Source: Deltaproteobacteria bacterium
GTDB taxonomy: Bacteria; Myxococcota_A; UBA9160; UBA4427
DNA length: 64,000 nt
Reading direction: 5' to 3'
Assembly (NCBI GenBank): GCA_029261855.1
Contig: JAJDAN010000042.1
Coordinates: 62,001 to 126,000 of the forward strand
Shown here: positions 1 to 64,000 of the stretch, piece after piece
Numbering within the stretch: position 1 is the first letter of the stretch
How the letters are laid out: each line of letters opens with the position of its first letter
Position numbers and translations under genes: made by a program
Notes under the pieces: generated by a model
The model's input: only the letters and a program-made list of their open reading frames with translations
Told to the model about the DNA's origin: nothing
The model's database searches: none

Positions 1-698
1 TGCATCTGTACGGGACGAAGAGCGAGCAGCTCGCCGAGATCTCCGTCGCCATGCGCAAGCACGCCGGACTGAACCCGAACGCGAAGATGAAGAGTCCGAT
101 CAGCGTCGACGACGTGCTCGAGAGTCGGATGATCTCCGAACCGCTGCACCTGCTCGACTGCTGCATCATCAGCGACGGCGGCGGCGCGGTGATCGTGACC
201 AGCCTCGAGCGCGCCCGCGACCTGGCGAAGCCGCCGGTGGTCCTGCTCGGCTGCGGCGAAGCCGTCGCCCACCAGGAGATCGGCGCGCCGGATCTCCTGA
301 CCCTCGCGGCAAAGCAGTCCGGCGAGCACGCCCTCGGCATGGCCGGTGTCAGCCACGACGACATCGACTTCTGCACCATCTACGACTCGTTCACCATCAC
401 GGTGCTCTCCACCCTCGAGAACCTCGGCTTCTGCAAGCCCGGCGAGGGCGGCGACTTCGTCAGCGGCGGACGCATCGCCCTCGGCGGCGCGCTGCCCATC
501 AATCCGGACGGCGGCGGTCTTTCGAACAATCATCCGGGCATGCGGGGCATCTTCCTCGTCATCGAAGCCACCAAGCAGCTGCGGGGTGAATGCGGCGAGC
601 GCCAGGTCGCCGGCGCCAAGTTGGGCCTCGCCCACGGCACCGGCGGGACCCTCGGAACCATGCACTCGGGCGCCACCCTCGTACTGGCGCGCGACTAG
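1..698 (+). CDS. Thiolase-fold acyl-CoA enzyme (SCP2-thiolase/Ltp2-like), C-terminal part
   Basis: The reading frame is open from base 3, so the N-terminal half lies outside the window. The visible part has the thiolase C-terminal landmarks: a CIISDGGGAVIV strand, IYDSFTITVL, and NPDGGGLSNNHPGMRG. The terminal loop reads AHGTGGTLG and lacks the cysteine that acts as the general acid/base in true thiolases. In the family, this goes with SCP2-type and Ltp2-like members that work as retro-aldolases or lyases on CoA esters. A DUF35 zinc-ribbon gene follows 27 bases downstream, and such proteins are the usual partners of Ltp2-type aldolases. Aldolase rather than thiolase activity is inference. Confidence 0.85.
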   Translation, partial: HLYGTKSEQLAEISVAMRKHAGLNPNAKMKSPISVDDVLESRMISEPLHLLDCCIISDGGGAVIVTSLERARDLAKPPVVLLGCGEAVAHQEIGAPDLLTLAAKQSGEHALGMAGVSHDDIDFCTIYDSFTITVLSTLENLGFCKPGEGGDFVSGGRIALGGALPINPDGGGLSNNHPGMRGIFLVIEATKQLRGECGERQVAGAKLGLAHGTGGTLGTMHSGATLVLARD

Positions 699-725
699 AA
701 CGCGCGACCAGAAACAGGAACGACC

Positions 726-1160
726 ATGCCCCCGGAATTCACGCACCCCAAGCCCGCCGCCAGCTGGGAGACCCGCGCCTACTGGGAAGGCGCCGGCCGT
801 CACGAGCTGGTGTTGCAGCGTTGCGGCGATTGCGGCGTCGTCCAGCACCGCCCGCGCGCGATCTGCGCCAGCTGTCTCTCGAGTGCTCTTCAGCACTTCG
901 TCTCCAGCGGCCGGGGTCAGGTCTACACCTTCACGGTCACCCACCAGAACGGCGTGCCGCCCTTCCGCGACGCCGTCCCCTACGTGCTCGCCTACGTCGA
1001 CCTCGAAGAGGGCCCGCGCCTGATGACGAACATCGTCGGCTGCGATCCCGGCGATGTGGCGATCGGCATGGATGTCGTCGTCGACTTCCAGGACGCCGAC
1101 ACCAGCGACCTGGGCGATGCCGGCGGAGCCTTTGCCGTCCCGCGCTTCCGACCGGCATGA
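726..1160 (+). CDS. DUF35 / OB-fold zinc-ribbon protein, partner of the thiolase-fold enzyme
   Basis: This 144-residue protein has an N-terminal helix (ETRAYWEGAGRHELVLQRC) leading into a rubredoxin-like zinc ribbon with Cys33, Cys36, Cys47 and Cys50, followed by an OB-fold. This is the DUF35 layout. In the actinobacterial sterol side-chain system the equivalent domain is the C-terminal part of ChsH2 and binds the Ltp2 aldolase; here it is free-standing and directly follows the thiolase-fold gene. The likely role is to hold and activate that enzyme and pass it CoA substrates. Its stop codon overlaps the next ATG as ATGA, so translational coupling is probable. Confidence 0.85.
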   Translation: MPPEFTHPKPAASWETRAYWEGAGRHELVLQRCGDCGVVQHRPRAICASCLSSALQHFVSSGRGQVYTFTVTHQNGVPPFRDAVPYVLAYVDLEEGPRLMTNIVGCDPGDVAIGMDVVVDFQDADTSDLGDAGGAFAVPRFRPA

Positions 1161-1786
1161 TCCTCGACCTGCACAGCCATTCCATCCGCTCGGACGACGG
1201 TCGGGCGAAGGTGGAGAACTACTGTCAGTGGATCCGCAAGCGCGAGCTTCCACTGGACGGCTTCGTGCTGACCGAGCACCGCCAGTGGGACGCCAAGAGC
1301 GACTACCGGAAGCTCGAGGACGAGACCGGCCTGTGCATCCTCAAGGGCAGCGAGGTCGAGACCGAGTACGGCCACGTGTTGCTCTTCGGCGTGAACGACG
1401 ACCTCGTCGCCGCCCTCGATTTCAGCCGGCTCGACCTGCCGCTCCACGAGGTCGTCGCTGCCGCGGACCGTTGCGGTGCAATCGCCGTCCCCTGCCATCC
1501 CGGACGGGTCACCGTCGGCATGTGCGCGCACTACGGCACCCTCGGCCCCTGCGAAGGCGTGCAGGTGATCGAAACCCTCAACGGAGGCAGTCGCGGCACG
1601 GAGAACGAAGAGGCGATCGCCCTGGCAGAGCAGTACGGTTACCGGGGCGTTGGCGGCAGTGACGCGCACATCGTGAGCTTCATCGGCCGCTGCGCAACGA
1701 AGTTCGAGCGCGAGATACGCGACATCGGCGACCTGGTGTCGGAGCTTCGTGGCGACGCCTACGAGGCCGTATCCTTCAAGGAATAG
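1157..1786 (+). CDS. PHP-domain metal-dependent hydrolase
   Basis: A 209-residue PHP-fold protein. Metal-site motifs are present: DLHSHS near the N terminus, a central CHPGR, and GSDAH near the C terminus. I chose the ATG at 1157 because it overlaps the stop of the DUF35 gene (ATGA) and gives the normal PHP N terminus. PHP proteins of this size are metallo-phosphoesterases with diverse substrates, and the sequence does not reveal this one's. Its place inside a CoA-ester operon suggests a link to CoA or nucleotide phosphoester turnover, but that is only inference. Confidence 0.75.
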   Translation: MILDLHSHSIRSDDGRAKVENYCQWIRKRELPLDGFVLTEHRQWDAKSDYRKLEDETGLCILKGSEVETEYGHVLLFGVNDDLVAALDFSRLDLPLHEVVAAADRCGAIAVPCHPGRVTVGMCAHYGTLGPCEGVQVIETLNGGSRGTENEEAIALAEQYGYRGVGGSDAHIVSFIGRCATKFEREIRDIGDLVSELRGDAYEAVSFKE

Positions 1787-1829
1787 AGCAAGGCACCCGA
1801 CTCCCGAATCAGACAGAGACAGGCAGGAC

Positions 1830-2300
1830 ATGGATATCGACGTCAATCAGCTGAAGGAAGACTGGTGCGGACGCCAGTTCGACGAGGTCCAGATCCCCGT
1901 CGCCGCCAAGGAGATCGTCGAGTTCGCGCAGGCCTGCGGCGAGACCGCCGCGCGCTTCACCGACCCGAGCGATCCCGACTTCCAGGCACCGCCGAGCTAC
2001 ACGAGCCGCTTCCACGGCGGCCGCGCCATGCCCAAGGACTTTCCCATCCAGTCCCACCAGGGCTTCGACGCCGGCAAGTGTGTTCACGTCAACGGGCCCC
2101 TGCGCGCCGGCGACACGGTGACCGCTCGCAGCGAGATCCACGACATCTATACGAAGACCGGCCGCTCGGGCAACATGCTCTTCATCGTGCACCGCATGAC
2201 CTTCACCAACCAGAACGAAGAGCCGATCTCCGTCGTCGACTGGCGCCTCGTCCAGAACCAGGTCAGCCGCAAGTCGAAGCGGGAGGCGGGACAGTCATGA
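1830..2300 (+). CDS. MaoC-like single hot-dog protein, FAS1-type dehydratase N-domain
   Basis: A 156-residue hot-dog protein. It resembles the N-terminal half of fungal FAS1-like dehydratases and of ChsH2: no catalytic Asp/His dyad is evident, and a substrate-binding stretch (PPSYTSRFHGGRA) is visible. The ATG at 1830 gives the family N terminus. The following gene is a second single hot-dog protein, so the two probably form a heteromeric 2-enoyl-CoA hydratase like ChsH1-ChsH2. Its 3' end enters the triplicated stop/start repeat at 2283-2342. Confidence 0.8.
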   Translation: MDIDVNQLKEDWCGRQFDEVQIPVAAKEIVEFAQACGETAARFTDPSDPDFQAPPSYTSRFHGGRAMPKDFPIQSHQGFDAGKCVHVNGPLRAGDTVTARSEIHDIYTKTGRSGNMLFIVHRMTFTNQNEEPISVVDWRLVQNQVSRKSKREAGQS

Positions 2301-2342
2301 ACGAGGCGGGACAGTCATGAACGAGATGGAACAGTCATGAAC
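2283..2342 (+). repeat. Three tandem 20-bp repeats at a gene junction
   Basis: The unit gaggcgggacagtcatgaac occurs at 2283-2302 and identically at 2303-2322. A third copy at 2323-2342 differs in two bases. Each copy carries an overlapping stop/start (tcATGA). The array spans the end of the first hot-dog gene and the start of the second, and places three ATGs (2297, 2317, 2337) in three different frames. Confidence 0.95.
2297..2340 (+). other. Two seven-codon mini-ORFs chained by ATGA overlaps
   Basis: ATG 2297 overlaps the stop of the upstream hot-dog gene and encodes MNEAGQS before a TGA at 2318-2320. That stop overlaps ATG 2317, which encodes MNEMEQS before a TGA at 2338-2340. That in turn overlaps ATG 2337, the start of the next hot-dog gene. 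A ribosome re-initiating at each junction would pass through both short ORFs. Whether the peptides matter or are by-products of repeat expansion cannot be told from sequence. Confidence 0.6.
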
Positions 2343-2759
2343 GAGGGCAAGAAGAGTTTCGCCGACGTGGAATTCGGTGAGGACCTCCCCGAATTCCACC
2401 CGGCCATCGACATGAAGTCCGTGAAACGGTTCACCGACGCCACGGGCATGAGCTGGTCGCGCTTCAACGACCACGAAGAGGCGAAGAAGCAGGGGCTCCC
2501 GGGCGCCATCGTCCCCGGGATCATGAGCCAGGGCATCCTGGCCGCCATGGTCAACAACTGGGCCCCCGGCTGCACCACCTTGAAGATCGACACCATCTTC
2601 CGGGCCTCCCTGCTCGTCGATTCCACCGCCACCTGCCGCGGCGTCGTGACGGACATGGTCGAGGACGAGGGCATCGTCGAGGTGGATCTCACCATCTCGA
2701 ACGAAGCCGGCGAGACCCGGGTGATGGGGACCGCACTGATCCGCCTCCAGGACGCCTAA
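2337..2759 (+). CDS. MaoC-family single hot-dog dehydratase
   Basis: A 140-residue hot-dog protein with the MaoC-type central helix (NDHEEAKKQGLPGAIVPGIM). The catalytic dyad region reads ...RFNDHEEA, in the place of the usual D...H hydratase motif. It is the second half of a presumed heteromeric enoyl-CoA hydratase with the preceding gene. ATG 2337 is the last of three ATGs produced by a 20-bp tandem repeat and is the only one that leads into this frame. Confidence 0.82.
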   Translation: MNEGKKSFADVEFGEDLPEFHPAIDMKSVKRFTDATGMSWSRFNDHEEAKKQGLPGAIVPGIMSQGILAAMVNNWAPGCTTLKIDTIFRASLLVDSTATCRGVVTDMVEDEGIVEVDLTISNEAGETRVMGTALIRLQDA

Positions 2760-2807
2760 CGGGACGGACTCACGAAATCAGCGCACCTGGCCGAATAGAG
2801 GGGGACC

Positions 2808-3137
2808 ATGGCCGAACTTCACGACGTGACCGATGCCAACTTCGATGCCGAGGTCCTGCAGCCCGGGACCCTCGCCCTGGTGGACTTCTGGGGCGATCAC
2901 TGTCCCGCCTGCCGGCAGATCTCGCCGGTCCTCAAGCAGCTCGCCGCCGACTACGCGGGTCGCGTGAAGATCCTCAAGCTGCACGCGGCCGAGAACATGC
3001 AGACCAGCGCGCGCTACGGCGTGCGGGCGATGCCCACGGTGTTGGCCTTCCGGGACGGCGAGGTGCGCGGGCAGCTCGTCGGCGCGCGCAAGAAGGCCGA
3101 CTTCGAAGACCTCATCAGCGGGATGCTCGGCGGCTGA
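2808..3137 (+). CDS. Thioredoxin-like protein with CPAC active site
   Basis: A 109-residue thioredoxin fold. The active site reads WGDHCPAC with Cys32 and Cys35, instead of WCGPC. The cis-proline loop (RAMPTVLAF) and the C-terminal GARKKADFEDLI helix are in place. There is no signal peptide, so it acts in the cytoplasm as a disulfide reductase. It sits between a hydratase and a P450 with short spacings. The CPAC dipeptide should shift its redox potential from that of housekeeping thioredoxin, so a dedicated partner in this operon is possible. Confidence 0.88.
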   Translation: MAELHDVTDANFDAEVLQPGTLALVDFWGDHCPACRQISPVLKQLAADYAGRVKILKLHAAENMQTSARYGVRAMPTVLAFRDGEVRGQLVGARKKADFEDLISGMLGG

Positions 3138-3141
3138 ATCC

Positions 3142-4482
3142 GTGACGCACGCCTCCAAGAAGCCCATCCCGAAGATCGGTCTCCTCGAGGTGCTCCGGCG
3201 GACCCTGTTCGCGGGGCACAACGAGCGCGTCGACATGCTCGCCGGCCTCTCACGCATGCACGACGAGCAGGGACCGGTGGTGATGCAAGACGTCGGCATC
3301 ATGAAGATGATCAATCTCTTCGGTCCCGACGCGAACCGGCACGTACTGCTCGACCGCGAACGCACCTTCTCGGCGCGCCGACCCTGGATGCAGATCATGG
3401 GGCGCATCTTCCCCAATGGCCTGCTGCTGCAGGATGGCGCGGTCCACAAGCACCACCGCAAGATCATGCACATACCCTTCAAGCGTCCCGCCCTGCGCGA
3501 GTACGGCGACCGCATGAACGACATGATCGACGAGCGCCTGACCGCGTGGGGACAGGCCGCAGGCAAGACTCAGTTCCTCGCCTTCCCCGCCTACAAAGAA
3601 CTCACCCTCGACATGGCCGCGTCCATCTTCCTGGGCATCGACCTCGGAAGCACCACCCGCGAGCTGAATCGCGTCTTCGAAGACCTGGTCGCCGCCTCCA
3701 TGTCCCGGGTGCGGCTGCCGATCCCGGGGCTCGAGTTCCACCGCGGCCTCAAGGGACGCCAGTTCATGCTCGACTTCCTGGGTGACCTCATCCCCAAGAA
3801 GCGGGCGGGCGACGGCCCGGACATGCTCACCCGCCTGTGTCACGCGGAGACCGAGGAAGGCGAGCGCTTCTCCGACCAGGAGATCCTCGACCACATGATC
3901 TTCCTGATGATGGCGGCCCACGACACCACCACCAGCACGCTGTCGTCGATGACCTACGAGCTGGCCAAGAACCCGGCGTGGCAGGAGCGCGCGCGCGAAG
4001 AGAGCCTGGCGCTTCACAGCGAGGGCCTCGGCCTCGACGAGATGGACCGCCTCGAAAGCCTCACCTGGGTAATGAAGGAGACGCTCCGGCGCTATCCGCC
4101 GCTGCCGATCATTCCCCGGGTCGCCACCGAAGCCTTCGAATTCGACGGCTACGAGATTCCGGAAGGCGCGATGGTGGTGCTGTCGCCCATCCACACCCAT
4201 CACATGGACGCCTGGTGGGACGACCCCTGGCGTTTCGACCCGGAACGCTTCTCGCCTTCCCGCGCCGAGGACGAACGACACAGCCACTCGTGGGTTCCCT
4301 TCGGCGGGGGAGCGCACATGTGCCTCGGCTTCCGCTTCGCCGAGCTGCAGGTGAAGGTGATGATGCACCAGCTGCTGCAGCGCTTCCGCGTGCGCGTGCC
4401 CGACGACTACGTGATGCCCGTGCAGCAGGCGCCGATCTCGAAGCCCCGGGACGGGCTGCCCATCGAGCTGCTGCCCCTGTGA
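3142..4482 (+). CDS. Cytochrome P450
   Basis: A complete soluble bacterial P450 of 446 residues, starting at GTG 3142 four bases after the thioredoxin stop. The I-helix oxygen-activation motif is AAHDTTTS (Asp near residue 261). The ExxR motif is ETLRR (Glu about 313), and the haem loop FGGGAHMCLG places the ligand at about Cys394. The redox partner is not in the window. In an operon with acyl-CoA hydratases and an aldolase-like enzyme, it plausibly hydroxylates a terpenoid, sterol or alkyl substrate before beta-oxidation. The substrate is inference. Confidence 0.93.
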   Translation: MTHASKKPIPKIGLLEVLRRTLFAGHNERVDMLAGLSRMHDEQGPVVMQDVGIMKMINLFGPDANRHVLLDRERTFSARRPWMQIMGRIFPNGLLLQDGAVHKHHRKIMHIPFKRPALREYGDRMNDMIDERLTAWGQAAGKTQFLAFPAYKELTLDMAASIFLGIDLGSTTRELNRVFEDLVAASMSRVRLPIPGLEFHRGLKGRQFMLDFLGDLIPKKRAGDGPDMLTRLCHAETEEGERFSDQEILDHMIFLMMAAHDTTTSTLSSMTYELAKNPAWQERAREESLALHSEGLGLDEMDRLESLTWVMKETLRRYPPLPIIPRVATEAFEFDGYEIPEGAMVVLSPIHTHHMDAWWDDPWRFDPERFSPSRAEDERHSHSWVPFGGGAHMCLGFRFAELQVKVMMHQLLQRFRVRVPDDYVMPVQQAPISKPRDGLPIELLPL

Positions 4483-5036
4483 GACCCGAGCCGGCTCAGG
4501 CGGTGATTCCGCTCGAGGTCTCGTCCACCCGGCTCACCCTCCGCGCCCCCCACCCCGACTTCGCCGAAGAGATGAACGCCGCCATCGGCGACTCGTTCGG
4601 CGAGCTTCGCGCATGGATGGACTGGGCCCAGGTGATGCCGACCGTCGAGCAGTCTCGCGCGCAGCAGGCGCGCGCGCGCCGCGCGTACCTGGCGCGCGAG
4701 GACATGCAGATGACCCTTTTCCATGGAGATCGCATCGTCGGCGCCAGCGGTCTCCACCGGATCGACTGGAGCATCCCGCGCTTCGAGATCGGCTATTGGG
4801 TGCGGACCCCCGACGTGGGCCAGGGCTACGCGAGCGAGGCCGCGGATGCGCTCGGACGCTTCGCCTTCGATCGGCTCGGCGCGCGCCGCGTCGAGATCCG
4901 CGTCGACACCCGCAACACCCGCAGCCGCGCGATTCCCGAGCGTCTCGGTTACGAGTTCGAGGGCATCCTGCGTCACGACGCGATCCACGTCGACGGGTCG
5001 ATCCGAGACACGGCGCTGTACGCCCGGGTGCGCTGA
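4479..5036 (+). CDS. GNAT N-acetyltransferase, RimJ/RimL type
   Basis: A 185-residue GNAT protein with the N-terminal strand LTLRAPHPDFAEEM, the central GYWVRTPDVGQGYASEA pyrophosphate-binding loop and a terminal LGYEFEGILR segment. GTG 4479 overlaps the P450 stop as GTGA; GTG 4503 is an alternative start. RimJ/RimL-type enzymes acetylate N-terminal amines of ribosomal proteins or small molecules. The family's usual EKLGF motif reads ERLGY here. No specific substrate can be named. Confidence 0.85.
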   Translation: MRPEPAQAVIPLEVSSTRLTLRAPHPDFAEEMNAAIGDSFGELRAWMDWAQVMPTVEQSRAQQARARRAYLAREDMQMTLFHGDRIVGASGLHRIDWSIPRFEIGYWVRTPDVGQGYASEAADALGRFAFDRLGARRVEIRVDTRNTRSRAIPERLGYEFEGILRHDAIHVDGSIRDTALYARVR

Positions 5037-5132
5037 GACGCTCTCCAGCGAGGGGCCGCCCACCGTGTAGCGCCAGGCCCCAGACCGCGTATAGAATCCG
5101 GCCACCTCGAATCGCGACCTGGAGAGAAACCC

Positions 5133-5978
5133 CTGTCCGTCCTGTTCTCCGAGCGCCAAGAAGGTCTATATACCCGTTTATTTTCAGCGGGTTACCTAAC
5201 CGTTGATCAATGGTGGCCCGAAACCGACGTGCTACGCGGCTTCTGGCGTTTGTATCTGAACGCCGACGACGGGGCGAGCTTGCGCCTGGCCGACCGCTCT
5301 TTCGCGCTGCCGGCGGGACGCCTCGTCCTGGTCCCGCCCGGCCTCGAGTTCGACATCGCCCTGTCCCGACCCCTCGATCAGCTCTTCTGCCTCTTCGAGT
5401 TCCTCGGTTGGCCCGCCGAGGCGGCTCGCGACCTGCTACCCGAACCCGCCATCCTGGCCGAGGACGACGTCCGTCACGCACTGGCGCGGGAGCTGTCCGT
5501 CGAGCTCGCCGCTGCGGCGCGACTTGGACCGGTGCTGTCTGGTCGGGTCAAGGCGCTGGTCCACCTGTCGATCGCCGCCGCCCTCGCCGAGCTGCCCGAA
5601 GAACGGACGCGACCCGTACTCCGCATCAACGAAGGACAGCGCGAGCTGCTCGCCGTCCTGCACTACATCGACGAACATCTGGCAGACCCCATGAGCAACG
5701 CCGCCCTGGCAGAGATCGCGCTGAGCAGTGAGTCGCGCTTCATCCGACGCTTCCGCGAGGCCACCGGTCGCACCCCAGCACGCTACGTACAGGAGCGCAG
5801 GCTCGAACGCGCTTCCGAGCTGCTGGTCTCGACGGACTACAGCATCGATCGCATCGCCGAGGTCAGCGGCTTCGCGAACCGGTACTACTTCACGCGCGTC
5901 TTCACCCAGCGCATGGGACTGCCTCCCGGGCGATATCGCTCGGAACGACCCCACCTGCCGGGCGGCGCGAACGACTGA
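5133..5978 (+). CDS. AraC-family transcriptional regulator with probable CTG start
   Basis: The C-terminal half has the two helix-turn-helix motifs of AraC proteins (SNAALAEIALSSESRFIRRF and IDRIAEVSGFANRYYFTRVF). The N-terminal half is a cupin-like sensor. GTG 5229 gives a protein beginning within the sensor (LRGFWRLYL). The frame continues upstream with family-like sequence to CTG 5133, which has a GGAGAG ribosome site (5121-5126) six bases before it, so I prefer the CTG. An SDR gene follows 16 bases downstream and is the likeliest target besides the gene itself. Confidence 0.8.
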   Translation: MSVLFSERQEGLYTRLFSAGYLTVDQWWPETDVLRGFWRLYLNADDGASLRLADRSFALPAGRLVLVPPGLEFDIALSRPLDQLFCLFEFLGWPAEAARDLLPEPAILAEDDVRHALARELSVELAAAARLGPVLSGRVKALVHLSIAAALAELPEERTRPVLRINEGQRELLAVLHYIDEHLADPMSNAALAEIALSSESRFIRRFREATGRTPARYVQERRLERASELLVSTDYSIDRIAEVSGFANRYYFTRVFTQRMGLPPGRYRSERPHLPGGAND

Positions 5979-5994
5979 CCGGAGGGCCGTCCCA

Positions 5995-6741
5995 GTGGAT
6001 CTCGGAATCGAAGGCAAGCGCGCGGCCGTTGCCGCCGCTTCGAGCGGACTCGGGCTCGCTACCGCCCGGGCACTCGCCGCAGAAGGCGTACGCGTCGCGA
6101 TCTGCGGCCGTGACCGCGCGCGCGTCCAGAAGGCGGCTGCAAGCCTCGGCCACGACGCAGTCGCACTGGTGGCGGACGTCTCGAGCGCCGCGGGCGCCGC
6201 GCATTTCGTCGAGCGCAGCCGCGAAGCGCTGGGCGGACTCGACATCCTGGTCACCAACGCCGGTGGCCCGCCCGCGGGCAACTTCGCTTCCACTCCCCTC
6301 GACGCCTACCCGACTGCGATCGACCTCAACCTGATGTCCGTGGTCGCCATGTGCCAGGAAGCCATCCCGGGCATGCGCGAGCAGGGCTGGGGACGCGTGC
6401 TCGCCATTACGTCGATCTCGGTGCGGCAACCGCTGCCGGGCCTGATCCTGTCGAACACCGCGCGCGCCGGTGCGACCGCCTTTCTGAAGACCCTCGCCCG
6501 AGAGGTCGCCGCCCACGGCATCACCGTCAACTCGATCCAACCCGGCATGCACCGAACGCCGCGGGTCGAGCAGCTCTTCGGCGGAGACCTGAGCGCGCTC
6601 ACCCGGGACATCCCCACCGGCAGCATGGGCGAGGCAGACGACTTCGGCCGGGTCGCCGCATTCCTGTGCTCGGACCAGGCGCGTTTCGTGACCGGCGCGG
6701 CGGTCCCGGTAGACGGCGGCGCCTATGCCGGGTTGCAATAG
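5995..6741 (+). CDS. SDR-family oxidoreductase lacking the YxxxK catalytic motif
   Basis: A 248-residue Rossmann protein with a cofactor loop (AAASSGLGLA) and NAGG. GTG 5995 follows a GGAGGG site. Where classical SDRs have YxxxK, this one has SNTAR at residues 153-157, so both catalytic Tyr and Lys are replaced. The same substitution occurs in a recognised group of 3-oxoacyl-ACP-reductase-like proteins. It still ends with the family VTGAAVPVDGG motif. It may reduce a 3-keto or hydroxy intermediate by a different mechanism, or bind cofactor without classical catalysis. Confidence 0.85.
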   Translation: MDLGIEGKRAAVAAASSGLGLATARALAAEGVRVAICGRDRARVQKAAASLGHDAVALVADVSSAAGAAHFVERSREALGGLDILVTNAGGPPAGNFASTPLDAYPTAIDLNLMSVVAMCQEAIPGMREQGWGRVLAITSISVRQPLPGLILSNTARAGATAFLKTLAREVAAHGITVNSIQPGMHRTPRVEQLFGGDLSALTRDIPTGSMGEADDFGRVAAFLCSDQARFVTGAAVPVDGGAYAGLQ

Positions 6742-6802
6742 CGACGCCTGAGCCGGGCTGCGGTAGGCCGGGTTGCAGGTGCGACGCCCCGGGCTCTGCC
6801 GG

Positions 6803-7357
6803 TCAGTCCCCCGTGAGCAGCGCCTCGACCCGGGCGTTGGCGGCGTCCGCGCGCGTCAGCAGCTCGTCGAGCGCACCCTCGGCAGATTCCAGCGCGTTCG
6901 CGAGTTGAGTTTCGCTGCGCTGCGCGGCGCGCGCCCGCGCCTCGTCCGCCGTCTTGCTCCGATGGCATGGCACACACAGGGTCTGCAGATTGTCGGCGTC
7001 GTGGCTGCCACCTTCGATCAGCGGCACCACGTGGTCGAGCTCCCACAGCGACCGGCGGGGAAGGAAGCCGAGATCGCGAAGGCGCTGGGTGCGACCCCGG
7101 CCCTGGATCTTCCGGCGCAGCTCCTTGGTGTCGAGCCCACAGGACTGACAGACGCCGCGATCACGCTTCCGCACCAGACGCCTCAGCTCGCGCGGGTCGG
7201 ACGCTTCATACGCGGCGACGCAGTCCGGGTGCCAGCGGCGGCGGTAGTCCGGCTTGCCCTGCTTCGGGCCGGGGCCGTGCAGGATGGCTTCTCCGCACCA
7301 GCGACAGGTGCCGCGAGGCGCGTCCGAGAAGCGGATGGTCGGTCTTCGGTGTTCCAG
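6803..7357 (-). CDS. HNH endonuclease with N-terminal zinc ribbon
   Basis: The HNH core is clear: CQSCGL, then LWELDHVVPLIEGG, then DNLQTLCVPCH. GTG at 7174 gives a 123-residue core protein. The frame stays open upstream and encodes a second zinc ribbon (TCRWCGEAI ... WHPDC), which belongs with HNH proteins of this type. I therefore extend to a CTG at 7357; the true start is uncertain. A C-terminal helical tail follows the core. There is no phage or restriction neighbour, so its role (DNA repair, or remnant of a mobile element) is unknown. Confidence 0.75.
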   Translation of the reverse strand: MEHRRPTIRFSDAPRGTCRWCGEAILHGPGPKQGKPDYRRRWHPDCVAAYEASDPRELRRLVRKRDRGVCQSCGLDTKELRRKIQGRGRTQRLRDLGFLPRRSLWELDHVVPLIEGGSHDADNLQTLCVPCHRSKTADEARARAAQRSETQLANALESAEGALDELLTRADAANARVEALLTGD

Positions 7358-7486
7358 AACGAACGAAACCCCTCGCCGGTCTCACGACCGCGCAGGGGGT
7401 CGTGTGAGAATCGGGCAAGCGGGCGGACGGGTCAAGCTTCGAGCGCCTTCGCCGCAAGCGCGATCGTGTGCGGTAGCATCCCGTCC

Positions 7487-8668
7487 GTGCCTGGTCCGCT
7501 CGACGGATACCGCATCATCGACGTCACCCAGATGATCTCGGGGCCCATGGCCACGATGATCCTGGGAGACCAGGGCGCCGATGTGATCAAGGTCGAGCCG
7601 CCCGGACGCGGAGACCTCACGCGGGCCCTCGGTGGCGGCACGCGCCGGATGTCGCCGATCTTCGCCACCTGCAATCGCAACAAGCGCGGCATCGTGCTCG
7701 ATCTGAAGCAGCCAGCGGGCGTCGAGCTGTTGAAGCGCATGGTCGCGAGCGCCGACCTCTTCGTGCAGAACTTCCGGCCGGGTGCCGCGGAACGAATGGG
7801 CATCGGTGAAGCCGCGCTTCGGGCCGTCAACCCCAAGCTGATCTACGTCTCGATCAGCGGCTTCGGCGACAGCGGTCCCTACGCGCACAAGCGCGTGTAC
7901 GACCCGGTCATCCAGGCGCTCTCGGGCCTTGCGGACATACAGGGCGGCAGCGGCAAGCGACCCCGCATGCTGCGCCTGATCGTCCCGGACAAAGTCACGG
8001 CGCTGACGGCCGCCCAGGCCATGACGGCCGCCTTTCTCGCGCGCGAGCGCACCGGTGAGGGCCAGCACGTCCGGCTCGCCATGCTCGACGCGGTGATCTC
8101 GTTCTTGTGGCCCGAAGGCATGGCGCGGCACACCTACGTCGGCCCGGACATCGGCGTGTCGCGCCCAAGCGAGGTGCGCGATCTCGTGTTCGAAACGACG
8201 GACGGCTTCATTACGGCGGGCGCCGTTTCCGACGCCGAGTGGCAGGGCCTCGCGAAGGCCGTCGGCCACCCGGAATGGCTCGAGGACGAGCGCTTCAAGA
8301 CCCCGGCCGGGCGCGTCAAGCACGCCGACGCGCGGCTCGAGATGACCGCCGACGTGCTCGCGACCCGCAGCTCGGACGAATGGCTCGAGCTGCTCGATCG
8401 TCACCAGGTGCCGTGCGCGCCCATCGTGCGGCGCGAGGACCTGGCGGACAACGTGCAGGTGGTCGCCAACGACCTGATCGTCGAATCCGAGCACCCGCTC
8501 ACGGGCCGCATGCGTCAGCCGCGTCCGCCGGCGCGCTTCGAGGGGACCCCGTCGGACATCCGGCGACCGGCGCCGGGACTCGGCGAACACGGGGACGAGC
8601 TGCTCACCGACCTCGGCCTCGACGCCCAGGCGATTGCGGCCCTGCACGACGACGGCGTCGTCGGCTAG
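7487..8668 (+). CDS. CaiB/BaiF-type CoA transferase
   Basis: A 393-residue class III CoA transferase. It has the N-terminal GYRIIDVTQMISGPMAT strand, DVIKVEPP, and YDPVIQALSG, whose Asp near residue 139 is the position that forms the acyl anhydride in the family. GTG 7487 yields the standard N terminus. Such enzymes move CoA between carboxylates or isomerise 2-methylacyl-CoA (the racemase branch). The racemase branch would suit a branched or sterol side-chain degrader, but the sequence alone does not separate the branches. Confidence 0.92.
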   Translation: MPGPLDGYRIIDVTQMISGPMATMILGDQGADVIKVEPPGRGDLTRALGGGTRRMSPIFATCNRNKRGIVLDLKQPAGVELLKRMVASADLFVQNFRPGAAERMGIGEAALRAVNPKLIYVSISGFGDSGPYAHKRVYDPVIQALSGLADIQGGSGKRPRMLRLIVPDKVTALTAAQAMTAAFLARERTGEGQHVRLAMLDAVISFLWPEGMARHTYVGPDIGVSRPSEVRDLVFETTDGFITAGAVSDAEWQGLAKAVGHPEWLEDERFKTPAGRVKHADARLEMTADVLATRSSDEWLELLDRHQVPCAPIVRREDLADNVQVVANDLIVESEHPLTGRMRQPRPPARFEGTPSDIRRPAPGLGEHGDELLTDLGLDAQAIAALHDDGVVG

Positions 8669-8708
8669 AAGCACCCGCGAGCCCCACCCCAGGAAAGAGG
8701 GAGACGAA

Positions 8709-9254
8709 TTGGATTTCGCAGGCCTGCTCAAGGAAACGTGGGATCGGTTCATCGCCGAGATCGCGCCGCTGGTGCTCTTCACCCTGGTCGGCTGGCTGCT
8801 CTGCTTCACCATCATCCTGATCCCGACCGTGGCGGGCGGCTGGACACGCGGCTTCCTCGCCTACACCCGGGACGGCACGGCGCCGAACTTCGAGGAGCTG
8901 TGGAACTTCGACGACTTCCTGCCGATCACCCTGATGATCGTGCTGGGCGTGATCGGGATCAGCATCGGCTACATGCTGTTCTTCATCCCGGGCGTGATCG
9001 TGAGCGTCTGGTGGATGTACGCCATGTACTTCCTGCTCGACCGCGACATGGGCGTCGTCGAGGCGTTCGGCGCCAGCAAGGAGGCCGTGAGCCACGACGG
9101 CTTCGCGAACCATCTGGTCGTCTTCCTCATCCTGTGTGCCCTCGGGATGCTGGGTGGCGCCCTGTCGGGCATCGGCAGCCTGCTCACGACGCCCTTCGCC
9201 TTCGTGATGGTTTCGCTCGTGTACCTGGAACTGGAGGGGCACGGCCGGGTCTGA
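8709..9254 (+). CDS. Integral membrane protein, function unknown
   Basis: A 181-residue protein starting at TTG 8709 after a purine-rich ribosome site (AGGAAAGAGGGAG). It begins LDFAGLLKETW. Four to five hydrophobic segments follow: APLVLFTLVGWLLCFTIIL, FLPITLMIVLGVIGISIG, MLFFIPGVIVSVWWMY, then HLVVFLILCALGMLGG. The layout, with a P-G-V/I turn between helices and a DRDMGVVEA loop, resembles small DUF975/glycerophosphodiester-like membrane domains. No enzymatic residues are evident. Confidence 0.75.
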   Translation: MDFAGLLKETWDRFIAEIAPLVLFTLVGWLLCFTIILIPTVAGGWTRGFLAYTRDGTAPNFEELWNFDDFLPITLMIVLGVIGISIGYMLFFIPGVIVSVWWMYAMYFLLDRDMGVVEAFGASKEAVSHDGFANHLVVFLILCALGMLGGALSGIGSLLTTPFAFVMVSLVYLELEGHGRV

Positions 9255-9318
9255 CGCAGCGGCGGCGCCCAACCTGAGGCGCGGCCGCGCCTAGCCCGGG
9301 GAGAGGCCCCGCCCGCCC

Positions 9319-9335
9319 CTAGGGGTCATCCCTAG
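9319..9335 (+). promoter_or_regulatory. Perfect inverted repeat CTAGGG-N5-CCCTAG, candidate operator
   Basis: Six-base arms CTAGGG (9319-9324) and CCCTAG (9330-9335) are separated by five bases, 72 bases before the start of the dockerin/cohesin operon. The size and symmetry fit a dimeric NarL/LuxR-type response-regulator site. I did not see a second copy with both arms in the window. A binding role is inference. Confidence 0.5.
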
Positions 9336-9406
9336 TTCTGGCGATAGGCTCCCACCCACTCTTCAGTTCATCATCGCCCTCTCTGGAAACACAGGAGGGT
9401 GTATCG

Positions 9407-11920
9407 ATGACCAGGACCCCCAGTCTGCGGGCGGCTGCGCTCATCGGCCTCGTCGGCGCGACGCTCGCGCTCTCCGCGTCCGCGCGAGAGGTCTGCGACC
9501 CGCTTCCCGATCCCGCCTTCACGGGCAGCGAGTCCGTAGATCTCACCGGACCCGCGCGACCCGACAACGACCTCACCGGCGCGCCGCTCGGACCGGCCGA
9601 GATGTCCTATCAGTTCACCGCTCACGGGGTGACCTTCCGCTTCGACAGCCTTTCGGGCGAGCCGCTCGACACGACGGGTGGCGACGGGATCTTCTCCTGG
9701 GGGTTCGGCGGGGGTCAGGGCGTCGCCCTCACCGTGAACCCGCCCGTCGCAGCCATGGGGCTGTCGGGCTACGAGCTCGACGGCTGCCCGGGCGCCACCT
9801 ACTCGGGCGCCGGCGGGAGCCAGGAAGCCACCGCGGTCAGCTGCAACGGAGGCTTCCCCTGCCCCGCCACCCCGGCGAACCCCTCGTTCTTCGGAGCCGC
9901 CGACATCGGTCTGGTGGGCGCCGTCGACATCAGCCAGCCCGCCTCCCTCTTCCTCGTCACCGAGCTGGTCTTCGTGCCGAGCGGGCCCCCACCCGTCGAG
10001 ACGGCAGACGTCGCGATCGCCAAGTCAGAAGCCAGCGACCGGGACGTCGCATCGGGCGGCGAGCTCATCTCCTACGAGGTCGACGTGACCAACGCCGGCC
10101 CGGACGACGGCACCGGCCTGATCGTGTCCGACTTCATGCCCGCCGGCATCTTCACCACTGCCAACCACGACGGCCAGGGCAACGACGCCTTCGACGCGAT
10201 CAACGAAGTCTACAGCCTGACCGAGCCGGCGCTGGCCGACGGCGCGGCGCTGTCCATCGACATCGATGCCATGACCTCGGCAGACCGGAAGGTCTTCAGT
10301 TGTCACGACAAGCTCATCAACGTCGCCATCGTGAGCGCAGCGGTGAACGACCCCGACGTCGCCAACAACATCGCGGTGCACAGCATCGGCTTCGACCTCG
10401 TCTCTGTCGCCGGCGTCGCCGAGGACTGCAACGACGGCATCGACAACGACTGCAACGGCTACATCGACTGTCAGGATTCTCCCTGCACCTGCCGGCCTTC
10501 GTTGCAGCCGCTACCGGGCGGAACTGCCAACCCGCTGTGTTCGGACATCCTGGGGACCGGCCTCGTGCGGGACGAGCGCGGAGACCTGCGGTACTGCGGC
10601 GTCGCTGCCGACCACGGCTGCACCGTGCCGCGCGGTGCCTGCGGCGGCGTCACCGTCCCGGCTGCGTGCTGCGACGTCAACCTGTTCTCGAATCCCCAGG
10701 CCGTGCTCACCCTGTCGGCCTGCGACGTCGGCGTACCCGGCTGCGTGCCCCGGGACCCCAACTTCAAGGAATCGATCCCCGGCGTCACCCTCGAAGGCTA
10801 CGGCTACACCGAGGCCGGCCTCACGATGACCTACATCCTGCACTACGAGAACGTGGGCACGGCGGACGCCCTGAACGTCCAGGTGATCGACGTGCTCGAC
10901 GACGATCTGGACGACTCCACCCTCGTGGTCCAGGACGGGGGGGTCTACGACCCGGGTACGCGCACCCTGATCTGGACGGACCCTGTCGTGCCGCCCGGCG
11001 AGCCACGGCAGGTCAGCTTCGAGGTCGACGTCCGCGCCGACGCCGCGCCCAGCACGCGGGTGCGCAACGTCGGGACGATCGTCTTCCCCAACGCGGTGCC
11101 GCCGACGCGCATCGACACGAACTTCGTCGAGCATGTCATCCCCGAACCGAACTTCGTCCCGGCGCCGGAGCTGGCCGTGATCGGTTGCGAGGAAACCGAG
11201 CCCGGCAGCGGACTGTGGAAGGTGCAGCTCGGCAACGAGGGGCACGGCTTCGCATACGACGTCCGCGCGCGCATCGTGTCGCCGCCCGGGTCCGTCGTCG
11301 TGAGCGACGCCGAGGTCGGCTTTGGCCACCCCGACGATCCGCCGGACGGGTCCTTCACCACTGTCGTGCCCGCCGCCATCAGCACGAGCCTCGACACCGT
11401 GGCCTTCACGACGCAAACCCCCGACGACCCGTGTGCGGCGCTGTCGTGGCATCTCGAATGGGGCGACCTGGCCGGGGGCGCGTTCAGTGCAGACGTCCAG
11501 GAAGCGCCGGACCGGGACGTCGACGCCGTGGCGGACGACGCGGACAACTGCCCCGACGACTACAACCCGGGCCAGCAGGACAGCGACGGTGACGGCCTGG
11601 GGGATGCCTGCGACGGGCCGCCGGCAACTTCGTGCGATGTGGACGACGACGGCGACGTCGACCTCAACGACGTGAACGCGATATTCGCCGCCCGCGGCCA
11701 GACGGCGACAAGCCCCGACGACCCGCGCGACTCCAACGGCGACGGGATCGTCAGCGTGAACGATGGACGCATCTGCACCCTGCAGTGCACGCTGGCGAAC
11801 TGTCGGGCCCCTGCGCAGTGCGGCCTACTGGGGCTCGAGCCGCTTCTGGTCCTGTGGATCGTCAGACGGCGACGGCGGGGACCGTCTTCCCGCGCCCGCC
11901 AACGAGGAGAGACCCGATGA
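9407..11920 (+). CDS. Large secreted multidomain protein with dockerin-like repeat
   Basis: An 837-residue exported protein with a signal peptide (AALIGLVGATLALSASA). The order of domains is: an N-terminal beta domain (about 30-195); a DUF11-like beta domain (about 203-325); a Cys/Asp stretch CNDGIDNDCNGYIDC near 341; a second DUF11-like domain from about 465; and a calcium-binding thrombospondin type-3-like segment (DDADNCPDDYNP, DSDGDGLGDACDG). Then come two EF-like loops, DVDDDGDVDLND and DSNGDGIVSVND, near 742-795, spaced as in a type I dockerin. The tail CGLLGLEPLLVLWIVRRRRR (hydrophobic helix plus arginines) resembles a sorting signal. It is coupled by ATGA to a cohesin-bearing gene. 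Confidence 0.82.
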   Translation: MTRTPSLRAAALIGLVGATLALSASAREVCDPLPDPAFTGSESVDLTGPARPDNDLTGAPLGPAEMSYQFTAHGVTFRFDSLSGEPLDTTGGDGIFSWGFGGGQGVALTVNPPVAAMGLSGYELDGCPGATYSGAGGSQEATAVSCNGGFPCPATPANPSFFGAADIGLVGAVDISQPASLFLVTELVFVPSGPPPVETADVAIAKSEASDRDVASGGELISYEVDVTNAGPDDGTGLIVSDFMPAGIFTTANHDGQGNDAFDAINEVYSLTEPALADGAALSIDIDAMTSADRKVFSCHDKLINVAIVSAAVNDPDVANNIAVHSIGFDLVSVAGVAEDCNDGIDNDCNGYIDCQDSPCTCRPSLQPLPGGTANPLCSDILGTGLVRDERGDLRYCGVAADHGCTVPRGACGGVTVPAACCDVNLFSNPQAVLTLSACDVGVPGCVPRDPNFKESIPGVTLEGYGYTEAGLTMTYILHYENVGTADALNVQVIDVLDDDLDDSTLVVQDGGVYDPGTRTLIWTDPVVPPGEPRQVSFEVDVRADAAPSTRVRNVGTIVFPNAVPPTRIDTNFVEHVIPEPNFVPAPELAVIGCEETEPGSGLWKVQLGNEGHGFAYDVRARIVSPPGSVVVSDAEVGFGHPDDPPDGSFTTVVPAAISTSLDTVAFTTQTPDDPCAALSWHLEWGDLAGGAFSADVQEAPDRDVDAVADDADNCPDDYNPGQQDSDGDGLGDACDGPPATSCDVDDDGDVDLNDVNAIFAARGQTATSPDDPRDSNGDGIVSVNDGRICTLQCTLANCRAPAQCGLLGLEPLLVLWIVRRRRRGPSSRARQRGETR

Positions 11921-12579
11921 GTTACGCACATCCTTCGTCCCGGGCGGCGATCTCCGCTCTGTTGCTGACGGGGCTCCTGCCCCTTTTCCTGGCTGGGCCC
12001 GCGCGATCGGCGACGATCGGCTTCTCTGCGTCTGCGACCGTCGTCGATGTGGGCGAGTCGTTCGTCGTGGATGTCGTCGTGTTCGGGCTCGCGGGTGAGA
12101 TCGTCAGCGCCTACGACCTCGACATCGTCTACGACGACGCGGTCATCTCCCTCGACAGCATCGTGTTCACCAACGCGGTGGGGGACCCGGGTCTGTTCGA
12201 GGCTTTCGTCAGCTCATCGACCGGTCCGGGGCTCGTCGACCTCGCGGGGCTGTCGCTGTTGTCGGACGCCGACCTGCTGGCAGGCCAGGGCGGCGACTCG
12301 GTGATCCTGGCGTCGCTGGGCTTCACGGCGCACACGGAAGGCTCGACTCCCCTCGGCTTCGTGTTCGACGCGTTCAACGACGTCAAGGGGGCGGGCGCCC
12401 TGATCTTGCCACTGGAGGCGGCTCCGGGTTCGGTCACCGCGGGAACCCCCATCCCCGAGCCCACGAGCGCCCTGCTCTTCGGGACCGGTCTACTCATCGC
12501 GTGCGCGAACTCTCGCAACCGCAACCGCAGGCTCAACCGCAACCGCAACCGCAACCGCAAGCGTCGAGGCGCTGGCTAG
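11917..12579 (+). CDS. Cohesin-domain PEP-CTERM protein
   Basis: A 220-residue exported protein. After a signal peptide (LLLTGLLPLFLAGPARSA), residues about 30-165 have the cohesin strand pattern: VVDVGESFVVDVVVFGLA, YDLDIVYDDAVISLDSI, and a hydrophobic SVILASLGFTA strand. The PEP-CTERM tail begins at IPEPTSALLFGTGLLIA and ends in an Asn/Arg-rich basic run. Exosortase-type systems recognise PEP-CTERM and process the tail at the membrane. The upstream gene encodes a dockerin-like module, so a secreted cohesin-dockerin complex is the natural inference. No exosortase lies in the window. Confidence 0.8.
   Translation: MSYAHPSSRAAISALLLTGLLPLFLAGPARSATIGFSASATVVDVGESFVVDVVVFGLAGEIVSAYDLDIVYDDAVISLDSIVFTNAVGDPGLFEAFVSSSTGPGLVDLAGLSLLSDADLLAGQGGDSVILASLGFTAHTEGSTPLGFVFDAFNDVKGAGALILPLEAAPGSVTAGTPIPEPTSALLFGTGLLIACANSRNRNRRLNRNRNRNRKRRGAG
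12517..12558 (+). repeat. Hexanucleotide repeat (AACCGC) in the PEP-CTERM tail
   Basis: AACCGC occurs at 12517 and 12523, then four times in tandem from 12535 to 12558, after one interrupting hexamer at 12529. It encodes alternating Asn-Arg residues after the membrane helix of the cohesin protein. In-frame unit loss or gain would change only the length of the basic tail that exosortase processing should remove. Confidence 0.9.
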
Positions 12580-12628
12580 GAACGTGCGCGGCAGAACGCC
12601 GCGCACCCGCAGCCTGTGGTTCCGGCCG

Positions 12629-13696
12629 CTAGCCGGAGGTGGGTTCTTCCGGTACGCCGTAGCGGAGCAGGGTAAAGAGGTTCGTCCCGACGATCTCGTC
12701 GTTCTGGTTGTAGTAGGTGCTGAGATTCGTCTGGAAGTAGCCCGGCCCGAGCGCCGTGCGCTTGAGAGGCGAGCAGTCGAGCAGCTCTCCCGTCGAGAAG
12801 ACTCGGTCGCCCGGGCGCAGCGGCGTGCCGTAGTACTGCACCGAACGCGTGGCGATGGTGTCCGTCGCGCCGGGCGGTGTGTACATCCCCGGACGACCCC
12901 CTGCTGAGGCCGCGACCGGGGGCCAGGGCTTGCGGTCCGGACAATCGACGTCAGGGGCGCTCGAATCCACGCCGCTTCGGCCCGCGCGCGGCATCATCCA
13001 CGAGATCAAGCCCATGGGCGGCGCGATCACGCCCTTGTGGCGGCTCTTGAGCGCGTACTCGCCGGCCTCGTAGAGGGGGTTCGCGTCCTCGACCATGTCG
13101 CACCAGTACATGATCTGGACCTCACTGATGGGATAGCCGCCCGCTTGCTTGGCGCTTTCCTTGCCCAGCCATTCCTGGGCCGATTCCGGAATGCCGCGGT
13201 TCACGGGCACCTCGGGCTTCTGGAGGTCGGTCTTGGGCTTGACCCCGCCGTACGTGTCCGAGGGCATGGCGATCGTCGCCGACGATCTCGCCGCAAGGCC
13301 GCGCGCGCCGGTCGCCGTCATGTCGATCTCGACGATGCAGTCGCTGCCGTCCCAGTACTTGCGGACGACGCGTCCGCGGATCTCGGCGACGTCACCCGGC
13401 ACCAGCTGACCGACCATCTGCAAGCTCGTCGAACGGAAGTCGGCCTCGGGCCCGGACCAGTCCGTCACGTAGCGCGCGAACAACGCCTGCTCGAACATGG
13501 TGTTGACGAACATGTCCGGGTTCCCGATCGACTTCGAGTAGACCGGATTGTGGTGATACGGCATGAGATCGCGCGTGCCGCACACCCCCAGCACGAGGGT
13601 CTTGACCGTGATGGGAAAGGACAGCGGCGGAAGCGCTTCGCCGCGGATCGCTTCTTCCCAGAGCTTCGATTCGGTGTTCGCAAGTAGCAGGGGCAT
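12629..13696 (-). CDS. Double hot-dog MaoC-family acyl-CoA hydratase
   Basis: A 355-residue protein made of two hot-dog halves. The N-terminal half is MaoC-like, with the hydratase motif region LMPYHHNPVYSKSIG and FVNTMFEQALFARY. The C-terminal half is FAS1-like (IMYWCDMVEDANPLYEAGEYA, HKGVIAPPMGLISWMMP), with the D-x(4)-H-like hydration site split as in eukaryotic-type MFE-2 hydratases. It lies 66 bases downstream of two adjacent acyl-CoA dehydrogenases in one minus-strand run, so dehydrogenation then hydration of the same CoA ester is likely. It is fused here, whereas the 1830-2759 pair is split. Confidence 0.85.
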   Translation of the reverse strand: MPLLLANTESKLWEEAIRGEALPPLSFPITVKTLVLGVCGTRDLMPYHHNPVYSKSIGNPDMFVNTMFEQALFARYVTDWSGPEADFRSTSLQMVGQLVPGDVAEIRGRVVRKYWDGSDCIVEIDMTATGARGLAARSSATIAMPSDTYGGVKPKTDLQKPEVPVNRGIPESAQEWLGKESAKQAGGYPISEVQIMYWCDMVEDANPLYEAGEYALKSRHKGVIAPPMGLISWMMPRAGRSGVDSSAPDVDCPDRKPWPPVAASAGGRPGMYTPPGATDTIATRSVQYYGTPLRPGDRVFSTGELLDCSPLKRTALGPGYFQTNLSTYYNQNDEIVGTNLFTLLRYGVPEEPTSG

Positions 13697-13762
13697 TGGG
13701 GGGGACCTTTGCGAGAGGGGGCCTTTGTGAGAGACGGCGTAGCTTCCGAGAGACGCGCGCGT

Positions 13763-14893
13763 TCAGTCCTTGGGGAGCCCGAGGATCCGCTCCGAGATGA
13801 TGTTGCGCTGGATGTTCGGTGTGCCGCCGCCGATCACCGTGCCGTGATAGCCGAGGGAGCCCGTCTGCCACTTCCCTTCGTGCTGGGCACTCGAGCCCAG
13901 CAGGGCGTTGGACAGATTCCACATCTCGTGTTCGAGTTGTCCCCGCACGAGCTTGTTGACCGACGTCTCGGTGCCGGCGGGCTCGCCGCGCAGCTGCTTG
14001 GTGAGGTAACGCATGCCGTTCAGGCGCATGGCCGAGATCTTCGCCTGGAAGCCGGCGAGTGCACGCCGCACGGCCGCATCCTCGCTGGCGGGCCGTCCGC
14101 CCCGCCGGGTCTCGCGCGCCAGGGCGATCAGGTCGTCGAGATGACGCAGCTTCTCCGTCGCCTCCGAGATGCCGGAACGCTCGTTGGCCAGGGCGCGCAC
14201 CACCACCATCCAGCCCTGGCCCTCCTCTCCCAGGCGGCTGTCGACGGGCACGCGGACGTCGTTGAAGAACACCTGGTTGAAGCTGTGCACACCGGTGAGT
14301 GCGGGGATCGGGCGCACCTCGATGCCCGGCCGGTCCATCGATACCAGCAGGCAGGTGATGCCCTTGTATTTCGAGGCGCCCGGGTCGGTGCGGACCATCA
14401 TGAAGATGTACTTCGCCTTGTGGGCGAGGGTCGTCCAGATCTTCGATCCATTGATCACGTACTCGTCGCCGTCGCGGGTCGCACGGCACTGAAGCCCGGC
14501 CAGGTCGCTTCCGATGTCCGGCTCCGAGTAGCCCGTGCACCACACGGAGTCCCCCGCGAGCAGCTCGGGCAGGAACTTCTGCTGTTGGGCCTCGGTGCCG
14601 TGCATGATGATCGACGGGCCCACCCAGGTGAGCCCCATGAAGTCGGATCCGAGGGGCGGCGCGCGCCGGGCCGAGCACTCTTCTTTCAGGATGAACTGCT
14701 CGATCAGCGTCCCGCCGTACCCGCCGTGCTCCTTGGGCCAGTGAAAGCCCAGCCATCCTTTCTCGCCGAGGGCGTGATTCCACGCCCGCAGCTCGGCTTC
14801 GGTCGGCGGATCGCTCGCGGGCAGGTTGGCGTCGAGGAAGCTACGCACCTCGGCCCGGAAGGCCTCTTCTGCTTTCGTGAAGTGGAAGTCCAC
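13763..14893 (-). CDS. Acyl-CoA dehydrogenase, subunit of a paired dehydrogenase
   Basis: A 376-residue ACAD starting at GTG 14893, one base after the stop of a second ACAD gene. FAD and substrate motifs are present: WCTGYSEPDIGSDLAGLQ, the ITCLLVSMDRPGI beta strand, and the C-terminal GGTPNIQRNIISERILGLP segment. Bacterial sterol-side-chain ACADs are often alpha2beta2 heterotetramers encoded by adjacent genes with only one catalytic base per pair. The adjacency and unequal sequences fit that pattern; the subunit arrangement is inference. Confidence 0.9.
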   Translation of the reverse strand: MDFHFTKAEEAFRAEVRSFLDANLPASDPPTEAELRAWNHALGEKGWLGFHWPKEHGGYGGTLIEQFILKEECSARRAPPLGSDFMGLTWVGPSIIMHGTEAQQQKFLPELLAGDSVWCTGYSEPDIGSDLAGLQCRATRDGDEYVINGSKIWTTLAHKAKYIFMMVRTDPGASKYKGITCLLVSMDRPGIEVRPIPALTGVHSFNQVFFNDVRVPVDSRLGEEGQGWMVVVRALANERSGISEATEKLRHLDDLIALARETRRGGRPASEDAAVRRALAGFQAKISAMRLNGMRYLTKQLRGEPAGTETSVNKLVRGQLEHEMWNLSNALLGSSAQHEGKWQTGSLGYHGTVIGGGTPNIQRNIISERILGLPKD

Positions 14894-14894
14894 C

Positions 14895-16022
14895 CTAGTA
14901 GCCTCCCAGTCGAGCGATGCGGTCGTAGTGGTAGTCCTCGTCACCGAAGAGCGGACGACTCCACTTCGAGCGTTTGAGGTAGAGCTGGACGTCGTACTCC
15001 GCCGTGTAGCCGACGGCACCGTGCAGCTGGATGGCGTCGATGCCCGCACGCGTGATCGCCTGGGCGCCGAAGGCCTTGGCCTCGGACACCGCGAGCGCAA
15101 CGTGATCGGGGCTCTCGTCGAGCGCCCAGGCCGCGTAGTACGTCAACGACTTCAGACTTTCGAGATCGACGTAGATCTCAGCCAACGGGTGCTTGACGCC
15201 CTGGAAATGCCCGATGGGCTGCCCGAACTGGACGCGGTCCTTCGCGAACTGCACGGTCAGGTCGAGCACGCCTTCGATGGTGCCCACGGCCTCTGCGGTC
15301 ACCGCCGCTGCGCCGCGGTCGAGATGCGCCGCGATCGCCGGCCACGCGGACCCGACTCTTCCGAGCAGGGCGTCGGACCCGATTCGCACGCCGTCCAGGC
15401 GCAGGCTGCCGACGCGCTTCGTGCGGTCGAGGGTCGGGGTCGGGACGACACTGAGCCCCGGCGTGTCCCGCTCGATGACCGCGAGCCCGAGATCGTCGGG
15501 TGCGTCTCCGCTGCGGAACGCGACGACGTAGAGATCGGCGAAATCGGCGTCGACCACGAAGCACTTTTCACCGTTCAGGACGAAGCCGCTGCCGTCTGCG
15601 ACGGCCCGCAGCTGGACGCCTTCAGCCGCCAGGAGGTCGTCTGCTTCGAGCAGCGCCACCGTCGCGACGGTGGTACCTGCAGCGAGACCCGGCAGCCAGC
15701 GGCTCTTCTGTGCGGCGTCGCCGGCGTCGCTCAGCAGTGCACCTGCAAGCACCGTGGACAGCAGGGGCGACGGGAACAGCGACCGCCCCGTCTCTTCCAG
15801 CAGCACGACGAGGTCGGTCCAACCGAGGCCGGCCCCTCCGTATTCCTCGGGCAGGATCAAGCCGAGGAAGCCGAGCTCACCGAGCAACTTCCAATGGTCC
15901 GGCGAGTAGCCTTCCGGTGTCGCGGCGATCTCGCGCACGCGATCCAGCGGACAGTTGCGGTCGAGGAACTTGCGCACCTGATCGCGCAGCAGGTCCTGCT
16001 CTTCGGAGAAGCCAAAATTCAT
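14895..16022 (-). CDS. Acyl-CoA dehydrogenase, second subunit of the pair
   Basis: A 375-residue ACAD with the N-terminal helix EEQDLLRDQVRKFLDRN, a compressed middle domain, and the C-terminal QLHGAVGYTAEYDVQLYLKR helix. The usual TEPxxGSD FAD loop is not recognisable (the region reads ALLEADDLLAAEG), which suits a partly degenerate subunit in a heteromeric ACAD. It is first in a minus-strand run with the next ACAD (1-base gap) and a double hot-dog hydratase. Confidence 0.9.
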   Translation of the reverse strand: MNFGFSEEQDLLRDQVRKFLDRNCPLDRVREIAATPEGYSPDHWKLLGELGFLGLILPEEYGGAGLGWTDLVVLLEETGRSLFPSPLLSTVLAGALLSDAGDAAQKSRWLPGLAAGTTVATVALLEADDLLAAEGVQLRAVADGSGFVLNGEKCFVVDADFADLYVVAFRSGDAPDDLGLAVIERDTPGLSVVPTPTLDRTKRVGSLRLDGVRIGSDALLGRVGSAWPAIAAHLDRGAAAVTAEAVGTIEGVLDLTVQFAKDRVQFGQPIGHFQGVKHPLAEIYVDLESLKSLTYYAAWALDESPDHVALAVSEAKAFGAQAITRAGIDAIQLHGAVGYTAEYDVQLYLKRSKWSRPLFGDEDYHYDRIARLGGY

Positions 16023-16112
16023 CGCGCGCGAGTCGCTTTCATTCGAGGTTCCGGCCGGGATGGCCCGGCGAAGGGGACGGGAGAAGACAGACAGAAAATG
16101 CGGTCATCCAGT

Positions 16113-16853
16113 CTAACGACTCTGAGCCTCTCCGGTCATGGGCACGAAGCGCACGGGCAACACCGATTTTCGCGTCGTTCCCGACGCCGTGCGCTCGATG
16201 ACGATCAGGTCCTGGATGCCTTCCCCGACCGGGATCACGAGCCGCCCGCCTACCGCGAGCTGCTCGACCAGCGGCGGCGGCACCTCCGGCGGCGCCGCGG
16301 TCACGATGATGGCGTCGAAGGGCGCGCGCGCGGGCCAGCCGCGATAGCCATCACCCACGATGACCTGAACGTTGTTCCGACCGTCCGCAGCCAGCGCCTG
16401 GCGCGCGCTTTCGGCGAGCTCGGGCAGGATCTCGATGCTGATCACCTCCTTCGCCAGGCGCGAGAGCACCGCGGCCTGATAGCCCGACCCGGTGCCGATC
16501 TCGAGCACGACGTCATTGGGTTCCAGCTGAAGCTGCTCGGTCATCAGAGCCACGATGTAGGGCTGCGAGATGGTCTGACGGCTCCCGATGGGGAGCGGCC
16601 GGTCCTCGTACGCGTAGTCGCGCAGGTCCTCGGGGACGAACAGGTGGCGGGGCGTGTCCCGCATGGCGGCGAGGACGCGGTCGTCTCGCACGCCGCGAGC
16701 CTCGACCTGCTGCTCGACCATCCCGACCCGGGTCATCTGCGACTTCTCACCCGGTCCCTCGGCCTCCTGACCGGCTGCGCCCGCTGGAGACGGAAGCACC
16801 GTGAGAAGGAGCCATCCAACCCATCCGACTGCAATCCAGAGCGAATCGCGCAC
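16113..16853 (-). CDS. pcm: Secreted protein-L-isoaspartate O-methyltransferase-like protein
   Basis: The PCMT family is clear: MVEQQVEARGVRDDRVLAAM, RHLFVPEDLRDYAYEDRPLPIG, then the SAM loop VLEIGTGSGYQAAVL and the terminal LVIPVGEGIQDL. The GTG at 16853 adds about 35 residues with a hydrophobic stretch (GWVGWLLLTVLPSPAGAAG) that looks like a signal peptide, giving 246 residues. PCMT repairs damaged Asp/Asn in proteins using SAM, so export is odd because SAM is cytoplasmic. A later internal start would remove the leader. The opposite-strand neighbour starts 67 bases away. Confidence 0.85.
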   Translation of the reverse strand: MRDSLWIAVGWVGWLLLTVLPSPAGAAGQEAEGPGEKSQMTRVGMVEQQVEARGVRDDRVLAAMRDTPRHLFVPEDLRDYAYEDRPLPIGSRQTISQPYIVALMTEQLQLEPNDVVLEIGTGSGYQAAVLSRLAKEVISIEILPELAESARQALAADGRNNVQVIVGDGYRGWPARAPFDAIIVTAAPPEVPPPLVEQLAVGGRLVIPVGEGIQDLIVIERTASGTTRKSVLPVRFVPMTGEAQSR

Positions 16854-16920
16854 GTCGCGTGCATCGTAGCTAAGGTTCGCGGCTCGATTCGCGCGACGGT
16901 GGACCGACGAGGAGCCCCAG

Positions 16921-17970
16921 ATGGCCGAGCCCAGAGACGAGAACAGCTTCGGCAGCGGACGCGAAGAGGGCCTCGAGCCGCTCCAGCCGCTCGACATCGT
17001 CTCCGCGTCAACAGTTGACGCGCTCGTGCGCGCCATGTCCCAGACCGCCTTCGGCGGTCGTCGCCTCGGCGAAGCCGCGGACGTGCTCGAGGCCATGGTC
17101 CGCGACGAGGCGTGCTTCCGGGTCGTCACGATCTCGGGCGCCATGACCATCGCCAAGCAGGGCCTCGTGCTGTGCGAAATGATCGACCGGGGCTGGGTAC
17201 AGGCCATCGTGACGACCGGCGCGCTCATGACCCACGGGCTCACCGAGGGCGCCGGCATGTTGCACTTCAAGCACCGGCCGACCATGCACGACGACGACCT
17301 GTTCTCCAAGGGCTACAACCGCGTGTACGACACCATCGAGCTCGAGAAGAACCTCGACGCCGCCGAGCAGATCCTGCAGCGATCGCTGCGAGACATCCCC
17401 GACGATACGGTGCTGTCCAGCCACTTCCTGTTGGACCGGCTAGGCGCCTACCTGGCGCGCGAAGTACCGGGGAAGGCGATCCTGAAGAGCGCGCACGAGA
17501 AGAAGGTGCCGATCTACGTCCCGGCCTTCACGGATTCCGAACTGGGGCTCGACCTGTCCATCTACCAGGAACACCGCAAGCGCGCCGGCAAGCCGCGGCT
17601 GCACTACGACCCGTTCGTCGATCTCGACGATTTCACCGATCGCATCCGGCAGCACGAACGCACGGGGATCTTCACCATCGGGGGCGGCGTCCCGCGCAAC
17701 TGGGCCCAGCAGGTCGCCCCCTACCTCGAGATCCGCCAGGGACGCCTCGGCATCCCGGAACCCCTGCGCCGATACCGCTACGCGGTGCGCATCTGCCCGG
17801 AACCAGAGCACTGGGGTGGGCTCTCTGGCTGCAGCTACACCGAGGGCGTGTCCTGGGGCAAGTTCGTCCCCGAGTCAGAAGGCGGCCGTTTCGCAGAGGT
17901 CTTCGCCGACGCAACCATCGCCTGGCCGCTCGTCATCCGCGCGGTGATGGAGAGACTCGACGCTTCCTAG
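16921..17970 (+). CDS. Deoxyhypusine-synthase-family protein
   Basis: A 349-residue protein similar to deoxyhypusine synthase along its length. It has VVTISGAMTIAKQGLVLCEM, the acidic HDDDLFSKGYNRVYDT loop, GGGVPRNWAQQ, and GCSYTEGVSWGKF, where Lys314 matches the active-site lysine that carries the butylamine intermediate. Bacteria lack eIF5A, and known bacterial homologues work on small amines such as polyamines. A homospermidine-synthase-like or related NAD-dependent reaction is the best guess. It is divergent from the pcm-like gene, and no other polyamine gene is nearby. Confidence 0.88.
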   Translation: MAEPRDENSFGSGREEGLEPLQPLDIVSASTVDALVRAMSQTAFGGRRLGEAADVLEAMVRDEACFRVVTISGAMTIAKQGLVLCEMIDRGWVQAIVTTGALMTHGLTEGAGMLHFKHRPTMHDDDLFSKGYNRVYDTIELEKNLDAAEQILQRSLRDIPDDTVLSSHFLLDRLGAYLAREVPGKAILKSAHEKKVPIYVPAFTDSELGLDLSIYQEHRKRAGKPRLHYDPFVDLDDFTDRIRQHERTGIFTIGGGVPRNWAQQVAPYLEIRQGRLGIPEPLRRYRYAVRICPEPEHWGGLSGCSYTEGVSWGKFVPESEGGRFAEVFADATIAWPLVIRAVMERLDAS

Positions 17971-17997
17971 GAGGTCGCGACGGCGAGCCGGGCCGGA

Positions 17998-18720
17998 TCA
18001 GATCCAGCCCTGCTCCTTGAAGCGCTTCTCGAGAATCTCGACGATCTCGTCTGCGATCCGGTCCGCGGAGCCCTCGGCGCCGCTCTTGCCGGTGACTTCT
18101 CCCACACCCTTGACGGCGCCCGAGACCACGAAGCCGATGGGATTGTGGGTGGCGATCGTCACGAGTGCGGGAACCACCAGACCCGGGGACTTCCCCCCGC
18201 CCGAATCCACGTCGCCGCTTCCGAGCAGTACGAGCCCGTTGGCGGTCATGTGGTAGCCCTCGGCGTGGGCGCCCACGCTGGCCGCGCCCTTCCCGAAGCC
18301 GACCAGCATGCGCTTCGCAGCGCTGCCCTCGTCGACGGAGGTGAAGTAACCGATCAGCACGATGTCGTTGAGCTGGGGCGCCGGCTGCCCTTCTGACCGG
18401 ACGGCCACCATGCCGGTCTTGTTGATCTTCTCGGCCAGCCGTTTGGCGACGTCGGCGCCGAGCTTGCGGCCTTCCTCGAGCTCTTTCGGCGTCATGCTCG
18501 CGCCCGTCTCGGGGTAGGCCGTGTGCGCGGCTGCCCATTCGGGGATGTCTGCGGGCGTGACCGCGAAGTCGTGGACGATGATGCGGGCGGGACGAGGCAG
18601 CGGGCCGCCCTCGTATTCCTGCCGATCGCTCACCTTCGTGGACGCGCAGCCCGCGGCGAGCGCCAAGGTCAGCACGCCGGCCAGCAGCGCGCGACAGCGG
18701 GAAGAATCGATCGACATCAT
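17998..18720 (-). CDS. DUF4410-type lipoprotein
   Basis: A 240-residue protein with a lipoprotein signal (LTLALAAGC) and the DUF4410 core: PARIIVHDFAVTP, then GRKLGADVAKRLAEKI, and a glycine-rich middle around GFGKGAASVGAHAEGYHM. The family is outer-membrane or periplasmic with no known activity. It is downstream of, and on the same strand as, another small exported protein 34 bases away, so the two may share a transcript. Confidence 0.8.
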   Translation of the reverse strand: MMSIDSSRCRALLAGVLTLALAAGCASTKVSDRQEYEGGPLPRPARIIVHDFAVTPADIPEWAAAHTAYPETGASMTPKELEEGRKLGADVAKRLAEKINKTGMVAVRSEGQPAPQLNDIVLIGYFTSVDEGSAAKRMLVGFGKGAASVGAHAEGYHMTANGLVLLGSGDVDSGGGKSPGLVVPALVTIATHNPIGFVVSGAVKGVGEVTGKSGAEGSADRIADEIVEILEKRFKEQGWI

Positions 18721-18754
18721 GGCATCACCTCGTCATGCGGACGAGGAGCGAGGA

Positions 18755-19306
18755 CTACTTCCCGCCCTCGGCCTTGTCCCGCTCTGCGGCCTCTTCTTCC
18801 ATCTTCTGGAGACGGGCCTCGGCCTCTTCCTCGGTCATGCGCAGCTGGATGATGCGCAGGTCCCATTCCGGTCCGCTCTTGTCCTGGTTCTTCTCGAACG
18901 AGAACACGACGTTCTTGTCGCGCGGAACCATCTGGAGGGCCTTGAGGAAGCCTTCCATGGTGCCAGTGGTGTCGAGGCCGCCGCCGTTCAGGTTCTTGAT
19001 GACGGTGCGCTTGAGCACGCTACCCGACGGCACCACGGCGAACTCGATGTCCGAGCCGCGCTTGATGCTCTTGGGAGCCGGCTTGCCGGCTACTCGGCCG
19101 GTGCCTGCGCCGCCGCTCACCTTCGTCTTGACGACCTTCACCACGATCACGTTGCGGGCCTGGTCGAACTCGAGCAGACGGCCTTCGAGGCCGTAGCGCT
19201 TGCCCTTCTTGGCCGCGAGTGCGCCTGCCGCGGGCAGCAACAATGCGACCGAAACGAGCAGGATGAGTGCGACGCGCGCATCCAGGATCTTCTTGATCGG
19301 AATCAT
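18755..19306 (-). CDS. Exported protein of unknown function
   Basis: The ATG at 19306 gives 183 residues with a signal peptide (VALILLVSVALLLPAAGALA) and a basic mature N terminus (AKKGKRYGLEGRLLEFD). The body is predicted beta-rich and mentions no known motif. The last 45 residues form a charged helix with repeated Glu (MTEEEAEARLQKMEEEAAE), probably a coiled coil. I do not recognise the family. The ATG was chosen over the longer frame because it directly precedes the signal peptide. Confidence 0.7.
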   Translation of the reverse strand: MIPIKKILDARVALILLVSVALLLPAAGALAAKKGKRYGLEGRLLEFDQARNVIVVKVVKTKVSGGAGTGRVAGKPAPKSIKRGSDIEFAVVPSGSVLKRTVIKNLNGGGLDTTGTMEGFLKALQMVPRDKNVVFSFEKNQDKSGPEWDLRIIQLRMTEEEAEARLQKMEEEAAERDKAEGGK

Positions 19307-19510
19307 GAAACCTTTACTCCCCCAGAACCTCTGTAGCGGTTTGCGCCACGCATCCCGACTGATATTCGGGGGCCGAACGATAGCCCGAAATCCAGCGCTG
19401 CAAGCCCGGCGTCCCTGCTTCGACGCCACGAGACGGGTCGGCGTTCGCTGAAGCCGCTTCGAAGTAGCCCCGCGGGTAGGCCAGCCGAAGCCGCCTCGGT
19501 CGACGATGTA

Positions 19511-20257
19511 TCAACCGAAGCTCAGCACGTAGACGTCGTACAACGCATGCGTCCACGCGGCGACCGCAAAGCCGCGCAGCTGGTACACGACGCCGAAATA
19601 GACGCCCGCCAGGGTTCGATAGACGAACGCGACGGCGGTGAAGTCCTCGCCTTGCGGCCCCAGGTGATGGACGGCGGCGAACACCAGCGACGAAACCGCG
19701 AGCGCGAGCGTCCAGCTGGCGACGGCCCGGGCGCCCGGGCGGCGTGCGAGCCAGAACGCGAGTCCGCCCATCAGCCCTGCGCGGAAGATGAGTTCTTCGT
19801 GCAGCCCGGCGCCGGCGGAGATCACCGCGATCTCGAGCGGCCCACGCACCACGGGCAGCGACCCGGACGCCAGCCCGGGCAGGAAATAGAGCAGATGGTG
19901 GATGACGAGCAGGATCAACGATCCCATGCAAAGGGCATAGAACGAGGCCTCGCCCAGCAAGGGCAGGAAGCTGCGCGGATGAAAGCGACGCGAACGGCGC
20001 AAGGCCACCAACAAGCCGACGTAGCCGAGCAGCAGCACCCCGAGCAGCAGCAGATAGCGGCCGATGTCGCGCGCGCACAGCTCGATCAGCAGGGTCGTGA
20101 CGAAGTCTGCGCCGTTGCGTCCGGCACCGCCGGCGAGGATGCCCACCTGGTACACCGCGAAGAGCGGAAATACGAGGACTGCCGTGTCGAGGGCGTCGGG
20201 ACGTGCGGGAAGCCAGTGCTCGAGACGTTTCGACGCGCGCTTCGCGAGCCTGTCCAC
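19511..20257 (-). CDS. CPBP-family intramembrane metalloprotease
   Basis: A 248-residue membrane protein with the Rce1/CAAX-like motifs HEELIFR, FAAVHHLG and AWTHALYDVY, which supply the Glu and His residues of the intramembrane active site. About six to seven hydrophobic segments are visible. The GTG at 20257 lies 12 bases after the acyl-CoA dehydrogenase stop, so the two are probably co-transcribed. Substrates of bacterial CPBP proteases are mostly unknown. Confidence 0.88.
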   Translation of the reverse strand: MDRLAKRASKRLEHWLPARPDALDTAVLVFPLFAVYQVGILAGGAGRNGADFVTTLLIELCARDIGRYLLLLGVLLLGYVGLLVALRRSRRFHPRSFLPLLGEASFYALCMGSLILLVIHHLLYFLPGLASGSLPVVRGPLEIAVISAGAGLHEELIFRAGLMGGLAFWLARRPGARAVASWTLALAVSSLVFAAVHHLGPQGEDFTAVAFVYRTLAGVYFGVVYQLRGFAVAAWTHALYDVYVLSFG

Positions 20258-20269
20258 GAGGTTCTCTAT

Positions 20270-21487
20270 CTAGCCGCCCAGGATCGAGGCGTCCCGGGAG
20301 AGATCCTTGGTGATGTTCTTGTGATGCGCCTCGAGGGTGCCGCCACCGATCTCGAGGAGCTTGGCATCGCGCCACAGCCGGGACACGACGTACTCGCCCA
20401 TGTACCCGTTGCCGCCGAGTACCTGCATGGCGGCGTCCGCGGCACGCTTGGCCGCCTGTGAGGCGAACAGCTTGGTGCCGTCGGCGTCGAGGCGCTGGCC
20501 CGTGGCCGTAAGCGAGAGCCTACGGGCGGTGTCGTAGACGTAGGTCCGGGCCGCACGGTATTCCGCGAAGGTCTCGGCGATGTGGCGTTGGATCTGTCCG
20601 TGGTTCCGGATGGGGACGCCGAAAGTCTTGCGTTCGGTCGCGTAGTCGACCATCACGCGCAGACAGCGTTCGGCAATCCCGACCGCCTGTGCGGCCAGGG
20701 TCAATCGTTCGATCTCGAGATTGCGCATCATGTGGAGGGTGCCTTCGCCCTCTTCGCCCAGGCGATTCGCGACGGGCACGGCCACGTCCTCGAAGACCAG
20801 CTCAGCGGTGAAGGACGCGCGCATGCCGAGCTTGTCGGTCCACTTCTGGCCCAACGAGAAACCCGCCATGCCCTTCTCGACGAGAAAGCTCGAGATCTCG
20901 CGCTCACCCGTCGCCGCGTAGACGATAAAGACATCGCCCAGCGTGTGGTCGTCGATGCCACCGTTCGTGATGAAGGTCTTCGTGCCCGTCAGCCGGTACG
21001 CATCTCCGCTGCGGGTCGCCGTCATGCGCATGCCCAGCACGTCGGTCCCGGCTCCCGGCTCGGTCATGCACATGCCGCCGATCCACTCGCCGCTGGACGC
21101 CCGAGGCAGGATGCGGGCGCGCTGCTCGTCGTTGCCGTTGACGGCCAGGTTCTGGGCGAAGAGGATGCTGTGAGCCAGCACCGCGAGGCCGAAGCCGGGA
21201 TCCGACGTCGACAGCACTTCCATCAGCTGAACGGCCGCAACGGCATCGAGACCGGCCCCGCCGAAGCGTTCGGGCACCGTGACGCCCAGGAATCCGAGAT
21301 CGCCGAGCTTTCGGAAGAGACCGTGGTTGAAGGTCTCCGCGCGATCGTGCTCCGCGGCCTGCGGCTCCACTTCGCCGGCGACGAAGTCGCGCAGGCTGCG
21401 ATCGAGGAGCGCGTGCTCGTCGCTCGGGTGGAACAGGTCGAGGCCGTGGCCGGAAGCGGTCTCGGGGTCGCTCGCTGCGTTGCTCAC
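20270..21487 (-). CDS. Acyl-CoA dehydrogenase, isovaleryl-CoA-dehydrogenase-like
   Basis: A 405-residue ACAD with the FAD motif CMTEPGAGTDVLG, the FITNGG loop and the terminal VLGGNGYMGEYVVSRLWRDAKLLEIGGGT. The usual Glu after the terminal Gly-rich loop (YEGT) is Gly-Gly-Gly here, while NLEIERL carries a Glu in the alternative position used by isovaleryl-CoA dehydrogenase. This suggests a branched or medium-chain substrate. The gene is first in a short minus-strand run with the CPBP protease. Confidence 0.9.
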   Translation of the reverse strand: MSNAASDPETASGHGLDLFHPSDEHALLDRSLRDFVAGEVEPQAAEHDRAETFNHGLFRKLGDLGFLGVTVPERFGGAGLDAVAAVQLMEVLSTSDPGFGLAVLAHSILFAQNLAVNGNDEQRARILPRASSGEWIGGMCMTEPGAGTDVLGMRMTATRSGDAYRLTGTKTFITNGGIDDHTLGDVFIVYAATGEREISSFLVEKGMAGFSLGQKWTDKLGMRASFTAELVFEDVAVPVANRLGEEGEGTLHMMRNLEIERLTLAAQAVGIAERCLRVMVDYATERKTFGVPIRNHGQIQRHIAETFAEYRAARTYVYDTARRLSLTATGQRLDADGTKLFASQAAKRAADAAMQVLGGNGYMGEYVVSRLWRDAKLLEIGGGTLEAHHKNITKDLSRDASILGG

Positions 21488-21497
21488 CCGGAGCAGT

Positions 21498-22193
21498 CTA
21501 TCGGGTCCGCTCCAGCGCGTCCGCCCGCAGCTGCGCCTCGACGTAGGCCGCGATGGCGGTGCGGATCCGGGGCGAGATCGAGCTGAACACCAGGCCCAGG
21601 TTCGGCAACAGCTGATAGGCGGTCTCGGCCCGGACGTGGACCGTACCCGACCCGGACAGCTCGAACGCCAGCTGCAGGGCGGTGCCCAGGGGCACGGGCT
21701 CCGGACTCTCGAGCAGGCATCCGTTTTCGGAAAGCGAGACGATGGAGGCGTTCCACTCGTGCCCGGAACGCCGACAAACCGCTTCGAGTCGGGTCGGCAC
21801 GCGCAGTGTGGTTCGCGGCTGGTCTTCGAGCACCTGCTGCAATACCCGGTAGAGGTCGTGCATGCCCACCGGCGCTTTCATCAAGGCCGCGATGCGCGCG
21901 TCGCCCTGGGGTGCACTGTCCTGCTCTGCCAGCAAGAGGATCGGGACCGGGCTCGACGTCTCGTCGGTGTCCTTCGCACCCGTATCCACGGGGATCTCGC
22001 GCAGCCGACGTTCCTCGACGATCAACAGGTCGGGCTGGCGATCGAGCTCGCCGCGATCCAGTCGCTTCTCGAACTTCTCGGGCGACAGGATCTCGTACCC
22101 GAGTCGAGCCAGGATGGCGATGGTCCCTTCAGCGAAGGCGTCCGCGCTCGCGTAGGCGACGAGCTGGCGACTGGGCAGCGGTTGTAGGTCCAT
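21498..22193 (-). CDS. PilZ-domain protein with receiver-like N terminus
   Basis: A 231-residue protein. Residues about 10-110 look like a degenerate receiver fold (LVAYASADAFAEGTIAILARLGYEILSP, DLLIVEER), followed by a PilZ domain from about 130. The c-di-GMP contact arginines are RTTLR (RxxxR). The second motif reads SLSENG, close to the consensus D/NxSxxG but with Ser in the first place. It is divergent from a PAS protein 64 bases away, so cyclic-di-GMP signalling is likely here. Confidence 0.78.
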   Translation of the reverse strand: MDLQPLPSRQLVAYASADAFAEGTIAILARLGYEILSPEKFEKRLDRGELDRQPDLLIVEERRLREIPVDTGAKDTDETSSPVPILLLAEQDSAPQGDARIAALMKAPVGMHDLYRVLQQVLEDQPRTTLRVPTRLEAVCRRSGHEWNASIVSLSENGCLLESPEPVPLGTALQLAFELSGSGTVHVRAETAYQLLPNLGLVFSSISPRIRTAIAAYVEAQLRADALERTR

Positions 22194-22257
22194 GCCCCCG
22201 TCAATCGGCGAGTCTGCAACTCGAGTTGAGGCGCATCGCCGCAAGAAGCGTGGATGC

Positions 22258-23142
22258 ATGTCAGATCCGATAGACTCGCAGCTCGTGGAGCAGGGTCGCA
22301 GCCTCGCAGGATGGTTGGTCGCGCACCGACGCGACATCGAGAGCGCAATGAAGGTGCAGCTTGGACCTGCTGCACCGGCAGCCGGCTCCGCCGAGAGTGA
22401 AGCGCTACGGCGCTATCGGTCCTTCTTGTCCACCGGACTCGTTCGCGGCGGCTCCGCGCCCCCTGCCCTCGACGGACTGCGCGTGGGAGAAAGACGCGTG
22501 ATGGCGTTGATCGATGCCTGGACGCGTGCTGCCGATCACACTTTCGCGGACGACAGCATCGACCTGCGCGCCCTGATCGAGCCGTGGACCAACCAGTTCC
22601 GAACCGCGATTCGGACGAGCGCCGGCAGCCGCAAGCAGAGCGGCCGTCCGCGAGTCGCGCGCCGCGCCGTCGCCGCCGCCATCGACCGCGTGGCGGACGC
22701 GTTTCTCGCCGTCGACACCGATTCCGGCGAGATCGTCGACGCGAACCCCGCAGCGGGCTCGCTGCTGGGCGTGAATCGCGACGCCCTGCTCGGGGTCGAC
22801 TCGCAGCAGTTCGTCCCCGAAGCCGAGCGCGGCAGCTGGTGGACGGAGCTCGACGCCATGAGCGAAGACGGCGATACCCGCAGCTTCGCCGCGCGCCTGA
22901 CGGACGTTCGCGACAGCCCGCTGGAGGTGGTGGCCACCGCCAGCCGCTTCGCATCGAAGGGCCGGATCCTCGCGCTGCTGATGCTGCGCCCGCGCCCGCT
23001 CTCTGCGCCGGTCGCTTCTTCTGATCAGCTCCAGGCGTCCGATCAGCCCCAGGCGTCCGATCCGCTCCAGGCGTCCGAGACGCCCCGGGCTCCGGCTCGG
23101 CCGATCAGTACTTCCGGACCGCCTCTCCCAACGCGATCGTGA
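22258..23142 (+). CDS. PAS-domain signalling protein with Gln/Ala/Ser repeat tail
   Basis: A 294-residue protein: an N-terminal helical region (22258 onward, about 120 residues), a short disordered linker rich in Arg, and a PAS domain from about 143 (AAIDRVADAFLAVDTDSGEIVDANPAAGSLLG). A tail follows with three repeats of QASD-type sequence from an 18-base repeat. No kinase or GGDEF domain follows the PAS. Its last 38 bases overlap pntB on the opposite strand. It faces a PilZ protein. Confidence 0.75.
   Translation: MSDPIDSQLVEQGRSLAGWLVAHRRDIESAMKVQLGPAAPAAGSAESEALRRYRSFLSTGLVRGGSAPPALDGLRVGERRVMALIDAWTRAADHTFADDSIDLRALIEPWTNQFRTAIRTSAGSRKQSGRPRVARRAVAAAIDRVADAFLAVDTDSGEIVDANPAAGSLLGVNRDALLGVDSQQFVPEAERGSWWTELDAMSEDGDTRSFAARLTDVRDSPLEVVATASRFASKGRILALLMLRPRPLSAPVASSDQLQASDQPQASDPLQASETPRAPARPISTSGPPLPTRS
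23020..23073 (+). repeat. Three 18-bp tandem repeats in a coding tail
   Basis: Near-identical units begin at 23020, 23038 and 23056; the consensus contains TCCGATCAGCTCCAGGCG. Each encodes SDQLQA or close variants. The array stays in frame, so it may vary in copy number among strains. Confidence 0.9.
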
Positions 23143-24502
23143 CCTTCTTCGCGTCGCCGAAGATCATCATCGTGTTGTCGTTGAAGAAGAGCGGGTTCTG
23201 GATGCCGGCGAACCCGGTGTTCATGCTTCGCTTGATCACGAACACGTGCTCCGCCCGGTCCACGTCCAGAATGGGCATGCCGTAGATCGGGCTGCCCTTC
23301 TCGGTACGGGCCGACGGGTTCACGACGTCGTTCGCGCCGATTACGAGCACGACATCCGTTTCCGGGAAGGTCGGATTGACCTCGTCCATCTCGAGAAGCT
23401 TGTCGTAGGGCACGTCCGCTTCGGCAAGCAGCACGTTCATGTGCCCGGGCATGCGACCGGCGACCGGGTGGATCGCGAAATTGACCTCGATGCCCTTCTC
23501 TTCCAGGGTGTCCGCCAGCTCGCGCACCGCGTGCTGGGCCTGGGCCACGGCCATGCCGTAGCCCGGCACGATGACGGCCGTGCGGGCGTTCGAAAAGATG
23601 ACTGCCGCGTCCTCCGGGGTGTAGGACTTCGCGGTGCCCTGCGGTCCCTCGGCAACGGCGCCGGCCTCGGGCGCCGCACCGAACGCGCCGAACAGCACGT
23701 TGGTGAGGGACCGGTTCATGGCGTCGCACATGATCTTGGTGAGGATGATCCCCGAGGCGCCGACCAGGGCGCCCGAGACCACCAGAGCGCTGTTGTCGAG
23801 CACGAAGCCCGTCGCACAGGCCGCGAGGCCCGAGTACGAGTTCAACAGCGAGATCACGACGGGCATGTCCGCGCCGCCGATGGGGATCACGAGCAGCACG
23901 CCGAGCAGCAGCGCGACAGCCGCCAGCAGGCAGAAGGCCCCCAGTTGCGTCGGGTCCATGGCGACCATCACGCACAGGGCGATTACCCCGAGCCCGATCA
24001 GTGCGTTGACGACCTGCTGACCCGGATAGGTGATCGGCGCCGTGGTCATGACTTCCTGCAGCTTCGCGAAGGCGATGAGGCTGCCGGTGAGCGTGATCCC
24101 ACCGATCAGGACCGACAGCACGATGGCGGTCGGAACGATGCCGGAGGGAGTGATGCCCTTGTCGACGACGTTGCTGACGAGATCCGCGCCGGCGACCAGA
24201 GCGGACGCGGCGCCGCCGAGTCCGTTGAGCAATGCCACCATCTGCGGCATGGCGGTCATCGCGATGCGAAGGGCCGCGACGGCGCCCGCGGCGCTGCCGA
24301 TCACGGCACCCAGGGCGATCCACTTGTAGTCGACGACGTCCTGGTCGACGAGGGTCGCGACCACGGCGACGAACATACCGACGGCGGCGACGAGGTTGCC
24401 GCGGGGCGCCGACTTCGGCGACGAGAGCATCCGCAGGCCCGTGATGAACAGGACCGCGGCCGCTAGATACGCGAGCTGGATGATGACGTTCGCGTCGACC
24501 AT
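23105..24502 (-). CDS. pntB: NAD(P) transhydrogenase subunit beta
   Basis: A 465-residue membrane subunit with nine or so helices followed by the soluble NADP(H)-binding domain III (VPGYGMAVAQAQHAVREL, IGANDVVNPSAR). The enzyme couples hydride transfer from NADH to NADP with proton influx. Its ATG shares one base with the stop of pntA2 (TAATG). An oxidised NADP-requiring lipid metabolism would use it to supply NADPH. Confidence 0.97.
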   Translation of the reverse strand: MVDANVIIQLAYLAAAVLFITGLRMLSSPKSAPRGNLVAAVGMFVAVVATLVDQDVVDYKWIALGAVIGSAAGAVAALRIAMTAMPQMVALLNGLGGAASALVAGADLVSNVVDKGITPSGIVPTAIVLSVLIGGITLTGSLIAFAKLQEVMTTAPITYPGQQVVNALIGLGVIALCVMVAMDPTQLGAFCLLAAVALLLGVLLVIPIGGADMPVVISLLNSYSGLAACATGFVLDNSALVVSGALVGASGIILTKIMCDAMNRSLTNVLFGAFGAAPEAGAVAEGPQGTAKSYTPEDAAVIFSNARTAVIVPGYGMAVAQAQHAVRELADTLEEKGIEVNFAIHPVAGRMPGHMNVLLAEADVPYDKLLEMDEVNPTFPETDVVLVIGANDVVNPSARTEKGSPIYGMPILDVDRAEHVFVIKRSMNTGFAGIQNPLFFNDNTMMIFGDAKKVTIALGEAVRKY

Positions 24503-24795
24503 TACTTGCGGTCCTTCTGCTTGAACATGCTGAGCATGCGGTCCGTCACCAGGAAGCCACCCACGACGTTGAAGGCGGCGAAGGCCGTCGCCACCACGCC
24601 GAGGACGATGGCCGTCGCCCCGTGCTCGCTGCCCGCGGCCAGGATCGCGCCGACGATGCTGATGCCCGAGATCGCGTTCGAACCGGACATGAGCGGTGTG
24701 TGCAACAGCGGGGGAACCTTCGAGATGACCTCGAAGCCCACGAAGAATGCCAGGATCAGAATCGTCAGGGCCGCTACGGCCTCAACCTCGAGCAT
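24502..24795 (-). CDS. pntA2: NAD(P) transhydrogenase subunit alpha, membrane part
   Basis: A 97-residue membrane subunit with three hydrophobic segments (VAALTILILAFFVGFEVI; GISIVGAILAAGSE; TAFAAFNVVGGFLVTD) and the conserved VPPLLHTPLMSGSNAISGI loop. This is the split alpha-2 chain of three-polypeptide transhydrogenases. It overlaps pntA1 by one base (TGATG) and pntB by one base. Confidence 0.95.
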   Translation of the reverse strand: MLEVEAVAALTILILAFFVGFEVISKVPPLLHTPLMSGSNAISGISIVGAILAAGSEHGATAIVLGVVATAFAAFNVVGGFLVTDRMLSMFKQKDRK

Positions 24796-25958
24796 CAGTC
24801 CCCCGAACCGGCGCCCTCGATCAGGGCGCGGATCCTCTCGTTCACGACTTGTCCCTCGTGGGCCACGAGCGTGCCGCTCGTGATCTCGTCCTCGAGGTCG
24901 ATCTTGAGCTGTCCTTCTTCGAGCAGGTGATCGAGGAAGGTCGTCAGGTTCTTGGCGTACAGTTGGCTGGCGTGGGCCGGCACCATGGAGGGCAGGTTCG
25001 TGTGCCCCATGATGGTGACCCCGTGCACCTTGATGACCTGGTCGGCCTGGGTGAGCGCGCAGTTGCCGCCCTTTTCCGCGGCGAGATCGACGATCACGCT
25101 GCCGGGGCGCATGGCCTGGACGGCGCTCTCTTCGATCAAGAGGGGCGCCGCCTGACCGGGCACCAGCGCGGTGGTGATCACGATGTCCGACAGGGCGACA
25201 TGCTCACCGAGCAGCTCGCGCTGCCGCTGGTAGAACTCTTCGCTCTGTGCCGTCGCGTAGCCGCCAGCGTCCTCGGCGGCGCCGGTATCGAGATCGAGCT
25301 CGACGAAGCGGGCGCCGAGGCTCTCGACCTGCTCCTTGACCACCGGGCGCGTGTCATACGCATAGGTGACGGCACCCAGGCGCTTGGCGGTGCCCAGGGC
25401 CTGCAGCCCGGCGACGCCGGCTCCGATGATGAGCGCCCGCGACGGCTTCAGCGTACCCGCCGCCGTCACCATCATCGGCAGGATGCGGGGAAGCGCGGCA
25501 GCGGCCAGCAGCACCGCTTCGTAGCCCGCCAGGTTGCTCTGGGAAGACAGCGCGTCCATGGACTGCGCGCGAGTGATGCGCGGCATGAACTCCATCGAGA
25601 ACGCCGAGATCCGCCGATTCGCCAGGCGCGTGGCCAACTCCGGCATGTCCAGGGGTTTCAGAAGGCAGATGAGCGCGGCACCCTCTGTAATGAGATCGAC
25701 CTCGTGGGTCCCGTCACGCAAAGCCTGCGGGGGCTGAACCTTGAGAACGATGTCCGCACCGCCCAGCACCTGCGCGGCCTCACCGGCCATGCGCGCGCCC
25801 GCATCTTCGTACACCGCGTCGGGGAAGCCGGATTCTTCTCCGGCACCCGACTGCACGAGCACTTCGAGCCCCTGGCCGACGAGGGACTTGACCGCGTCCG
25901 GCACCAGGGCGACACGCCGCTCGCCCGCTAGAACTTCTCGAGGGATTCCGATGATCAA
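24795..25958 (-). CDS. pntA1: NAD(P) transhydrogenase subunit alpha, NAD-binding part
   Basis: About 387 residues from TTG 25958 (LIIGIPREVLAGERRVALVP). The NAD domain is recognisable by GAGVAGLQALGTAKRLGA and the loop ending DTRPVVKEQVESLGARF. It forms the cytoplasmic domain I dimer that holds NAD(H). The gene is first in the pntA1-pntA2-pntB run. The start codon is inferred from homology, as no ATG fits. Confidence 0.95.
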   Translation of the reverse strand: MIIGIPREVLAGERRVALVPDAVKSLVGQGLEVLVQSGAGEESGFPDAVYEDAGARMAGEAAQVLGGADIVLKVQPPQALRDGTHEVDLITEGAALICLLKPLDMPELATRLANRRISAFSMEFMPRITRAQSMDALSSQSNLAGYEAVLLAAAALPRILPMMVTAAGTLKPSRALIIGAGVAGLQALGTAKRLGAVTYAYDTRPVVKEQVESLGARFVELDLDTGAAEDAGGYATAQSEEFYQRQRELLGEHVALSDIVITTALVPGQAAPLLIEESAVQAMRPGSVIVDLAAEKGGNCALTQADQVIKVHGVTIMGHTNLPSMVPAHASQLYAKNLTTFLDHLLEEGQLKIDLEDEITSGTLVAHEGQVVNERIRALIEGAGSGD

Positions 25959-26074
25959 GAGCGCGCTCCAGCTTCGCGTCCGGGATCGCGTACAGGCATC
26001 GTGCCGCCTGGCCACGCCCGGCTTCGATCGTTCAACCGCATCCGGCTTGCTTGGGTCTGGGTGGAGAGTGGGTC

Positions 26075-26091
26075 GGGCCGGTAACCGGCCC
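26075..26091 (+). promoter_or_regulatory. 17-bp near-palindrome in the divergent intergenic region
   Basis: GGGCCGGT (26075-26082) and ACCGGCCC (26084-26091) form an 8-base inverted repeat around one base. It lies between the start of pntA1 (minus) and the start of the endonuclease III-like gene (plus). It could be an operator for either gene, or a hairpin. No promoter is obvious. Confidence 0.4.
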
Positions 26092-26164
26092 CATCCGGAC
26101 CGGGGACCTTACCCACAGCGGCGCGAACCTGCCAATGGGCAGAAGCTTGAAGGAGGACAGTGAC

Positions 26165-26920
26165 TTGGACCGCGAACGCCCGTCGCCGAACGAGCTCGTC
26201 GCCCTGCTAGGCCCGCACCCGGCCCGCTCCCTGGGTCTCGACCTCGACGCCGGGAACGGCGCCGAATCCGATCTGTCGTCCTGGCTGGTCGCGAGTGTCC
26301 TGCTCGGTGGGCGCACGCCGGAGGCAGTCGCCCTCGACGCATTCCGGAGGCTGCGGGACGCGCGGCTGGCGACCCCTGCCGAGATCGCGACAGCCGGCGC
26401 GCCGGCCCTGCTCGCCCCCCTCGAAGCGGCGAAGATCCCGAAGTGCGAGGGCGTGGCCGCCGTGATCGGGCGGGTCAGCAGCAACCTCGAACGCCAGCAT
26501 TCCGGTTCCGTCGATCGTCTGGCCGCCGGCGCGGATGACCTCGAAGACCTGGCGCACCGACTCTCGGGGCTCGGCGCCGGCTTCGGGCGCGCGGCCGTGC
26601 TGCGCTTCCTGACACCCCTGCGCGAGCGTTGGTCCGCGGCGAACGACCTGCCGGCGACGACAGCCGTCTGCAGCGCGGCCAGCGACCTCGGCCTACTGGC
26701 CTTCGCCGAAGACGCCGAAGGCGCGCCCGCCACGATCGCGGCCTGGACGCGTAACGAAACCGGGCCGGACGACGTAGGACCAGCAGCCGCGGCACCGCGG
26801 GACGTCGAGGCCGCGCTCGAACGACTCGGGCGCAGGGCCTGCCTGCGCGGTCGCAGCGAACGCTGTCCGCTGGGCGAGCGCTGCCCTCGCACGGGAGCCG
26901 GAAGTGAGATCGACGCCTGA
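26165..26920 (+). CDS. Endonuclease III/HhH-GPD-like base-excision protein
   Basis: A 251-residue protein starting at TTG 26165 after a GAAGGAGG ribosome site. It resembles HhH-GPD glycosylases: WLVASVLLGGRTPEAVALDAF, a middle LSGLGAGFGRAAVLRFLTPL helix-hairpin-helix stretch, and a Cys-rich end (CLRGRSERCPLGERC; Cys-x7-Cys-x5-Cys) similar to the Fe-S loop of endonuclease III. A fourth cluster cysteine is not in the expected spacing, so cluster binding is uncertain. It would remove damaged bases from DNA. Confidence 0.65.
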   Translation: MDRERPSPNELVALLGPHPARSLGLDLDAGNGAESDLSSWLVASVLLGGRTPEAVALDAFRRLRDARLATPAEIATAGAPALLAPLEAAKIPKCEGVAAVIGRVSSNLERQHSGSVDRLAAGADDLEDLAHRLSGLGAGFGRAAVLRFLTPLRERWSAANDLPATTAVCSAASDLGLLAFAEDAEGAPATIAAWTRNETGPDDVGPAAAAPRDVEAALERLGRRACLRGRSERCPLGERCPRTGAGSEIDA

Positions 26921-26939
26921 GCCGAACCGCGGACCGCGG

Positions 26940-28088
26940 TCAGTCGATGTGCGGCGCCCCAGCGATCAACCGGCGCCGCGCGGCGAGACCGACGAGCCCA
27001 AGACCCAGCAGCACCGCCGTCCCCGGCTCGGGGATCGTCGCCACGAACGCCTCGGTCTCGCCGGCGGGGTTGTTCCCGTAGCCGACCACCGTCAGGCCGT
27101 TCGCCGAGACCTGGCTTGCTTCCACGAGCTCCCAGCCCGTCATGTCGATGCCCTCGAGCTCGAGCAGCTCGAGCAGGGATCGCATGCCGTTGTCCGCGTC
27201 CCAGATGAACGCGACGTTCGAGGTGCCGTCGTGGGCCGAGCCGACGATCACCGAGCCGTCGCGGGACGTGTCCTCCGCACGACCGGAGCCCGACCCGCCC
27301 GGCAAGCCTGCCAACGGGACGAGACCGTCGGCGTCGGTCCAGCGAAAAGCGTTCCCGTCCGCGAATCCCACGACCGTCGAGCCGTCGGCGGAAACCCCAA
27401 GCGCCTCACCGGCCAGACTCGCGACGACCAGGCCATTGATCGCGTCATAGCGATACGGCCGCTCGATCCAGTCGTCGTAGTGTCCGGTGGAGCCGACGAT
27501 CACGGATCCATCGGCACTGACGTCGAGCGCCAGGCCGAAGCCGACGTAGCCCTGCAACGGAATGATGGGCGCGCCCATGACCAGGGGGTACGGCTCGCTG
27601 TTCTGGAAGTACTGCTCCCCGACGGCGAGAGCCCCGTCCGCAGACGTGGCGTGGAACCGGACGCCCCAATCGACCCCGTCGCGGTGGGTCCACGTATCCG
27701 TCGCGATGTCGTACGAGAAGCCATGCTCCCCGTACGTGGGCGTCGGGTCGTGCCAGCGGTGGCTGCCCACGATGGTCGATCCGTCGTCCGACACGCCCCA
27801 GGCCTGGACGCCTTCGAACGACAGGCTTCGTTCGTGCTGTGGAGGCAGTTCGGGCAGACCGATCGACTGCATGCCGCTGCCGGCCTGGTAGGTAAAGCTG
27901 TGCAGAAGGCCGTCCGAGCCACGGCTCTGCCCGACCACCAGGCTGCCGTTGCCGGAGACCCCGGTGGCGATGCTGTAGGGGTTGGTCGGGTCGAGGGTGC
28001 CGAGCCCCTGGAAGCTCGAGGACGCGAAGCCGGAACCCGCCCCGAACACCAGAAACGAGAGCACAGCCAGAGCAGACAGCCTACGCAT
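26940..28088 (-). CDS. PEP-CTERM protein with HAF repeats
   Basis: The ATG at 28088 gives 382 residues. A signal peptide (LAVLSFLVFGAGSGFA) leads into repeats of about 45-60 residues, each with GVSxDGS-xxVG (GVSGNGSLVVG, GVSDDGSTIVG, DVSADGSVIVG, GVSADGSTVVG). These are HAF-type extracellular repeats that form a beta-propeller-like fold. The end PEPGTAVLLGLGLVGLAARRRL is a PEP-CTERM tail. It is one of two clear PEP-CTERM proteins in the window, so the host should have an exosortase. Confidence 0.88.
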   Translation of the reverse strand: MRRLSALAVLSFLVFGAGSGFASSSFQGLGTLDPTNPYSIATGVSGNGSLVVGQSRGSDGLLHSFTYQAGSGMQSIGLPELPPQHERSLSFEGVQAWGVSDDGSTIVGSHRWHDPTPTYGEHGFSYDIATDTWTHRDGVDWGVRFHATSADGALAVGEQYFQNSEPYPLVMGAPIIPLQGYVGFGLALDVSADGSVIVGSTGHYDDWIERPYRYDAINGLVVASLAGEALGVSADGSTVVGFADGNAFRWTDADGLVPLAGLPGGSGSGRAEDTSRDGSVIVGSAHDGTSNVAFIWDADNGMRSLLELLELEGIDMTGWELVEASQVSANGLTVVGYGNNPAGETEAFVATIPEPGTAVLLGLGLVGLAARRRLIAGAPHID

Positions 28089-28222
28089 AGGGGGAACCCT
28101 CCGAAGCCTGCGCTCGCGAACGGCGAGCGTCCGGATCCGTCGCAGCCTAACGGAGGGCGCGGCCCCAGAGAAAGCGAAAAGCCGCCGGGCGGACCGCCCG
28201 GAACTCTCATGAGGACTGCAAC

Positions 28223-29056
28223 TTGATACACACACCCCGCGCGCTCCCCGGGATCCTGCTCACGAGCCTGATCGCGACCCTTTCCGTCACCGGCCCGTCA
28301 CGATCGGCGGACGCCGCGAGCCCGTGGACGGACACCTGGGGGACCGTTCTCACCCGGCACACCCAAAGCGTGAAGAGCACGGTGGGCACCGAGGTCGACT
28401 ACCGGGCGCTACGCGCCGGCCCGGCGGCGGGCGTATGGAAGGCGCTGGTGGCCGATCTCGCCGCCGCGCAGCCGCCCGCGGACGGCGACGCCGCGATGGC
28501 CTTCTGGATCGATGCCTACAACGTCCTCGCCATCGACACGGTGCTTCGCGCCTGGCCGGTCGACAGCATCCGCGACGCCGGCAACCTGCTGTGGCCGGTC
28601 TGGAAACGAGACGCGGGCGTCGCCGCCGGTCGGCCCGTGACCCTGCACGAGATCGAGCACGAGATCCTGCGTTCCATGGGCGACCCGCGCATCCACTCCG
28701 CCATCGTGTGTGCGTCGACGTCCTGCCCTTCCCTGCGGCGTGCGCCGTTTTCCGGCGGCGACCTCGACGCCGCGCTCGACGACACCATGCGCGCCTGGCT
28801 GGCGAGCCCCACGAAGGGCATGCGCGTCGACCGCGCGCGCCGGCGCATCACCGTCAGCAAGATCTTCGACTGGTTCGCGGACGACTTCGACGCAGTCGGT
28901 GGCGTGCGCGCCGTGCTGGCCCGATACGCCCCGGAAGCCGACCGCGCGTGGCTGGCGGCCAACGGCGCCGACGCGCCCCTCGACTACTTCGACTACGACT
29001 GGCGGCTCAACGACTGGAATCGCCCGCAGGCGGCGACTACCCTCCGCGCCCCCTGA
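28223..29056 (+). CDS. DUF547 secreted protein
   Basis: A 277-residue protein from TTG 28223, with a signal peptide (ILLTSLIATLSVTGPSRSA) and the DUF547 core: FWIDAYNVLAIDTVL, then HEIEHEILR and HSAIVCASTSCPSLRRAPF. DUF547 proteins are often fused to glutaredoxin-like domains, and their function is unknown. The mesaconyl-CoA-hydratase-like gene begins 36 bases downstream, so they may be co-transcribed. Confidence 0.82.
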   Translation: MIHTPRALPGILLTSLIATLSVTGPSRSADAASPWTDTWGTVLTRHTQSVKSTVGTEVDYRALRAGPAAGVWKALVADLAAAQPPADGDAAMAFWIDAYNVLAIDTVLRAWPVDSIRDAGNLLWPVWKRDAGVAAGRPVTLHEIEHEILRSMGDPRIHSAIVCASTSCPSLRRAPFSGGDLDAALDDTMRAWLASPTKGMRVDRARRRITVSKIFDWFADDFDAVGGVRAVLARYAPEADRAWLAANGADAPLDYFDYDWRLNDWNRPQAATTLRAP

Positions 29057-29092
29057 AAGCCCTGACACCCGCACGCAGACAAGGACCCGCCC

Positions 29093-30181
29093 ATGAGCAG
29101 CCCCCGCGTCATCCGCAAGAAGACCGGCAACTTCCTGGAAGACTTCAAGCCCGGGCAGGTCCTGCGCCACAAGGGCGGCAAGACCATCACCGAGGGGCTC
29201 TTCACGACCTTCGGCGACTTCTCCATGTCGACGAACCCGCTCACGAAGAACGCCCGGGTCGCCCGGGCCCACGGCTTTGAGGGGCTGGTCTGCTCCCCCG
29301 GTCTCGTGATGCTCGTCAGCTTCAGCCAGACGGTGGAAGACGTCTCGGAGAACGCCCGCGCGAACCTCGAGTACATCGACATGCGCTTCGGCGCGCCGGT
29401 CTACGTGGGCGACACCATCGAGGTCGAGACCAAGGTACTCGGGGTCCGCACCTCGTCGAGCCGCCCGAACCTCGGCATCGTGCATGTGCAGTCGACGGCG
29501 CGGAAGAACATCGGCGCCCCCGACGAAGCCATCGTCATGACCTACCAGCGCAAGGTGCAGGTCTACAAGGACGACGAGGCGACCCCCGTCGAGAGCTTCC
29601 AGATCGAGCCCGACGACGTCGCCTGCGAGCTGTGGCTGCCGGAATACCGCAAGGACGCGGACTACAAGTCGCTCGCGCACCTCTTCCGGCCCGACGCCTA
29701 CTTCGAAGATCTCGAACCCGGCACGCGCATCGAACACTCCCGCGGCCGCACCGTCACCGACGAACACATCCACCTGACGGGTATCCTCGACAACACCAGC
29801 CAGGTGCACTGCAACCAGCACATGATCGACCTCGATCCGTCGCGCTACGTGGGCGGCGAGTTGATCATCTTCGGCGGCATTCCCTTCGTGCTGTGCCTGG
29901 GCATCTCGGGGCCAGACGTCGGCGACAACGCCCTCGGCGACCTGATCTACCGCACCGGCCGACACACAGCCCCGTTGCAGAAGGGCGACACCGTCTTCGC
30001 CGCCACGGAGATCCTCGAGAAGAGCGACCTGCCCGGCCGAGACGATCTCGGACGCGTCTCGACCCGGCTGCTCGGATACAAGTTCGTGAAGAACGAGGAA
30101 GCCGACGGCGGCCAGGAGCAGGTCCAGATCTTCGAGTTGGAGCGCGAGATCGCGGTCAAGCGCCGCAGCCACTATCTCTAA
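29093..30181 (+). CDS. Mesaconyl-CoA hydratase-like double hot-dog protein
   Basis: A 362-residue double hot-dog protein. It opens with GNFLEDFKPGQVLRHKGGKT and has a repeated hydratase-type layout (ANLEYIDMRFGAPVYVGDTI, then NTSQVHCNQHMIDLDPSRYV and RTGRHTAPLQKGDTVFAATE). These resemble the mesaconyl-CoA (beta-methylmalyl-CoA) hydratase of the ethylmalonyl-CoA pathway. A malyl/methylmalyl-CoA-lyase-like gene is 5 kb downstream and ethylmalonyl-CoA mutase is at 53962, which supports this assignment. A related MaoC hydratase role is possible. Confidence 0.78.
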   Translation: MSSPRVIRKKTGNFLEDFKPGQVLRHKGGKTITEGLFTTFGDFSMSTNPLTKNARVARAHGFEGLVCSPGLVMLVSFSQTVEDVSENARANLEYIDMRFGAPVYVGDTIEVETKVLGVRTSSSRPNLGIVHVQSTARKNIGAPDEAIVMTYQRKVQVYKDDEATPVESFQIEPDDVACELWLPEYRKDADYKSLAHLFRPDAYFEDLEPGTRIEHSRGRTVTDEHIHLTGILDNTSQVHCNQHMIDLDPSRYVGGELIIFGGIPFVLCLGISGPDVGDNALGDLIYRTGRHTAPLQKGDTVFAATEILEKSDLPGRDDLGRVSTRLLGYKFVKNEEADGGQEQVQIFELEREIAVKRRSHYL

Positions 30182-30224
30182 GAGCGCTGTAAGAACGCTC
30201 TGAGGACGCTCCAAGACCGCTCTG
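30181..30224 (+). repeat. Four degenerate 11-bp tandem repeats downstream of the hydratase
   Basis: Units at 30181, 30192, 30203 and 30214 follow AGRNCGCTSYR; examples are agaacgctctg and agaccgctctg. The 11-base period is close to one DNA helical turn, so bound proteins would line up on one face. They begin at the last base of the hydratase stop and lie 245 bases before the regulator start. Confidence 0.75.
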
Positions 30225-30237
30225 TGCGCGGGCACAG

Positions 30238-30270
30238 ATCCCGCGGGGTCGCATGCCCCAAATGCGGGAT
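30238..30270 (+). terminator. Hairpin after the hydratase gene
   Basis: ATCCCGC (30238-30244) pairs with GCGGGAT (30264-30270), and inside it GGGG (30245-30248) pairs with CCCC (30256-30259). A four-base bulge (30260-30263) lies on the 3' side. The stem is strong, but only three T follow it, so it may attenuate rather than fully terminate. Confidence 0.5.
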
Positions 30271-30302
30271 TTCGGCCGACGGGTGTAACTGCAGATACAT
30301 TC

Positions 30303-30319
30303 CCTGACGTTCCGTCAGG
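30303..30319 (+). promoter_or_regulatory. Perfect inverted repeat CCTGACG-TTC-CGTCAGG
   Basis: Seven-base arms (30303-30309 and 30313-30319) flank TTC, in the leader of the LuxR-type regulator. It may be an operator for this or a related regulator. Its centre lies about 158 bases before the preferred start codon, and there is no clear promoter motif around it. Confidence 0.45.
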
Positions 30320-30468
30320 ATACGTTCCCTCGCATGGGAACGAGTTCACGAAGAAGCAGTGAAGTCATGCGGCGGCAGCCGCTGCCCGAGCCGCCCTGCA
30401 CCACGCGAGAGGCGCTCGCAAGTCCGGGCGAGAAGGGCGAGCCCGGCGCGGCAGTAGGAGATGACCTA

Positions 30469-31596
30469 GTGGACCCGCTGATCGGCAAGCTCTACGAGGC
30501 AGCCGTCCAGCCCGCGGAGTGGCCTCGCTTCCTCGAGGATCTTGCGGCGGTCGTCGGGGCGGACGCGATGTCCCTGCTCGCCGCCTCCGTCGACGGGCCC
30601 GGCATGCGCGAGCTGACCTTCGACGTCGGAACCGACGGCCAGGCTGCCAAGGACTACCGGGAGTACTTCGGGGCTCTCGACCCCTACATCGAGGCGGGCT
30701 CTTTGGACCTGCCGGCGGGCAAGGTCATCCGGTCGGACACCGTGGTCAGCGATGCGGACCTCGTTCGCACCGAGTTCTACAACGACTTCTACAAGCGCAA
30801 CGGCTGGCATCACGGCTTCGGGGCGAAGATCTTCGAAGACAGCGAGGGCGTCGCCGCCACGCTGACAGGGCATCGCCGCCAAGACGCGGGTCCCTTCGGC
30901 CCTGAAGCACTGGACGTGCTGTCGCGACTTCTGCCGCACCTGCGCCGCGCCCTGGCGATACGCCGACAGGTCGAGGGGATCGAGCTGGAGCGCGACGCCG
31001 GAAGCCAGCTTCTGGAACGCGTGTCCATCGGCACGTTGCTCGTCGACCAGCGCGGAAGGCTGGTCCGCACGAACCGCATCGGAGACGAGATCCTCGCCGC
31101 AAACGACGGCTTGCGGATTGGGGCCGAGGGACTGGAAACGGCGACGCCCAAGCAGACGGCGGCGCTGCGCCGAGCGATCGCAGGCGCTGCAGAGACGTCG
31201 CGGGGCGAGATCGGCTCGGCCGGCGGTCGGCTTCGAGTAACGCGGCCGTCGGGCGGACGTCCGTACCTGCTCGAGGTCTCTCCCGTCGACCGCGGGGCCG
31301 AGGTCTGGGGCTCCACCAAGTGCCTCGCGGCGATCCTGGTAACCGACGGCAACGGCGGCATCCAGCCGGACATCGATGCCTTGCGCACCTTCTACGACCT
31401 GACCCCCGCCGAAGCCGAGTTGACCGCCATGCTCGCCCACGGCCTCTCTCTGGACGAGGCCGCCGAACGGCGCGGCGTGAGTCGCAACACGGCGCGCGGC
31501 CAGCTCAAGCGCATCTTCTCGAAGACGGGCACCAATCGACAGGCCGAGCTCATCCGGCAGGTGCTGCAGGGACCCGCCGGATTCGCACGACGCTGA
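30469..31596 (+). CDS. LuxR-type transcriptional regulator
   Basis: About 375 residues from GTG 30469, which has a TAGGAG ribosome site eight bases upstream. An upstream in-frame ATG at 30334 has none. The N-terminal half, roughly 300 residues, is a sensor with a PAS-like look (LYEAAVQPAEWPRFLEDLAAVVG). The C-terminal helix-turn-helix reads LTPAEAELTAMLAHGLSLDE then RGVSRNTARGQLKRIFSKTG. It lies between the mesaconyl-hydratase-like gene and the CoA-ligase operon, so control of both is plausible. Confidence 0.85.
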   Translation: MDPLIGKLYEAAVQPAEWPRFLEDLAAVVGADAMSLLAASVDGPGMRELTFDVGTDGQAAKDYREYFGALDPYIEAGSLDLPAGKVIRSDTVVSDADLVRTEFYNDFYKRNGWHHGFGAKIFEDSEGVAATLTGHRRQDAGPFGPEALDVLSRLLPHLRRALAIRRQVEGIELERDAGSQLLERVSIGTLLVDQRGRLVRTNRIGDEILAANDGLRIGAEGLETATPKQTAALRRAIAGAAETSRGEIGSAGGRLRVTRPSGGRPYLLEVSPVDRGAEVWGSTKCLAAILVTDGNGGIQPDIDALRTFYDLTPAEAELTAMLAHGLSLDEAAERRGVSRNTARGQLKRIFSKTGTNRQAELIRQVLQGPAGFARR

Positions 31597-31625
31597 CCGT
31601 GATCCGCATCCTGTCGCGTCGCGAT

Positions 31626-31654
31626 CGCCCCGGCCGTCTCGTACGACCGGGGCG
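31626..31654 (+). terminator. Rho-independent terminator after the regulator
   Basis: CGCCCCGG (31626-31633) pairs with CCGGGGCG (31647-31654), with CGT/ACG extending the stem. It is followed by TTTCGCTT. It is 30 bases past the stop of the LuxR-type gene and separates it from the ligase operon. Confidence 0.75.
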
Positions 31655-31735
31655 TTTCGCTTGGGTGTGAGGCCGCGACCCGCGCCTCCGAGGGGTGGAT
31701 CCCCCGCGCGAAACGCAATAGAGTCCGCGCGCTTA

Positions 31736-31755
31736 CGCCGTCCGTCCGGACGGCG
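31736..31755 (+). promoter_or_regulatory. Inverted repeat CGCCGTCC-N4-GGACGGCG upstream of the ligase operon
   Basis: Eight-base arms at 31736-31743 and 31748-31755 lie about 115 bases upstream of the CoA-ligase beta start. The shape fits a dimeric regulator site or a hairpin in the leader. Confidence 0.4.
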
Positions 31756-31868
31756 ATCCCGCTTCGCGCGAGACCCCCCGGAGACGCCGCGATCCAAGGC
31801 GCACCCCGCTCTCTCGTCCGAATCGGGTTCGAATCCCGAGTCCACAGGACGAGACAGAGAGGTTCGCC

Positions 31869-33077
31869 TTGCGATTCTACGAGTACGAAGCGAAGGCCCT
31901 GTTCGCGCGGCACGGCCTGCCCATGGGCGCGAGCCGGGTGGTCGAGTCCGCCGCAGCGGCGCGCGAGGCGTTCGACGCCATCGGTGGCCCGTGCGTCCTC
32001 AAGGGCCAGGTGCTGTCCGGCGGCCGCATGAAGGCCGGCGCCGTGAAGTTCGCCGACACCGCGGATGAGGCCGCCGCCCACTTCGACGCCATCATGCCCG
32101 TCGAGGTCAAGGGCCAGAAGTCGCGCTCGGTGCTCGTCGAGAGCAAGAGCGAGATCGTCCAGGAGTACTTCGCCGCAGTCACCTGGGACGGCCGCGCCAA
32201 GCGCCCGGTGCTGGTCTTCAGCGACATGGGCGGCATCGACATCGAGGAGGTCGCGGAGACGCACCCCGACCACGTGTCGAAGACCCACTTCTCGTCGATT
32301 CTCCCGCTCTCGCCCCGAGTAGCCAAGGAGGCCATCGGCGCCACCGGCGTAACGGGCAGCGACCTGAACCGACTCACGCCGATCATCTTCGAGCTGATGC
32401 AGCTGTTCCTGCGTTACGACCTGACGCTGGCCGAGATCAACCCCATCGGGAAGCTCGCCGACGGCCGCTTCATCGTGCTCGACGGCCACATCGATCTCGA
32501 GGCCGAGGCGCGGGGGATCCACAAAGAGCTGCTCGACGAGCTGGGGATCGGCGACGACGAGACCCGCCAGGCCCGACCCCCGACAGAGTTCGAAATCGCC
32601 GGCGCGCGCGTCAACGCCGTCGACCACCGGGGCGTCGCGGGCAACGTCGTCGAATTCGACGGCAACCTCGGCCTGGTGATCGGCGCCGGCGGCGGCTCGC
32701 TCACCCTGTTCGACGCCGTCCGGAAGCACGGGGGCAAGCCCGCCAACTACTGCGAGATCGGCGGCAACCCGAGCGTTTCGAAGGCGCGCGAGCTCACCAA
32801 GCTCATCCTCGGCAAGCCCGGAGTCGAACGCATCGCCGTCATGATGAACGTCGTGTCGAACACACGGGTCGACATCGTGGCACGAGGCGTGGTCTCCGGT
32901 TGCATCGAAAGCGGCAAGGACCCGGCGGAAGCCATCGCCATCTTCCGCATCCCGGGCGCCTGGGAAGACGAGGGCTTCAAGATCCTCGAGAAGTACGGCG
33001 TCGAGTACTGCGATCGCAGCGTGTCCATGTACGAGGCCGCCGGTCGCGCGGTCGCCAAGATGGGAGCCGGGAGCTAG
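31869..33077 (+). CDS. Acyl-CoA ligase beta subunit, malate/succinate-CoA ligase type
   Basis: A 402-residue ATP-grasp protein from TTG 31869 (GAGAGG site upstream). It has YEYEAKALFARHGLPM, VLKGQVLSGGRMKAGAVKF, and a C-terminal LVIGAGGGSLTLFDAVRKHGG domain. The architecture is that of SucC and of malate-CoA ligase MtkA. The downstream lyase-like gene favours malate or methylmalate activation rather than the TCA cycle, but substrate choice cannot be read from sequence. No other TCA genes are adjacent. Confidence 0.85.
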   Translation: MRFYEYEAKALFARHGLPMGASRVVESAAAAREAFDAIGGPCVLKGQVLSGGRMKAGAVKFADTADEAAAHFDAIMPVEVKGQKSRSVLVESKSEIVQEYFAAVTWDGRAKRPVLVFSDMGGIDIEEVAETHPDHVSKTHFSSILPLSPRVAKEAIGATGVTGSDLNRLTPIIFELMQLFLRYDLTLAEINPIGKLADGRFIVLDGHIDLEAEARGIHKELLDELGIGDDETRQARPPTEFEIAGARVNAVDHRGVAGNVVEFDGNLGLVIGAGGGSLTLFDAVRKHGGKPANYCEIGGNPSVSKARELTKLILGKPGVERIAVMMNVVSNTRVDIVARGVVSGCIESGKDPAEAIAIFRIPGAWEDEGFKILEKYGVEYCDRSVSMYEAAGRAVAKMGAGS

Positions 33078-33080
33078 CCG

Positions 33081-33989
33081 ATGTCGATCCTGATCAGCAA
33101 GGACACGCGCTTCATCGTCCAGGGCATCACCGGCCGTGAGGCCATCAACCTCACGCGCGAGAATCTCGACTACGGCTCGAAGATCGTGGGCGGCGTCACC
33201 CCCGGCCGCGCCGGGCGCGACGTCTACGGCGTGCCGGTCTACGACTGCGTGCGGGACATCGTGAAGGCCCACGGCGCGGTCGACGGTTCGATCGTGTGCG
33301 TGCCGCCGCGCTTCACCCAGGACGCCGTCTTCGAGGCGCTCGAGAACGAAGTCAAGCTCATCGTCGTCGTCACCGAGAACGTGCCGCGACGCGAAGTCGC
33401 GCAGATGGTCGAGCTGGCCGAGCTGCGCGGCGCCCGCATCATCGGGCCGAACTGTCTCGGCATGATCTCGCCGGACGAGGCCAAGATGGGCGGCATCGGG
33501 GGTCCCGCGGCCAACACCCGTCAGGCCTACACGCCGGGCAACATCGGCGTGATGTCGCGATCCGGCGGCATGACGACCGAGATCGCGAGCACCCTGACGA
33601 ACGCGGGCCTCGGCCAATCCACTGCGGTCTCGATCGGCGGCGACGCCATCATCGGCAGCAGCTACGCCGAGCTGATGCCGCTGTTCGAGGCGGACCCGGA
33701 CACGAAGGCCATCGCCATCTATTCCGAGCCCGGCGGCCGCATGGAAGCCGAGCTGGCGGACTGGATCCGCACCAACAAGTCCCGGCTGCCCGTCGTCGCC
33801 TTCATGGCGGGGCGCTTCATGGACGAGATGCAGGGCATGCGCTTCGGCCACGCCGGCACCATCGTCGAGGGCGTCGAGGACACCACCGCCGAGAAGATCA
33901 AGCGGATGGAAGCGGCGGGCATCTCCGTCGCCGAGCGGATCGAAGAGATCCCGGAACTGCTGCGCAAGCGGCTCGCGGAGGTCAACTAG
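33081..33989 (+). CDS. Acyl-CoA ligase alpha subunit
   Basis: A 302-residue SucD-like protein with the CoA-binding start DTRFIVQGITGREAINLT, GGVTPGRAG, and the phosphohistidine loop RFGHAGTIVEG. It starts three bases after the beta subunit stop. Together they form the nucleotide-driven ligase that makes CoA esters from dicarboxylates. It is malate-CoA-ligase-like by context. Confidence 0.88.
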   Translation: MSILISKDTRFIVQGITGREAINLTRENLDYGSKIVGGVTPGRAGRDVYGVPVYDCVRDIVKAHGAVDGSIVCVPPRFTQDAVFEALENEVKLIVVVTENVPRREVAQMVELAELRGARIIGPNCLGMISPDEAKMGGIGGPAANTRQAYTPGNIGVMSRSGGMTTEIASTLTNAGLGQSTAVSIGGDAIIGSSYAELMPLFEADPDTKAIAIYSEPGGRMEAELADWIRTNKSRLPVVAFMAGRFMDEMQGMRFGHAGTIVEGVEDTTAEKIKRMEAAGISVAERIEEIPELLRKRLAEVN

Positions 33990-33991
33990 CC

Positions 33992-34213
33992 ATGCCCGGA
34001 CTCTTCATCGACGTGAAGGTCGACCCGGAAGTCGCCAAGGACGCGACCCTCGCGGCGAAGCTCGCCGAGGTGTGCCCGGTCAGTATCTTCAAGGCCAGTG
34101 AGCGCGGGCTCGAGATCGTCGAATCCGAGCTCGACGAGTGCGTGCTCTGCGACCTGTGCCTCGAGGTCGCTCCCGGCAAGGTCGAGATCGTCAAGCTCTA
34201 CGAGCAGAAATAG
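33992..34213 (+). CDS. Half-ferredoxin: single four-Cys cluster protein
   Basis: A 73-residue protein. One cysteine lies in EVCPVSIF, and three more in [14 protein letters not shown] (CxxCxxC). It lacks the usual fourth Cys of that second motif (Ala instead). In classic 2[4Fe-4S] ferredoxins, the second cluster uses exactly CxxCxxC from motif II plus the Cys-Pro of motif I, so this looks like a one-cluster half-ferredoxin. It sits two bases after the alpha ligase and 31 bases before the lyase, so an electron-transfer role in this CoA pathway is possible. No partner is recognisable. Confidence 0.75.
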
Positions 34214-34244
34214 AACGCGCGCGGCGCGACACCAGGAGACCCCC

Positions 34245-35294
34245 ATGCAGAACCCCAAGGATTTCTTCAAGCCCAAGGCCCTCGGCGCGCCGGAGCCCCT
34301 GCGCGAGATCCCCGTACGCCCGTCGCGCATGATCCACTTCTTCAACCCGGGCAACGAGCGCATGCGCTCGAAGGTCCCGGACCTGGCCAAGCGCTGCGAC
34401 GTGCTGCTCGGCAACCTCGAAGACGCCATCCCGGCGGACGAGAAGATCCAGGCGCGCGAAGGCCTCGTGAAGTGCGCCAACGAGGTCGACTTCGGCGACT
34501 GCCAGCTGTGGACCCGGGTCAACAGCCTCGACTCGCCCTGGTGCCTCGACGACCTGACGACCCTGGTGCAGGAGATCGGCGACAAGCTCGACGTCATCAT
34601 GGTGCCCAAGGTCGAAGGCGCCTGGGACATCCACTACGTCGACCAGCTGGTCGCGCAGCTCGAGGCGCGCGCCTGCATCAAGAAGCCCATCATGCTGCAC
34701 GCCATCCTCGAGACCGCCCTCGGCGTCGCCAACGTCGAAGAGATCTGCGCCGCCAGCCCACGCATGCAGGGCCTGTCCCTGGGCCCGGCGGACCTGGCCG
34801 CCAGCCGCCGCATGAAGACCACCCGCGTCGGCGGCGGACACCCGGGCTACCTGGTGCGCGAGGATCCGACCGAAGGCAAGAGCGACGACGCCCGCGCCGT
34901 CGCCCAGCAAGACCTCTGGCACTACACCACCGCCCGCATGGTCGACGCCTGCGCGGCCAACGGCATCCTGCCCTACTACGGCCCCTTCGGAGACATCAAG
35001 GACGAGCTCGCCACCGAGGACCAGTTCCGGAATTCCTTCCTGATGGGATGCGTCGGCGCCTGGTCGCTGCACCCGGTGCAGATCGACATCGCCAAGAAGG
35101 TCTTCAGTCCTCCCGTCGAAGAAGTGAAGTGGGCCATGAACGTCATCGAGCAAATGGGCGACGGCACCGGCACCGTCATGATCGACGGCAAGATGCAGGA
35201 CGACGCCACCTACAAGCAGTGCAAGGTGATGGTGGGCCTGGCCGAGATGCTGGCCGAGAAGGACGAAGACCTGAAGAAGGCGTACGGCCTGTAA
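34245..35294 (+). CDS. L-malyl-CoA / beta-methylmalyl-CoA lyase (CitE-like)
   Basis: A 349-residue HpcH/HpaI-CitE aldolase: [30 protein letters not shown], then [14 protein letters not shown] and the [12 protein letters not shown] loop with the Mg-binding Glu/Asp, and [13 protein letters not shown]. This matches the malyl-CoA lyase branch. It cleaves methylmalyl-CoA to propionyl-CoA and glyoxylate, or malyl-CoA to acetyl-CoA and glyoxylate. With the mesaconyl-CoA-hydratase-like gene and ethylmalonyl-CoA mutase, an ethylmalonyl-CoA route is the best reading. Confidence 0.85.
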
Positions 35295-35345
35295 CAAGCC
35301 GGCGAGAAGGTTCGAGAGGCCGGTGCGCACCGTGGTCTTCCGGGG

Positions 35346-36356
35346 ATGCCAGACGTGTCGCGCGCAGAGAAGCCCCAGGTAGCAATCGCCGACGTCGAGC
35401 GTTGGCTCGCAGCGCGACACGCGGGCGTGGCGATCACCGGCCTGACCCCCCTGGCGGGCGGCTTCTGGTCGTCCGCCTACGCCTACCGAGCCGGCGACGA
35501 CGAGCTCGTCCTGCGCCTGGGCGACATGGACGAAGGCTACAGGATCGACGAAGCCGCCATGCGCTTCGCGAGCCCGGACCTGCCCGTCCCCGCGCTGCTC
35601 GCACGCGGCCACGCCTTCGACGGCTTCTTCGCCATCTCCCGCCGTCACTACGGCCGCTTCATCGAGACCGCCCCCGAAGCCGAAGCGAGCGCCATCGGCA
35701 ACGCCATGGCAAGGCTGCTGCGCGCACTCCGCGCCGCGCCCGTGAAGCCCGACGAGGGCGTCACGTGGTACGAACCCGGCGCGAAGGGCTCGACGACCTG
35801 GCACGACTGGCTCCGCGGCGGCATCACCGATGACGGGGCCGCGCGCACGGGAGGCTGGCGCGAGAAGCTGCGCGCGAAACCGCGCATCGACGCCCTCTTC
35901 CGCAGCTGCGAGTCGCGCATCCACGGCCTCCTCCCCAGCTGCCCCGAGCGCCGAGACCTCGTCCACAGCGACCTGCTCCACCAGAACGTCCTCGTCGCCG
36001 ACGACGACCCGTCCCGGGTGACCGCCGTCTTTTCCTGGAAGTGCTCGGCCCGGGGCGACTTCCTCTACGACGTCGCCTGGTGCACGGTCTGGAGCCCCTG
36101 GCACCCGGCCATCGCGGGCGCCAACCTGTGGCAAAGGACGCTCGAAGCACCGGACCTCGGCGACACCGATCTCGCCGACGCGCCGCTGCGCCACCACTGC
36201 TACGAGCTGCAGATCGCCGCCGCACACCTCGGCTGGTACGCCCGGATCGACGACGACCACGAGCAAAACAAGCTGGCAGACGTCATCGACGGGATCCTCG
36301 AGCGCGGCCCACTCGCCACGCCGCCACCCCGCGGAACATCGCCAGCCCGCCGCTGA
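35346..36356 (+). CDS. Aminoglycoside-phosphotransferase-family protein (atypical Mg site)
   Basis: A 336-residue APH-fold protein. The catalytic loop is LVHSDLLHQN (His207, Asp209, Asn214), standing for HGDxxxxN. The metal-binding Asp that follows in the family (xDWE) is Ser230 (VFSWK), so phosphotransfer may be weak or altered. The terminal Pro/Arg-rich tail is not conserved. The cassette array begins about 165 bases further on. Confidence 0.78.
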   Translation: MPDVSRAEKPQVAIADVERWLAARHAGVAITGLTPLAGGFWSSAYAYRAGDDELVLRLGDMDEGYRIDEAAMRFASPDLPVPALLARGHAFDGFFAISRRHYGRFIETAPEAEASAIGNAMARLLRALRAAPVKPDEGVTWYEPGAKGSTTWHDWLRGGITDDGAARTGGWREKLRAKPRIDALFRSCESRIHGLLPSCPERRDLVHSDLLHQNVLVADDDPSRVTAVFSWKCSARGDFLYDVAWCTVWSPWHPAIAGANLWQRTLEAPDLGDTDLADAPLRHHCYELQIAAAHLGWYARIDDDHEQNKLADVIDGILERGPLATPPPRGTSPARR

Positions 36357-36390
36357 TATCCTGCAGCCAGGCGACCTGCGAAAGCGCGAT

Positions 36391-36451
36391 TCCGGCGATA
36401 TGCGCGCAACCCCCGCAGTCCAGAACACCAGATCCGGCGATAAGCGCGCAA
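36391..36451 (+). repeat. Direct repeat before the cassette array
   Basis: A 19-base sequence containing TCCGGCGATA then GCGCGCAA occurs at 36391-36409 and 36433-36451 with one mismatch. It lies immediately left of the region where the cassettes start. Its function is unknown; it may mark the edge of an insertion. Confidence 0.7.
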
Positions 36452-36519
36452 GCAGAACCCGAACGAAGCGTCCCCAATTGACGCGCCCAAAGGTACAATC
36501 GCTCGCGGGTCAACAACTA

Positions 36520-36526
36520 GTTAGGG
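36520..36526 (+). other. Left boundary of the cassette array (GTTAGGG core site)
   Basis: GTTAGGG matches the attC/attI core GTTRRRY except in its last base. It is 13 bases before the first cassette gene. No paired R-double-prime box of attC is seen before it, so it may be the remains of an attI or the end of a deleted cassette. Confidence 0.5.
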
Positions 36527-36532
36527 GGCGCG

Positions 36533-37153
36533 GTGCGTCAGCATCTCGTCGCGATTGTGCTCTTGCTATCCTCGCTGGTCGGATGCGCAGCGTACAAGTC
36601 ACCAATTCCACCGTCGGTTGCGGTCGCGGATTCTGCCCGGGCATCCCTCACCGGAAAACTTGTAGTCGGAATCGTTGAACCTGAGATCCGAATCGACGAC
36701 GAGCCGATGTTTCCGCCCGCCGGCAACGATGCCAGAACGACCGAGAGCCTGATTCGGCAAGCGGTGCACACTATCGATGCGCTGCGCGGCACAGGTCTGT
36801 TTGCTGAGGTGAACTTCAGCAGACAGCTCTCAGCTCCGCCGGATCTTCTGCTGACGCTCGCTCCAGCCCCACCAAACACAGCGGACGGCGACGCAGTCAT
36901 GCCATTCGTCTTTACAGTCGGTATCTACCCCATGATCTTCATCGAGGAAAACGGCGTCTACTTCACATCCTCTGGCGCCGACTCCGTCGCGTTCAATTGG
37001 CCTACCACGGCCGTAGCCGGCTGGGCCGCACCGTTTCTACTCGTTTCGCCGCGTTGGAAGATCGAGCGAGACCTCGCGGGCTTTCATCGCGCCCTCGCGG
37101 TTTACTTGCTGAGTCATCTTTCCGAACTGTCTGGCCACCAGTCTGTTCCGTAG
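36533..37153 (+). CDS. Cassette gene 1: lipoprotein of unknown function
   Basis: A 206-residue lipoprotein from GTG 36533, after AGGGGG. The lipobox is SLVGC. The rest has no motif I recognise; it includes PEIRIDDEPMF and long hydrophobic stretches, one reading FVFTVGIYPMIF. Its sequence is AT-richer than the genes to the left. It occupies the first cassette, ending in attC1. Confidence 0.75.
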   Translation: MRQHLVAIVLLLSSLVGCAAYKSPIPPSVAVADSARASLTGKLVVGIVEPEIRIDDEPMFPPAGNDARTTESLIRQAVHTIDALRGTGLFAEVNFSRQLSAPPDLLLTLAPAPPNTADGDAVMPFVFTVGIYPMIFIEENGVYFTSSGADSVAFNWPTTAVAGWAAPFLLVSPRWKIERDLAGFHRALAVYLLSHLSELSGHQSVP

Positions 37154-37183
37154 GTAGCCCATGCGCCCAGTGTGATCGCGCGC

Positions 37184-37314
37184 CCCCTAACATGCCGTTG
37201 CAGCAGACTTGCTCACGCTTGGGGCCTATCGATCATGATAGAATCGCGTGAATCAAGGGCGTCCCAGCCGCTGTGCCAGGTCGGCGCAAGCCGCTGAACG
37301 CCGATCCGTTGGGC
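37184..37314 (+). other. attC1 (integron recombination site)
   Basis: The site starts with CCCTAAC (37184-37190) and ends with GTTGGGC (37308-37314), 131 bases. Inner arms also pair: CAGCAGACTTGC (37210 region) against GCAAGCCGCTG (about 37287-37297), leaving two unpaired positions. The R-double-prime box has C for its usual purine. It follows cassette gene 1 by 30 bases. Confidence 0.75.
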
Positions 37315-37322
37315 GGCGAACG

Positions 37323-37757
37323 GTGCTTGGTAGCCGGTCGGTCAGATTCTTCGCCTTAGCAGCGCTCATCGTGAGCGCATGCACGAGCACACCAGAATGG
37401 GCCCGGTACGACGACGGCTCGCCGATCCGTGCCGATGAAGAACATGAAGCGTCTCTCGTCCTTGATACTCTCACCTCTGATCCTTCGCTCCTCGCACTCA
37501 TCCAATTGCATCGCGGCCACGACTTGTGCGTCGTATGTACTCTAGAGGGGCAGCTCGATGCCGAAGTCAGCGGGCTCAACACTTTCCTGGCAAAGCCTCA
37601 ACCGCCTTGGGCAGTTGAGCGCGCGCAGAGCCGCCTGAATCTCATCAGTCGATACCGCGCTGAGCACCCGTTCGAGGCGGCGCACTGCCCGCGACCGCCT
37701 TGCTTCGAGGAGCCCGAGGTCGCCGCCCAACAAGGCGTTGAACCGGACGTGAAATAG
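37323..37757 (+). CDS. Cassette gene 2: lipoprotein of unknown function
   Basis: A 144-residue protein from GTG 37323, eight bases after attC1, which is usual for cassettes. It has a lipoprotein signal (FFALAALIVSAC) followed by TSTPEWARYDDGSP. Four further Cys occur, two in CVVC and two near CPRPPC, perhaps for disulfides. I do not recognise the family. The gene's 3' end runs into attC2, so its last residues read through the R-double-prime region. Confidence 0.7.
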   Translation: MLGSRSVRFFALAALIVSACTSTPEWARYDDGSPIRADEEHEASLVLDTLTSDPSLLALIQLHRGHDLCVVCTLEGQLDAEVSGLNTFLAKPQPPWAVERAQSRLNLISRYRAEHPFEAAHCPRPPCFEEPEVAAQQGVEPDVK

Positions 37758-37859
37758 CGCGGTTCAAATGACGGCTGTACCGTTCTAGCATCAACTTTTT
37801 CAGGCTCGGCCGAGTCCGGTGGCGCTATTCCACGCCGCTGAGCGCCGGGTCCGTTGGGC
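37725..37859 (+). other. attC2
   Basis: GCCCAAC (37725-37731) and GTTGGGC (37853-37859) are exact reverse complements. Inside, GGCG pairs with CGCC, and GTGAAATAGCGC pairs with GCGCTATTCCAC with one mismatch. The size is 135 bases. This is the clearest site; it overlaps the end of cassette gene 2. Confidence 0.85.
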
Positions 37860-37935
37860 GGCGGAGCTCTCGACAGGACGCGATGGCACATGGGCGCCCG
37901 CACCGCACTTCGCGCCGGTCAGCTATTCTCCTGCC

Positions 37936-38154
37936 ATGGCGGAGTCCTGTCCCGAGATTCACTCGGATCCCGACCTTCTCGGAGGTGTGGCGGTCTTTCG
38001 AGGCACGCGTGTTCCTGTGAAGGCCCTGCTCGACTACCTGGAGGGCGGGCATCCACTCGCCGACTTCCTTGCGGACTTCCCCTCGGTCTCCCAGGCGCAG
38101 GCTGTCGCAGTGCTTGAGCACGCGAAGGAGCTTCTAGATTCGAGTGCTGCTTGA
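37936..38154 (+). CDS. Cassette gene 3: DUF433 antitoxin-like protein
   Basis: A 72-residue DUF433 (COG2442) protein, starting MAESCPEIHSDPDLLGGVAV with the family's short helix-turn-helix around RVPVKALLDYLEGG and FPSVSQAQAVAVL. DUF433 proteins pair with DUF5615 PIN-like proteins as toxin-antitoxin modules, and the DUF5615 gene follows with an 11-base overlap. The toxic component and mode of action are family knowledge, not visible here. Confidence 0.85.
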   Translation: MAESCPEIHSDPDLLGGVAVFRGTRVPVKALLDYLEGGHPLADFLADFPSVSQAQAVAVLEHAKELLDSSAA

Positions 38155-38458
38155 CGAGTGCGTGCCCAGGCGCCTCGGCCGAGAGCTCGGGGGGCATGAG
38201 GTCCGCACGGTCCCAGAAGAGGGTTGGGCGGGACTCAAGAACGGAGATCTCCTGGCTCGCGCGGCCGACCACTTCGACGTCTTCCTGACTGTCGACCAGG
38301 GACTCCCCTTCCAGCAGAACCTCCTGTCACTCGACCTGGCCATCGTTGCCATGAGAGCCCGGTCCAACGACATCGCAGACCTGCTTCCGCTCGTTGCCCA
38401 GGTGCTCGAGGCCATCGAAACAGCTCGGGCAGGAACCTTCGCGCTAGTTCAGAGCTAG
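38144..38458 (+). CDS. Cassette gene 4: DUF5615 PIN-like toxin
   Basis: A 104-residue DUF5615 (COG4634) protein starting at GTG 38144 (LLDECVPRRLG), or at ATT six bases upstream. The acidic active-site residues of the PIN-like fold are in LLDEC, in FLTVDQGLP and in the later ARSNDIADLL. It overlaps the DUF433 gene, which is its probable antitoxin. Toxin-antitoxin pairs stabilise cassette arrays. Confidence 0.85.
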   Translation: MLLDECVPRRLGRELGGHEVRTVPEEGWAGLKNGDLLARAADHFDVFLTVDQGLPFQQNLLSLDLAIVAMRARSNDIADLLPLVAQVLEAIETARAGTFALVQS

Positions 38459-38467
38459 GAGGCCGCC

Positions 38468-38605
38468 GTCCAACAAGCTGTTGCAGACGGACGTGGCAAC
38501 AGCCTGCCGCAGTCTCTTCTGGTAGCGTTCTGGCTTCGAACGATGGCTGTTCCAGCGAGTTGCCAGGCGCTGTCGCCACGCCGCTGAACAGCAAAACCGT
38601 TAGCC
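38468..38605 (+). other. attC3
   Basis: GTCCAAC (38468-38474) begins the site and GTTAGCC (38599-38605) ends it, 138 bases. The next arm GCTGTTGCAGACGGACGTGGC pairs with GCCACGCCGCTGAACAGC, leaving a few extrahelical bases as in working sites. Confidence 0.75.
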
Positions 38606-38626
38606 GGCCTCGGTTGGGCCTGACGA

Positions 38627-39241
38627 ATGTCGATTCGTGTCGTGGGTGCTGGGCTCTACCGTACTGGCACCAAATCATTGAAGGCCGCCCTCGAGCGACT
38701 GCTTGGTCGCCCCTCATACCACATGGCCGAGGTCTTCGTTCACCCGGAGCACATTCCGGTATGGCACGGCGCGGCGCTTGGAAGAATGCCGAACTGGGTG
38801 GAGTTTCTTGAGAACTACGCCGCCACGCTAGACGCGCCTGCTGCGTACTTCTGGCCCGAGCTGAGTGCGGCGTTCCCGAGGGCACTCGTACTTTTGTCAA
38901 TTCGTAGTGCGCAGTCATGGTGGGAGAGTGCGAGTCAGACCGTGATGCGCACGGAAGGAATGGTCTCGCCTGAATGGGACGCCATGAACGCCGCGATCAG
39001 CTCCACAAGATTCGCGACAACGATCGAGACACGAGAGCTGGCGATTCAGGGTTTCAACCTTCATAACGATCGGGTGAGGTCAGAGGTCGTGCCGAGTCGG
39101 CTCCTGGAGTGGACCGCCGGCGACGGTTGGGAGCCAATCTGCTCTGCACTCGGCGTCCCGGTGCCCGATGAGCCGTTTCCCCACACGAACACGCGCGAGG
39201 AGTGGGCCGCGCGGGAGCGAGCCAGATCGCCGGCCGGCTAA
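38627..39241 (+). CDS. Cassette gene 5: sulfotransferase-family protein
   Basis: A 204-residue protein whose start VVGAGLYRTGTKSLKAALERL is the PAPS phosphate-binding loop (RTGTxSL) of sulfotransferase-4-type proteins. A second core, LVLLSIRSAQSWWESA, fits the 3-prime-phosphate-binding strand-helix. It probably transfers sulfate from PAPS to an unknown acceptor. The gene begins 22 bases after attC3. Confidence 0.82.
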   Translation: MSIRVVGAGLYRTGTKSLKAALERLLGRPSYHMAEVFVHPEHIPVWHGAALGRMPNWVEFLENYAATLDAPAAYFWPELSAAFPRALVLLSIRSAQSWWESASQTVMRTEGMVSPEWDAMNAAISSTRFATTIETRELAIQGFNLHNDRVRSEVVPSRLLEWTAGDGWEPICSALGVPVPDEPFPHTNTREEWAARERARSPAG

Positions 39242-39344
39242 CAAGGGCTTGCTTGCTTGTTGACGGCCTCTCGGAGGGCCAAGACGTTTGCGGTCTACCG
39301 ACTCCGCGGGAAGGTCGGCAGGTAGTTGCTGCTGCCTGCCGACC
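39236..39344 (+). other. Partial attC start (GGCTAAC) and hairpin
   Basis: GGCTAACAAGGGC at 39236 matches the left end of attC sites and overlaps the sulfotransferase stop, but no matching right half follows. Downstream, GGTCGGCAGG (39313-39322) pairs perfectly with CCTGCCGACC (39335-39344). The stretch from 39242 to 39522 has no gene. It looks like a damaged cassette or a rearranged site. Confidence 0.5.
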
Positions 39345-39363
39345 ATGCACTTCTACCACGGTG

Positions 39364-39505
39364 GGGCGACAAGAGCCGTTGAACCGGGCGTGAAATAGCC
39401 CGGCTCAAACGGGGGCTGTACCCTTCTGGCATCACCCCCCTTTTTGGGATCGGCGCAGTCCGACGGCGCTATTCCACGCCGATTCGCGCCGATCCGGCGT
39501 ACGGC
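39364..39505 (+). other. attC4 (degenerate)
   Basis: This is related in sequence to attC2: GTTGAACCGGGCGTGAAATAGC on the left, GCTATTCCACGCCG on the right, and a similar central loop. Its outer boxes are degenerate (GGGCGAC at 39364, GTACGGC at 39499-39505), so it may be inactive. It precedes cassette gene 6. Confidence 0.6.
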
Positions 39506-39522
39506 CCGAGCAGGAGCGACGT

Positions 39523-39924
39523 TTGAGGAACCCGCGAGCTTGCGCCCTGACGTTCGTCATCGCCGCCCTGATTGCTTCACAGACAGGTGCAGAATCGCCC
39601 GACGATTCGTGCGCGGTGCACTGGGTTCTGGCTGCCCTTGAGTCCCGCGACCCGGTCATCGACGCCCAGTCGGCGGCCAAGAGGGGCGGTCCTCAGTTCA
39701 TGGGGCTCTACGGATACTCTCTCGAAAGTCCCGGCGTGAAGGCCGACCCGTACTGCCTCCGCGATGCGGGCCTACTTTCGGTCATCCCGGACACAAGCGA
39801 CGACCTCCGATGTGAAGCGCATCATCGCCTGCAGTCGGTCGCGCGCAGCTATGCACTGGCCTACAACGGCGAGCTCCTCTCCGCGAAGGCGGCCGAAGTC
39901 CCGGCCAGGTGCGTCAAGAAGTAG
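39523..39924 (+). CDS. Cassette gene 6: exported protein of unknown function
   Basis: A 133-residue protein from TTG 39523, with a GGAG ribosome site and a signal peptide (ALTFVIAALIASQTGA). Four mature Cys could form two disulfides. No family is recognised. It is the last gene of the array, with no clear attC after it. Confidence 0.65.
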   Translation: MRNPRACALTFVIAALIASQTGAESPDDSCAVHWVLAALESRDPVIDAQSAAKRGGPQFMGLYGYSLESPGVKADPYCLRDAGLLSVIPDTSDDLRCEAHHRLQSVARSYALAYNGELLSAKAAEVPARCVKK

Positions 39925-39986
39925 TTCGCCGCGAAAGGCTGCATAGCAGGGCATTTCGAACGCCGCCTCGAGCACTGCGATCCTAG

Positions 39987-40008
39987 GGGCCAGTCCGAGA
40001 CTGGGCCC
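39987..40008 (+). terminator. Hairpin after the array
   Basis: GGGCC/GGCCC and AGTC/GACT pair across 39987-40008, with one bulged G, followed by TT. It is 62 bases beyond the last cassette gene. Confidence 0.4.
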
Positions 40009-40011
40009 TTC

Positions 40012-40046
40012 GGTAGCGCGGGCGGACGAGATCCACCCGCGCTACC
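40012..40046. terminator. Perfect 11-bp inverted repeat between converging genes
   Basis: GGTAGCGCGGG (40012-40022) pairs with CCCGCGCTACC (40036-40046), with a 13-base loop. It lies between the last cassette gene (plus) and the Ntn-hydrolase gene (minus, ending at 40054), so a shared terminator is likely. No long T run follows on either strand. Confidence 0.55.
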
Positions 40047-40053
40047 CGGCCAC

Positions 40054-40629
40054 TCACCGGTCCAGCTTCAGCTTCTTCATCGTGATCGGCCCCTGTGAAG
40101 CCTCGTCGAACTCGGCGCCCGCCTCGACGCCAAGCCGCGCGATGTCCTCGACCTGAGCATCCACTTCATAGGCCGCGTACATCGCGCCGAGAGCGAAACC
40201 GGCTCCCGACCCCACTGCGGCGAAGCGCTGGACCTGCTCGACCGTCCGGTTCGCGTACATCCCGAACAGGCCGAACCGGTTCATCAAGAACAGCGTCATC
40301 TGGGTGGACTCGTAGGCTTCGCTATTGCCATCGCCGGTGTTCAAGAAGTACTCGTCCTTGAGCTTGGCATGCAACTTCCGAGAGAACTCGAAGAGCTCGA
40401 GCTCGTTCTGGACCTCGGGGAGCTGCAGCTCGCCCGCGGCGAACACGCTCTCGAGCACGTTGCGACTGGCGACCAGACCGACCAGGCCCAGGTAGGACTC
40501 TCCGATGCGGAGGATCTTCTCGGGCCGCGCCGTGTACTTCGACAACTGCTTCCACGAGCCGAAGGTCGTCAGCGTTTCGGCCGCCATGCAGGCGACGCCG
40601 TCCTTTTCGACCATCACGAGGGTAGACAT
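40054..40629 (-). CDS. Proteasome/HslV-like Ntn hydrolase
   Basis: The ATG at 40629, after GGGGGAG, gives 191 residues: MSTLVMVEKDGVACMAAETL, like the proteasome-type nucleophile strand. Thr3 (or Ser2) is the likely N-terminal nucleophile after trimming, Glu occupies the position of Asp17, and Lys in KQLSKYTARPEKIL stands for Lys33. GSGAGFALGAMYAAYE matches the conserved glycine-rich helix. No ATPase partner (HslU or similar) is in the window, so it is not a normal HslV system. Anbu-like or another small-molecule Ntn role is possible. Confidence 0.72.
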   Translation of the reverse strand: MSTLVMVEKDGVACMAAETLTTFGSWKQLSKYTARPEKILRIGESYLGLVGLVASRNVLESVFAAGELQLPEVQNELELFEFSRKLHAKLKDEYFLNTGDGNSEAYESTQMTLFLMNRFGLFGMYANRTVEQVQRFAAVGSGAGFALGAMYAAYEVDAQVEDIARLGVEAGAEFDEASQGPITMKKLKLDR

Positions 40630-41018
40630 GACTCCCCCCTTCCCGTGCCGCGGGCACACCCGCGGCGTCGCGCACGCCTCTACAGGCGCGCGGGATTCCA
40701 GTGCTACGCCAGCACTACGCCAACCAGGCGCAGAGCCGAACGGGTTGCTGAGCCGGGCGCTGGACTTGCTAGGCCGGCAGCAGGAACCGGAGCTGAGCAA
40801 ACCGCAGCGCGTTCAGGAGACCCCGAAGCTGTGTATACATGGTTTGCGCTCCCGTGGTGCGCGCGGGGTTTAGCGCGCCTGCAGATCTGAGTCAACGCCA
40901 CGCGCGGAGATCCTCGAACGCCTAACAAGCTGCCCCGACACGAAGCCGGCTTCGTTTCCCGGAAGGGCTATTTCGCGGAAGACCACCGGCTACGACCGCC
41001 CGACTGACATCGATCCGC
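40630..41018. other. Intergenic region, no gene seen
   Basis: About 390 bases between two minus-strand genes, with no coding sequence I can support. It contains TGTATACA (40832-40839), a possible promoter element for the Ntn-hydrolase gene. It also has GCCTAACAAGC at 40919-40929, like an attC left end without a right half, and the 14-base palindrome at 40941. Confidence 0.6.
40941..40954 (-). terminator. 14-bp perfect palindrome CGAAGCCGGCTTCG
   Basis: CGAAGCC and GGCTTCG are adjacent reverse complements. It lies 65 bases downstream of the stop of the SRPBCC gene (minus). A stem without a loop is weak as a terminator, so it could equally be a DNA-binding site. Confidence 0.35.
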
Positions 41019-41555
41019 TCAGGCGTGCCAAGCGTCGAGCACGGGCATGTACCGGCGACCGAGGTCGTCCACGTCGCAGGGAACTTCCCGGCCCGAGACA
41101 TGGCTCTCCAGGGCGTCCACGAAGCCATGGTATCCGGACACGACGCCGGACCAGTGCGTCCCGAGGCCACCCGGCTGATACACGAGGTGCTCGGGCGTGT
41201 CGCCGCTGAAGATCTTCCCGGGATCGGCTGACGCTCCCATCTTGTCGATGAGGCGGAAGAGACAACCCTCCGAAGTGGGTTCGATTTCGAAGCGAAGCCA
41301 GGCCTCGTCGGAGCCGTCCGTCGTGAACTGGACGCACCGCGGCGGTTCGACCCGCGTCACGGTCCCCTGCCAGCCCCCTTCGAAGGAGAAACGCCCGCCC
41401 TGTTCGATCTCGAAGGGCGTCGGCATGAACCAGTGACTCAAACCCTCCCGCGTGGCGACGGCCTGCCACAAACGCTCGGGCGGGAACTCGAAGTGACGTT
41501 CGAAGAGCAGCGTGTTCTTCTCGAGCAGGCGCCCGATGTTCTCGATCCGGTTCAC
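41019..41555 (-). CDS. SRPBCC/AHSA1-domain protein
   Basis: A 178-residue AHSA1-type SRPBCC fold: LFERHFEFPPERLWQAVATREGLSHWF, then TVTRVEPPRCVQFTT and HWSGVVSGYHGFVDALE. It binds hydrophobic ligands in the family. Its start overlaps the stop of the ArsR gene by four bases, so it is translated with it. The ArsR-SRPBCC pairing is common; function is unknown. Confidence 0.85.
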   Translation of the reverse strand: MNRIENIGRLLEKNTLLFERHFEFPPERLWQAVATREGLSHWFMPTPFEIEQGGRFSFEGGWQGTVTRVEPPRCVQFTTDGSDEAWLRFEIEPTSEGCLFRLIDKMGASADPGKIFSGDTPEHLVYQPGGLGTHWSGVVSGYHGFVDALESHVSGREVPCDVDDLGRRYMPVLDAWHA

Positions 41556-41908
41556 TTCCGCGCTCCTTTGCGGTCGGAATTCGGGGGTTCGGTGCGTTGC
41601 AGGTACACATCGAGGGCGCCGAGCTTCTCTTCCCAGAAGGACTCGAACTGCGACACCCAGTCGTGCACGCGCTTGAGTCGGCGGAAGTCCACCGAGTACA
41701 TGCGCTGCCTGCCGTCCTGCCGGACCTTCACGACCCCGGCAGAGCGCAGGACCCTCAGGTGCTGCGAGATCGCAGGCTGGCTGATGTCGAAGCGCCGAAC
41801 CAGATCGCCGACCGAGCGCTCGCGATTGGAGAGCAGGGTCAGGATCCGCCGGCGGGTCGGGTCGGCCAGTGCCATGTAGGGGTCGGCTCGTTTCGAAGCA
41901 TTTGCCAT
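41552..41908 (-). CDS. ArsR-family transcriptional repressor
   Basis: A 118-residue winged helix protein: ALADPTRRRILTLLSNRERSVGDLVRRFDISQPAISQHLRVL then VVKVRQDGRQRMYSVD. No metal-site Cys occurs, so it is not a metal sensor of the ArsR/SmtB kind. It is upstream of the SRPBCC gene in one operon, with an operator-like palindrome just upstream. Confidence 0.9.
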   Translation of the reverse strand: MANASKRADPYMALADPTRRRILTLLSNRERSVGDLVRRFDISQPAISQHLRVLRSAGVVKVRQDGRQRMYSVDFRRLKRVHDWVSQFESFWEEKLGALDVYLQRTEPPNSDRKGARK

Positions 41909-41916
41909 TGCGCCAT

Positions 41917-41930
41917 CATATAACTATATG
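41917..41930 (-). promoter_or_regulatory. ArsR operator-like palindrome CATATA-AC-TATATG
   Basis: CATATA (41917-41922) and TATATG (41925-41930) flank AC, nine bases upstream of the repressor start. Its A/T-rich 6-2-6 layout matches typical ArsR sites. It overlaps the probable promoter, so self-repression is likely. Confidence 0.7.
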
Positions 41931-42004
41931 CTTATGTGTAAACACTCGGCTGCAGCATCTTGTGAATCCGTCTCTCGGGCGGTCGCCGGTGGTACGCTCG
42001 ACGC

Positions 42005-42697
42005 ATGCTGGAACTGGATTCGGATCTCTGGGTCACGGAGTCGCCCCTGCGCTTCCTCGGGCTCGAGGTCGGGGCGCGGATGACGGTCGTGCGCCTGCCG
42101 GACCAGAAGCTGCTGTTGCACTCGCCCATCGCGGCGACGCCGGATCTCGTGCGCGAAGTGCAGGCGCTCGGGTCCGTCGCGTATCTCGTGGCACCCAACC
42201 GGCTCCATCACCTCTTCATTGGCGAGTGGCAACGCGCTTGCCCCGACGCCTCGCTCCACGTGGCACCCGGCCTCGATAGCAAGCGCCCGGACCTGACGAT
42301 CGACGGCGTGCTCGGTGACACGCCCGACGCCGGCTGGCAACGCGAGCTCGACCAGGTATTCGTCGCCGGCTTCCCGTTCGCGAACGAGGTCGTCTTCTTC
42401 CACCGCAAGACCGCGACCCTGATCGCCACGGACCTGGCGTTCAACGTGGGCGCCAGCTCCCCGCCCGCGACTCGTCTCGCCTTCCGACTCGCGCGAGCCT
42501 ACGGACGATTGACGCCGACGCTGGTCGAGCGGCTCCTGGTGCGCGACCGAGCGGCCTTCCGTCAGTCGTTGGAACGCATCCTGGACTGGCCGTTCGAGCG
42601 TGTCGTGGTCGCCCACGGCGACGTCTGCGAGACGGGCGGCCGAGACGAGCTCATCCGCGGCTACGCCTGGCTGCCCCTCGGCGAAGCGCGCGCTTGA
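42005..42697 (+). CDS. DUF4336 metallo-hydrolase-like protein (copy 1)
   Basis: A 230-residue DUF4336 protein: LELDSDLWVTESPLRFLGLEVG, NRLHHLFIGEWQRACPDA, FANEVVFFHRKTATLIATDL, then VVAHGDVCE. The family resembles a beta-lactamase fold without a full set of the usual HxHxDH metal ligands. It shares an operon and overall likeness with a second DUF4336 gene at 44605. Its stop overlaps the kinase start (TTGA). Confidence 0.8.
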   Translation: MLELDSDLWVTESPLRFLGLEVGARMTVVRLPDQKLLLHSPIAATPDLVREVQALGSVAYLVAPNRLHHLFIGEWQRACPDASLHVAPGLDSKRPDLTIDGVLGDTPDAGWQRELDQVFVAGFPFANEVVFFHRKTATLIATDLAFNVGASSPPATRLAFRLARAYGRLTPTLVERLLVRDRAAFRQSLERILDWPFERVVVAHGDVCETGGRDELIRGYAWLPLGEARA

Positions 42698-43389
42698 AGC
42701 GGACGGAGCACGGCGCCCCGAGCCGCTTGATTCTCATCGAGGGGCTCCCGGGTTCTGGCAAGACATCGCTGGCGCAGTGGCTTTGCGAAACCCTCGAAGC
42801 GCGGGGCACGAGCGCGACCTGGGTTCCGGAGCTGCAACGAGATCACCCGGTGATCGACAAGGCCACCATGCGGACCGCGAGGGATCCGGGCTACGCCGAC
42901 CGCTGCATCGCACGTTGGCAGGCCTTCGCGACGCGCGTCCAGGCCGTCGATTCGCCGCAGGTGTTCATCCTGGAGGCCTGCCTGTTCCAGGGCACGATCC
43001 GTTTTCTCGTCGAATACGAGCGCGCCGCGCGAGAGATCGACTCCTACCTGCCCGCCGTCGAGCAGTGTCTGGCTCCGCTGCGCCCGCATCTCGTCTACCT
43101 CGTCCAGACCGACCCGGGCGCCTACCTGCGGGACGAGATCGTGCGCCGAAAGGGAGCAGACATCGTCTCGCGGATCACGACCTACTCTGCGACAACACCC
43201 TACGCAGTCGCCCGGGGGCTCGAGGGGACCGAGGCGCTCGCATCCCTCTATGCTTCCTACCGGAGCGTGTGCGACCGACTCGTCGCGCGCTCGAGCCTGC
43301 CGGTGCTCGAGCTCGATGCCGTACGTTCTCACGAAGCCCGCGTCCGCGACGAGGTGGGGCCTTGGGTTGCCGCTGCGATCGGAGCCTGA
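42694..43389 (+). CDS. P-loop kinase-like protein
   Basis: A 231-residue P-loop protein starting at TTG 42694. Walker A is LIEGLPGSGKTSLAQWL. Adenylate-kinase-like helices follow, with PQVFILEACLFQG as the Walker B strand. It has no recognisable substrate motif. It lies in an operon of two DUF4336, a MOSC and a VOC gene. Confidence 0.7.
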   Translation: MKRTEHGAPSRLILIEGLPGSGKTSLAQWLCETLEARGTSATWVPELQRDHPVIDKATMRTARDPGYADRCIARWQAFATRVQAVDSPQVFILEACLFQGTIRFLVEYERAAREIDSYLPAVEQCLAPLRPHLVYLVQTDPGAYLRDEIVRRKGADIVSRITTYSATTPYAVARGLEGTEALASLYASYRSVCDRLVARSSLPVLELDAVRSHEARVRDEVGPWVAAAIGA

Positions 43390-43401
43390 ACGGAGGGACG
43401 A

Positions 43402-44070
43402 GTGAGCGTGCAGGTTGAAGCTGTCTTCACGAGTGCCGTCGAGACCTTCTCGCTTCCCGACGGTGACCCGCTGACCAGCGCCATCCGGAAACGGCGGCAA
43501 GCCCAGAGGGTCGCCGTGGGGGAGCTGGGCTTCGAGGGAGACGAGTGCTTCGACCCGGCCCACGGCGGGCCGAACCGAAGTCTGCATGTGTTCCCGCTGG
43601 AGCACTACGCGGTGTTCAGCGAGCTGGCTGGCCGCGCGGTCGAGGCGCCAGCCTTCGGGGAAAACCTCTCGCTCCGCGGGCTCCCCGACAGCCAGGCCTG
43701 CGTGGGCGACACCCTCGCGATCGGAAGCGCGGTGCTTCAGATCACCATGCCGACGGAACGCTGCCGCAACCCGGGGCGCCTCGCGGGCATCCCGACGCTG
43801 CTCAAGTGGGTGATCGAAACCGGGCGCAGCGGCTACTACCTGCGCGTGCTCGAAGCCGGCGACATCGGCCCTGGCGACGTCTGCGAGGTCGTGGAAAGGC
43901 CCCATCCAGATTGGACCATCGAGACCCTCACGCGGTCCATGTACGATCGGGTCCAGCACCGGGAGCACCTCGCGGTGCTCGAGTCGATCGAGAACCTGGC
44001 ACCGGAATGGAAGAGCCGCGTCTGGACGCTGCACCGGCGCGCGACCGGCCGGCAGGAGAACGAGTCATGA
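43402..44070 (+). CDS. MOSC-domain protein
   Basis: A 222-residue MOSC-domain protein from GTG 43402, with GFEGDECFDPAHGGPNRSLHVFP, GENLSLRGL and the Cys in TERCRNPGRL that may hold sulfur or a molybdenum cofactor. YiiM-like MOSC proteins reduce N-hydroxylated compounds. It overlaps the VOC gene by four bases. Confidence 0.85.
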   Translation: MSVQVEAVFTSAVETFSLPDGDPLTSAIRKRRQAQRVAVGELGFEGDECFDPAHGGPNRSLHVFPLEHYAVFSELAGRAVEAPAFGENLSLRGLPDSQACVGDTLAIGSAVLQITMPTERCRNPGRLAGIPTLLKWVIETGRSGYYLRVLEAGDIGPGDVCEVVERPHPDWTIETLTRSMYDRVQHREHLAVLESIENLAPEWKSRVWTLHRRATGRQENES

Positions 44071-44585
44071 CGGTCGCAGTCAACGGCATCGCCCACATCC
44101 ACTTGACGGTGAACGAGCCCGAGACGTGCATCCCCTTCTGGGAAAAGCTGTGCCACTTCCTGGAAATGGAAACGCTGATCCGGAACGAGGACACGCTGTA
44201 CTGCATCGGCAGTCGCACGGGCATCCTGGTGCGCGCCGCACCGCCGGGCAAGCGAAACCGGTCCTTCGACCAGGACACCGTCGGCCTGCACCACCTGTGC
44301 TTTCGCGCTCGCAGCGCGGAAGACGTCGATGCGATCGCGAAGTTCGTGACCGAAACCCTGCAGGCCCGGGTGGTTCATCCCGCCGAGCCCGGAGAGCAGT
44401 TCGCCCCGGGCTACTACTCGTTCCTGTTCGAAGACCCCGACGGCATCCGCGTCGAGTTCAACTTCGTGCCCGGCAAGGGACACTTCGGCGAGGGCGGCCG
44501 ACTCGGACCCGGCGGCAAGGGCCCTGCCAGCTCCTACGGCGAAGCGGGTGTCGGGGCCGAAGACACGGACCGAGAGCGCGAATGA
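44067..44585 (+). CDS. VOC/glyoxalase-fold protein
   Basis: A 172-residue VOC protein: NGIAHIHLTVNEPETCIPFWEKL, LHHLCFRARSAEDVDAI, and SFLFEDPDGIRVEFNFVP, giving metal ligands His and Glu of a bicupin dioxygenase/lyase. A Gly-rich tail follows. It lies in the MOSC/DUF4336 operon; no substrate can be named. Confidence 0.85.
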   Translation: MTVAVNGIAHIHLTVNEPETCIPFWEKLCHFLEMETLIRNEDTLYCIGSRTGILVRAAPPGKRNRSFDQDTVGLHHLCFRARSAEDVDAIAKFVTETLQARVVHPAEPGEQFAPGYYSFLFEDPDGIRVEFNFVPGKGHFGEGGRLGPGGKGPASSYGEAGVGAEDTDRERE

Positions 44586-44604
44586 AGACGCTCGTTCCGG
44601 CGCG

Positions 44605-45360
44605 ATGAGTTCCGGCCGTTCTGTCGAAGAGCGGCTCCTGAAGCGGGCGGTGCCTCGACCCGTCGCGGACCATCAGCCGGCGCCGCAGCAGATCGGCGAC
44701 GGACTGTGGGCTCTCGAGCGCCGGCTCCTGCATTTCGGACGCATCCTCCTCCCCTCTCGCACCACGCTGGCTCGGCTCTCGGGCGGATCGTTCGTCGTGA
44801 TCGGTCCGCCGCCGATCGACCGCGTCACGATCGATGCCATCAATTCGATCGGGAGCGTGCGCTACGTGGTCGTTCCGAACTCGTTCCACTACGTCTTCGC
44901 CGCCGACTTCGTCAGGCACTACTCCAGCGCGCAGCTGCTCGCGGCGCCGGGCCTCGTCGAACGGGTGCCGGGTCTCGATGCGACCGAGTTGGGCGGGACA
45001 CCGCCGGACGCCTGGTCCGGCGCAATCGAGTACGCGGTGCTCGGTCCGGTACGCGGCGTGTCCGAGGTGGCTTTCTTCCACCGGCCTTCCCGCAGCCTGA
45101 TCCTGACGGACCTCGCCTTCAACATGGTCCACTATCCGCGGCGGCTCGACCGCTTCGTGTGGCGGGCCTCCGGCATCCCGGGCGGCTTCGGCCCGGGCCG
45201 AACCTCGCGCTCGCTGCTCCTGCGCGACCGGGACGTCGCCCGGCGCTGCCTGTCCCGGGTGCTGGAATGGCCCGTCGAGCGGATCATCGTCGCCCACGGT
45301 GAGGTCGTCGAAGAGGACGCCCTCGGGAGGTTTCGAAAAGCCTTCTCGCGCTACCTCTGA
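44605..45360 (+). CDS. DUF4336 metallo-hydrolase-like protein (copy 2)
   Basis: A 251-residue DUF4336 protein from ATG 44605. It aligns with the 42005 protein: IGSVRYVVVPNSFHYVFAAD, GVSEVAFFHRPSRSLILTDL, and ERIIVAHGEVVEED. It differs by a longer N terminus. It is the last gene of the operon. Confidence 0.8.
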   Translation: MSSGRSVEERLLKRAVPRPVADHQPAPQQIGDGLWALERRLLHFGRILLPSRTTLARLSGGSFVVIGPPPIDRVTIDAINSIGSVRYVVVPNSFHYVFAADFVRHYSSAQLLAAPGLVERVPGLDATELGGTPPDAWSGAIEYAVLGPVRGVSEVAFFHRPSRSLILTDLAFNMVHYPRRLDRFVWRASGIPGGFGPGRTSRSLLLRDRDVARRCLSRVLEWPVERIIVAHGEVVEEDALGRFRKAFSRYL

Positions 45361-45526
45361 CTGGAAACGCCGTTGCACGCCGCGTCTCGAGCCTGGATCC
45401 TCACACGGAGCAGTGCTCGCCGCTCCGCACTTCGGCCGATAGCCGATCGGGTGCAGAACTCGAGGTGTTCCTGTTAGGTTCCGGCCGCCCCCAGGCCAAA
45501 CGTTCCGTCTTTTGGAGACCAGACCG

Positions 45527-47737
45527 ATGATCTCAGGTGAGTCGACGGGGCGCAGCGTCATTGCCCGGTGGGTTGTTGCAGCGAGCCTCGCGCTGGCTCC
45601 CTGGCAGGCCGTCGCGCAGGAGGGCCAGGACGAACTCGGCCGCAACGCCTACTTCGGCGAGCTCCACATCCACTCGAGCTGGTCGATCGACGCCTACGTG
45701 TTCGGCACGCGCATCGGTCCCGACGCGGCGATCCGCTACGCGCGCGGCGAAGCCGTCACGCATCCCGGCGGTTTCCAGGTCCAGCTGCAACAACCCCTCG
45801 ACTTCACGATCGTGATGGACCATTCGGAATACACGGGCGCGTTCCCGTTCGCCGACGATCCCGAATCGCCCCTCCGTCTGGAGTCCCCGGTCGTGGCGGC
45901 GACGCTCCGGTTCGGTGTCTGGGCGAGTCCGATGAACTTCTACAAGCTGCTCGCGGCGAGCCTCGTGAAGGACTTTCCGATCACCACGCTGCAAGGGCCG
46001 AGCGGTGCCGGCCATGCCTGGAAGCGGATGATCGAGATGGCGAACGACAGTTACGAGCCGGGAAAATTCACGACCTTCCCTGGCTGGGAGTGGACCGCGA
46101 CCCCCGACTACAAGAACCTGCACCGGATCGTGCTCTTCAAGGACGCGAACCACGCTTCGGAGACCGAGTTCAGCTCGATCGACTCGACGGATCCACCCGA
46201 CCTGTGGAAGTGGATGGCCGAGCAGCGTGCGGCGGGAAACGACGTGATGGCGATCTCGCACAATGGCAACCTGAGCAACGGCGCGCTCTATCCGAGAACC
46301 GTCACCCACGCGGGGCAGCCCATCGACCAACGCTGGGCCGCCACGCGGATGCGGATGGAGCCCGTCTCCGAGATCGCGCAGGTGAAGGGGCAATCGGAGA
46401 CGACGCCCGCCCTTTCGCCCGACGACGAGTTTGCGGACTTCAACGTCTTCGTCTGGCTACTCCTCGGCGCGGCCGGCACCCCGACGGACTACGGCAGCTA
46501 CATGCGACTCGCCCTGCGCGACGGCATCGCGATGCAGGGCGCGCTCGGCTTCAACCCGTACAAGTTCGGCTTCGTGTCCGGGTCCGATTCGCACAGCGCC
46601 GCTTCTGCCTACCGCAACGACGACTATTTCGGGGAGCACGGCACCTTCGACGACACCCCCGAGAAGCGACTCAGTCCAGTCAAGCATCTCAACATGGACA
46701 ACCGCCAGGTGGACACCGCCGGCCTGACGGGCATCTGGGCGCTGGAGAACACGCGCGAGTCGCTCTGGCGCGCCATCCAGCGCAAGGAGACCTTCGCCAC
46801 CAGTGGGCTGCGCATGCAGGTCCGGTTCTTCGGCGGCTGGGACTACGACAGCGCGAGCGCGGAGGCCGCCGACTGGGTCGACGCGGGCTACGCGAAGGGC
46901 GTGCCGATGGGAGGGGATCTGCCCGCGTCCGGCGGCGACGCGCCCACCTTCATCGCCTGGGCGCAGAAGGACCCGACCGGCCCGAACCTCGATCGCGTGC
47001 AGATCGTGAAGGGCTGGGCCCGAAACGGCCAGTCCTTCGAGAAGATCTACGACGTCACCTGGGCGGGCGACCGCACTCCGGACCCGGCCACCGGTAAGGT
47101 CTCCGCGATCGCGAGCACCGTCGATCTCGAGAAGGCCACCTACACGAACACTGTCGGCGCAGCCGAGCTGAAGGGCATCTGGACGGACCCCGACTTCGAC
47201 CCCGCGCTCGACGCCTTCTACTACGTGCGCGCCATCGCAATCCCAGTGCCCCGCTGGACGACCATCGCGGCGATCGCGCAAGGCGTGCCCCGCCCGGACG
47301 TCGTCCCGGCGACCGTGCAGGACCGCGCCTGGTCGTCACCCATCTGGTACACGCCGCCTGCTGACGCGCGCAAGCAGGCACCGGCGGGTGCCACGGTGGC
47401 AGACCTCGAAAAGCAGGGAGCCACTGCCCTCGACGACGCTGCGCTGAAGGCGCTGCTCGTCGGCAAGACGATCACCGTGCGCGACAGGATCACCGGTCTC
47501 CGCCTCGAGATCACCTTCGACGCGGATGGCAGACAGCGGGTCAAGAACCTGGGCGGAGACGCCGCGGCGGGCGTGGTGTTCGAGGCGCGGTACGAGATCC
47601 GTGGCGGACGGCTGGTCACGCATGTCGCCAACTCGCAGTTCGAAACGACCGTGTACGCCCAGGGAGGCCAGTACCTGGCGGCGCGCAATACGGAGTACGG
47701 CTACGCGAACTACGCGATCGAAATCGTCGAGCCCTGA
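45527..47737 (+). CDS. DUF3604 secreted protein
   Basis: A 736-residue protein with a signal peptide (VIARWVVAASLALAPWQAVA) and DUF3604 core. AYFGELHIHSSWSIDAY starts a PHP-like metal site, followed by FTIVMDHSEYTGAF, SHNGNLSNG and FGFVSGSDSHSAA. A beta-rich C-terminal domain follows from about 610. DUF3604 proteins are often next to sulfatase or lipid genes, with no known reaction. ATG 45527 has GGAGA upstream. Confidence 0.88.
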   Translation: MISGESTGRSVIARWVVAASLALAPWQAVAQEGQDELGRNAYFGELHIHSSWSIDAYVFGTRIGPDAAIRYARGEAVTHPGGFQVQLQQPLDFTIVMDHSEYTGAFPFADDPESPLRLESPVVAATLRFGVWASPMNFYKLLAASLVKDFPITTLQGPSGAGHAWKRMIEMANDSYEPGKFTTFPGWEWTATPDYKNLHRIVLFKDANHASETEFSSIDSTDPPDLWKWMAEQRAAGNDVMAISHNGNLSNGALYPRTVTHAGQPIDQRWAATRMRMEPVSEIAQVKGQSETTPALSPDDEFADFNVFVWLLLGAAGTPTDYGSYMRLALRDGIAMQGALGFNPYKFGFVSGSDSHSAASAYRNDDYFGEHGTFDDTPEKRLSPVKHLNMDNRQVDTAGLTGIWALENTRESLWRAIQRKETFATSGLRMQVRFFGGWDYDSASAEAADWVDAGYAKGVPMGGDLPASGGDAPTFIAWAQKDPTGPNLDRVQIVKGWARNGQSFEKIYDVTWAGDRTPDPATGKVSAIASTVDLEKATYTNTVGAAELKGIWTDPDFDPALDAFYYVRAIAIPVPRWTTIAAIAQGVPRPDVVPATVQDRAWSSPIWYTPPADARKQAPAGATVADLEKQGATALDDAALKALLVGKTITVRDRITGLRLEITFDADGRQRVKNLGGDAAAGVVFEARYEIRGGRLVTHVANSQFETTVYAQGGQYLAARNTEYGYANYAIEIVEP

Positions 47738-47787
47738 CCCAGCTCGCGGAGCCAGCGGTGATGGTGGCGGCCCGGCGCGCTCGGCCC

Positions 47788-48786
47788 TCAGCTGAGGGCC
47801 AGCATCTTCTCGATGGGTGCGAGCGCCTTCAGGCGGATGTCTTCGCGCACGGTGACCTGGGGCGTCAGGTCGCGCAGGCAGAGGTAGAGCTTCTCGAGCG
47901 TATTGAGGCGCATGTACGGGCAGCGGTTGCACGCGCAGCTCTCGTCCATGCCCGGCGCCTGGATCAGCTTCTTCTCGGGGGCGCGCTTCCAGATCTCGTG
48001 GAAGATGCCGTCCTCGGTGGCGATGATGGACACGCGCTTCGGGTCTTCGCAGGCGCGCTGGATGATGCCGCTGGTGGACGCGATGAAGTCGGCCTGGTCG
48101 AGGACGGCCTGGTCGCATTCGGGGTGGGCGAGCACCTCGGCTTGCGGGTGCTGCATGCGCAGTTTCTCGAGCCCCTGGGCGCTGAACAGCTCGTGCACCA
48201 CGCAGGCGCCCTGCCAGATGATCAGATCGTCCCGCCCGGCTTCCTTCGCAACGAAGCGGGCCAGGTGACGGTCCGGCGCGAAGATCAGGGGCCGGCCCTT
48301 GAAGTGCTCGACCATCTTCACGGCGTTCGACGACGTACAGATGAGATCCGACATCGCCTTCACTTCTGCGTTCGAATTGATGTAGGTGAGAACCGCCGCG
48401 CCTTCGTGTTCGGCGCAGAACTTCGCGAAGGCCTCCGGCGGACACCCGTCCGCCAGCGAGCAGCCGGCCTCCAGGTCGGGCACCACCACCGGCTTGTCGG
48501 GGTTCAGGATCTTGGCGGTCTCGGCCATGAAGTGGACGCCGCAGAAGGCGATTACATCGCAGTCGGCCTTCTGGGCGGCCCGCGCCAGGGCGAGGGAATC
48601 GCCGACCACGTCGGCGAGGTCCTGAACCTCGGACTCCTGGTAGTAGTGGGCGAGCAGCAGGGCTCGCCGCTCGCGCTTGAGGTCGCGGATCGCCTGTTCG
48701 AGATCGTCGGGCAGATCCAGGGCTTGCTTGCCCTGAGCGGCAAGACGGGCGGCGAGAGTGGCGGCGGGGTCGGCTGCTTGAGTCAC
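47788..48786 (-). CDS. nadA: Quinolinate synthase A
   Basis: A 332-residue NadA: LLLAHYYQESEVQDLADVVGD, FCGVHFMAETAKIL, WQGACVVHELFS and CACNRCPYMRLNTLEKL, which provide the three Cys of the 4Fe-4S cluster. It makes quinolinate from iminoaspartate and dihydroxyacetone phosphate in NAD biosynthesis. GTG 48786 was chosen by homology. No nadB or nadC lies beside it. Confidence 0.96.
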   Translation of the reverse strand: MTQAADPAATLAARLAAQGKQALDLPDDLEQAIRDLKRERRALLLAHYYQESEVQDLADVVGDSLALARAAQKADCDVIAFCGVHFMAETAKILNPDKPVVVPDLEAGCSLADGCPPEAFAKFCAEHEGAAVLTYINSNAEVKAMSDLICTSSNAVKMVEHFKGRPLIFAPDRHLARFVAKEAGRDDLIIWQGACVVHELFSAQGLEKLRMQHPQAEVLAHPECDQAVLDQADFIASTSGIIQRACEDPKRVSIIATEDGIFHEIWKRAPEKKLIQAPGMDESCACNRCPYMRLNTLEKLYLCLRDLTPQVTVREDIRLKALAPIEKMLALS

Positions 48787-48833
48787 GCGGGGGTCCTGAC
48801 CTGAGGGGGCGCGCAGGTCTCGAGAGTAGCGGA

Positions 48834-49586
48834 TCAGCCCCGGTCCGGACCCTTGAGCAGGGTCGGCACGCCATGGCTCGGCCCGCGCACGGTGCACACC
48901 AGGGTTCCGGGCTTGTGGCCGACGCGCACGTCGGACACGTCGAAGTCCTCGCGGGCCAGGCGCGCGTGGATCGCTCGCACGTCTTCGACTTCCCACGCCA
49001 GCCCGCCGAACCGATCGACGTCGGGCGCAAAGGCGCCCGGCCCCCCTTCGCTGCGTCTGGCGTCGGGCAGTGCGCCGACCACCTCCACCGTCGTGCCACC
49101 CACGCGGTAGAACAGGATCTGGATGCCCCGCTTCTCGAACACCCGGTCGAGTGCCAGTCGCAGCCCCAGGCGCCCTCCGTAGAGCGCACGCGCCGCGTCG
49201 AGGTCGCCCGTGGAGATCACGACGTGGTCGAGCGCGGAAACCGTCTCCGCGGGCTTGACGGTCTCCGGCGAGAGCCCGGCTTCGTTCGCTTCGTCCCGGT
49301 CGGCGGAATCGCCGACGAGCCCGATCGGGATGCCCCGGGTCGCGTCGCCTTCCAGCCACTCGCCTTCGCCGCGCTCGTCTTCCTCGAAGACGAGGGCGGC
49401 GACACCCGGGTCCGGGCTGCGGTCGGCGATCTCGCTGGACGCGCGGTCCACCAGCTGGACCGTCGTATTTCGCAGGACGAAGCGGTCTTCGCCAGACGGA
49501 GAGCGCCCCAACAGGCGCCCGTAGTCCCGCATGGCCTCTTCGAGGTCGTCCACCGCCACCACCACGCGTTCGAGGCTTCGGACCAT
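48834..49586 (-). CDS. Two-domain VOC (glyoxalase-fold) protein
   Basis: A 250-residue protein with two VOC modules. The N-terminal one (SLERVVVAVDDLEEAMRDYGRLLG) is divergent. The C-terminal one (ALDHVVISTGDLDAARALYGGRLG, GTTVEVVGAL) has His and Glu ligands. The ATG at 49586 starts it. It lies divergent from the sulfatase-like gene with about 90 bases between. Confidence 0.85.
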   Translation of the reverse strand: MVRSLERVVVAVDDLEEAMRDYGRLLGRSPSGEDRFVLRNTTVQLVDRASSEIADRSPDPGVAALVFEEDERGEGEWLEGDATRGIPIGLVGDSADRDEANEAGLSPETVKPAETVSALDHVVISTGDLDAARALYGGRLGLRLALDRVFEKRGIQILFYRVGGTTVEVVGALPDARRSEGGPGAFAPDVDRFGGLAWEVEDVRAIHARLAREDFDVSDVRVGHKPGTLVCTVRGPSHGVPTLLKGPDRG

Positions 49587-49677
49587 TCGACTCTTGGGCT
49601 CCCCTGGAGGCGCTTGCCGCTCGCTGCGGTCAGTGAGTCCGGAGGATGACACCGAGCCAGAAAATGGCACGTTCGCT

Positions 49678-51066
49678 ATGCCTGCGGCGATGGACGTCCA
49701 TTCCGACGGGTCGACGCGCCGCCGAGATCGCCAGCGCCGGCGTCGATTCCGGCGTCGCGGCGCTGCATCGATCGCGCTCCTGGCTCTGCTGACCGCGTCG
49801 GCATGCGGCGAGCCCGAGGCACCGCCCCCAGGGCTCCTGCTCGTCACCGTCGACTCCCTGCGCGCCGATTTCCTCACCTGCTACGGCGGCGCCGAAGGCG
49901 TCGGACAGCGCATGTGCGACCTGGGACGCGAAGGCACCCGGTATGCATGGGCCTTCTCGCCGGCCCCCAGCTCGGCTCCGGCGATCGCGTCGATCCTGAC
50001 TTCGACCTACCCGGCGGAGCACGGCGTCGGCGACTCCGCGGCGTCGTTCCTGCGCGGCGAGCAGCTGACCCTGCCCGAAGCGCTCCGCCGCGCGGGCTTC
50101 GCCACGGCCGCCTTCATCTCGAGCCCCGAGCTGAACCGGTCGCGCAACTTCCACCCGGGCTTCGCCGTCTACGACGACCGCACGGGTCGCGCGACGGCGC
50201 GCAGCCTGCCCATGCGAGGCGCGGCCGAGACCACGGACGCCGCCCTCGCCTGGCTCGCAGAGGTCCGCGCGCCGTGGTTCCTGTGGGTGCACTACCGAGA
50301 GCCCCACGGTCCGTACCGCGCGACGCCCGGCCCAGGCGACTCCGTCCTGCCCGGCGGCCCCGGCGAGCGACTGCCGGTGTTGGCGACGCCGAACGGCCGC
50401 GGCGGCATCCCGAGCTATCAAGCCATCCCGGGTCTGTTCACGCGCGAAGGCTACGAGGCGCGCTATCGCGGCGAGATCCGGGTGGTGGACAGCGAGCTCG
50501 CACGCCTGCTCACAGCGGTCGACGCCCGGGACGAGCCCGTGGGCGTCATGCTGACCGCCGACCACGGCGAAGCGTTCGGGGAGGATCGCTACTACCTGTC
50601 CCACGGTCACTCGGTGGGGCTGGACCAGATCCGCGTGCCACTCTTCTGGCGCCCCCAGAAGCCGAGCACCCCGGAAGAGATCCGCGTCGTCGTCAGCACC
50701 CTGGACATCATGCCGACGATGCTGCGAGCCGCCGGCCTCTCGCAGCCGGACTCCCTCGACGGCTGGGTGCTCCCCAGCGCCGAGGACCCGCCGGGCGCCC
50801 CCGAGCAGGCCCGCGCGGTGTTCGCGGTCCACCCCGACCAGGTGGCCGTGGTGAGCAGCAACAACTTCTACACGCGGCTTCGTCGCCCGGTGACAGACGT
50901 CGTTCCCCGGCTGACCCCGGCCTACCTGCAGGCGACGGCCGCGCGGGCGGCCGTGCTCGGAGACGGCACCGGACCTCTGCCCGCGACCGCGCCCGCAAGG
51001 CCCACTGGCATCACGCCGCTGCTCGAGCCGCGGGTCGCCGACTTCCTCGCCGGTCGTCGGGACTGA
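49678..51066 (+). CDS. Sulfatase-family lipoprotein without the FGly cysteine
   Basis: A 462-residue alkaline-phosphatase-fold protein. A basic N terminus is followed by a lipobox (LLALLTASAC). GLLLVTVDSLRADFL gives the first metal ligands. The active-site segment PSSAPAIASILTSTYPAEHG has Ser/Ala where sulfatases have C-x-P-x-R. TADHGEAFGED and SHGHSVG carry later ligands. Lacking the formylglycine site, it may be a phosphodiesterase or phosphatase of the same superfamily. Confidence 0.82.
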   Translation: MPAAMDVHSDGSTRRRDRQRRRRFRRRGAASIALLALLTASACGEPEAPPPGLLLVTVDSLRADFLTCYGGAEGVGQRMCDLGREGTRYAWAFSPAPSSAPAIASILTSTYPAEHGVGDSAASFLRGEQLTLPEALRRAGFATAAFISSPELNRSRNFHPGFAVYDDRTGRATARSLPMRGAAETTDAALAWLAEVRAPWFLWVHYREPHGPYRATPGPGDSVLPGGPGERLPVLATPNGRGGIPSYQAIPGLFTREGYEARYRGEIRVVDSELARLLTAVDARDEPVGVMLTADHGEAFGEDRYYLSHGHSVGLDQIRVPLFWRPQKPSTPEEIRVVVSTLDIMPTMLRAAGLSQPDSLDGWVLPSAEDPPGAPEQARAVFAVHPDQVAVVSSNNFYTRLRRPVTDVVPRLTPAYLQATAARAAVLGDGTGPLPATAPARPTGITPLLEPRVADFLAGRRD

Positions 51067-51080
51067 GGCGGCGACGACGC

Positions 51081-52787
51081 GTGCAACGCGACGGATGCCC
51101 GCGCCGAACCGCCGCGCGCCGGTCCACCGCCCTGCTGCTGGCCGGGTGCCTGGCAGGGGCGCTGCTCGCGTGCGATCCGCCGACTGACAGCGACGTGCCC
51201 GAGCTCGCACCGGCTCTTCCGAACTCTCCGAACCCGACGAACCCCACCTGGATCGAGGTGACCATCGGGGGCATTCCCGAACGCGATCGCGGCCTGTTGG
51301 TCCTTCCACCGTCCGGCTTCTTCATCGACGTTCACTTCCCGCAGCCGGACGCCGTGATCCCCGAAACGCTCGGCCTCGCAATTCGGCCGTGGGCGCCGGG
51401 GACCCAGATCGTGCTGTCGGATCCCGTCGTGCGGCGGCCGGACGGCGCGACATTTTCCGTCGGCGACCACAGCAACTGGATCGCGGCCGCTGACGACGGC
51501 GACTCGGCGACGACCGGGCCCGTTCTGGCACCGGGCAGCCACACCCTCTGGGCGACCGTCGAACGCCGGGACGGCGCGACGGAATCCGTCTCTCTCGCGG
51601 TCGCCGTCCGCGCCCCGACGGGCCCGTCGCCCCTGGCCGGTGGCCAGTGGGTCCAACTCGACTTCGAGGCGGACCGCGACGGCGACACCATGCCGGACTT
51701 CCCCGCCGACCTCGCGACCTTCGGCCTCGCGAGCGGTTTGTCTCCCGCCGTCGACATCCGCATGGAGTCGTGGGTGATCGCCGAGATCGTCGACCGCACG
51801 TCGGCCTTCTACCGCGCGAACCCGAGCCAGCTGCCGGGCGGCGACCCGCTGGCGGTCCGTTTCAGCGCGGACCCGCCGCCCCGGGGACCGTACAGCCGCA
51901 TTTGCGTTGCGGGGGAGACCCCCGGCGAGGACGCCTTCATCGGGAACGTGCTGCTCGACCCCGGCAACCTGGACCGTTCCGACGACGCCTGCGACGACTT
52001 CCTGCCCTCGGGTGTCTTCCCGCGCGAGCTCGTCTACTACGCCGATGTCCCCGCCTACGAAGAGGCGTTCGGCCCCCTCCTCGCAGCGCCCGCCGGCAGC
52101 GATCCCCTCGACATCGTCGTCCTCGGGGCGACCTACGACCCCGGCGACCCGGACCAACGCGCACGGCGAGAAACCCTGACCCGGGGCGTCGAGACCTTCG
52201 CGCAAGCGGTCGCCAGCGTCGTCGCCCACGAAGCAGGCCACGCCATGGGGCTCGTACCGCCCGGCCGGCCCGGCGTTGGTCTCTACGGTGGCAACGATGG
52301 TCGGGACTTCACCCACAACCTGACACCGCAGGGTGACGTCCCCGAAGAGAGCCTCCTGATGAATCCCGGTCCCACGCTCGGGTTCGAAGACCTCGCGGGC
52401 AGCAACGGCACGCCGCTGCCCCGGCTGCGCGAGCTGAACTTCGCGTACCTGCAGGGCCGCGTGATCCTCGACCGCCGGGTCGATGCGCTCCATCCGCCGC
52501 CGAAGATCGAGTCGATCTCGCCGTCGACGATCCGGACCGACGGCGCGCTGCTCGAGATCGTCGAGGTCCGGGGAACGGGGCTACTGGATTCGCCGCGCGT
52601 GATCCTGCGGGGCGAGCTCGAGTTTCCGGTCTTGCATGTGGCCAACCTCGCGGGTCAGAACGGCGCACCGGACACGCTGATCGGTCAGGTCCTCGCGCCG
52701 ACCCTCGCACCCGGCCGCTACGACGTGGAGGTCACGAACCCCGACGGCCAGAGCGCAACCCTGCGAGACGCCCTCGAAGTCCGCTGA
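51081..52787 (+). CDS. Lipoprotein with HExxH metalloprotease motif and IPT/TIG-like domain
   Basis: A 568-residue lipoprotein from GTG 51081, with a lipobox (CLAGALLAC). After beta-rich regions, VVAHEAGHAMGL places His383, Glu384 and His387 of a metzincin/gluzincin-type site, with an insert GLVPPGRPG; the third ligand is not clear. The last 85 residues (PKIESISPSTIRTDGA ... VEVTNPDG) look like an IPT/TIG domain. It starts 15 bases after the sulfatase-like gene. Confidence 0.75.
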   Translation: MQRDGCPRRTAARRSTALLLAGCLAGALLACDPPTDSDVPELAPALPNSPNPTNPTWIEVTIGGIPERDRGLLVLPPSGFFIDVHFPQPDAVIPETLGLAIRPWAPGTQIVLSDPVVRRPDGATFSVGDHSNWIAAADDGDSATTGPVLAPGSHTLWATVERRDGATESVSLAVAVRAPTGPSPLAGGQWVQLDFEADRDGDTMPDFPADLATFGLASGLSPAVDIRMESWVIAEIVDRTSAFYRANPSQLPGGDPLAVRFSADPPPRGPYSRICVAGETPGEDAFIGNVLLDPGNLDRSDDACDDFLPSGVFPRELVYYADVPAYEEAFGPLLAAPAGSDPLDIVVLGATYDPGDPDQRARRETLTRGVETFAQAVASVVAHEAGHAMGLVPPGRPGVGLYGGNDGRDFTHNLTPQGDVPEESLLMNPGPTLGFEDLAGSNGTPLPRLRELNFAYLQGRVILDRRVDALHPPPKIESISPSTIRTDGALLEIVEVRGTGLLDSPRVILRGELEFPVLHVANLAGQNGAPDTLIGQVLAPTLAPGRYDVEVTNPDGQSATLRDALEVR

Positions 52788-52792
52788 CGTCG

Positions 52793-53854
52793 TCAGAGGT
52801 CCCAAAAGAAGTCTTCGTTGGTCAGCTCGGGCTCGTCGCTCTTCGGCGCGCTCCTCTCCTCGCCCGGCGACGCGACATCTCCGCCGCGCTGGATCCGCTC
52901 GAGCTGCTCGCACAGGTCGCGTGTCTCGTTCTCCCAGTACTGCGGCGACCCGAAGTGCGGGAAGGCGTCGGGAAACGACGGATCGTCCCAGCGGCGGGCG
53001 ATCCACGCCGCGTACCATACGAAGCGGAAGGCGCGCAGCGGCTCGACCAGGCGCAGGCTGCTGACGTCGAAGTCCCGGAACTCGCCGTAGGCCTCGACGA
53101 GCAGTGCCCGCTGCCGCTGGGCGATGGCGTCGCGCCCGGGAAGCAGCATCCAGACGTCCTGCACGGCGGGGCCCACCAGCATGTCGTCGAAATCCAGGAA
53201 GAACCAGCCGTCCGCGCCCCGCAGCAGGTTGCCCGCGTGGCAGTCGCCGTGGATCGGATGGAGCGGCACGTCCGCCGCCAGCTGCTCGTAGATGCGCACC
53301 ACCTCTCGTGCAGCCTCGCCGTAGACGCGCGCGCAGGACGGTGGCAGGAAGCCGCGGTCTTCGAGCAGGGCCAGCGCATCAAGGGGAATACGGGTGTCCA
53401 GGGTCGGACGGTGATGCGTCTCGAGCGCGGCTCCCACGTTGTGGATGCGGGCGAGCAGGCGTCCGAGCACCGCCACCTCGTCGTCCGAAAGCTCGTCCGG
53501 CGATCGCCCTCCGGTGCGCGGCCAGATGGCGTAGTAGATGCCCCCGCTCTCGTGACGGGTTTCGCGGACGGTCTCGCCGTCCGGGAACGCGAGAGGCGCG
53601 CACACCGGGATCTCCGCGTCCCGCAACGCGAACAGCATGCGGTGCTCGTCGAGGATGGCGTCCCGGGACCAGCGACCCGGGCGATAGAACTTCGCGACCA
53701 CGTGCTGGCCGTCGTCGAGGCGCAGGTCGTAGACCCGGTTCTCGAGGGCGTTGAGCGCCGTGCAGTGGCCGGTCGGCGAGAAGCCGGCCCCCTCGACCGC
53801 GGTCAGCACGCGATCCGGCGACAGGCGAAAGAACGAGTCGTCCCGGTCCGGCAT
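52793..53854 (-). CDS. srkA: Stress-response kinase SrkA/RdoA-like
   Basis: A 353-residue APH-fold kinase: ALNALENRVYDLRLDDGQHVVAKFYRP, HPIHGDCHAGNLL and FFLDFDDMLVGPAVQDVWM. These match the SrkA/YihE family of Ser/Thr kinases, which act in stress survival. All catalytic Asp residues are present, unlike in the APH-like protein at 35346. It ends five bases from the end of the metalloprotease-like gene, so the two converge. Confidence 0.92.
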   Translation of the reverse strand: MPDRDDSFFRLSPDRVLTAVEGAGFSPTGHCTALNALENRVYDLRLDDGQHVVAKFYRPGRWSRDAILDEHRMLFALRDAEIPVCAPLAFPDGETVRETRHESGGIYYAIWPRTGGRSPDELSDDEVAVLGRLLARIHNVGAALETHHRPTLDTRIPLDALALLEDRGFLPPSCARVYGEAAREVVRIYEQLAADVPLHPIHGDCHAGNLLRGADGWFFLDFDDMLVGPAVQDVWMLLPGRDAIAQRQRALLVEAYGEFRDFDVSSLRLVEPLRAFRFVWYAAWIARRWDDPSFPDAFPHFGSPQYWENETRDLCEQLERIQRGGDVASPGEERSAPKSDEPELTNEDFFWDL

Positions 53855-53961
53855 CCGCGCGACTCTACCCGAAATTGCCCCGACGATGCTGTTTCGTTAG
53901 CTTTCTCGGACACTTATCGGGCGAATGCCCAGCGCCGGGGACCGCTTCCCGGCGACGGAGA

Positions 53962-55950
53962 ATGGACCTCCCCAGCATGACCGCACCCAAACGCGACCGC
54001 CCCTGGTTGATCCGCACCTACTCCGGCCACTCGTCCGCTCGCGCGAGCAACGAACTCTACCGGGCGAATCTCGCCAAGGGACAGACGGGCCTGTCGGTCG
54101 CCTTCGATCTCCCGACCCAGACCGGCTACGACGCCGACCATCCCCTGGCCCGGGGCGAGGTCGGCAAGGTCGGCGTGCCGATCGCGCACATCGACGACAT
54201 GAGCCAGCTCTTCGACCAGATCCCGCTGGCCAAGATGAACAGCAACCTCACCATCAACGCCACCGCTGCCTGGCTGCTCGCGCTGTACGCCGCCACTGCG
54301 GAGCGCCAGGGCGCAGACCCGGCCGCGCTCCAGGGCACCACCCAGAACGACATCGTCAAGGAATACCTGTCGCGCGGCACCTACGTGTTTCCGCCGGAAG
54401 CGTCCCTGCGCCTGATCACCGACATGGTGACCTACACCGTCGACGCCATCCCGAAGTGGAACCCGGTCAACATCTGCTCGTATCACCTGCAGGAAGCCGG
54501 CGCGACGCCCGTGCAGGAGATCGCCTACGCGATGGCGAACGCCGTCGGCGTGCTGGACGCCGTGCGCGCCCGCGACGACGTGCCGGAAGACGCCCTGCCC
54601 CGCATCTTCGGCCGCATCTCCTTCTTCCTGAACGCCGGCATCCGCTTCGTCGAAGAGGTGTGCAAGTGCCGGGCGATGACCGCCCTGTGGGACGACCTGG
54701 GACGCGACCGCTACGGCATCGAAGACCCCCAGATGCGCCGCTTCCGCTACGGCGTCCAGGTGAACAGCCTGGGCCTCACCGAAGCCCAGCCCGAGAACAA
54801 CGTAATCCGCATCGTGCTCGAGAGCCTGGGCGTCACGCTTTCGAAGAACGCCCGCACCCGCAGCCTGCAGCTACCGGCTTGGAACGAGGCCCTGGGCCTG
54901 CCGCGCCCCTGGGACCAGCAGTGGTCCCTGCGCATTCAGCAGATCCTCGCCTACGAGACCGACCTGCTCGAGCACGAGGACATCTTCGAAGGCTCGAAGG
55001 TGATCGAGGCGCGCACCCGCAGCCTGCAGGAAGAAGCCCTGGCCGAAATGCAGAAGGTGCTGGACATGGGCGGCGTGGTGGCGGCCATCGACAACGCCTA
55101 CATGAAGCAGCGGCTCGTCGAGTCCCACACGGCGCGCTTGCGTGCCATCGAATCCGGCGATCTGAAGGTGGTCGGCGTCAACGCGTTCACCGAGACCGAG
55201 CCCTCACCGCTCACCGCCGCCGGCAGCGATTCGATCCTGGTGGTGGACGAGGGCGCCGAGCGCGAGCAGATCGAACGCCTCGATGCCTTCCGCAGCAAGC
55301 GCAACGATGCCGACGTGAAGGGGGCGATCACGAACCTGCGCGACGTCCTCAAGAACGGAGGCAACGTCATGCCGCCGTCGATCCGGGCGGCTCACGCCGG
55401 GGTCACCACCGGGGAATGGGCCGACACCCTGCGCGACCTCTTCGGCGAGTACCGCGCGCCGACGGGCGTCACCGCCAGCGGGCGGGCTGCCACCAGCGCG
55501 ACCACCCAGGCCGTGCGCGCACGCGTGGACGCCGTCTCGGAAAAGCTCGGCCGACGGCTCAAGCTGCTGGTCGGCAAGCCCGGGCTCGACGGCCACAGCA
55601 ACGGCGCCGAGCAGATCGCGGTGGCCGCCCGGGACGTGGGCATGGAGGTCGTCTACGACGGCATCCGCCTGACCCCGGAAGAGATCGCGGCGTCCGCCCG
55701 GGACGAGGGCGTGCACGTGATCGGCCTGTCGTTGCTCTCGGGCTCTCACGGCGTGCTGGTGCTGGACGTCCTCAAGCGCCTGGCAGACCTCGGCCTGGGG
55801 GACATCCCGGTCGTGGTGGGCGGCATCATCCCCGAAGCCGACGCCAGCGAGCTTCGCGAAGCCGGCGTCCAGCGCGTCTACACCCCCAAGGACTTCGATC
55901 TCACGCGCATCATGGGAGAGATCGTGGACCTGGTCTCGGATGCCGACTGA
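53962..55950 (+). CDS. ecm: Ethylmalonyl-CoA mutase (methylmalonyl-CoA-mutase family)
   Basis: A 662-residue B12-dependent mutase. The N-terminal PWLIRTYSGHSSARASNELY and NLAKGQTGLSVAFDLPTQTG with YDADHPLARGEVGKVGVP match ethylmalonyl-CoA mutase better than methylmalonyl-CoA mutase. The cobalamin-binding domain (LLVGKPGLDGHSNGAEQIA) has Asp543 and His545 of DxHxxG. It converts ethylmalonyl-CoA to methylsuccinyl-CoA. Its last 11 bases overlap meaB. Confidence 0.88.
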   Translation: MDLPSMTAPKRDRPWLIRTYSGHSSARASNELYRANLAKGQTGLSVAFDLPTQTGYDADHPLARGEVGKVGVPIAHIDDMSQLFDQIPLAKMNSNLTINATAAWLLALYAATAERQGADPAALQGTTQNDIVKEYLSRGTYVFPPEASLRLITDMVTYTVDAIPKWNPVNICSYHLQEAGATPVQEIAYAMANAVGVLDAVRARDDVPEDALPRIFGRISFFLNAGIRFVEEVCKCRAMTALWDDLGRDRYGIEDPQMRRFRYGVQVNSLGLTEAQPENNVIRIVLESLGVTLSKNARTRSLQLPAWNEALGLPRPWDQQWSLRIQQILAYETDLLEHEDIFEGSKVIEARTRSLQEEALAEMQKVLDMGGVVAAIDNAYMKQRLVESHTARLRAIESGDLKVVGVNAFTETEPSPLTAAGSDSILVVDEGAEREQIERLDAFRSKRNDADVKGAITNLRDVLKNGGNVMPPSIRAAHAGVTTGEWADTLRDLFGEYRAPTGVTASGRAATSATTQAVRARVDAVSEKLGRRLKLLVGKPGLDGHSNGAEQIAVAARDVGMEVVYDGIRLTPEEIAASARDEGVHVIGLSLLSGSHGVLVLDVLKRLADLGLGDIPVVVGGIIPEADASELREAGVQRVYTPKDFDLTRIMGEIVDLVSDAD

Positions 55951-56956
55951 CGCAGCCCCCGCTTCTCGCGGGTCGTCTGGCGGCTCGTCGGCCCTGGCGG
56001 CCCGGCTGCTGGCCGGAGATCGCGCCGCGGTTCCCGAAGCCCTCAATCTCGTCGACGACACCCGCGCCCCCCAGCGCGAGCAGGCGCGCGACCTGCTCGA
56101 CACCCTGCAGCGAAATCGCGAGAGCCTGCGTGGGCATCGCGTCGGCATCACGGGTGCGCCCGGCGCCGGCAAGTCGACGCTGCTCGACGCCCTCGTCCGC
56201 AATCTGCGTCCGCGCGGACGCAGCGTGGGCATCCTGGCCATCGACCCGTCGAGCCAGCGCACCGGTGGCGCGCTACTCGGCGACCGCTTCCGGGTGCGTT
56301 CCGGCGCCAACGACGACGGCGTCTACCTGCGGTCGATGGCGGCGCGCGACCGGCTCGGCGGCATCGCGGACGCCACCGCGGCGAGCGTCGAGATCCTGGG
56401 CGCGGTGTTCGACTATGTGTTCGTCGAGACCGTGGGGGTGGGACAATCCGAGAGCGAGATCTCCCACGGCGTCGACACGCTCGTGTTCGTCGCCCAGCCC
56501 GGCGCCGGCGACAGCCTCCAATTCATGAAGGCCGGCATCCTCGAGCTGCCGGACGTGTTCGTCGTCAACAAGGCCGACATCGGCGCCGTGGCCGAGCGCA
56601 CCGCAAGCGAGCTGTCTTCGGGCCTCGGGCTCTCGACGCCCCGCGCCGACGGCTGGGAGGCCCCGGTGCTGCTGGTGTCCGCCCGGGACGGCGCCGGAGT
56701 GGACGCCCTGGTGGATGCCGTCGACGCTCACGCCCAGCACGGCCTGGAATCGGGTGCCCGGGAAGCCGGGCGGCGCGCGGGCCGGGCTCACGCGGTCTGT
56801 GCGGCCCTCGCCCAGCGCTACGGCGCCTACGGCCTCGAGCGGGTCGGGGGACGCGACGCCCTCGAGGTCCGGGTCCGGGAGGCCGAAGAGGAATCCGTCG
56901 CATCGCTCGTGCACCGGCTCGGTCAGTTCATCGAGGGCGCCCTCACCGGGCGCTGA
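55940..56956 (+). CDS. meaB: MeaB-type GTPase chaperone of a B12-dependent mutase
   Basis: A 338-residue MeaB/ArgK protein with Walker A GITGAPGAGKSTLLDAL near residue 72, VGILAIDPSSQRTGGALLGD, ETVGVGQSE and VVNKADIGAV. It protects and loads the cobalamin cofactor of its mutase. It overlaps the mutase gene, consistent with a dedicated partner. The adenosyltransferase gene lies on the other strand nearby. Confidence 0.93.
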   Translation: MPTDAAPASRGSSGGSSALAARLLAGDRAAVPEALNLVDDTRAPQREQARDLLDTLQRNRESLRGHRVGITGAPGAGKSTLLDALVRNLRPRGRSVGILAIDPSSQRTGGALLGDRFRVRSGANDDGVYLRSMAARDRLGGIADATAASVEILGAVFDYVFVETVGVGQSESEISHGVDTLVFVAQPGAGDSLQFMKAGILELPDVFVVNKADIGAVAERTASELSSGLGLSTPRADGWEAPVLLVSARDGAGVDALVDAVDAHAQHGLESGAREAGRRAGRAHAVCAALAQRYGAYGLERVGGRDALEVRVREAEEESVASLVHRLGQFIEGALTGR

Positions 56957-57006
56957 GAACCGGCGTCTGGCCCGAGCGACGTACACCGCACCCGGAGGAC
57001 GAAGCG

Positions 57007-57267
57007 ATGCTCAAGATCGTCCGTAGCGTCCTGCTGGCGCTGCTCGCGTCCCTCGTGACGGGGCTCGCGATCGGCACCTGGATCCGGATCCGCATGGAGG
57101 AGCCCGAGCGCTACTTCATCGGGCAGACTCACCCGATCGACCCGTCGCACTCGATCGACCCATCGGACGCGGGGAACTCAAGCCTCGCCGCGCGGGCTCC
57201 ATGGCACGTCGGGCACGTCCGCCCGACGATTCTCGACCCGGGCCATGACGAAGAGCAGGTCGGATAG
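57007..57267 (+). CDS. Small membrane-anchored protein
   Basis: An 86-residue protein starting at ATG 57007 after GGAGG. One hydrophobic segment (VLLALLASLVTGLAIGTWI) is followed by a basic then polar tail, with the repeat HPIDPSHSIDPS. Its last 90 bases overlap the 3' end of the adenosyltransferase gene on the opposite strand. I know no homologue. Confidence 0.5.
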   Translation: MLKIVRSVLLALLASLVTGLAIGTWIRIRMEEPERYFIGQTHPIDPSHSIDPSDAGNSSLAARAPWHVGHVRPTILDPGHDEEQVG

Positions 57268-57738
57268 GCGGTTCAGATAGCGGAGCGCGAAGCCGCCCAG
57301 GGGCTCCTTCTCGTCGAGCGCCACCGCCGTGCGTTCGGCCCGACGACAGACGGTACGCGCCACGTGGAAGGCGGCCGCCGGCGGGGTGCCCCCCGGCAGG
57401 ATGAAGGTCTTCAGCGGGGCGAGCTCTGCTTCGAGGCGATCGATCTCGGCCTCCAGCGCATCGACGTCCGTGTCGTCGACTTCGGGTACGGACGCCTTTT
57501 CGCGGTGTGCCGCGTCGGGCGTTGCCAGGAACGAGCCGAGATCGAACAGTGCGCTCTGGATGCGTCGCCCGAGGACGACGAGGTCGTCGTGGGCGCTCGC
57601 GGCAATGGCCACGCCGAGGCAGGCGTTCAGCTCGTCGACCTGCCCGTAGGCCTCGACGCGCAGGTCCTGCTTGCGGACCCGCTCTCCCCCGAACAGGTCG
57701 GTCTGACCCGAATCGCCGCGACGCGTGTAGATCTTCAC
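57178..57738 (-). CDS. Cob(I)alamin adenosyltransferase, PduO type
   Basis: A 186-residue protein from GTG 57738: KIYTRRGDSGQTDLFGGERV and EAYGQVDELNACLG, then VCRRAERTAVAL and YLNRLSDLLFVMAR, all typical of PduO/MMAB. It adds the adenosyl group to cobalamin, the cofactor of ethylmalonyl-CoA mutase. It lies five bases after the CcmH gene on the same strand. Confidence 0.95.
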   Translation of the reverse strand: MKIYTRRGDSGQTDLFGGERVRKQDLRVEAYGQVDELNACLGVAIAASAHDDLVVLGRRIQSALFDLGSFLATPDAAHREKASVPEVDDTDVDALEAEIDRLEAELAPLKTFILPGGTPPAAAFHVARTVCRRAERTAVALDEKEPLGGFALRYLNRLSDLLFVMARVENRRADVPDVPWSPRGEA

Positions 57739-57742
57739 GCGC

Positions 57743-58288
57743 TCAGGACCCGGCGAACTCTTCCCGAACCAGGCGTTCGAGGTCGACATCGCTCTGTGCC
57801 GGACCGCGCGCGATGTCCGTCGTGTCGCTGGCGGCTCGGTTCGGTTCGACCTGCGAGGCGGGCGCCGCTTCGCGAACGCGGGCCATCCGGAAGATCACGA
57901 AGGCCACCAGCGGGCCGCCGAGCAGGAAGCCACCGATGGGGATCGCGTAGGCCGAGATCCCCCAGCCCCCTTCGGCTTTGGGCGCCGAGAGCAGCACGTC
58001 TCCGTAGCGCTCGTACAAGGAGGCCTCGAGTTCGGCCTCGGTCTGCCCTGCCGCGGCCTGGAACAGGATCCACTGGCGCAGCTGGTCCGCCTGGGGACTC
58101 GGGCAGGCCGCGAGGGTACGCCCGGGACAGAACGGGCTCATGAGGTCGTGGGCCAGTGCGTACGCCCAGGCGGGCGGACCGCCGGAGCCCGTCCCGCTGG
58201 CGTCATCGGCGAGACCCTGGGCTGCCGACAGCGACGGCGCCGTGAAGAGCAGCAAACAGGCGAGAGCGAGGGCGCGCGCGATTCGCAT
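57743..58288 (-). CDS. CcmH-like cytochrome c biogenesis protein (atypical Cys motif)
   Basis: A 181-residue protein with a signal peptide (ALALACLLLFTAPSLSAAQG), a periplasmic thiol domain, one later membrane segment (AIPIGGFLLGGPLVAFVIF) and a cytoplasmic tail. The redox motif reads MSPFCPGRTLAACPSPQA, so two Cys are eight residues apart instead of the usual LRCxxC. The family reduces apocytochrome c before haem attachment. It may be a divergent CcmH. Confidence 0.72.
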   Translation of the reverse strand: MRIARALALACLLLFTAPSLSAAQGLADDASGTGSGGPPAWAYALAHDLMSPFCPGRTLAACPSPQADQLRQWILFQAAAGQTEAELEASLYERYGDVLLSAPKAEGGWGISAYAIPIGGFLLGGPLVAFVIFRMARVREAAPASQVEPNRAASDTTDIARGPAQSDVDLERLVREEFAGS

Positions 58289-58290
58289 GG

Positions 58291-59202
58291 TCAGATGTCC
58301 CAGCGCAGCTGGACCGCGGATTGCCGGTCCGGACTCTGGGGCCTCACCTCGTGCCGTGCGGGCTCGGCGATCACCTGGGACCCCGGCGGCACCGACTCGG
58401 TCAGCCACACGTTGCCACCGATGACGCTGCCGGTACCGATCACGGTTTCTCCGCCGAGGATCGTCGCGCCGGCGTAGATCGTGACGTCGTTCTCGACAGT
58501 GGGGTGTCGCTTCTGCCCGCGCAAAGTCGACGAATCGCGCAGCGACGCAGCACCCAGGGTGACGCCCTGATAGATGCGCACGCGGTCGCCGACCTCGGCG
58601 GTCTCTCCGATCACGACGCCCGTGCCGTGGTCGATGAAGAAGTGCCGCCCGATGGTCGCCCCCGGATGGATGTCGATGCCGGTGCGGTCGTGGGCGTATT
58701 CGGCCATGATGCGCGGGATCAGCGGAACGCCCAGCAGGTGCAGCTCGTGGGCGATCCGGTGGATCGAGAGCGCGCGCAACGTCGGGTACGCGAGGATGAT
58801 TTCCTGCAGGTTCGTCGCCGCCGGGTCTCCGTCGAAGGACGCCTGCAGGTCGTCTGCAATGAGCGCGCGGATCGCAGGCAGTCGCTCGATGAAGCCGAGG
58901 GCGAGATCTGCCGCCGTCGCGCCGTCTCGCAGGTCCACGCGGCCGAGCAGGTCCTCGAGTCGCTCTGCCAGGGCTGGCACTTCGGACCGCAGGGCCGACC
59001 GATCGCTCTCGAAGCGGATCAGGCGGTCCGCGCGCTCGACCCAGTCCACGGCCAGTTTGGGATCGAGGATGCCCGGGCACACCGCCTGGGAGATGGCGTC
59101 CTGCCCACAGGCCGAGAGCGCCTTGATCGTCTGATCAAAGACCTCCCGCGCGCTCTTGCGGGCCTCGTGCGAAGGCTCTCGCGTGTCTGCTGTTGCGGTC
59201 AT
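58291..59202 (-). CDS. cysE: Serine O-acetyltransferase
   Basis: A 303-residue SAT with a long helical N-terminal domain and hexapeptide repeats: [38 protein letters not shown]. It makes O-acetylserine for cysteine synthesis. The ATG at 59202 is preferred. No O-acetylserine lyase gene is next to it; CcmH follows two bases downstream. Confidence 0.93.
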
Positions 59203-59319
59203 CGCGGCTCCGAACTTTCCGGGCACCTCGGACTCGGGTGCTCGCAGGCGTTCCCAGAACGCACGCGATCTTAGCAGGGTCGGACCTGACCCCTATACTC
59301 GGCGAAACGGGGGGTCCAC

Positions 59320-60255
59320 TTGGGCGAGCTGTACAGCCATTCGCGCTTGAAGTGCTTCGAGAACTGCGCGAAGCAGTTCCACTTCAAGTACGTGCTGAAG
59401 CTCCCCCAGGAATCCGAAGGCGTCGAGGCCTTCGTGGGCAAGCGCGTCCACGAGGTGCTCGAGCGGCTGTACGTCTTCGTCGGCCAGGACATGCTTCCGT
59501 CCCTGCCCCAGGTCCTCAACCGCTACGAGCAGTCCTTCGACGTCGAGTACGACCCGGACCGCGTGCGGATCGTGAAAGAAGGAACCCCCCTCTCCTTCTA
59601 CCGAGAGCTCGGCGCGCGCTGCATCGAGACGTACTACCGCCGCCACTATCCCTTCGACGGCGAGGAAACCCTCGGGATCGAAGAGCACGTGAAATTCGAC
59701 CTGGCGCCGGATACCGCCCCCGGCGAATACCAGATGCAGGGCATCATCGACCGCATCTCGAAGACGTCCGACGGCACCATCGAGATCATCGACTACAAGA
59801 CCGGCGGCTACGTGCCGAACCAGAAGGCCCTCGACGAAGACCGCCAGCTGGCCCTCTACCAGATCGGGCTGGCGGACCGCTACGGGCCGGACCGTCCCGT
59901 CGAGCTGGTCTGGTACTACCTGGCCAAGGGCGCCGTCCGGCGCTCGCGCCGGACACCCGAGCAGCTGCAGGAGCTTCGCACTGGCACGGTTGCGCTGATC
60001 GATACCGTGCGAGCCGAGGAAGAGTACAAGGCGCGCAAGAACGCACTTTGCAACTGGTGTGAGTTCAAGTCGGTGTGCCCCGCGTGGAACCCGCACGCAC
60101 GCCAGGCGAGCCCGCCCGGCCCTTCACGGCCCGCGGCGTCTCAGGTCGCGCCTTCGCAGCCCGCGCCTTCACAGCCCGCGTCTTCGCAGCCCGCGACGAG
60201 CAGCACGCGCGAGCCAGCGCTGACGGCAGAACCCAAGCAGCTCTCGCTCTTGTAG
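59320..60255 (+). CDS. PD-(D/E)XK exonuclease of RecB/Cas4 type with a clamp-binding-like C terminus
   Basis: A 311-residue protein from TTG 59320: SHSRLKCFENCAKQFHFKYV, GKRVHEVLERLY and the nuclease core IEIIDYKTG (Asp158, Lys160). Three C-terminal Cys (Cys244, Cys247, Cys253; CNWCEFKSVC) plus Cys12 or Cys16 fit the Fe-S cluster of Cas4/AddB nucleases. A Ser/Pro/Gln-rich tail (SQPAPSQPASSQPA) ends with QLSLL, close to the beta-clamp-binding consensus QL(S/D)LF. No CRISPR or RecBCD genes are nearby, so a replication-linked repair role is inferred. Confidence 0.82.
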   Translation: MGELYSHSRLKCFENCAKQFHFKYVLKLPQESEGVEAFVGKRVHEVLERLYVFVGQDMLPSLPQVLNRYEQSFDVEYDPDRVRIVKEGTPLSFYRELGARCIETYYRRHYPFDGEETLGIEEHVKFDLAPDTAPGEYQMQGIIDRISKTSDGTIEIIDYKTGGYVPNQKALDEDRQLALYQIGLADRYGPDRPVELVWYYLAKGAVRRSRRTPEQLQELRTGTVALIDTVRAEEEYKARKNALCNWCEFKSVCPAWNPHARQASPPGPSRPAASQVAPSQPAPSQPASSQPATSSTREPALTAEPKQLSLL

Positions 60256-60276
60256 AGGCCCTGCTAGATTCCCGCC

Positions 60277-61035
60277 ATGGGCCTACAGATCGAGCGCATC
60301 CCCACCCTTTCCGACAACTACACCTATCTCGTGATCTGCGAGGCGACGCGCGAAGCCGCGATCGTCGACGCGCCCGAGGCCGACCCCGTCATCGCACGGG
60401 TGAAGGAGACCGGGGCGAAGGTCACGAAGATCCTCTCGACCCACCACCACCCGGACCACGCCATGGCGAACCCGAAGCTCGCCGAGACCTACGGCGTGCC
60501 GGTAGTCGGGCATGTGTCCGACTCGGGTCGACTCGCGGGCTACAGCGACGGCGTCGACGAGGGCGACGTCGTGCAGGTGGGCAACGAGACCGCACGCGTC
60601 CTGTTCATCCCCAGCCACACCACGGGACACGTCGCGTACGTCTTCGACGACGCGAAGGCGCTCTTCAGCGGCGACATGCTGTTCGCCGGCGGCTGCGGTC
60701 GGCTCTTCGAGGGCACCGCCGAGATGATGTACACCGCGCTCTGCGAGAAACTGGCGCGGCTCCCCGACGACATGCGCGTCTATTGCGGCCACGAGTACAC
60801 CGAAGGCAACCTGCGCTTCGCGGCTCACGTCGAACCCGACAACGCCGACGTCAAGAAGAAGCTCGAGTGGGCGCAGAAGGTTCGCGCGCACGCAGCGGCC
60901 GACTGGCACGACGCGACCGACGACGAGATGACCATCCCCTCCACCATCGGCGACGAGAAGAAGACGAACCCGTTCATGCGTTCGCCGGACGCCGCCGAGT
61001 TGGGGCGACGCCGCAAGCTGAAGGACGAGTTCTAG
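60277..61035 (+). CDS. gloB: Hydroxyacylglutathione hydrolase (glyoxalase II)
   Basis: A 252-residue glyoxalase II: the metal motif THHHPDH (residues 55-61), FIPSHTTGHVAYVFDD, LFSGDMLFAGGCGRLFEG and VYCGHEYTEGNL. It hydrolyses lactoylglutathione to lactate. The C-terminal substrate-binding helix (ELGRRRKLKDEF) is present. It starts 22 bases after the nuclease gene. Confidence 0.95.
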   Translation: MGLQIERIPTLSDNYTYLVICEATREAAIVDAPEADPVIARVKETGAKVTKILSTHHHPDHAMANPKLAETYGVPVVGHVSDSGRLAGYSDGVDEGDVVQVGNETARVLFIPSHTTGHVAYVFDDAKALFSGDMLFAGGCGRLFEGTAEMMYTALCEKLARLPDDMRVYCGHEYTEGNLRFAAHVEPDNADVKKKLEWAQKVRAHAAADWHDATDDEMTIPSTIGDEKKTNPFMRSPDAAELGRRRKLKDEF

Positions 61036-61040
61036 TCACA

Positions 61041-61493
61041 GTGCGTTCTTCCGCGCGGATCGAAGCCAAGGCCCTGCCCGACGCGTCCCTCGTGTCGACC
61101 ATCGAACACCGGGTCGGCTTCCACGAGACCGACGCCATGGGCATCGTCCATCACAGCAACTACCTGCGCTTCTGCGAGCAGGCGCGTGTCCAATGGCTCG
61201 AAGAACACGACGAGCCCTACACCTACTACGTCGACATGGGAATGCACTTCGCCGTCACCCGTGTCGAGCTCGACTATCACCGCAGCGCGAAGTTCGACGA
61301 TCGCCTGGCGGTTTCGACCTGGCTCGAGGTCGTACGCGGCGCGTCCCTTCGGATGGCGTACCGCATCTCCTGTGGCGACGTGGTGCTGGTGACCGGCGCA
61401 ACCGAGCACGCCGCCGTCAACCTCGAGGGACAGGTACGACGCATCCCGAAGGACCGACGCCAGAACCTGCAGGCCCGCCTCGCCGCGACCTGA
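61041..61493 (+). CDS. Acyl-CoA thioester hydrolase (YbgC-like)
   Basis: A 150-residue 4HBT hot-dog thioesterase from GTG 61041: HRVGFHETDAMGIVHHSNYLRFCEQAR is the catalytic loop (Asp of ETDAMG), followed by VTRVELDYHRSAKFDD. It hydrolyses short-chain acyl-CoAs. It lies five bases after gloB. Confidence 0.92.
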   Translation: MRSSARIEAKALPDASLVSTIEHRVGFHETDAMGIVHHSNYLRFCEQARVQWLEEHDEPYTYYVDMGMHFAVTRVELDYHRSAKFDDRLAVSTWLEVVRGASLRMAYRISCGDVVLVTGATEHAAVNLEGQVRRIPKDRRQNLQARLAAT

Positions 61494-61523
61494 TCGCCGG
61501 GCCGGGCCGCCCGCTCGGCCGAA

Positions 61524-61991
61524 TCAGCGGCGGCGAAAGACCCGCCCCACGACCTGCCCGAGCCGGACGTTGAACATGCGCTCGGTCCAGCTCGTGACCC
61601 GGTAGATCGCCGCGAGCGCGTCCCCCTGCCCGGGCCAGTGCGACCGCACGACGTCGGGGTGCACGCGATTGAGCATGCGCGACAGCACCGCTCCGATCAC
61701 GACGAGGTCGTCCACCAGGCCGAGGGGGCCCAACAGCAACGCGGGCATCAGGTCGATGGGCGACACCAGGTACGCGGCCCCGGCGATCGCCAGCACCTTG
61801 GACGACCCGGGGACGCGGTCATCGCGCAGCAACCGGAACAGCAGCACCGACAAGTCGGGCAGCAGCAGCAAGAGATCGCGCAGACCGGACGTGTCGCCGG
61901 GCTCGGCGTCGACGACCTGGGCGCGCAGTCGATCGTACAGGCGTCGTTCGCTGGGATTGAGCTCGATGACGACCGGCGCTCCGGCGCTCAT
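61524..61991 (-). CDS. DUF1232 membrane protein
   Basis: A 155-residue protein with the DUF1232 core: DDRVPGSSKVLAIAGAAYLVSPIDLMPALLLGPLGLVDDLVVIG, two membrane segments joined by a short turn. Function is unknown. Its start overlaps the stop of the phosphodiesterase-like lipoprotein gene by four bases. Confidence 0.85.
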   Translation of the reverse strand: MSAGAPVVIELNPSERRLYDRLRAQVVDAEPGDTSGLRDLLLLLPDLSVLLFRLLRDDRVPGSSKVLAIAGAAYLVSPIDLMPALLLGPLGLVDDLVVIGAVLSRMLNRVHPDVVRSHWPGQGDALAAIYRVTSWTERMFNVRLGQVVGRVFRRR

Positions 61992-63499
61992 TCTGGCCCT
62001 CCCTTCGCCCCTTCCGTCGTCTCGCGAGCGGCCTGCCAGGCGCCCAGGATAGCGACCAGCGGCGAGCCGTCCGGGCCCGGGAGCGTGAGGCCGAGCAGGG
62101 TGGCGACGGTGGGCGCGACATCGACCTGGGACATTCTCTGCACGCGCACGCCGGGCCGGACGCCGGCTCCCCACGCCACGAAGCCCACGTCGCTACCCGG
62201 GCGGGTGGGGAGGTAGCCGCCGAGGCCCTTGCGCGGGGTGGCCTGGACGATCAGCCCTCGAGCGGTCTTGCCGATGCCGTAGCCCGACCCGCCCTCGAGG
62301 CCGAACCAGGCTTCCGGGTCTGCGTCCAGGCGCAGCAGCTCGCTGGCGGGGACGACTCGAAACGCACGCGTGCGTTCCGCTTCTTCCTCGAGCGCCTGCC
62401 GGGCCAGGATCGCGCTGTCCTCACTGTCGGCGTACACGACCCCTGCGCCGCCGTAGCTGCGCACGTAGGCGTCCCAGCTGCCGATCCCCGCCCCGAGGTG
62501 CATGGGCGCCTGGGTGATCAGGCCGACCCGTTCGAGTGCGACGTTCGGGTAGACGACGGAATGGATCGGGAACAGCGCTCGATCTCCCACGACGATGAAG
62601 GTCGTGGTGTCGAGGATCCCCTGAGCCGCGAAGCAGTCGACCATGCGACCGATCGCCTGATCCACCTGAGAGAGCGCGATTCGCTTGCCGTCGCTGTCCG
62701 GTCCGTCCCGGGCGATTGCCGTCCCGCTGTTTTCGAACGCGAGCAGCCAGAGCCCGGGTGTCACGGGCTGGCGCGCGATCTCGCACGCGAGCTTCGCGAT
62801 CAGCTCGTCCCGCAGCAGGGCGCTCGGCCACGGGATCTGCGCCAGGGTCGGGTCCATTCGGGCCAGCCGATCGAGCACCCAGGGGCTGGCCTCGCCGGAC
62901 AGCAGCTCGAACCACCGGGCTTCGGGATCCCGGTCGGGAACGCCCATGTCCGGCAGCAGCAGCCGCACGTCCGCCCCGCGCGTCAGCGGCCAGTTGAGCG
63001 CAGTCGCCGGGATCCCGTTCGCCTCTGCGATGTCCCAGATGGGCGTCCCCTGGATCCGACCCTCGCGCGCAATGCCCCGGACGTGGAGCCCCTGCGGACC
63101 CATCACTTCGTCGCCGAGCACCCGATGCCGCACGGGCAGCAGACCCGTCGCGAGCGTCGCGTGCACCGGATACGGCGCAGCCGGCAACACCGGCGTCATC
63201 GCGTTCGCGTACGCGCCGCGGGCGGCCAGGGTTGCGAGGTTCGGCATCGGGGCGCCGATGCTGCGCACGATGCCCGAACCCGCGCCGTAGTCGGACGGCT
63301 GCAAGCCCGCGACGGAGATCAGGACTACTCGACTCGGCGCCCGGGCCGGTTCGGAACGCGTGATCACCGCACTCACCCCGGCGGCCGGCTTCGCGTCGGG
63401 CTTGGCGCCATCGCCCGCACAAGCGACCCCGCCCACCGCCAGGAACGCAACCAGCAACAGTGTGACGACGGAAGAGACGGTCGACCCGGAGCGTCGCAT
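61988..63499 (-). CDS. Nucleotide pyrophosphatase/phosphodiesterase-family lipoprotein
   Basis: A 503-residue alkaline-phosphatase-superfamily protein with a lipobox (FLAVGGVAC). After RVVLISVAGLQPSDYG, where the first Asp of the family is Val-Ala-Gly, it has MTPVLPAAPYPVHATLATGL (normally a TxPxxT nucleophile region). The C-terminal SQVDVAPTVATLLGL helix is conserved. The missing first Asp suggests altered metal binding. Its start shares one base with the acyltransferase gene upstream (TGATG). Confidence 0.82.
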   Translation of the reverse strand: MRRSGSTVSSVVTLLLVAFLAVGGVACAGDGAKPDAKPAAGVSAVITRSEPARAPSRVVLISVAGLQPSDYGAGSGIVRSIGAPMPNLATLAARGAYANAMTPVLPAAPYPVHATLATGLLPVRHRVLGDEVMGPQGLHVRGIAREGRIQGTPIWDIAEANGIPATALNWPLTRGADVRLLLPDMGVPDRDPEARWFELLSGEASPWVLDRLARMDPTLAQIPWPSALLRDELIAKLACEIARQPVTPGLWLLAFENSGTAIARDGPDSDGKRIALSQVDQAIGRMVDCFAAQGILDTTTFIVVGDRALFPIHSVVYPNVALERVGLITQAPMHLGAGIGSWDAYVRSYGGAGVVYADSEDSAILARQALEEEAERTRAFRVVPASELLRLDADPEAWFGLEGGSGYGIGKTARGLIVQATPRKGLGGYLPTRPGSDVGFVAWGAGVRPGVRVQRMSQVDVAPTVATLLGLTLPGPDGSPLVAILGAWQAARETTEGAKGGPE

Positions 63500-64000
63500 C
63501 AACGGAATACACCTTCCCGTTCGGCGAGGCCCCGCGCGAACATATCGGTGATCGACTTGCGGACGACGTCCACGTGCTTCTGGATGACGGCGTCCTCGTC
63601 CGACGGATCGCCCTCGAAGTGCAGCGGCTCGCCGAAGTAGAAGCGGTACTTGACGGGCATCGGCAACAGGCCGAGGGGCCCGAGCAGGGGAAAGGTGGGG
63701 GTGATCGGCGCCGCCGGTGCCCCCACCAGGCGGCCCAGGGATTCGAGGTTTGCGAGCCCCGGGTTCTGCTCTTCGGAACCGACGAGGGCGACGGGCACGA
63801 TGGGCGTGTTGGTCGACAACGCGAGGCGCAGGAAGCCGAGCCCGAAGCGCTGGAGCTGGTAGCGATCCGAGTACAGCTTGTTCATGCCACGAACGCCTTC
63901 GGGAAAGACCATCACGCATTCCCCGGCCTCGAGCATCTTGATGCAGTTCTCGGGTGTTCCGACCATGGAGCCCATGCGAGCCGCCATCTCGCTGATGAAC
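63499..64000 (-). CDS. Lysophospholipid acyltransferase-like protein, partial
   Basis: The 5' end lies beyond the window. The C-terminal part has the PlsC-family FPEGVRG motif (VMVFPEGVRGMNKL) and PIVPVALVGSEEQN. The first HxxxxD motif should lie outside the window. It probably acylates lysophosphatidate or a related glycerol phosphate. Two further minus-strand genes overlap behind it. Confidence 0.85.
   Translation of the reverse strand, partial: FISEMAARMGSMVGTPENCIKMLEAGECVMVFPEGVRGMNKLYSDRYQLQRFGLGFLRLALSTNTPIVPVALVGSEEQNPGLANLESLGRLVGAPAAPITPTFPLLGPLGLLPMPVKYRFYFGEPLHFEGDPSDEDAVIQKHVDVVRKSITDMFARGLAEREGVFR

What the first reader, a model, noticed from the sequence alone, without database searches (positions are those of the whole stretch)
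33992..34213. Half-ferredoxin inside a CoA-ligase/lyase operon
The protein keeps exactly the four Cys that in a 2[4Fe-4S] ferredoxin build one cluster, drawn from both motifs, so it is not simply broken. It is locked between the ligase and the lyase. Neither enzyme needs electrons, so an unknown redox step or a sensor role is implied.
Basis: partly seen in the sequence, partly recalled or inferred. Interest (0 to 1): 0.6.

Follow-up and report, generated by a model that had tools for sequence, protein, structure and literature searches.

The report
Iron-sulfur partner of a CoA ligase
A tiny single-cluster ferredoxin-like protein travels as a fixed companion with one particular CoA-attaching enzyme in several bacterial phyla, which suggests that an enzyme type not known to use iron-sulfur clusters has acquired an iron-sulfur subunit.

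Summary
The 73-residue gene at 33992-34213 is real. It sits 2 nt behind a succinyl-CoA-synthetase-type alpha subunit (LigA) and before a Chloroflexus-type malyl-CoA lyase.

The association with LigA is close to absolute. In the 90 genomes searched in its class, LigA occurs in 66, the ferredoxin in 65 and both in 64; the three mismatches are contig ends. In 299 genomes of a second class, inferred to be Thermoleophilia, 76 have both and the four mismatches are contig ends. LigA lies directly upstream in 88 of 89 loci, the lyase within range in only 54. So the partner is the ligase.

The family reaches no Pfam or NCBIfam cut-off in any output shown. Its predicted fold is closest to the single-cluster ferredoxin-like domain of archaeal RNA polymerase subunit Rpo3, where the cluster helps assembly.

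Best reading: a dedicated, probably structural [4Fe-4S] subunit of a dicarboxyl-CoA ligase, possibly redox- or iron-responsive. Direct binding and the cluster itself are not shown; the docking model was inconclusive.

The parts
33992..34213 (+). single-cluster ferredoxin-like protein (hFd), 73 aa; C28, C50, C53, C56
33081..33989 (+). LigA: succinyl-CoA-synthetase-type alpha subunit, 302 aa, keeps the GHAG motif around the phospho-histidine (role recalled)
31869..33077 (+). LigB: ATP-grasp beta subunit, 402 aa (TTG start)
34242..35294 (+). Lyase: CitE/HpcH-type malyl-CoA / beta-methylmalyl-CoA / citramalyl-CoA lyase, 349-350 aa
   Evidence: best match 4l7z, E 1.8e-149
29093..30181 (+). MaoC-type double hot-dog protein over the mesaconyl-CoA hydratase cut-off (PF19315, 81.8 bits vs 26.5), 362 aa; found in 23 of 89 related loci
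30334..31596 (+). probable LuxR/HTH-type regulator upstream of the ligase genes (weak Pfam matches, none over cut-off)
33977..33981 (+). GGAGG, likely ribosome site of hFd, inside the LigA gene
   Evidence: read directly

Best explanation
hFd is a dedicated small [4Fe-4S] partner, most likely a third subunit, of a distinct clade of succinyl-CoA-synthetase-type ligases (LigB-LigA) that activate a 2-hydroxy-dicarboxylate such as malate or citramalate (or run in reverse and make ATP from its CoA ester), coupled to a malyl/citramalyl-CoA lyase. The cluster is held by C28 of the first half and C50/C53/C56 of the second half of a ferredoxin fold. Its job is most likely to fold and anchor the subunit on LigA, as in archaeal RNA polymerase subunit Rpo3, and it may make ligase activity depend on iron or redox state. 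Shown here: the gene, its invariant cysteines, the fold prediction, gene overlap with LigA and near-absolute co-occurrence with LigA. Inferred: cluster binding, physical contact, the exact substrate and the structural or regulatory effect.
For: C28, C50, C53 and C56 are invariant in 79 of 79; P61 of the lost CP motif is kept in 78 of 79. Co-occurrence: in its class of 90 genomes LigA 66, hFd 65, both 64, with the 3 mismatches at contig ends; phylum sample of 282: both 52, LigA alone 2 (the same two contig ends), plus one hFd hit (G180) that is a two-motif ferredoxin-nitroreductase-like protein; class of G320, 299 genomes: LigA 77, hFd 79, both 76, with the 4 mismatches at contig ends. LigA is directly upstream in 88 of 89 loci; LigB was not found adjacent in 4 of them. 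Overlapping genes (-1 or -4 nt) in 38 of 82 LigA-hFd pairs. Invariant D48, E49, L52, L55 and the C-terminal K-L-Y (Y70 in 79 of 79) look like a fixed interface (inference). Rpo3 is the best solved-structure match by phmmer, Foldseek and VIA-align. A separate true SucC exists in the genome, so this ligase is not the TCA enzyme. All 8 genomes examined encode the lyase, including 6 with no adjacent lyase.
Against: No direct evidence of binding: the read-through LigB-LigA-hFd model had pTM 0.43 and decides nothing. No cluster has been seen. Conserved adjacency can also mean shared regulation. The Rpo3 match is only Z 7.9 with 61 residues, and photosystem PsaC, an electron carrier, follows at Z 6.8; profile searches rank NuoI and LctC, both electron carriers, above Rpo3. 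The divergent branch carries a fumarate-reductase-like flavoprotein a few genes downstream.
Confidence: 0.5

Rival explanations
1. hFd is a redox, oxygen or iron sensor that switches the ligase on or off: loss or oxidation of the cluster blocks or releases the active site, so that malyl-CoA formation or cleavage follows the redox state of the cell.
For: One-to-one pairing with the ligase; the pathway is not itself redox; Fe-S regulation of non-redox enzymes is known (glutamine PRPP amidotransferase, recalled; sensing suggested for Rpo3 in PMC5300874).
Against: No redox-dependent property was measured; invariance gives no sign of the direction of control.
Confidence: 0.2
2. hFd is a dedicated electron carrier serving an oxidoreductase of the same pathway encoded elsewhere, and only shares regulation with the ligase.
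For: Ferredoxin fold; profile matches to NuoI and LctC domains that carry electrons; a fumarate-reductase-like flavoprotein in the operon of the divergent branch (seen in L183 and L185), where hFd is also next to LigA.
Against: No oxidoreductase is common to the loci; no such flavoprotein was found among the neighbour genes of the main clade that were scanned (a part of the neighbour clusters only); it does not explain why hFd, and not another gene, tracks LigA with no clear exception.
Confidence: 0.15
3. hFd is an adaptor that holds ligase and lyase together so that the unstable CoA ester is passed on directly.
For: Lyase downstream of hFd in 40 of 89 loci; the lyase is present in all 8 genomes checked; in ATP-citrate lyase the homologous alpha part is joined to its lyase module (recalled).
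Against: The lyase is upstream or not adjacent in many loci (14 up, 21 none), and the divergent branch has a shorter CitE-type lyase instead.
Confidence: 0.12
4. The protein is a decaying two-cluster ferredoxin with no cluster and no role.
For: It lacks four of eight canonical cysteines.
Against: The remaining four are invariant across phyla and the gene is retained wherever LigA is.
Confidence: 0.03

Closest known systems
Ferredoxin-like domain of archaeal RNA polymerase subunit Rpo3/D (Sulfolobus; 2pa8, 7oqy)
   Same: Ferredoxin fold with one [4Fe-4S] site using one Cys of the first half and CxxCxxC of the second; best match by phmmer, Foldseek and VIA-align Z 7.9, 61 residues, rmsd 2.7. In Sulfolobus the cluster is oxygen-stable and supports heterodimer formation (passages of PMC5300874).
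   Different: Rpo3's is a domain inside a polymerase subunit; hFd is a separate 73-aa protein tied to a CoA ligase.
[quoted passage not shown]
   Same: One [4Fe-4S] cluster, motif C(x)17CxxCxxC (passages of PMC9232219); hFd has C(x)20-25CxxCxxC. Profile match E 0.001.
   Different: LctC's domain relays electrons to a flavin and is fused to EtfA; hFd stands alone and no flavoprotein was found linked to it in the main clade.
Classical 2[4Fe-4S] and 7Fe ferredoxins (Fer4_7, FdxA)
   Same: Fold and second-half motif.
   Different: Four of eight cluster cysteines are missing; below every family cut-off shown.
Malate thiokinase MtkAB + malyl-CoA lyase (serine cycle)
   Same: The same two kinds of enzyme side by side: SCS-type ligase and malyl-CoA lyase.
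   Different: LigB scores 140 bits against a cut-off of 604 for the malate--CoA ligase beta model; no Fe-S gene is known with MtkAB (recalled).
Malyl-CoA/beta-methylmalyl-CoA/citramalyl-CoA lyase of Chloroflexus (4l7z; organism and function recalled, the entry says HpcH/HpaI aldolase)
   Same: Lyase matches full length, E 1.8e-149.
   Different: Chloroflexus activates its acids by a CoA transferase (recalled), not a ligase with hFd.

Membership tests
2[4Fe-4S] bacterial ferredoxin | eight cluster cysteines in two CxxCxxCxxxCP motifs | tested here: not met
   Only four Cys in 76 of 79, five in 3 of 79; motif-1 C1-C3 and motif-2 C4 absent
2[4Fe-4S] bacterial ferredoxin | scores over a ferredoxin family cut-off | tested here: not met
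   Fer4_7 19 bits vs 27 for the window protein; of 79 relatives 47 match Fer4_7 at E up to 0.01, best 5.1e-05 (bit scores not shown for the others)
single-cluster ('half') ferredoxin domain, Rpo3/LctC type | one Cys followed by CxxCxxC about 17-25 residues on | tested here: met
   Spacing 20-25 in 79 of 79; LctC C(x)17CxxCxxC
single-cluster ('half') ferredoxin domain, Rpo3/LctC type | ferredoxin fold | tested here: met
   Model mean pLDDT 84.2, pTM 0.66; Foldseek probability 1.00 to 2pa8_D, E 1.7e-3; Z 7.9, moderate
single-cluster ('half') ferredoxin domain, Rpo3/LctC type | binds one [4Fe-4S] cluster | not testable with these tools
   needs UV-vis/EPR/Moessbauer
FixX / ETF-QO ferredoxin domain | homology to FixX and partnership with FixC/ETF-QO | tested here: inconclusive
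   Chain 7koe_D (Fix/EtfABCX) only at rank 18 in Foldseek (E 0.042); no such partner found in the loci
succinate--CoA ligase (SucCD) as TCA enzyme | scores over the SucC/SucD models | tested here: not met
   LigB 215.8 vs 375.55, LigA 290.9 vs 353.2; the genome's real SucC scores 517
succinyl-CoA synthetase superfamily (NDP-forming acyl-CoA ligases) | ATP-grasp beta, CoA-binding alpha, His loop GHAG | tested here: met
   PF08442, PF02629, PF00549/PF13607 over cut-off; GHAG aligned with solved SCS
malate thiokinase MtkAB | scores over the malate--CoA ligase model | tested here: not met
   140 bits vs 604; substrate itself not tested
malyl-CoA lyase, Chloroflexus type | full-length homology | tested here: met
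   4l7z E 1.8e-149, residues 6-349; activity not tested
LigBA-hFd as one complex | physical association | tested here: inconclusive
   Read-through model pTM 0.43

The most novel reading that the evidence does not exclude
A three-subunit, iron-sulfur-dependent branch of the succinyl-CoA synthetase superfamily: LigB, LigA and an obligate [4Fe-4S] subunit, whose cluster state gates the ATP-linked making or breaking of malyl/citramalyl-CoA in uncultured Myxococcota-like bacteria, Thermoleophilia and Chloroflexota.
Probability: 0.35. Interest if true: 0.75.

Novelty: new variant of a known kind. Interest (0 to 1): 0.58.

Why it matters
Succinyl-CoA synthetases, ATP-citrate lyases and malate thiokinases are textbook non-redox enzymes (recalled). 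A clade of them that occurs together with a small Fe-S protein in 64 of 90 genomes of one class and 76 of 299 of a second, and was never seen without it except at contig ends, means that either an Fe-S subunit has been overlooked in a central-metabolism enzyme family or a new redox control point on glyoxylate/malate metabolism exists. It also gives an unnamed, widespread protein family a testable partner.

Tried and rejected
Rejected: 'hFd is tied to the lyase'. The lyase is not within range in 21 of 89 loci while LigA is directly upstream in 88.

Rejected: 'LigBA is the TCA succinyl-CoA synthetase'. A true SucC is elsewhere.

Considered and not kept: an ethylmalonyl-CoA pathway or glyoxylate shunt as the source of glyoxylate. 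Neither crotonyl-CoA carboxylase/reductase nor isocitrate lyase reaches its cut-off in this genome, although a methylmalonyl-CoA-mutase-like protein and a MeaB-like protein lie 20 kb downstream (for the mutase; the MeaB name rests on position and on the homologue scanned).

Led nowhere: a viral-contig scan (none); the AlphaFold read-through of LigB-LigA-hFd, pTM 0.43, so neither docking nor its absence is shown. FixX appeared only at Foldseek rank 18, and no known family was reached by Pfam or NCBIfam cut-offs. Paper searches (listings only, except passages of PMC8262859, and PMC12517254) showed no paper naming such a subunit; the library holds open-licence papers only.

Full report
What is there. 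The window carries, on the + strand, a MaoC-type hydratase (29093-30181), a regulator (30334-31596), LigB (31869-33077), LigA (33081-33989), the 73-aa protein hFd (33992-34213) and a lyase (34242-35294). hFd starts 2 nt after the LigA stop, with a GGAGG inside LigA. It has exactly four cysteines, C28-x21-CxxCxxC, the ligand set of one cluster of a two-cluster ferredoxin, drawn from both halves.

Conservation of the protein. An alignment of 79 relatives (window plus 78 from the genome-contig scan, which reported 209 relatives and kept 80; two of those 80, L084 and L138, were left out of this alignment, L084 because no hFd gene was called in it and L138 because its 90-aa start-extended call was over my length limit) shows all four Cys, and also V30, I32, L47, D48, E49, L52, L55 and Y70, invariant. 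P61, the proline of the lost CP motif, is kept in 78 of 79 while the position before it, Cys in ordinary ferredoxins, is Ala in 68 of 79. The C-terminal K-L-Y is nearly fixed, with Y70 in 79 of 79. No family model reaches its cut-off for the window protein in Pfam or NCBIfam; for the 79 members the best Pfam E-value is 5.1e-05.

Fold and nearest relatives. The model of hFd alone has mean pLDDT 84.2 and pTM 0.66. Foldseek's best hit is the archaeal RNA polymerase D subunit 2pa8_D (E 1.7e-3); VIA-align gives Z 7.9 over 61 residues for the same chain, then other RNA polymerase subunits, with PsaC at 6.8. Z below 8 is moderate by the tool's own note. phmmer of the single sequence also puts Rpo3 first (E 0.00099), while profile searches rank NuoI and LctC above it. 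From passages of PMC5300874: Sulfolobus Rpo3 holds an oxygen-stable [4Fe-4S] cluster whose removal impaired heterodimer formation. From passages of PMC9232219: LctC holds one cluster with motif C(x)17CxxCxxC and relays electrons.

Association with LigA. In 30 loci from the first relatives search, LigA precedes hFd in 29 (L015 begins at a contig start) and the lyase follows in 27. The genes overlap by 1 or 4 nt in 38 of 82 measurable pairs, and 73 of 82 gaps are 17 nt or less.

Presence and absence. In the 90 genomes searched of its class: LigA (E up to 1e-90) in 66, hFd in 65, both in 64, neither in 23. The three mismatches (G031, G041, G077) and one genome with the pair split over two contigs (G070) are contig ends. 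In a phylum sample of 282 (which overlaps the class): hFd hits 53, LigA 54, both 52; the two LigA-only genomes are the same contig ends; the hFd-only hit, G180, is a 300-aa protein with a full second motif and a nitroreductase-like tail, not an orthologue (the label is my reading). In 299 genomes of the class of G320: LigA 77, hFd 79, both 76; 75 of the 76 are adjacent (74 by the script plus G598, whose genes overlap) and G606 has them on two contig ends; G572, G596, G600 and G602 are contig ends. That this class is Thermoleophilia is inferred from named relatives in the tree. Total loss of hFd with retention of LigA was not seen in any place with enough sequence to judge.

Spread and history. 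Named relatives come from Myxococcota/'Deltaproteobacteria', Binatia, Solirubrobacterales/Thermoleophilaceae and Chloroflexota. A LigA tree of 57 rows (a chosen subset of 96 LigA sequences at hand) recovers Thermoleophilia (83/92), Chloroflexota (100/100) and other groups as units, rooted only by a long SucD branch. A divergent branch in the class of G320 (L182-L185; LigA about 55% identical to the query) keeps LigA-hFd followed by a CitE-type lyase, with LigB upstream in the three whose contig reaches that far; L183 and L185, the two whose genes were scanned, carry a PrpD-family protein and a fumarate-reductase-like flavoprotein next, and L183 has a DctM transporter upstream. The hFd of these four has two more Cys in its first half, one at the place of the second Cys of motif 1 by my count. 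This fits stepwise loss from a two-cluster ancestor, but four sequences are few.

Pathway. The lyase is of the Chloroflexus malyl/beta-methylmalyl/citramalyl-CoA type (the enzyme's name is recalled from the entry code). All eight genomes examined carry it, six of them with no lyase next to hFd. LigB and LigA belong to the SCS superfamily but score below the SucCD and malate-CoA ligase cut-offs, and a genuine SucC is present elsewhere. So LigBA plus lyase most likely join malate or citramalate to acetyl-CoA plus glyoxylate or pyruvate, in either direction; the substrate is inferred. No crotonyl-CoA carboxylase/reductase or isocitrate lyase over cut-off was found in this genome.

How it works. 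The best-supported reading is a dedicated Fe-S subunit that folds and anchors on LigA. The docking test, a read-through LigB-LigA-hFd chain, gave pTM 0.43 and decides nothing. Sensor, carrier and adaptor readings stay open, in that order, and are set out as rivals.

Verdict. Novelty: a new variant of a known kind (a single-cluster ferredoxin domain as a stand-alone partner of a CoA ligase clade). No paper naming it was seen in the listings.

Noticed in passing
window 37819-38154 (+) and 38144-38458 (+): Two small overlapping genes that look like a DUF433 antitoxin and a DUF5615 PIN-like toxin pair (names recalled from the sequence, not searched).
   Followed up: no
window 53962-55950 (+) and 55940-56956 (+): Methylmalonyl-CoA-mutase-like protein (532 bits vs cut-off 876 for the mutase model) with an overlapping MeaB-like gene; homologues often follow the ligase-hFd-lyase cluster in related genomes (clusters c13/c14), so they may belong to the same pathway.
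   Followed up: partly
window 47788-48786 (-): Probable NadA-like quinolinate synthase (by analogy with cluster c4; not scanned itself), itself a [4Fe-4S] enzyme; the cluster recurs near the cassette in 26 gene calls of the loci, probably chromosomal neighbourhood only.
   Followed up: partly
L182-L185: Divergent operon LigB-LigA-hFd-CitE-type lyase, then PrpD and a fumarate-reductase-like flavoprotein (L183, L185), with a TRAP transporter (DctM) in L183; looks like breakdown of a branched dicarboxylate and is the place where a redox role for hFd would be most plausible.
   Followed up: partly
L041-L045: Five genomes of one genus carry two different lyase genes (about 350 and 279 aa) in a row before LigB-LigA-hFd.
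   Followed up: partly
window 26940-28064 (-): A secreted-looking protein ending in a PEP-CTERM-like sorting tail (my reading of the translation).
   Followed up: no
window 31392-33851 (-) and 34191-36428 (-): Very long antisense ORFs (819 and 745 aa) opposite the ligase and lyase genes; probably by-products of 68% GC coding sequence, as the codon-based call chose the + strand genes.
   Followed up: partly

Follow-up and report, generated by a model that had tools for sequence, protein, structure and literature searches.

The locus described here raises the question of whether a bacterial nuclease without a helicase partner on its own chain could be directed to DNA by the sliding clamp, through a short peptide at the very end of the polypeptide. 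The gene lies in a 64,000-nucleotide stretch of DNA (hereafter the window) from a member of the Myxococcota; its TTG start is supported by the presence of Met at the equivalent position in most orthologues (Table 1). The best explanation, and one that we consider probable, is that the product is a stand-alone PD-(D/E)XK nuclease of the RecB/AdnA type that is held on the sliding clamp by a DnaN-binding tail peptide and acts at or behind replication forks.

Table 1. Features of the nuclease gene and its product, in window coordinates.
Feature	Position	Strand	Details
Stand-alone PDDEXK_1 (RecB/AdnA-like) Fe-S-type nuclease gene	59320..60255	+	TTG start, 311 aa
Nuclease core, residues 4-256	59329..60087	+	PF12705, 126.6 bits; AlphaFold2 mostly pLDDT >90; AdnA nuclease domain Z 20.9
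Cys16, first Fe-S-type cysteine	59365..59367	+	Invariant
His44, RecB-family His (GKRVHEVLE)	59449..59451	+	Invariant
Asp144, PD-(D/E)XK metal ligand (GIIDR)	59749..59751	+	Invariant
Asp158-Tyr-Lys160, (D/E)XK motif	59791..59799	+	Asp and Lys invariant
QLALY (Gln176...Tyr180), RecB-family QxxxY motif	59845..59859	+	Part of the fold; Q and Y invariant
Cys244, Cys247, Cys253: CxxCx5C, C-terminal part of the Fe-S-type cluster site	60049..60078	+	Invariant
Ser/Pro/Gln/Ala linker, residues 257-306	60088..60237	+	Predicted disordered, low pLDDT
QLSLL, predicted beta-clamp (DnaN) binding motif, last five residues	60238..60252	+	Orthologue conservation; consensus (PMC11139829)

Nuclease core and C-terminal peptide

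The core matches the Pfam family PDDEXK_1 (PF12705; residues 6-254, E 2e-36), with a score far above the gathering cut-off of 22 bits. Across 76 homologues, which span several phyla, the full set of RecB-family catalytic residues (H44, D144, D158-x-K160 and Q176/Y180) is present without variation, as are C16, C244, C247 and C253; C12 is not conserved. A single N-terminal Cys combined with CxxCx5C towards the C terminus of the domain constitutes the Fe-S nuclease pattern of the AddB/Cas4 type. Given the invariance of the catalytic residues and the four cysteines, activity is very likely, and so is the presence of an Fe-S (4Fe-4S) cluster of the AddB/Cas4 type, both being predictions and the latter drawing on knowledge of the family. 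The chain consists of the nuclease domain only, with no helicase domain or equivalent of the kind that would mark an AddB, AdnA or RecB subunit. In a confident AlphaFold2 model (mean pLDDT 89.8), the core is ordered and the tail disordered, with pLDDT values of ~46-56 from residue 271 onward. An initial annotation, made from the sequence, had described a four-Cys Fe-S pattern and a PD-(D/E)XK core, which the invariant residues and the PDDEXK_1 score bear out. Its label of RecB/Cas4-like stands in its first half, on the basis of the PDDEXK_1 match and the motifs, and falls in its second: membership of CRISPR Cas4 was rejected, with a score of 25.1 bits for TIGR00372 against a curated cut-off of 65.

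The same annotation had noted a flexible Ser/Pro/Gln linker ending in QLSLL, close to the clamp-binding consensus, and both parts of this description hold. QLSLL fits the published form Q-aliphatic-x-[L/M]-[F/L], of which a six-residue variant is also known (PMC11139829), and it is placed at the disordered C terminus (pLDDT ~50). Orthologues were gathered from whole genomes, by region and from named contigs, after which their tails were read; removal of identical cores left 81 unique orthologues, all from one Myxococcota lineage. A strict motif, defined as Q[LM]x[LF][LFIV] in the tail, is found in 47 of these, lying within the last 16 residues in 46 and exactly at the C terminus in 33, and relaxed forms bring the count to 61. 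The annotation had held that absence of the motif from close homologues would count against its proposal, and such absence was not seen. Among 44 representatives at 70% core identity, 23 carry the strict motif. Its residue profile across the 47 occurrences is Q (47), L (44) or M (3), a third position that is most commonly S or D, L (46), and L or F (41). The relaxed forms include five six-residue variants (QLALPL, QLTLPL, QMTLPL, QLSFGF and QLAFTF), a length class known among clamp ligands such as Pol IV (PMC11139829). Tails of motif-bearing orthologues range from 24 to 85 aa, and the linker within them is not alignable. A second candidate clamp motif, QLALY near residue 176, was rejected, being the RecB-family QxxxY motif that is nearly always present and forms part of the fold.

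The host encodes a standard DnaN clamp. Its DinB-type polymerase ends in QLELFS, its ImuB-type polymerase contains QLGLF, and QESLF occurs where a clamp motif is expected in its DnaE; because these polymerases carry the same signature, the nuclease motif looks like the local clamp signature. Taken together, the retention of both the motif and its place at the C terminus, its fit to the consensus, and the host polymerases strongly support, as comparative evidence, the reading of QLSLL as a putative clamp-binding peptide, and the protein is very likely tethered to DnaN. It is improbable that the conserved peptide, though real, has some other protein with a hydrophobic cleft as its partner. Such a partner would accommodate the off-consensus forms in some orthologues (e.g. 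QPKLL, QRSLL, QPTLL), and DnaN binding by the tail is itself predicted from sequence; however, QL[S/D]L[L/F], the profile that dominates, coincides with the clamp consensus in the literature (PMC11139829), and clamp clients encoded in the same genome share the signature, that of the DinB-type polymerase also being C-terminal.

Genomic context and related nucleases

The gene is a stable component of its lineage. An orthologue was found in 60 of 61 genomes searched, comprising the host's own and those of near relatives; the named relatives are Myxococcota/Deltaproteobacteria metagenome assemblies, including the isolate UBA9160 (L090). In a broader sample of the phylum, 29 of 30 genomes of the host's class gave a strong nuclease match, and the other 111 genomes gave none above ~70 bits. 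The gene order shared by the window and most relatives is methylmalonyl-CoA mutase-like, meaB-like (we take the first two to be such from inspection of their sequences by eye), cobalamin adenosyltransferase, ccmH/nrfF-like, cysE (divergent), nuclease and gloB-like. The ccmH/nrfF-like gene, a weak match, occupies window positions 57743-58297 on the reverse strand between cobalamin adenosyltransferase and cysE, and its place in the order is kept across the lineage. Since synteny is conserved with metabolic genes and with none for repair, orthology is firm and the context gives no hint of function. At the other end of the window, a GAGGCGGGACAGTCATGAACGAGG-like sequence occurs three times in tandem, at a spacing of 20 bases (positions 2283-2346).

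A search of the window for CRISPR-like repeat arrays found none, in line with the initial annotation, which had noted no CRISPR genes nearby. Its companion statement, that AddAB genes are not nearby, is accurate for the window and fails for the contig as a whole, which carries an AddAB-like pair at 35.1-42.1 kb, ~79 kb upstream of the nuclease and outside the window (L172:2120-9111, reverse strand). Its members are an AddA-like helicase (1219 aa) and a partner of 1109 aa that contains a PDDEXK_1 domain, and judged by sequence the pair is a probable AddAB. The assignment of the partner as AddB draws on its place and domain, no NCBIfam model having matched at the threshold used.

Among solved structures, the AdnA nuclease domain comes nearest in fold (Z 20.9, 3.3 A over 233 residues), followed by ACE1 (Z 19.5, 2.8 A over 233). 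The nuclease resembles the former, part of mycobacterial AdnAB (PDB 9np6/6ppr), in its Fe-S-type CxxC...C and RecB-family motifs, at 21% identity over 233 residues; AdnA, however, shares its chain with an SF1 helicase and acts as part of a heterodimer, whereas the window nuclease stands alone and bears a clamp motif. ACE1, of the Argonaute-associated Cas4 family (PDB 9iac/9iab), is likewise a stand-alone Cas4-like PD-(D/E)XK protein of similar size, but shares only 15-16% identity and is described as Argonaute-associated, while the window nuclease lies beside metabolic genes. Searches of plasmids and phages returned distant homologues only. Among RecB-family proteins, the Cas4-like PDDEXK_1 exonucleases of Campylobacter phages share ~27% identity, though they are phage-borne and the match stops at residue 253-255 and does not reach the linker or the clamp tail.

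These likenesses bear on a further possibility, namely that the protein is a helper of the AddAB-like helicase-nuclease, or a Cas4-like or defence nuclease, its clamp motif being incidental to its main work. The AddAB-like pair on the same contig, the fold similarity to AdnA and ACE1, and weak profile matches to Cas4, DruK and Argonaute-associated Cas4-like nucleases point in this direction. We nevertheless regard it as decidedly improbable, as the score is under the Cas4 cut-off, the window is without a CRISPR array, and conserved housekeeping synteny with near-universal presence is unlike a defence gene. Assignment to Cas4 by location was also rejected: the window has no array-like repeat, and the gene is surrounded by cysE, gloB and cobalamin genes, an arrangement that relatives retain.

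The probable clamp-held nuclease has partial precedents. The nuclease domain of Escherichia coli RecB binds the clamp via QVEMEF with a KD of ~2 uM, as reported in 2026 (PMC13254535), and so the principle of clamp contact is not wholly new. The two proteins share the RecB family and, for RecB, a clamp contact of micromolar affinity; in RecB, however, the peptide is internal and buried within the fold of a nuclease domain that belongs to a three-subunit machine, whereas the window motif lies on the free C-terminal tail of a single-domain enzyme. A clamp contact has also been proposed for RecF (PMC10287930), and the nuclease activity of actinobacterial and archaeal NucS (EndoMS) is enhanced by the sliding clamp (PMC8228993). 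Unlike the window protein, NucS is a mismatch endonuclease from another PD-(D/E)XK branch, and the fold match to it is weak (5gke, E 4.5e-3). No report of a stand-alone PDDEXK_1 nuclease with a C-terminal clamp motif was found in the open-access literature searched.

Conservation and probable loss of the motif

Shuffling the residues of each tail 5000 times yielded expected numbers of strict motifs of 0.16 in the tail, 0.06 in the last 16 residues and 0.006 at the C-terminal end, with maxima of 3 in the tail and 1 at the C-terminal end; none of 499 other ORFs (>=150 aa) from the same loci had the strict motif in its last 16 residues. That QLSLL arose by chance, or as an artefact of a Gln/Ser/Pro/Leu-rich linker, is scarcely credible even for a protein whose linker is rich in Gln and Ser, as 47 motifs were observed against the 0.16 expected from these composition-preserving shuffles, and the C-terminal position is kept though the linker cannot be aligned.

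In a tree of the cores (87 rows), the basal branch of the lineage carries the strict motif in seven of seven rows. Presence or absence of the relaxed motif changes nine times on this tree, a count that alone cannot separate gain from loss. Because the basal branch has the motif and the absences are scattered, the predicted clamp motif looks ancestral to the lineage and appears to have been lost several times, often along with the linker. It is absent from 20 of the 81 orthologues, two of which (L096 and L129) read on into other sequence. The remaining 18, among 79 with complete tails, include nine with practically no tail (<=12 aa), and the tether is thus dispensable in some lineages, with the caveat that most of the genomes were assembled from metagenomes and that errors may account for a few of the truncations.

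Frameshift as a cause of the missing motif was rejected after the downstream frames were scanned, only three copies of one gene (L056/L121/L153) yielding a motif, a QLRLL in frame beyond a TAG stop. In L056:455-1219, this TAG stop shortens the tail, and the in-frame QLRLL and a following stop lie ~100 bases downstream, consistent with either a recent truncation or an assembly error. A recurrent QLHLP ~80-90 bases downstream in other orthologues is probably an out-of-frame reading of the gloB start. The open frame of one homologue (L129:6001-7248) runs into a cytidine/dCMP deaminase domain (residues 270-376), a possible nuclease-deaminase fusion.

Outside the lineage, the clamp motif was not found in distant relatives from other Myxococcota (23-25% identity), which have short tails or other endings, nor in a Zixibacteria relative, whose tail is short. 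It was likewise not found in related proteins of Methylomirabilota, Acidobacteriota and Eisenbacteria, which have a different C-terminal extension. This extension (L132-L138) spans ~120-155 residues and has no Pfam match above cut-off.

Proposed clamp tethering and the absence of detectable RecJ

In the proposed mechanism, DnaN on newly made DNA would recruit the nuclease via its C-terminal peptide, and the flexible linker and tail of ~50 residues would let the core reach nearby single-stranded ends, gaps or flaps. The clamp-held enzyme may then process DNA that is left single-stranded or flapped, at the replication fork or behind it, in gaps and repair tracts. Exonuclease function and coupling to replication, rather than to repair, are plausible. 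The 4Fe-4S cluster, the binding to DnaN, the activity and polarity of the enzyme as an exonuclease, and its substrate in the cell are inferred.

RecJ is a near-universal repair nuclease. The host genome, which is 98.6% complete, encodes MutS, MutL and XseA and gave no match for RecJ. In the phylum sample, RecJ was undetectable in all 30 genomes of this Myxococcota class and present in 99 of 111 other Myxococcota, counts that derive from all 99 matched rows belonging to the same phylum; matches in 13 of 14 control genomes indicate that the sensitivity of the search was good. This distribution suggests that the nuclease compensates for the missing RecJ, though it represents a single phylogenetic event, which cannot show causation. 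A more specific version, in which the clamp-tethered nuclease took over the work of RecJ in gap widening and mismatch-repair excision and is targeted by DnaN instead of by other partners, is tentative and rather doubtful. Lineages whose orthologue is without the motif also have no detectable RecJ (e.g. G005, G011 and G014), and the tether is thus not strictly needed for the enzyme's role.

Sister lineages in which the tail appears to have been lost, more than once, provide natural controls. If the clamp-tethering explanation is true, the bacterial sliding clamp would gain a stand-alone nuclease as a client, in a lineage where RecJ is undetectable, and this would offer a direct means of asking what brings nucleases to replication gaps and repair tracts when the textbook enzyme is missing.
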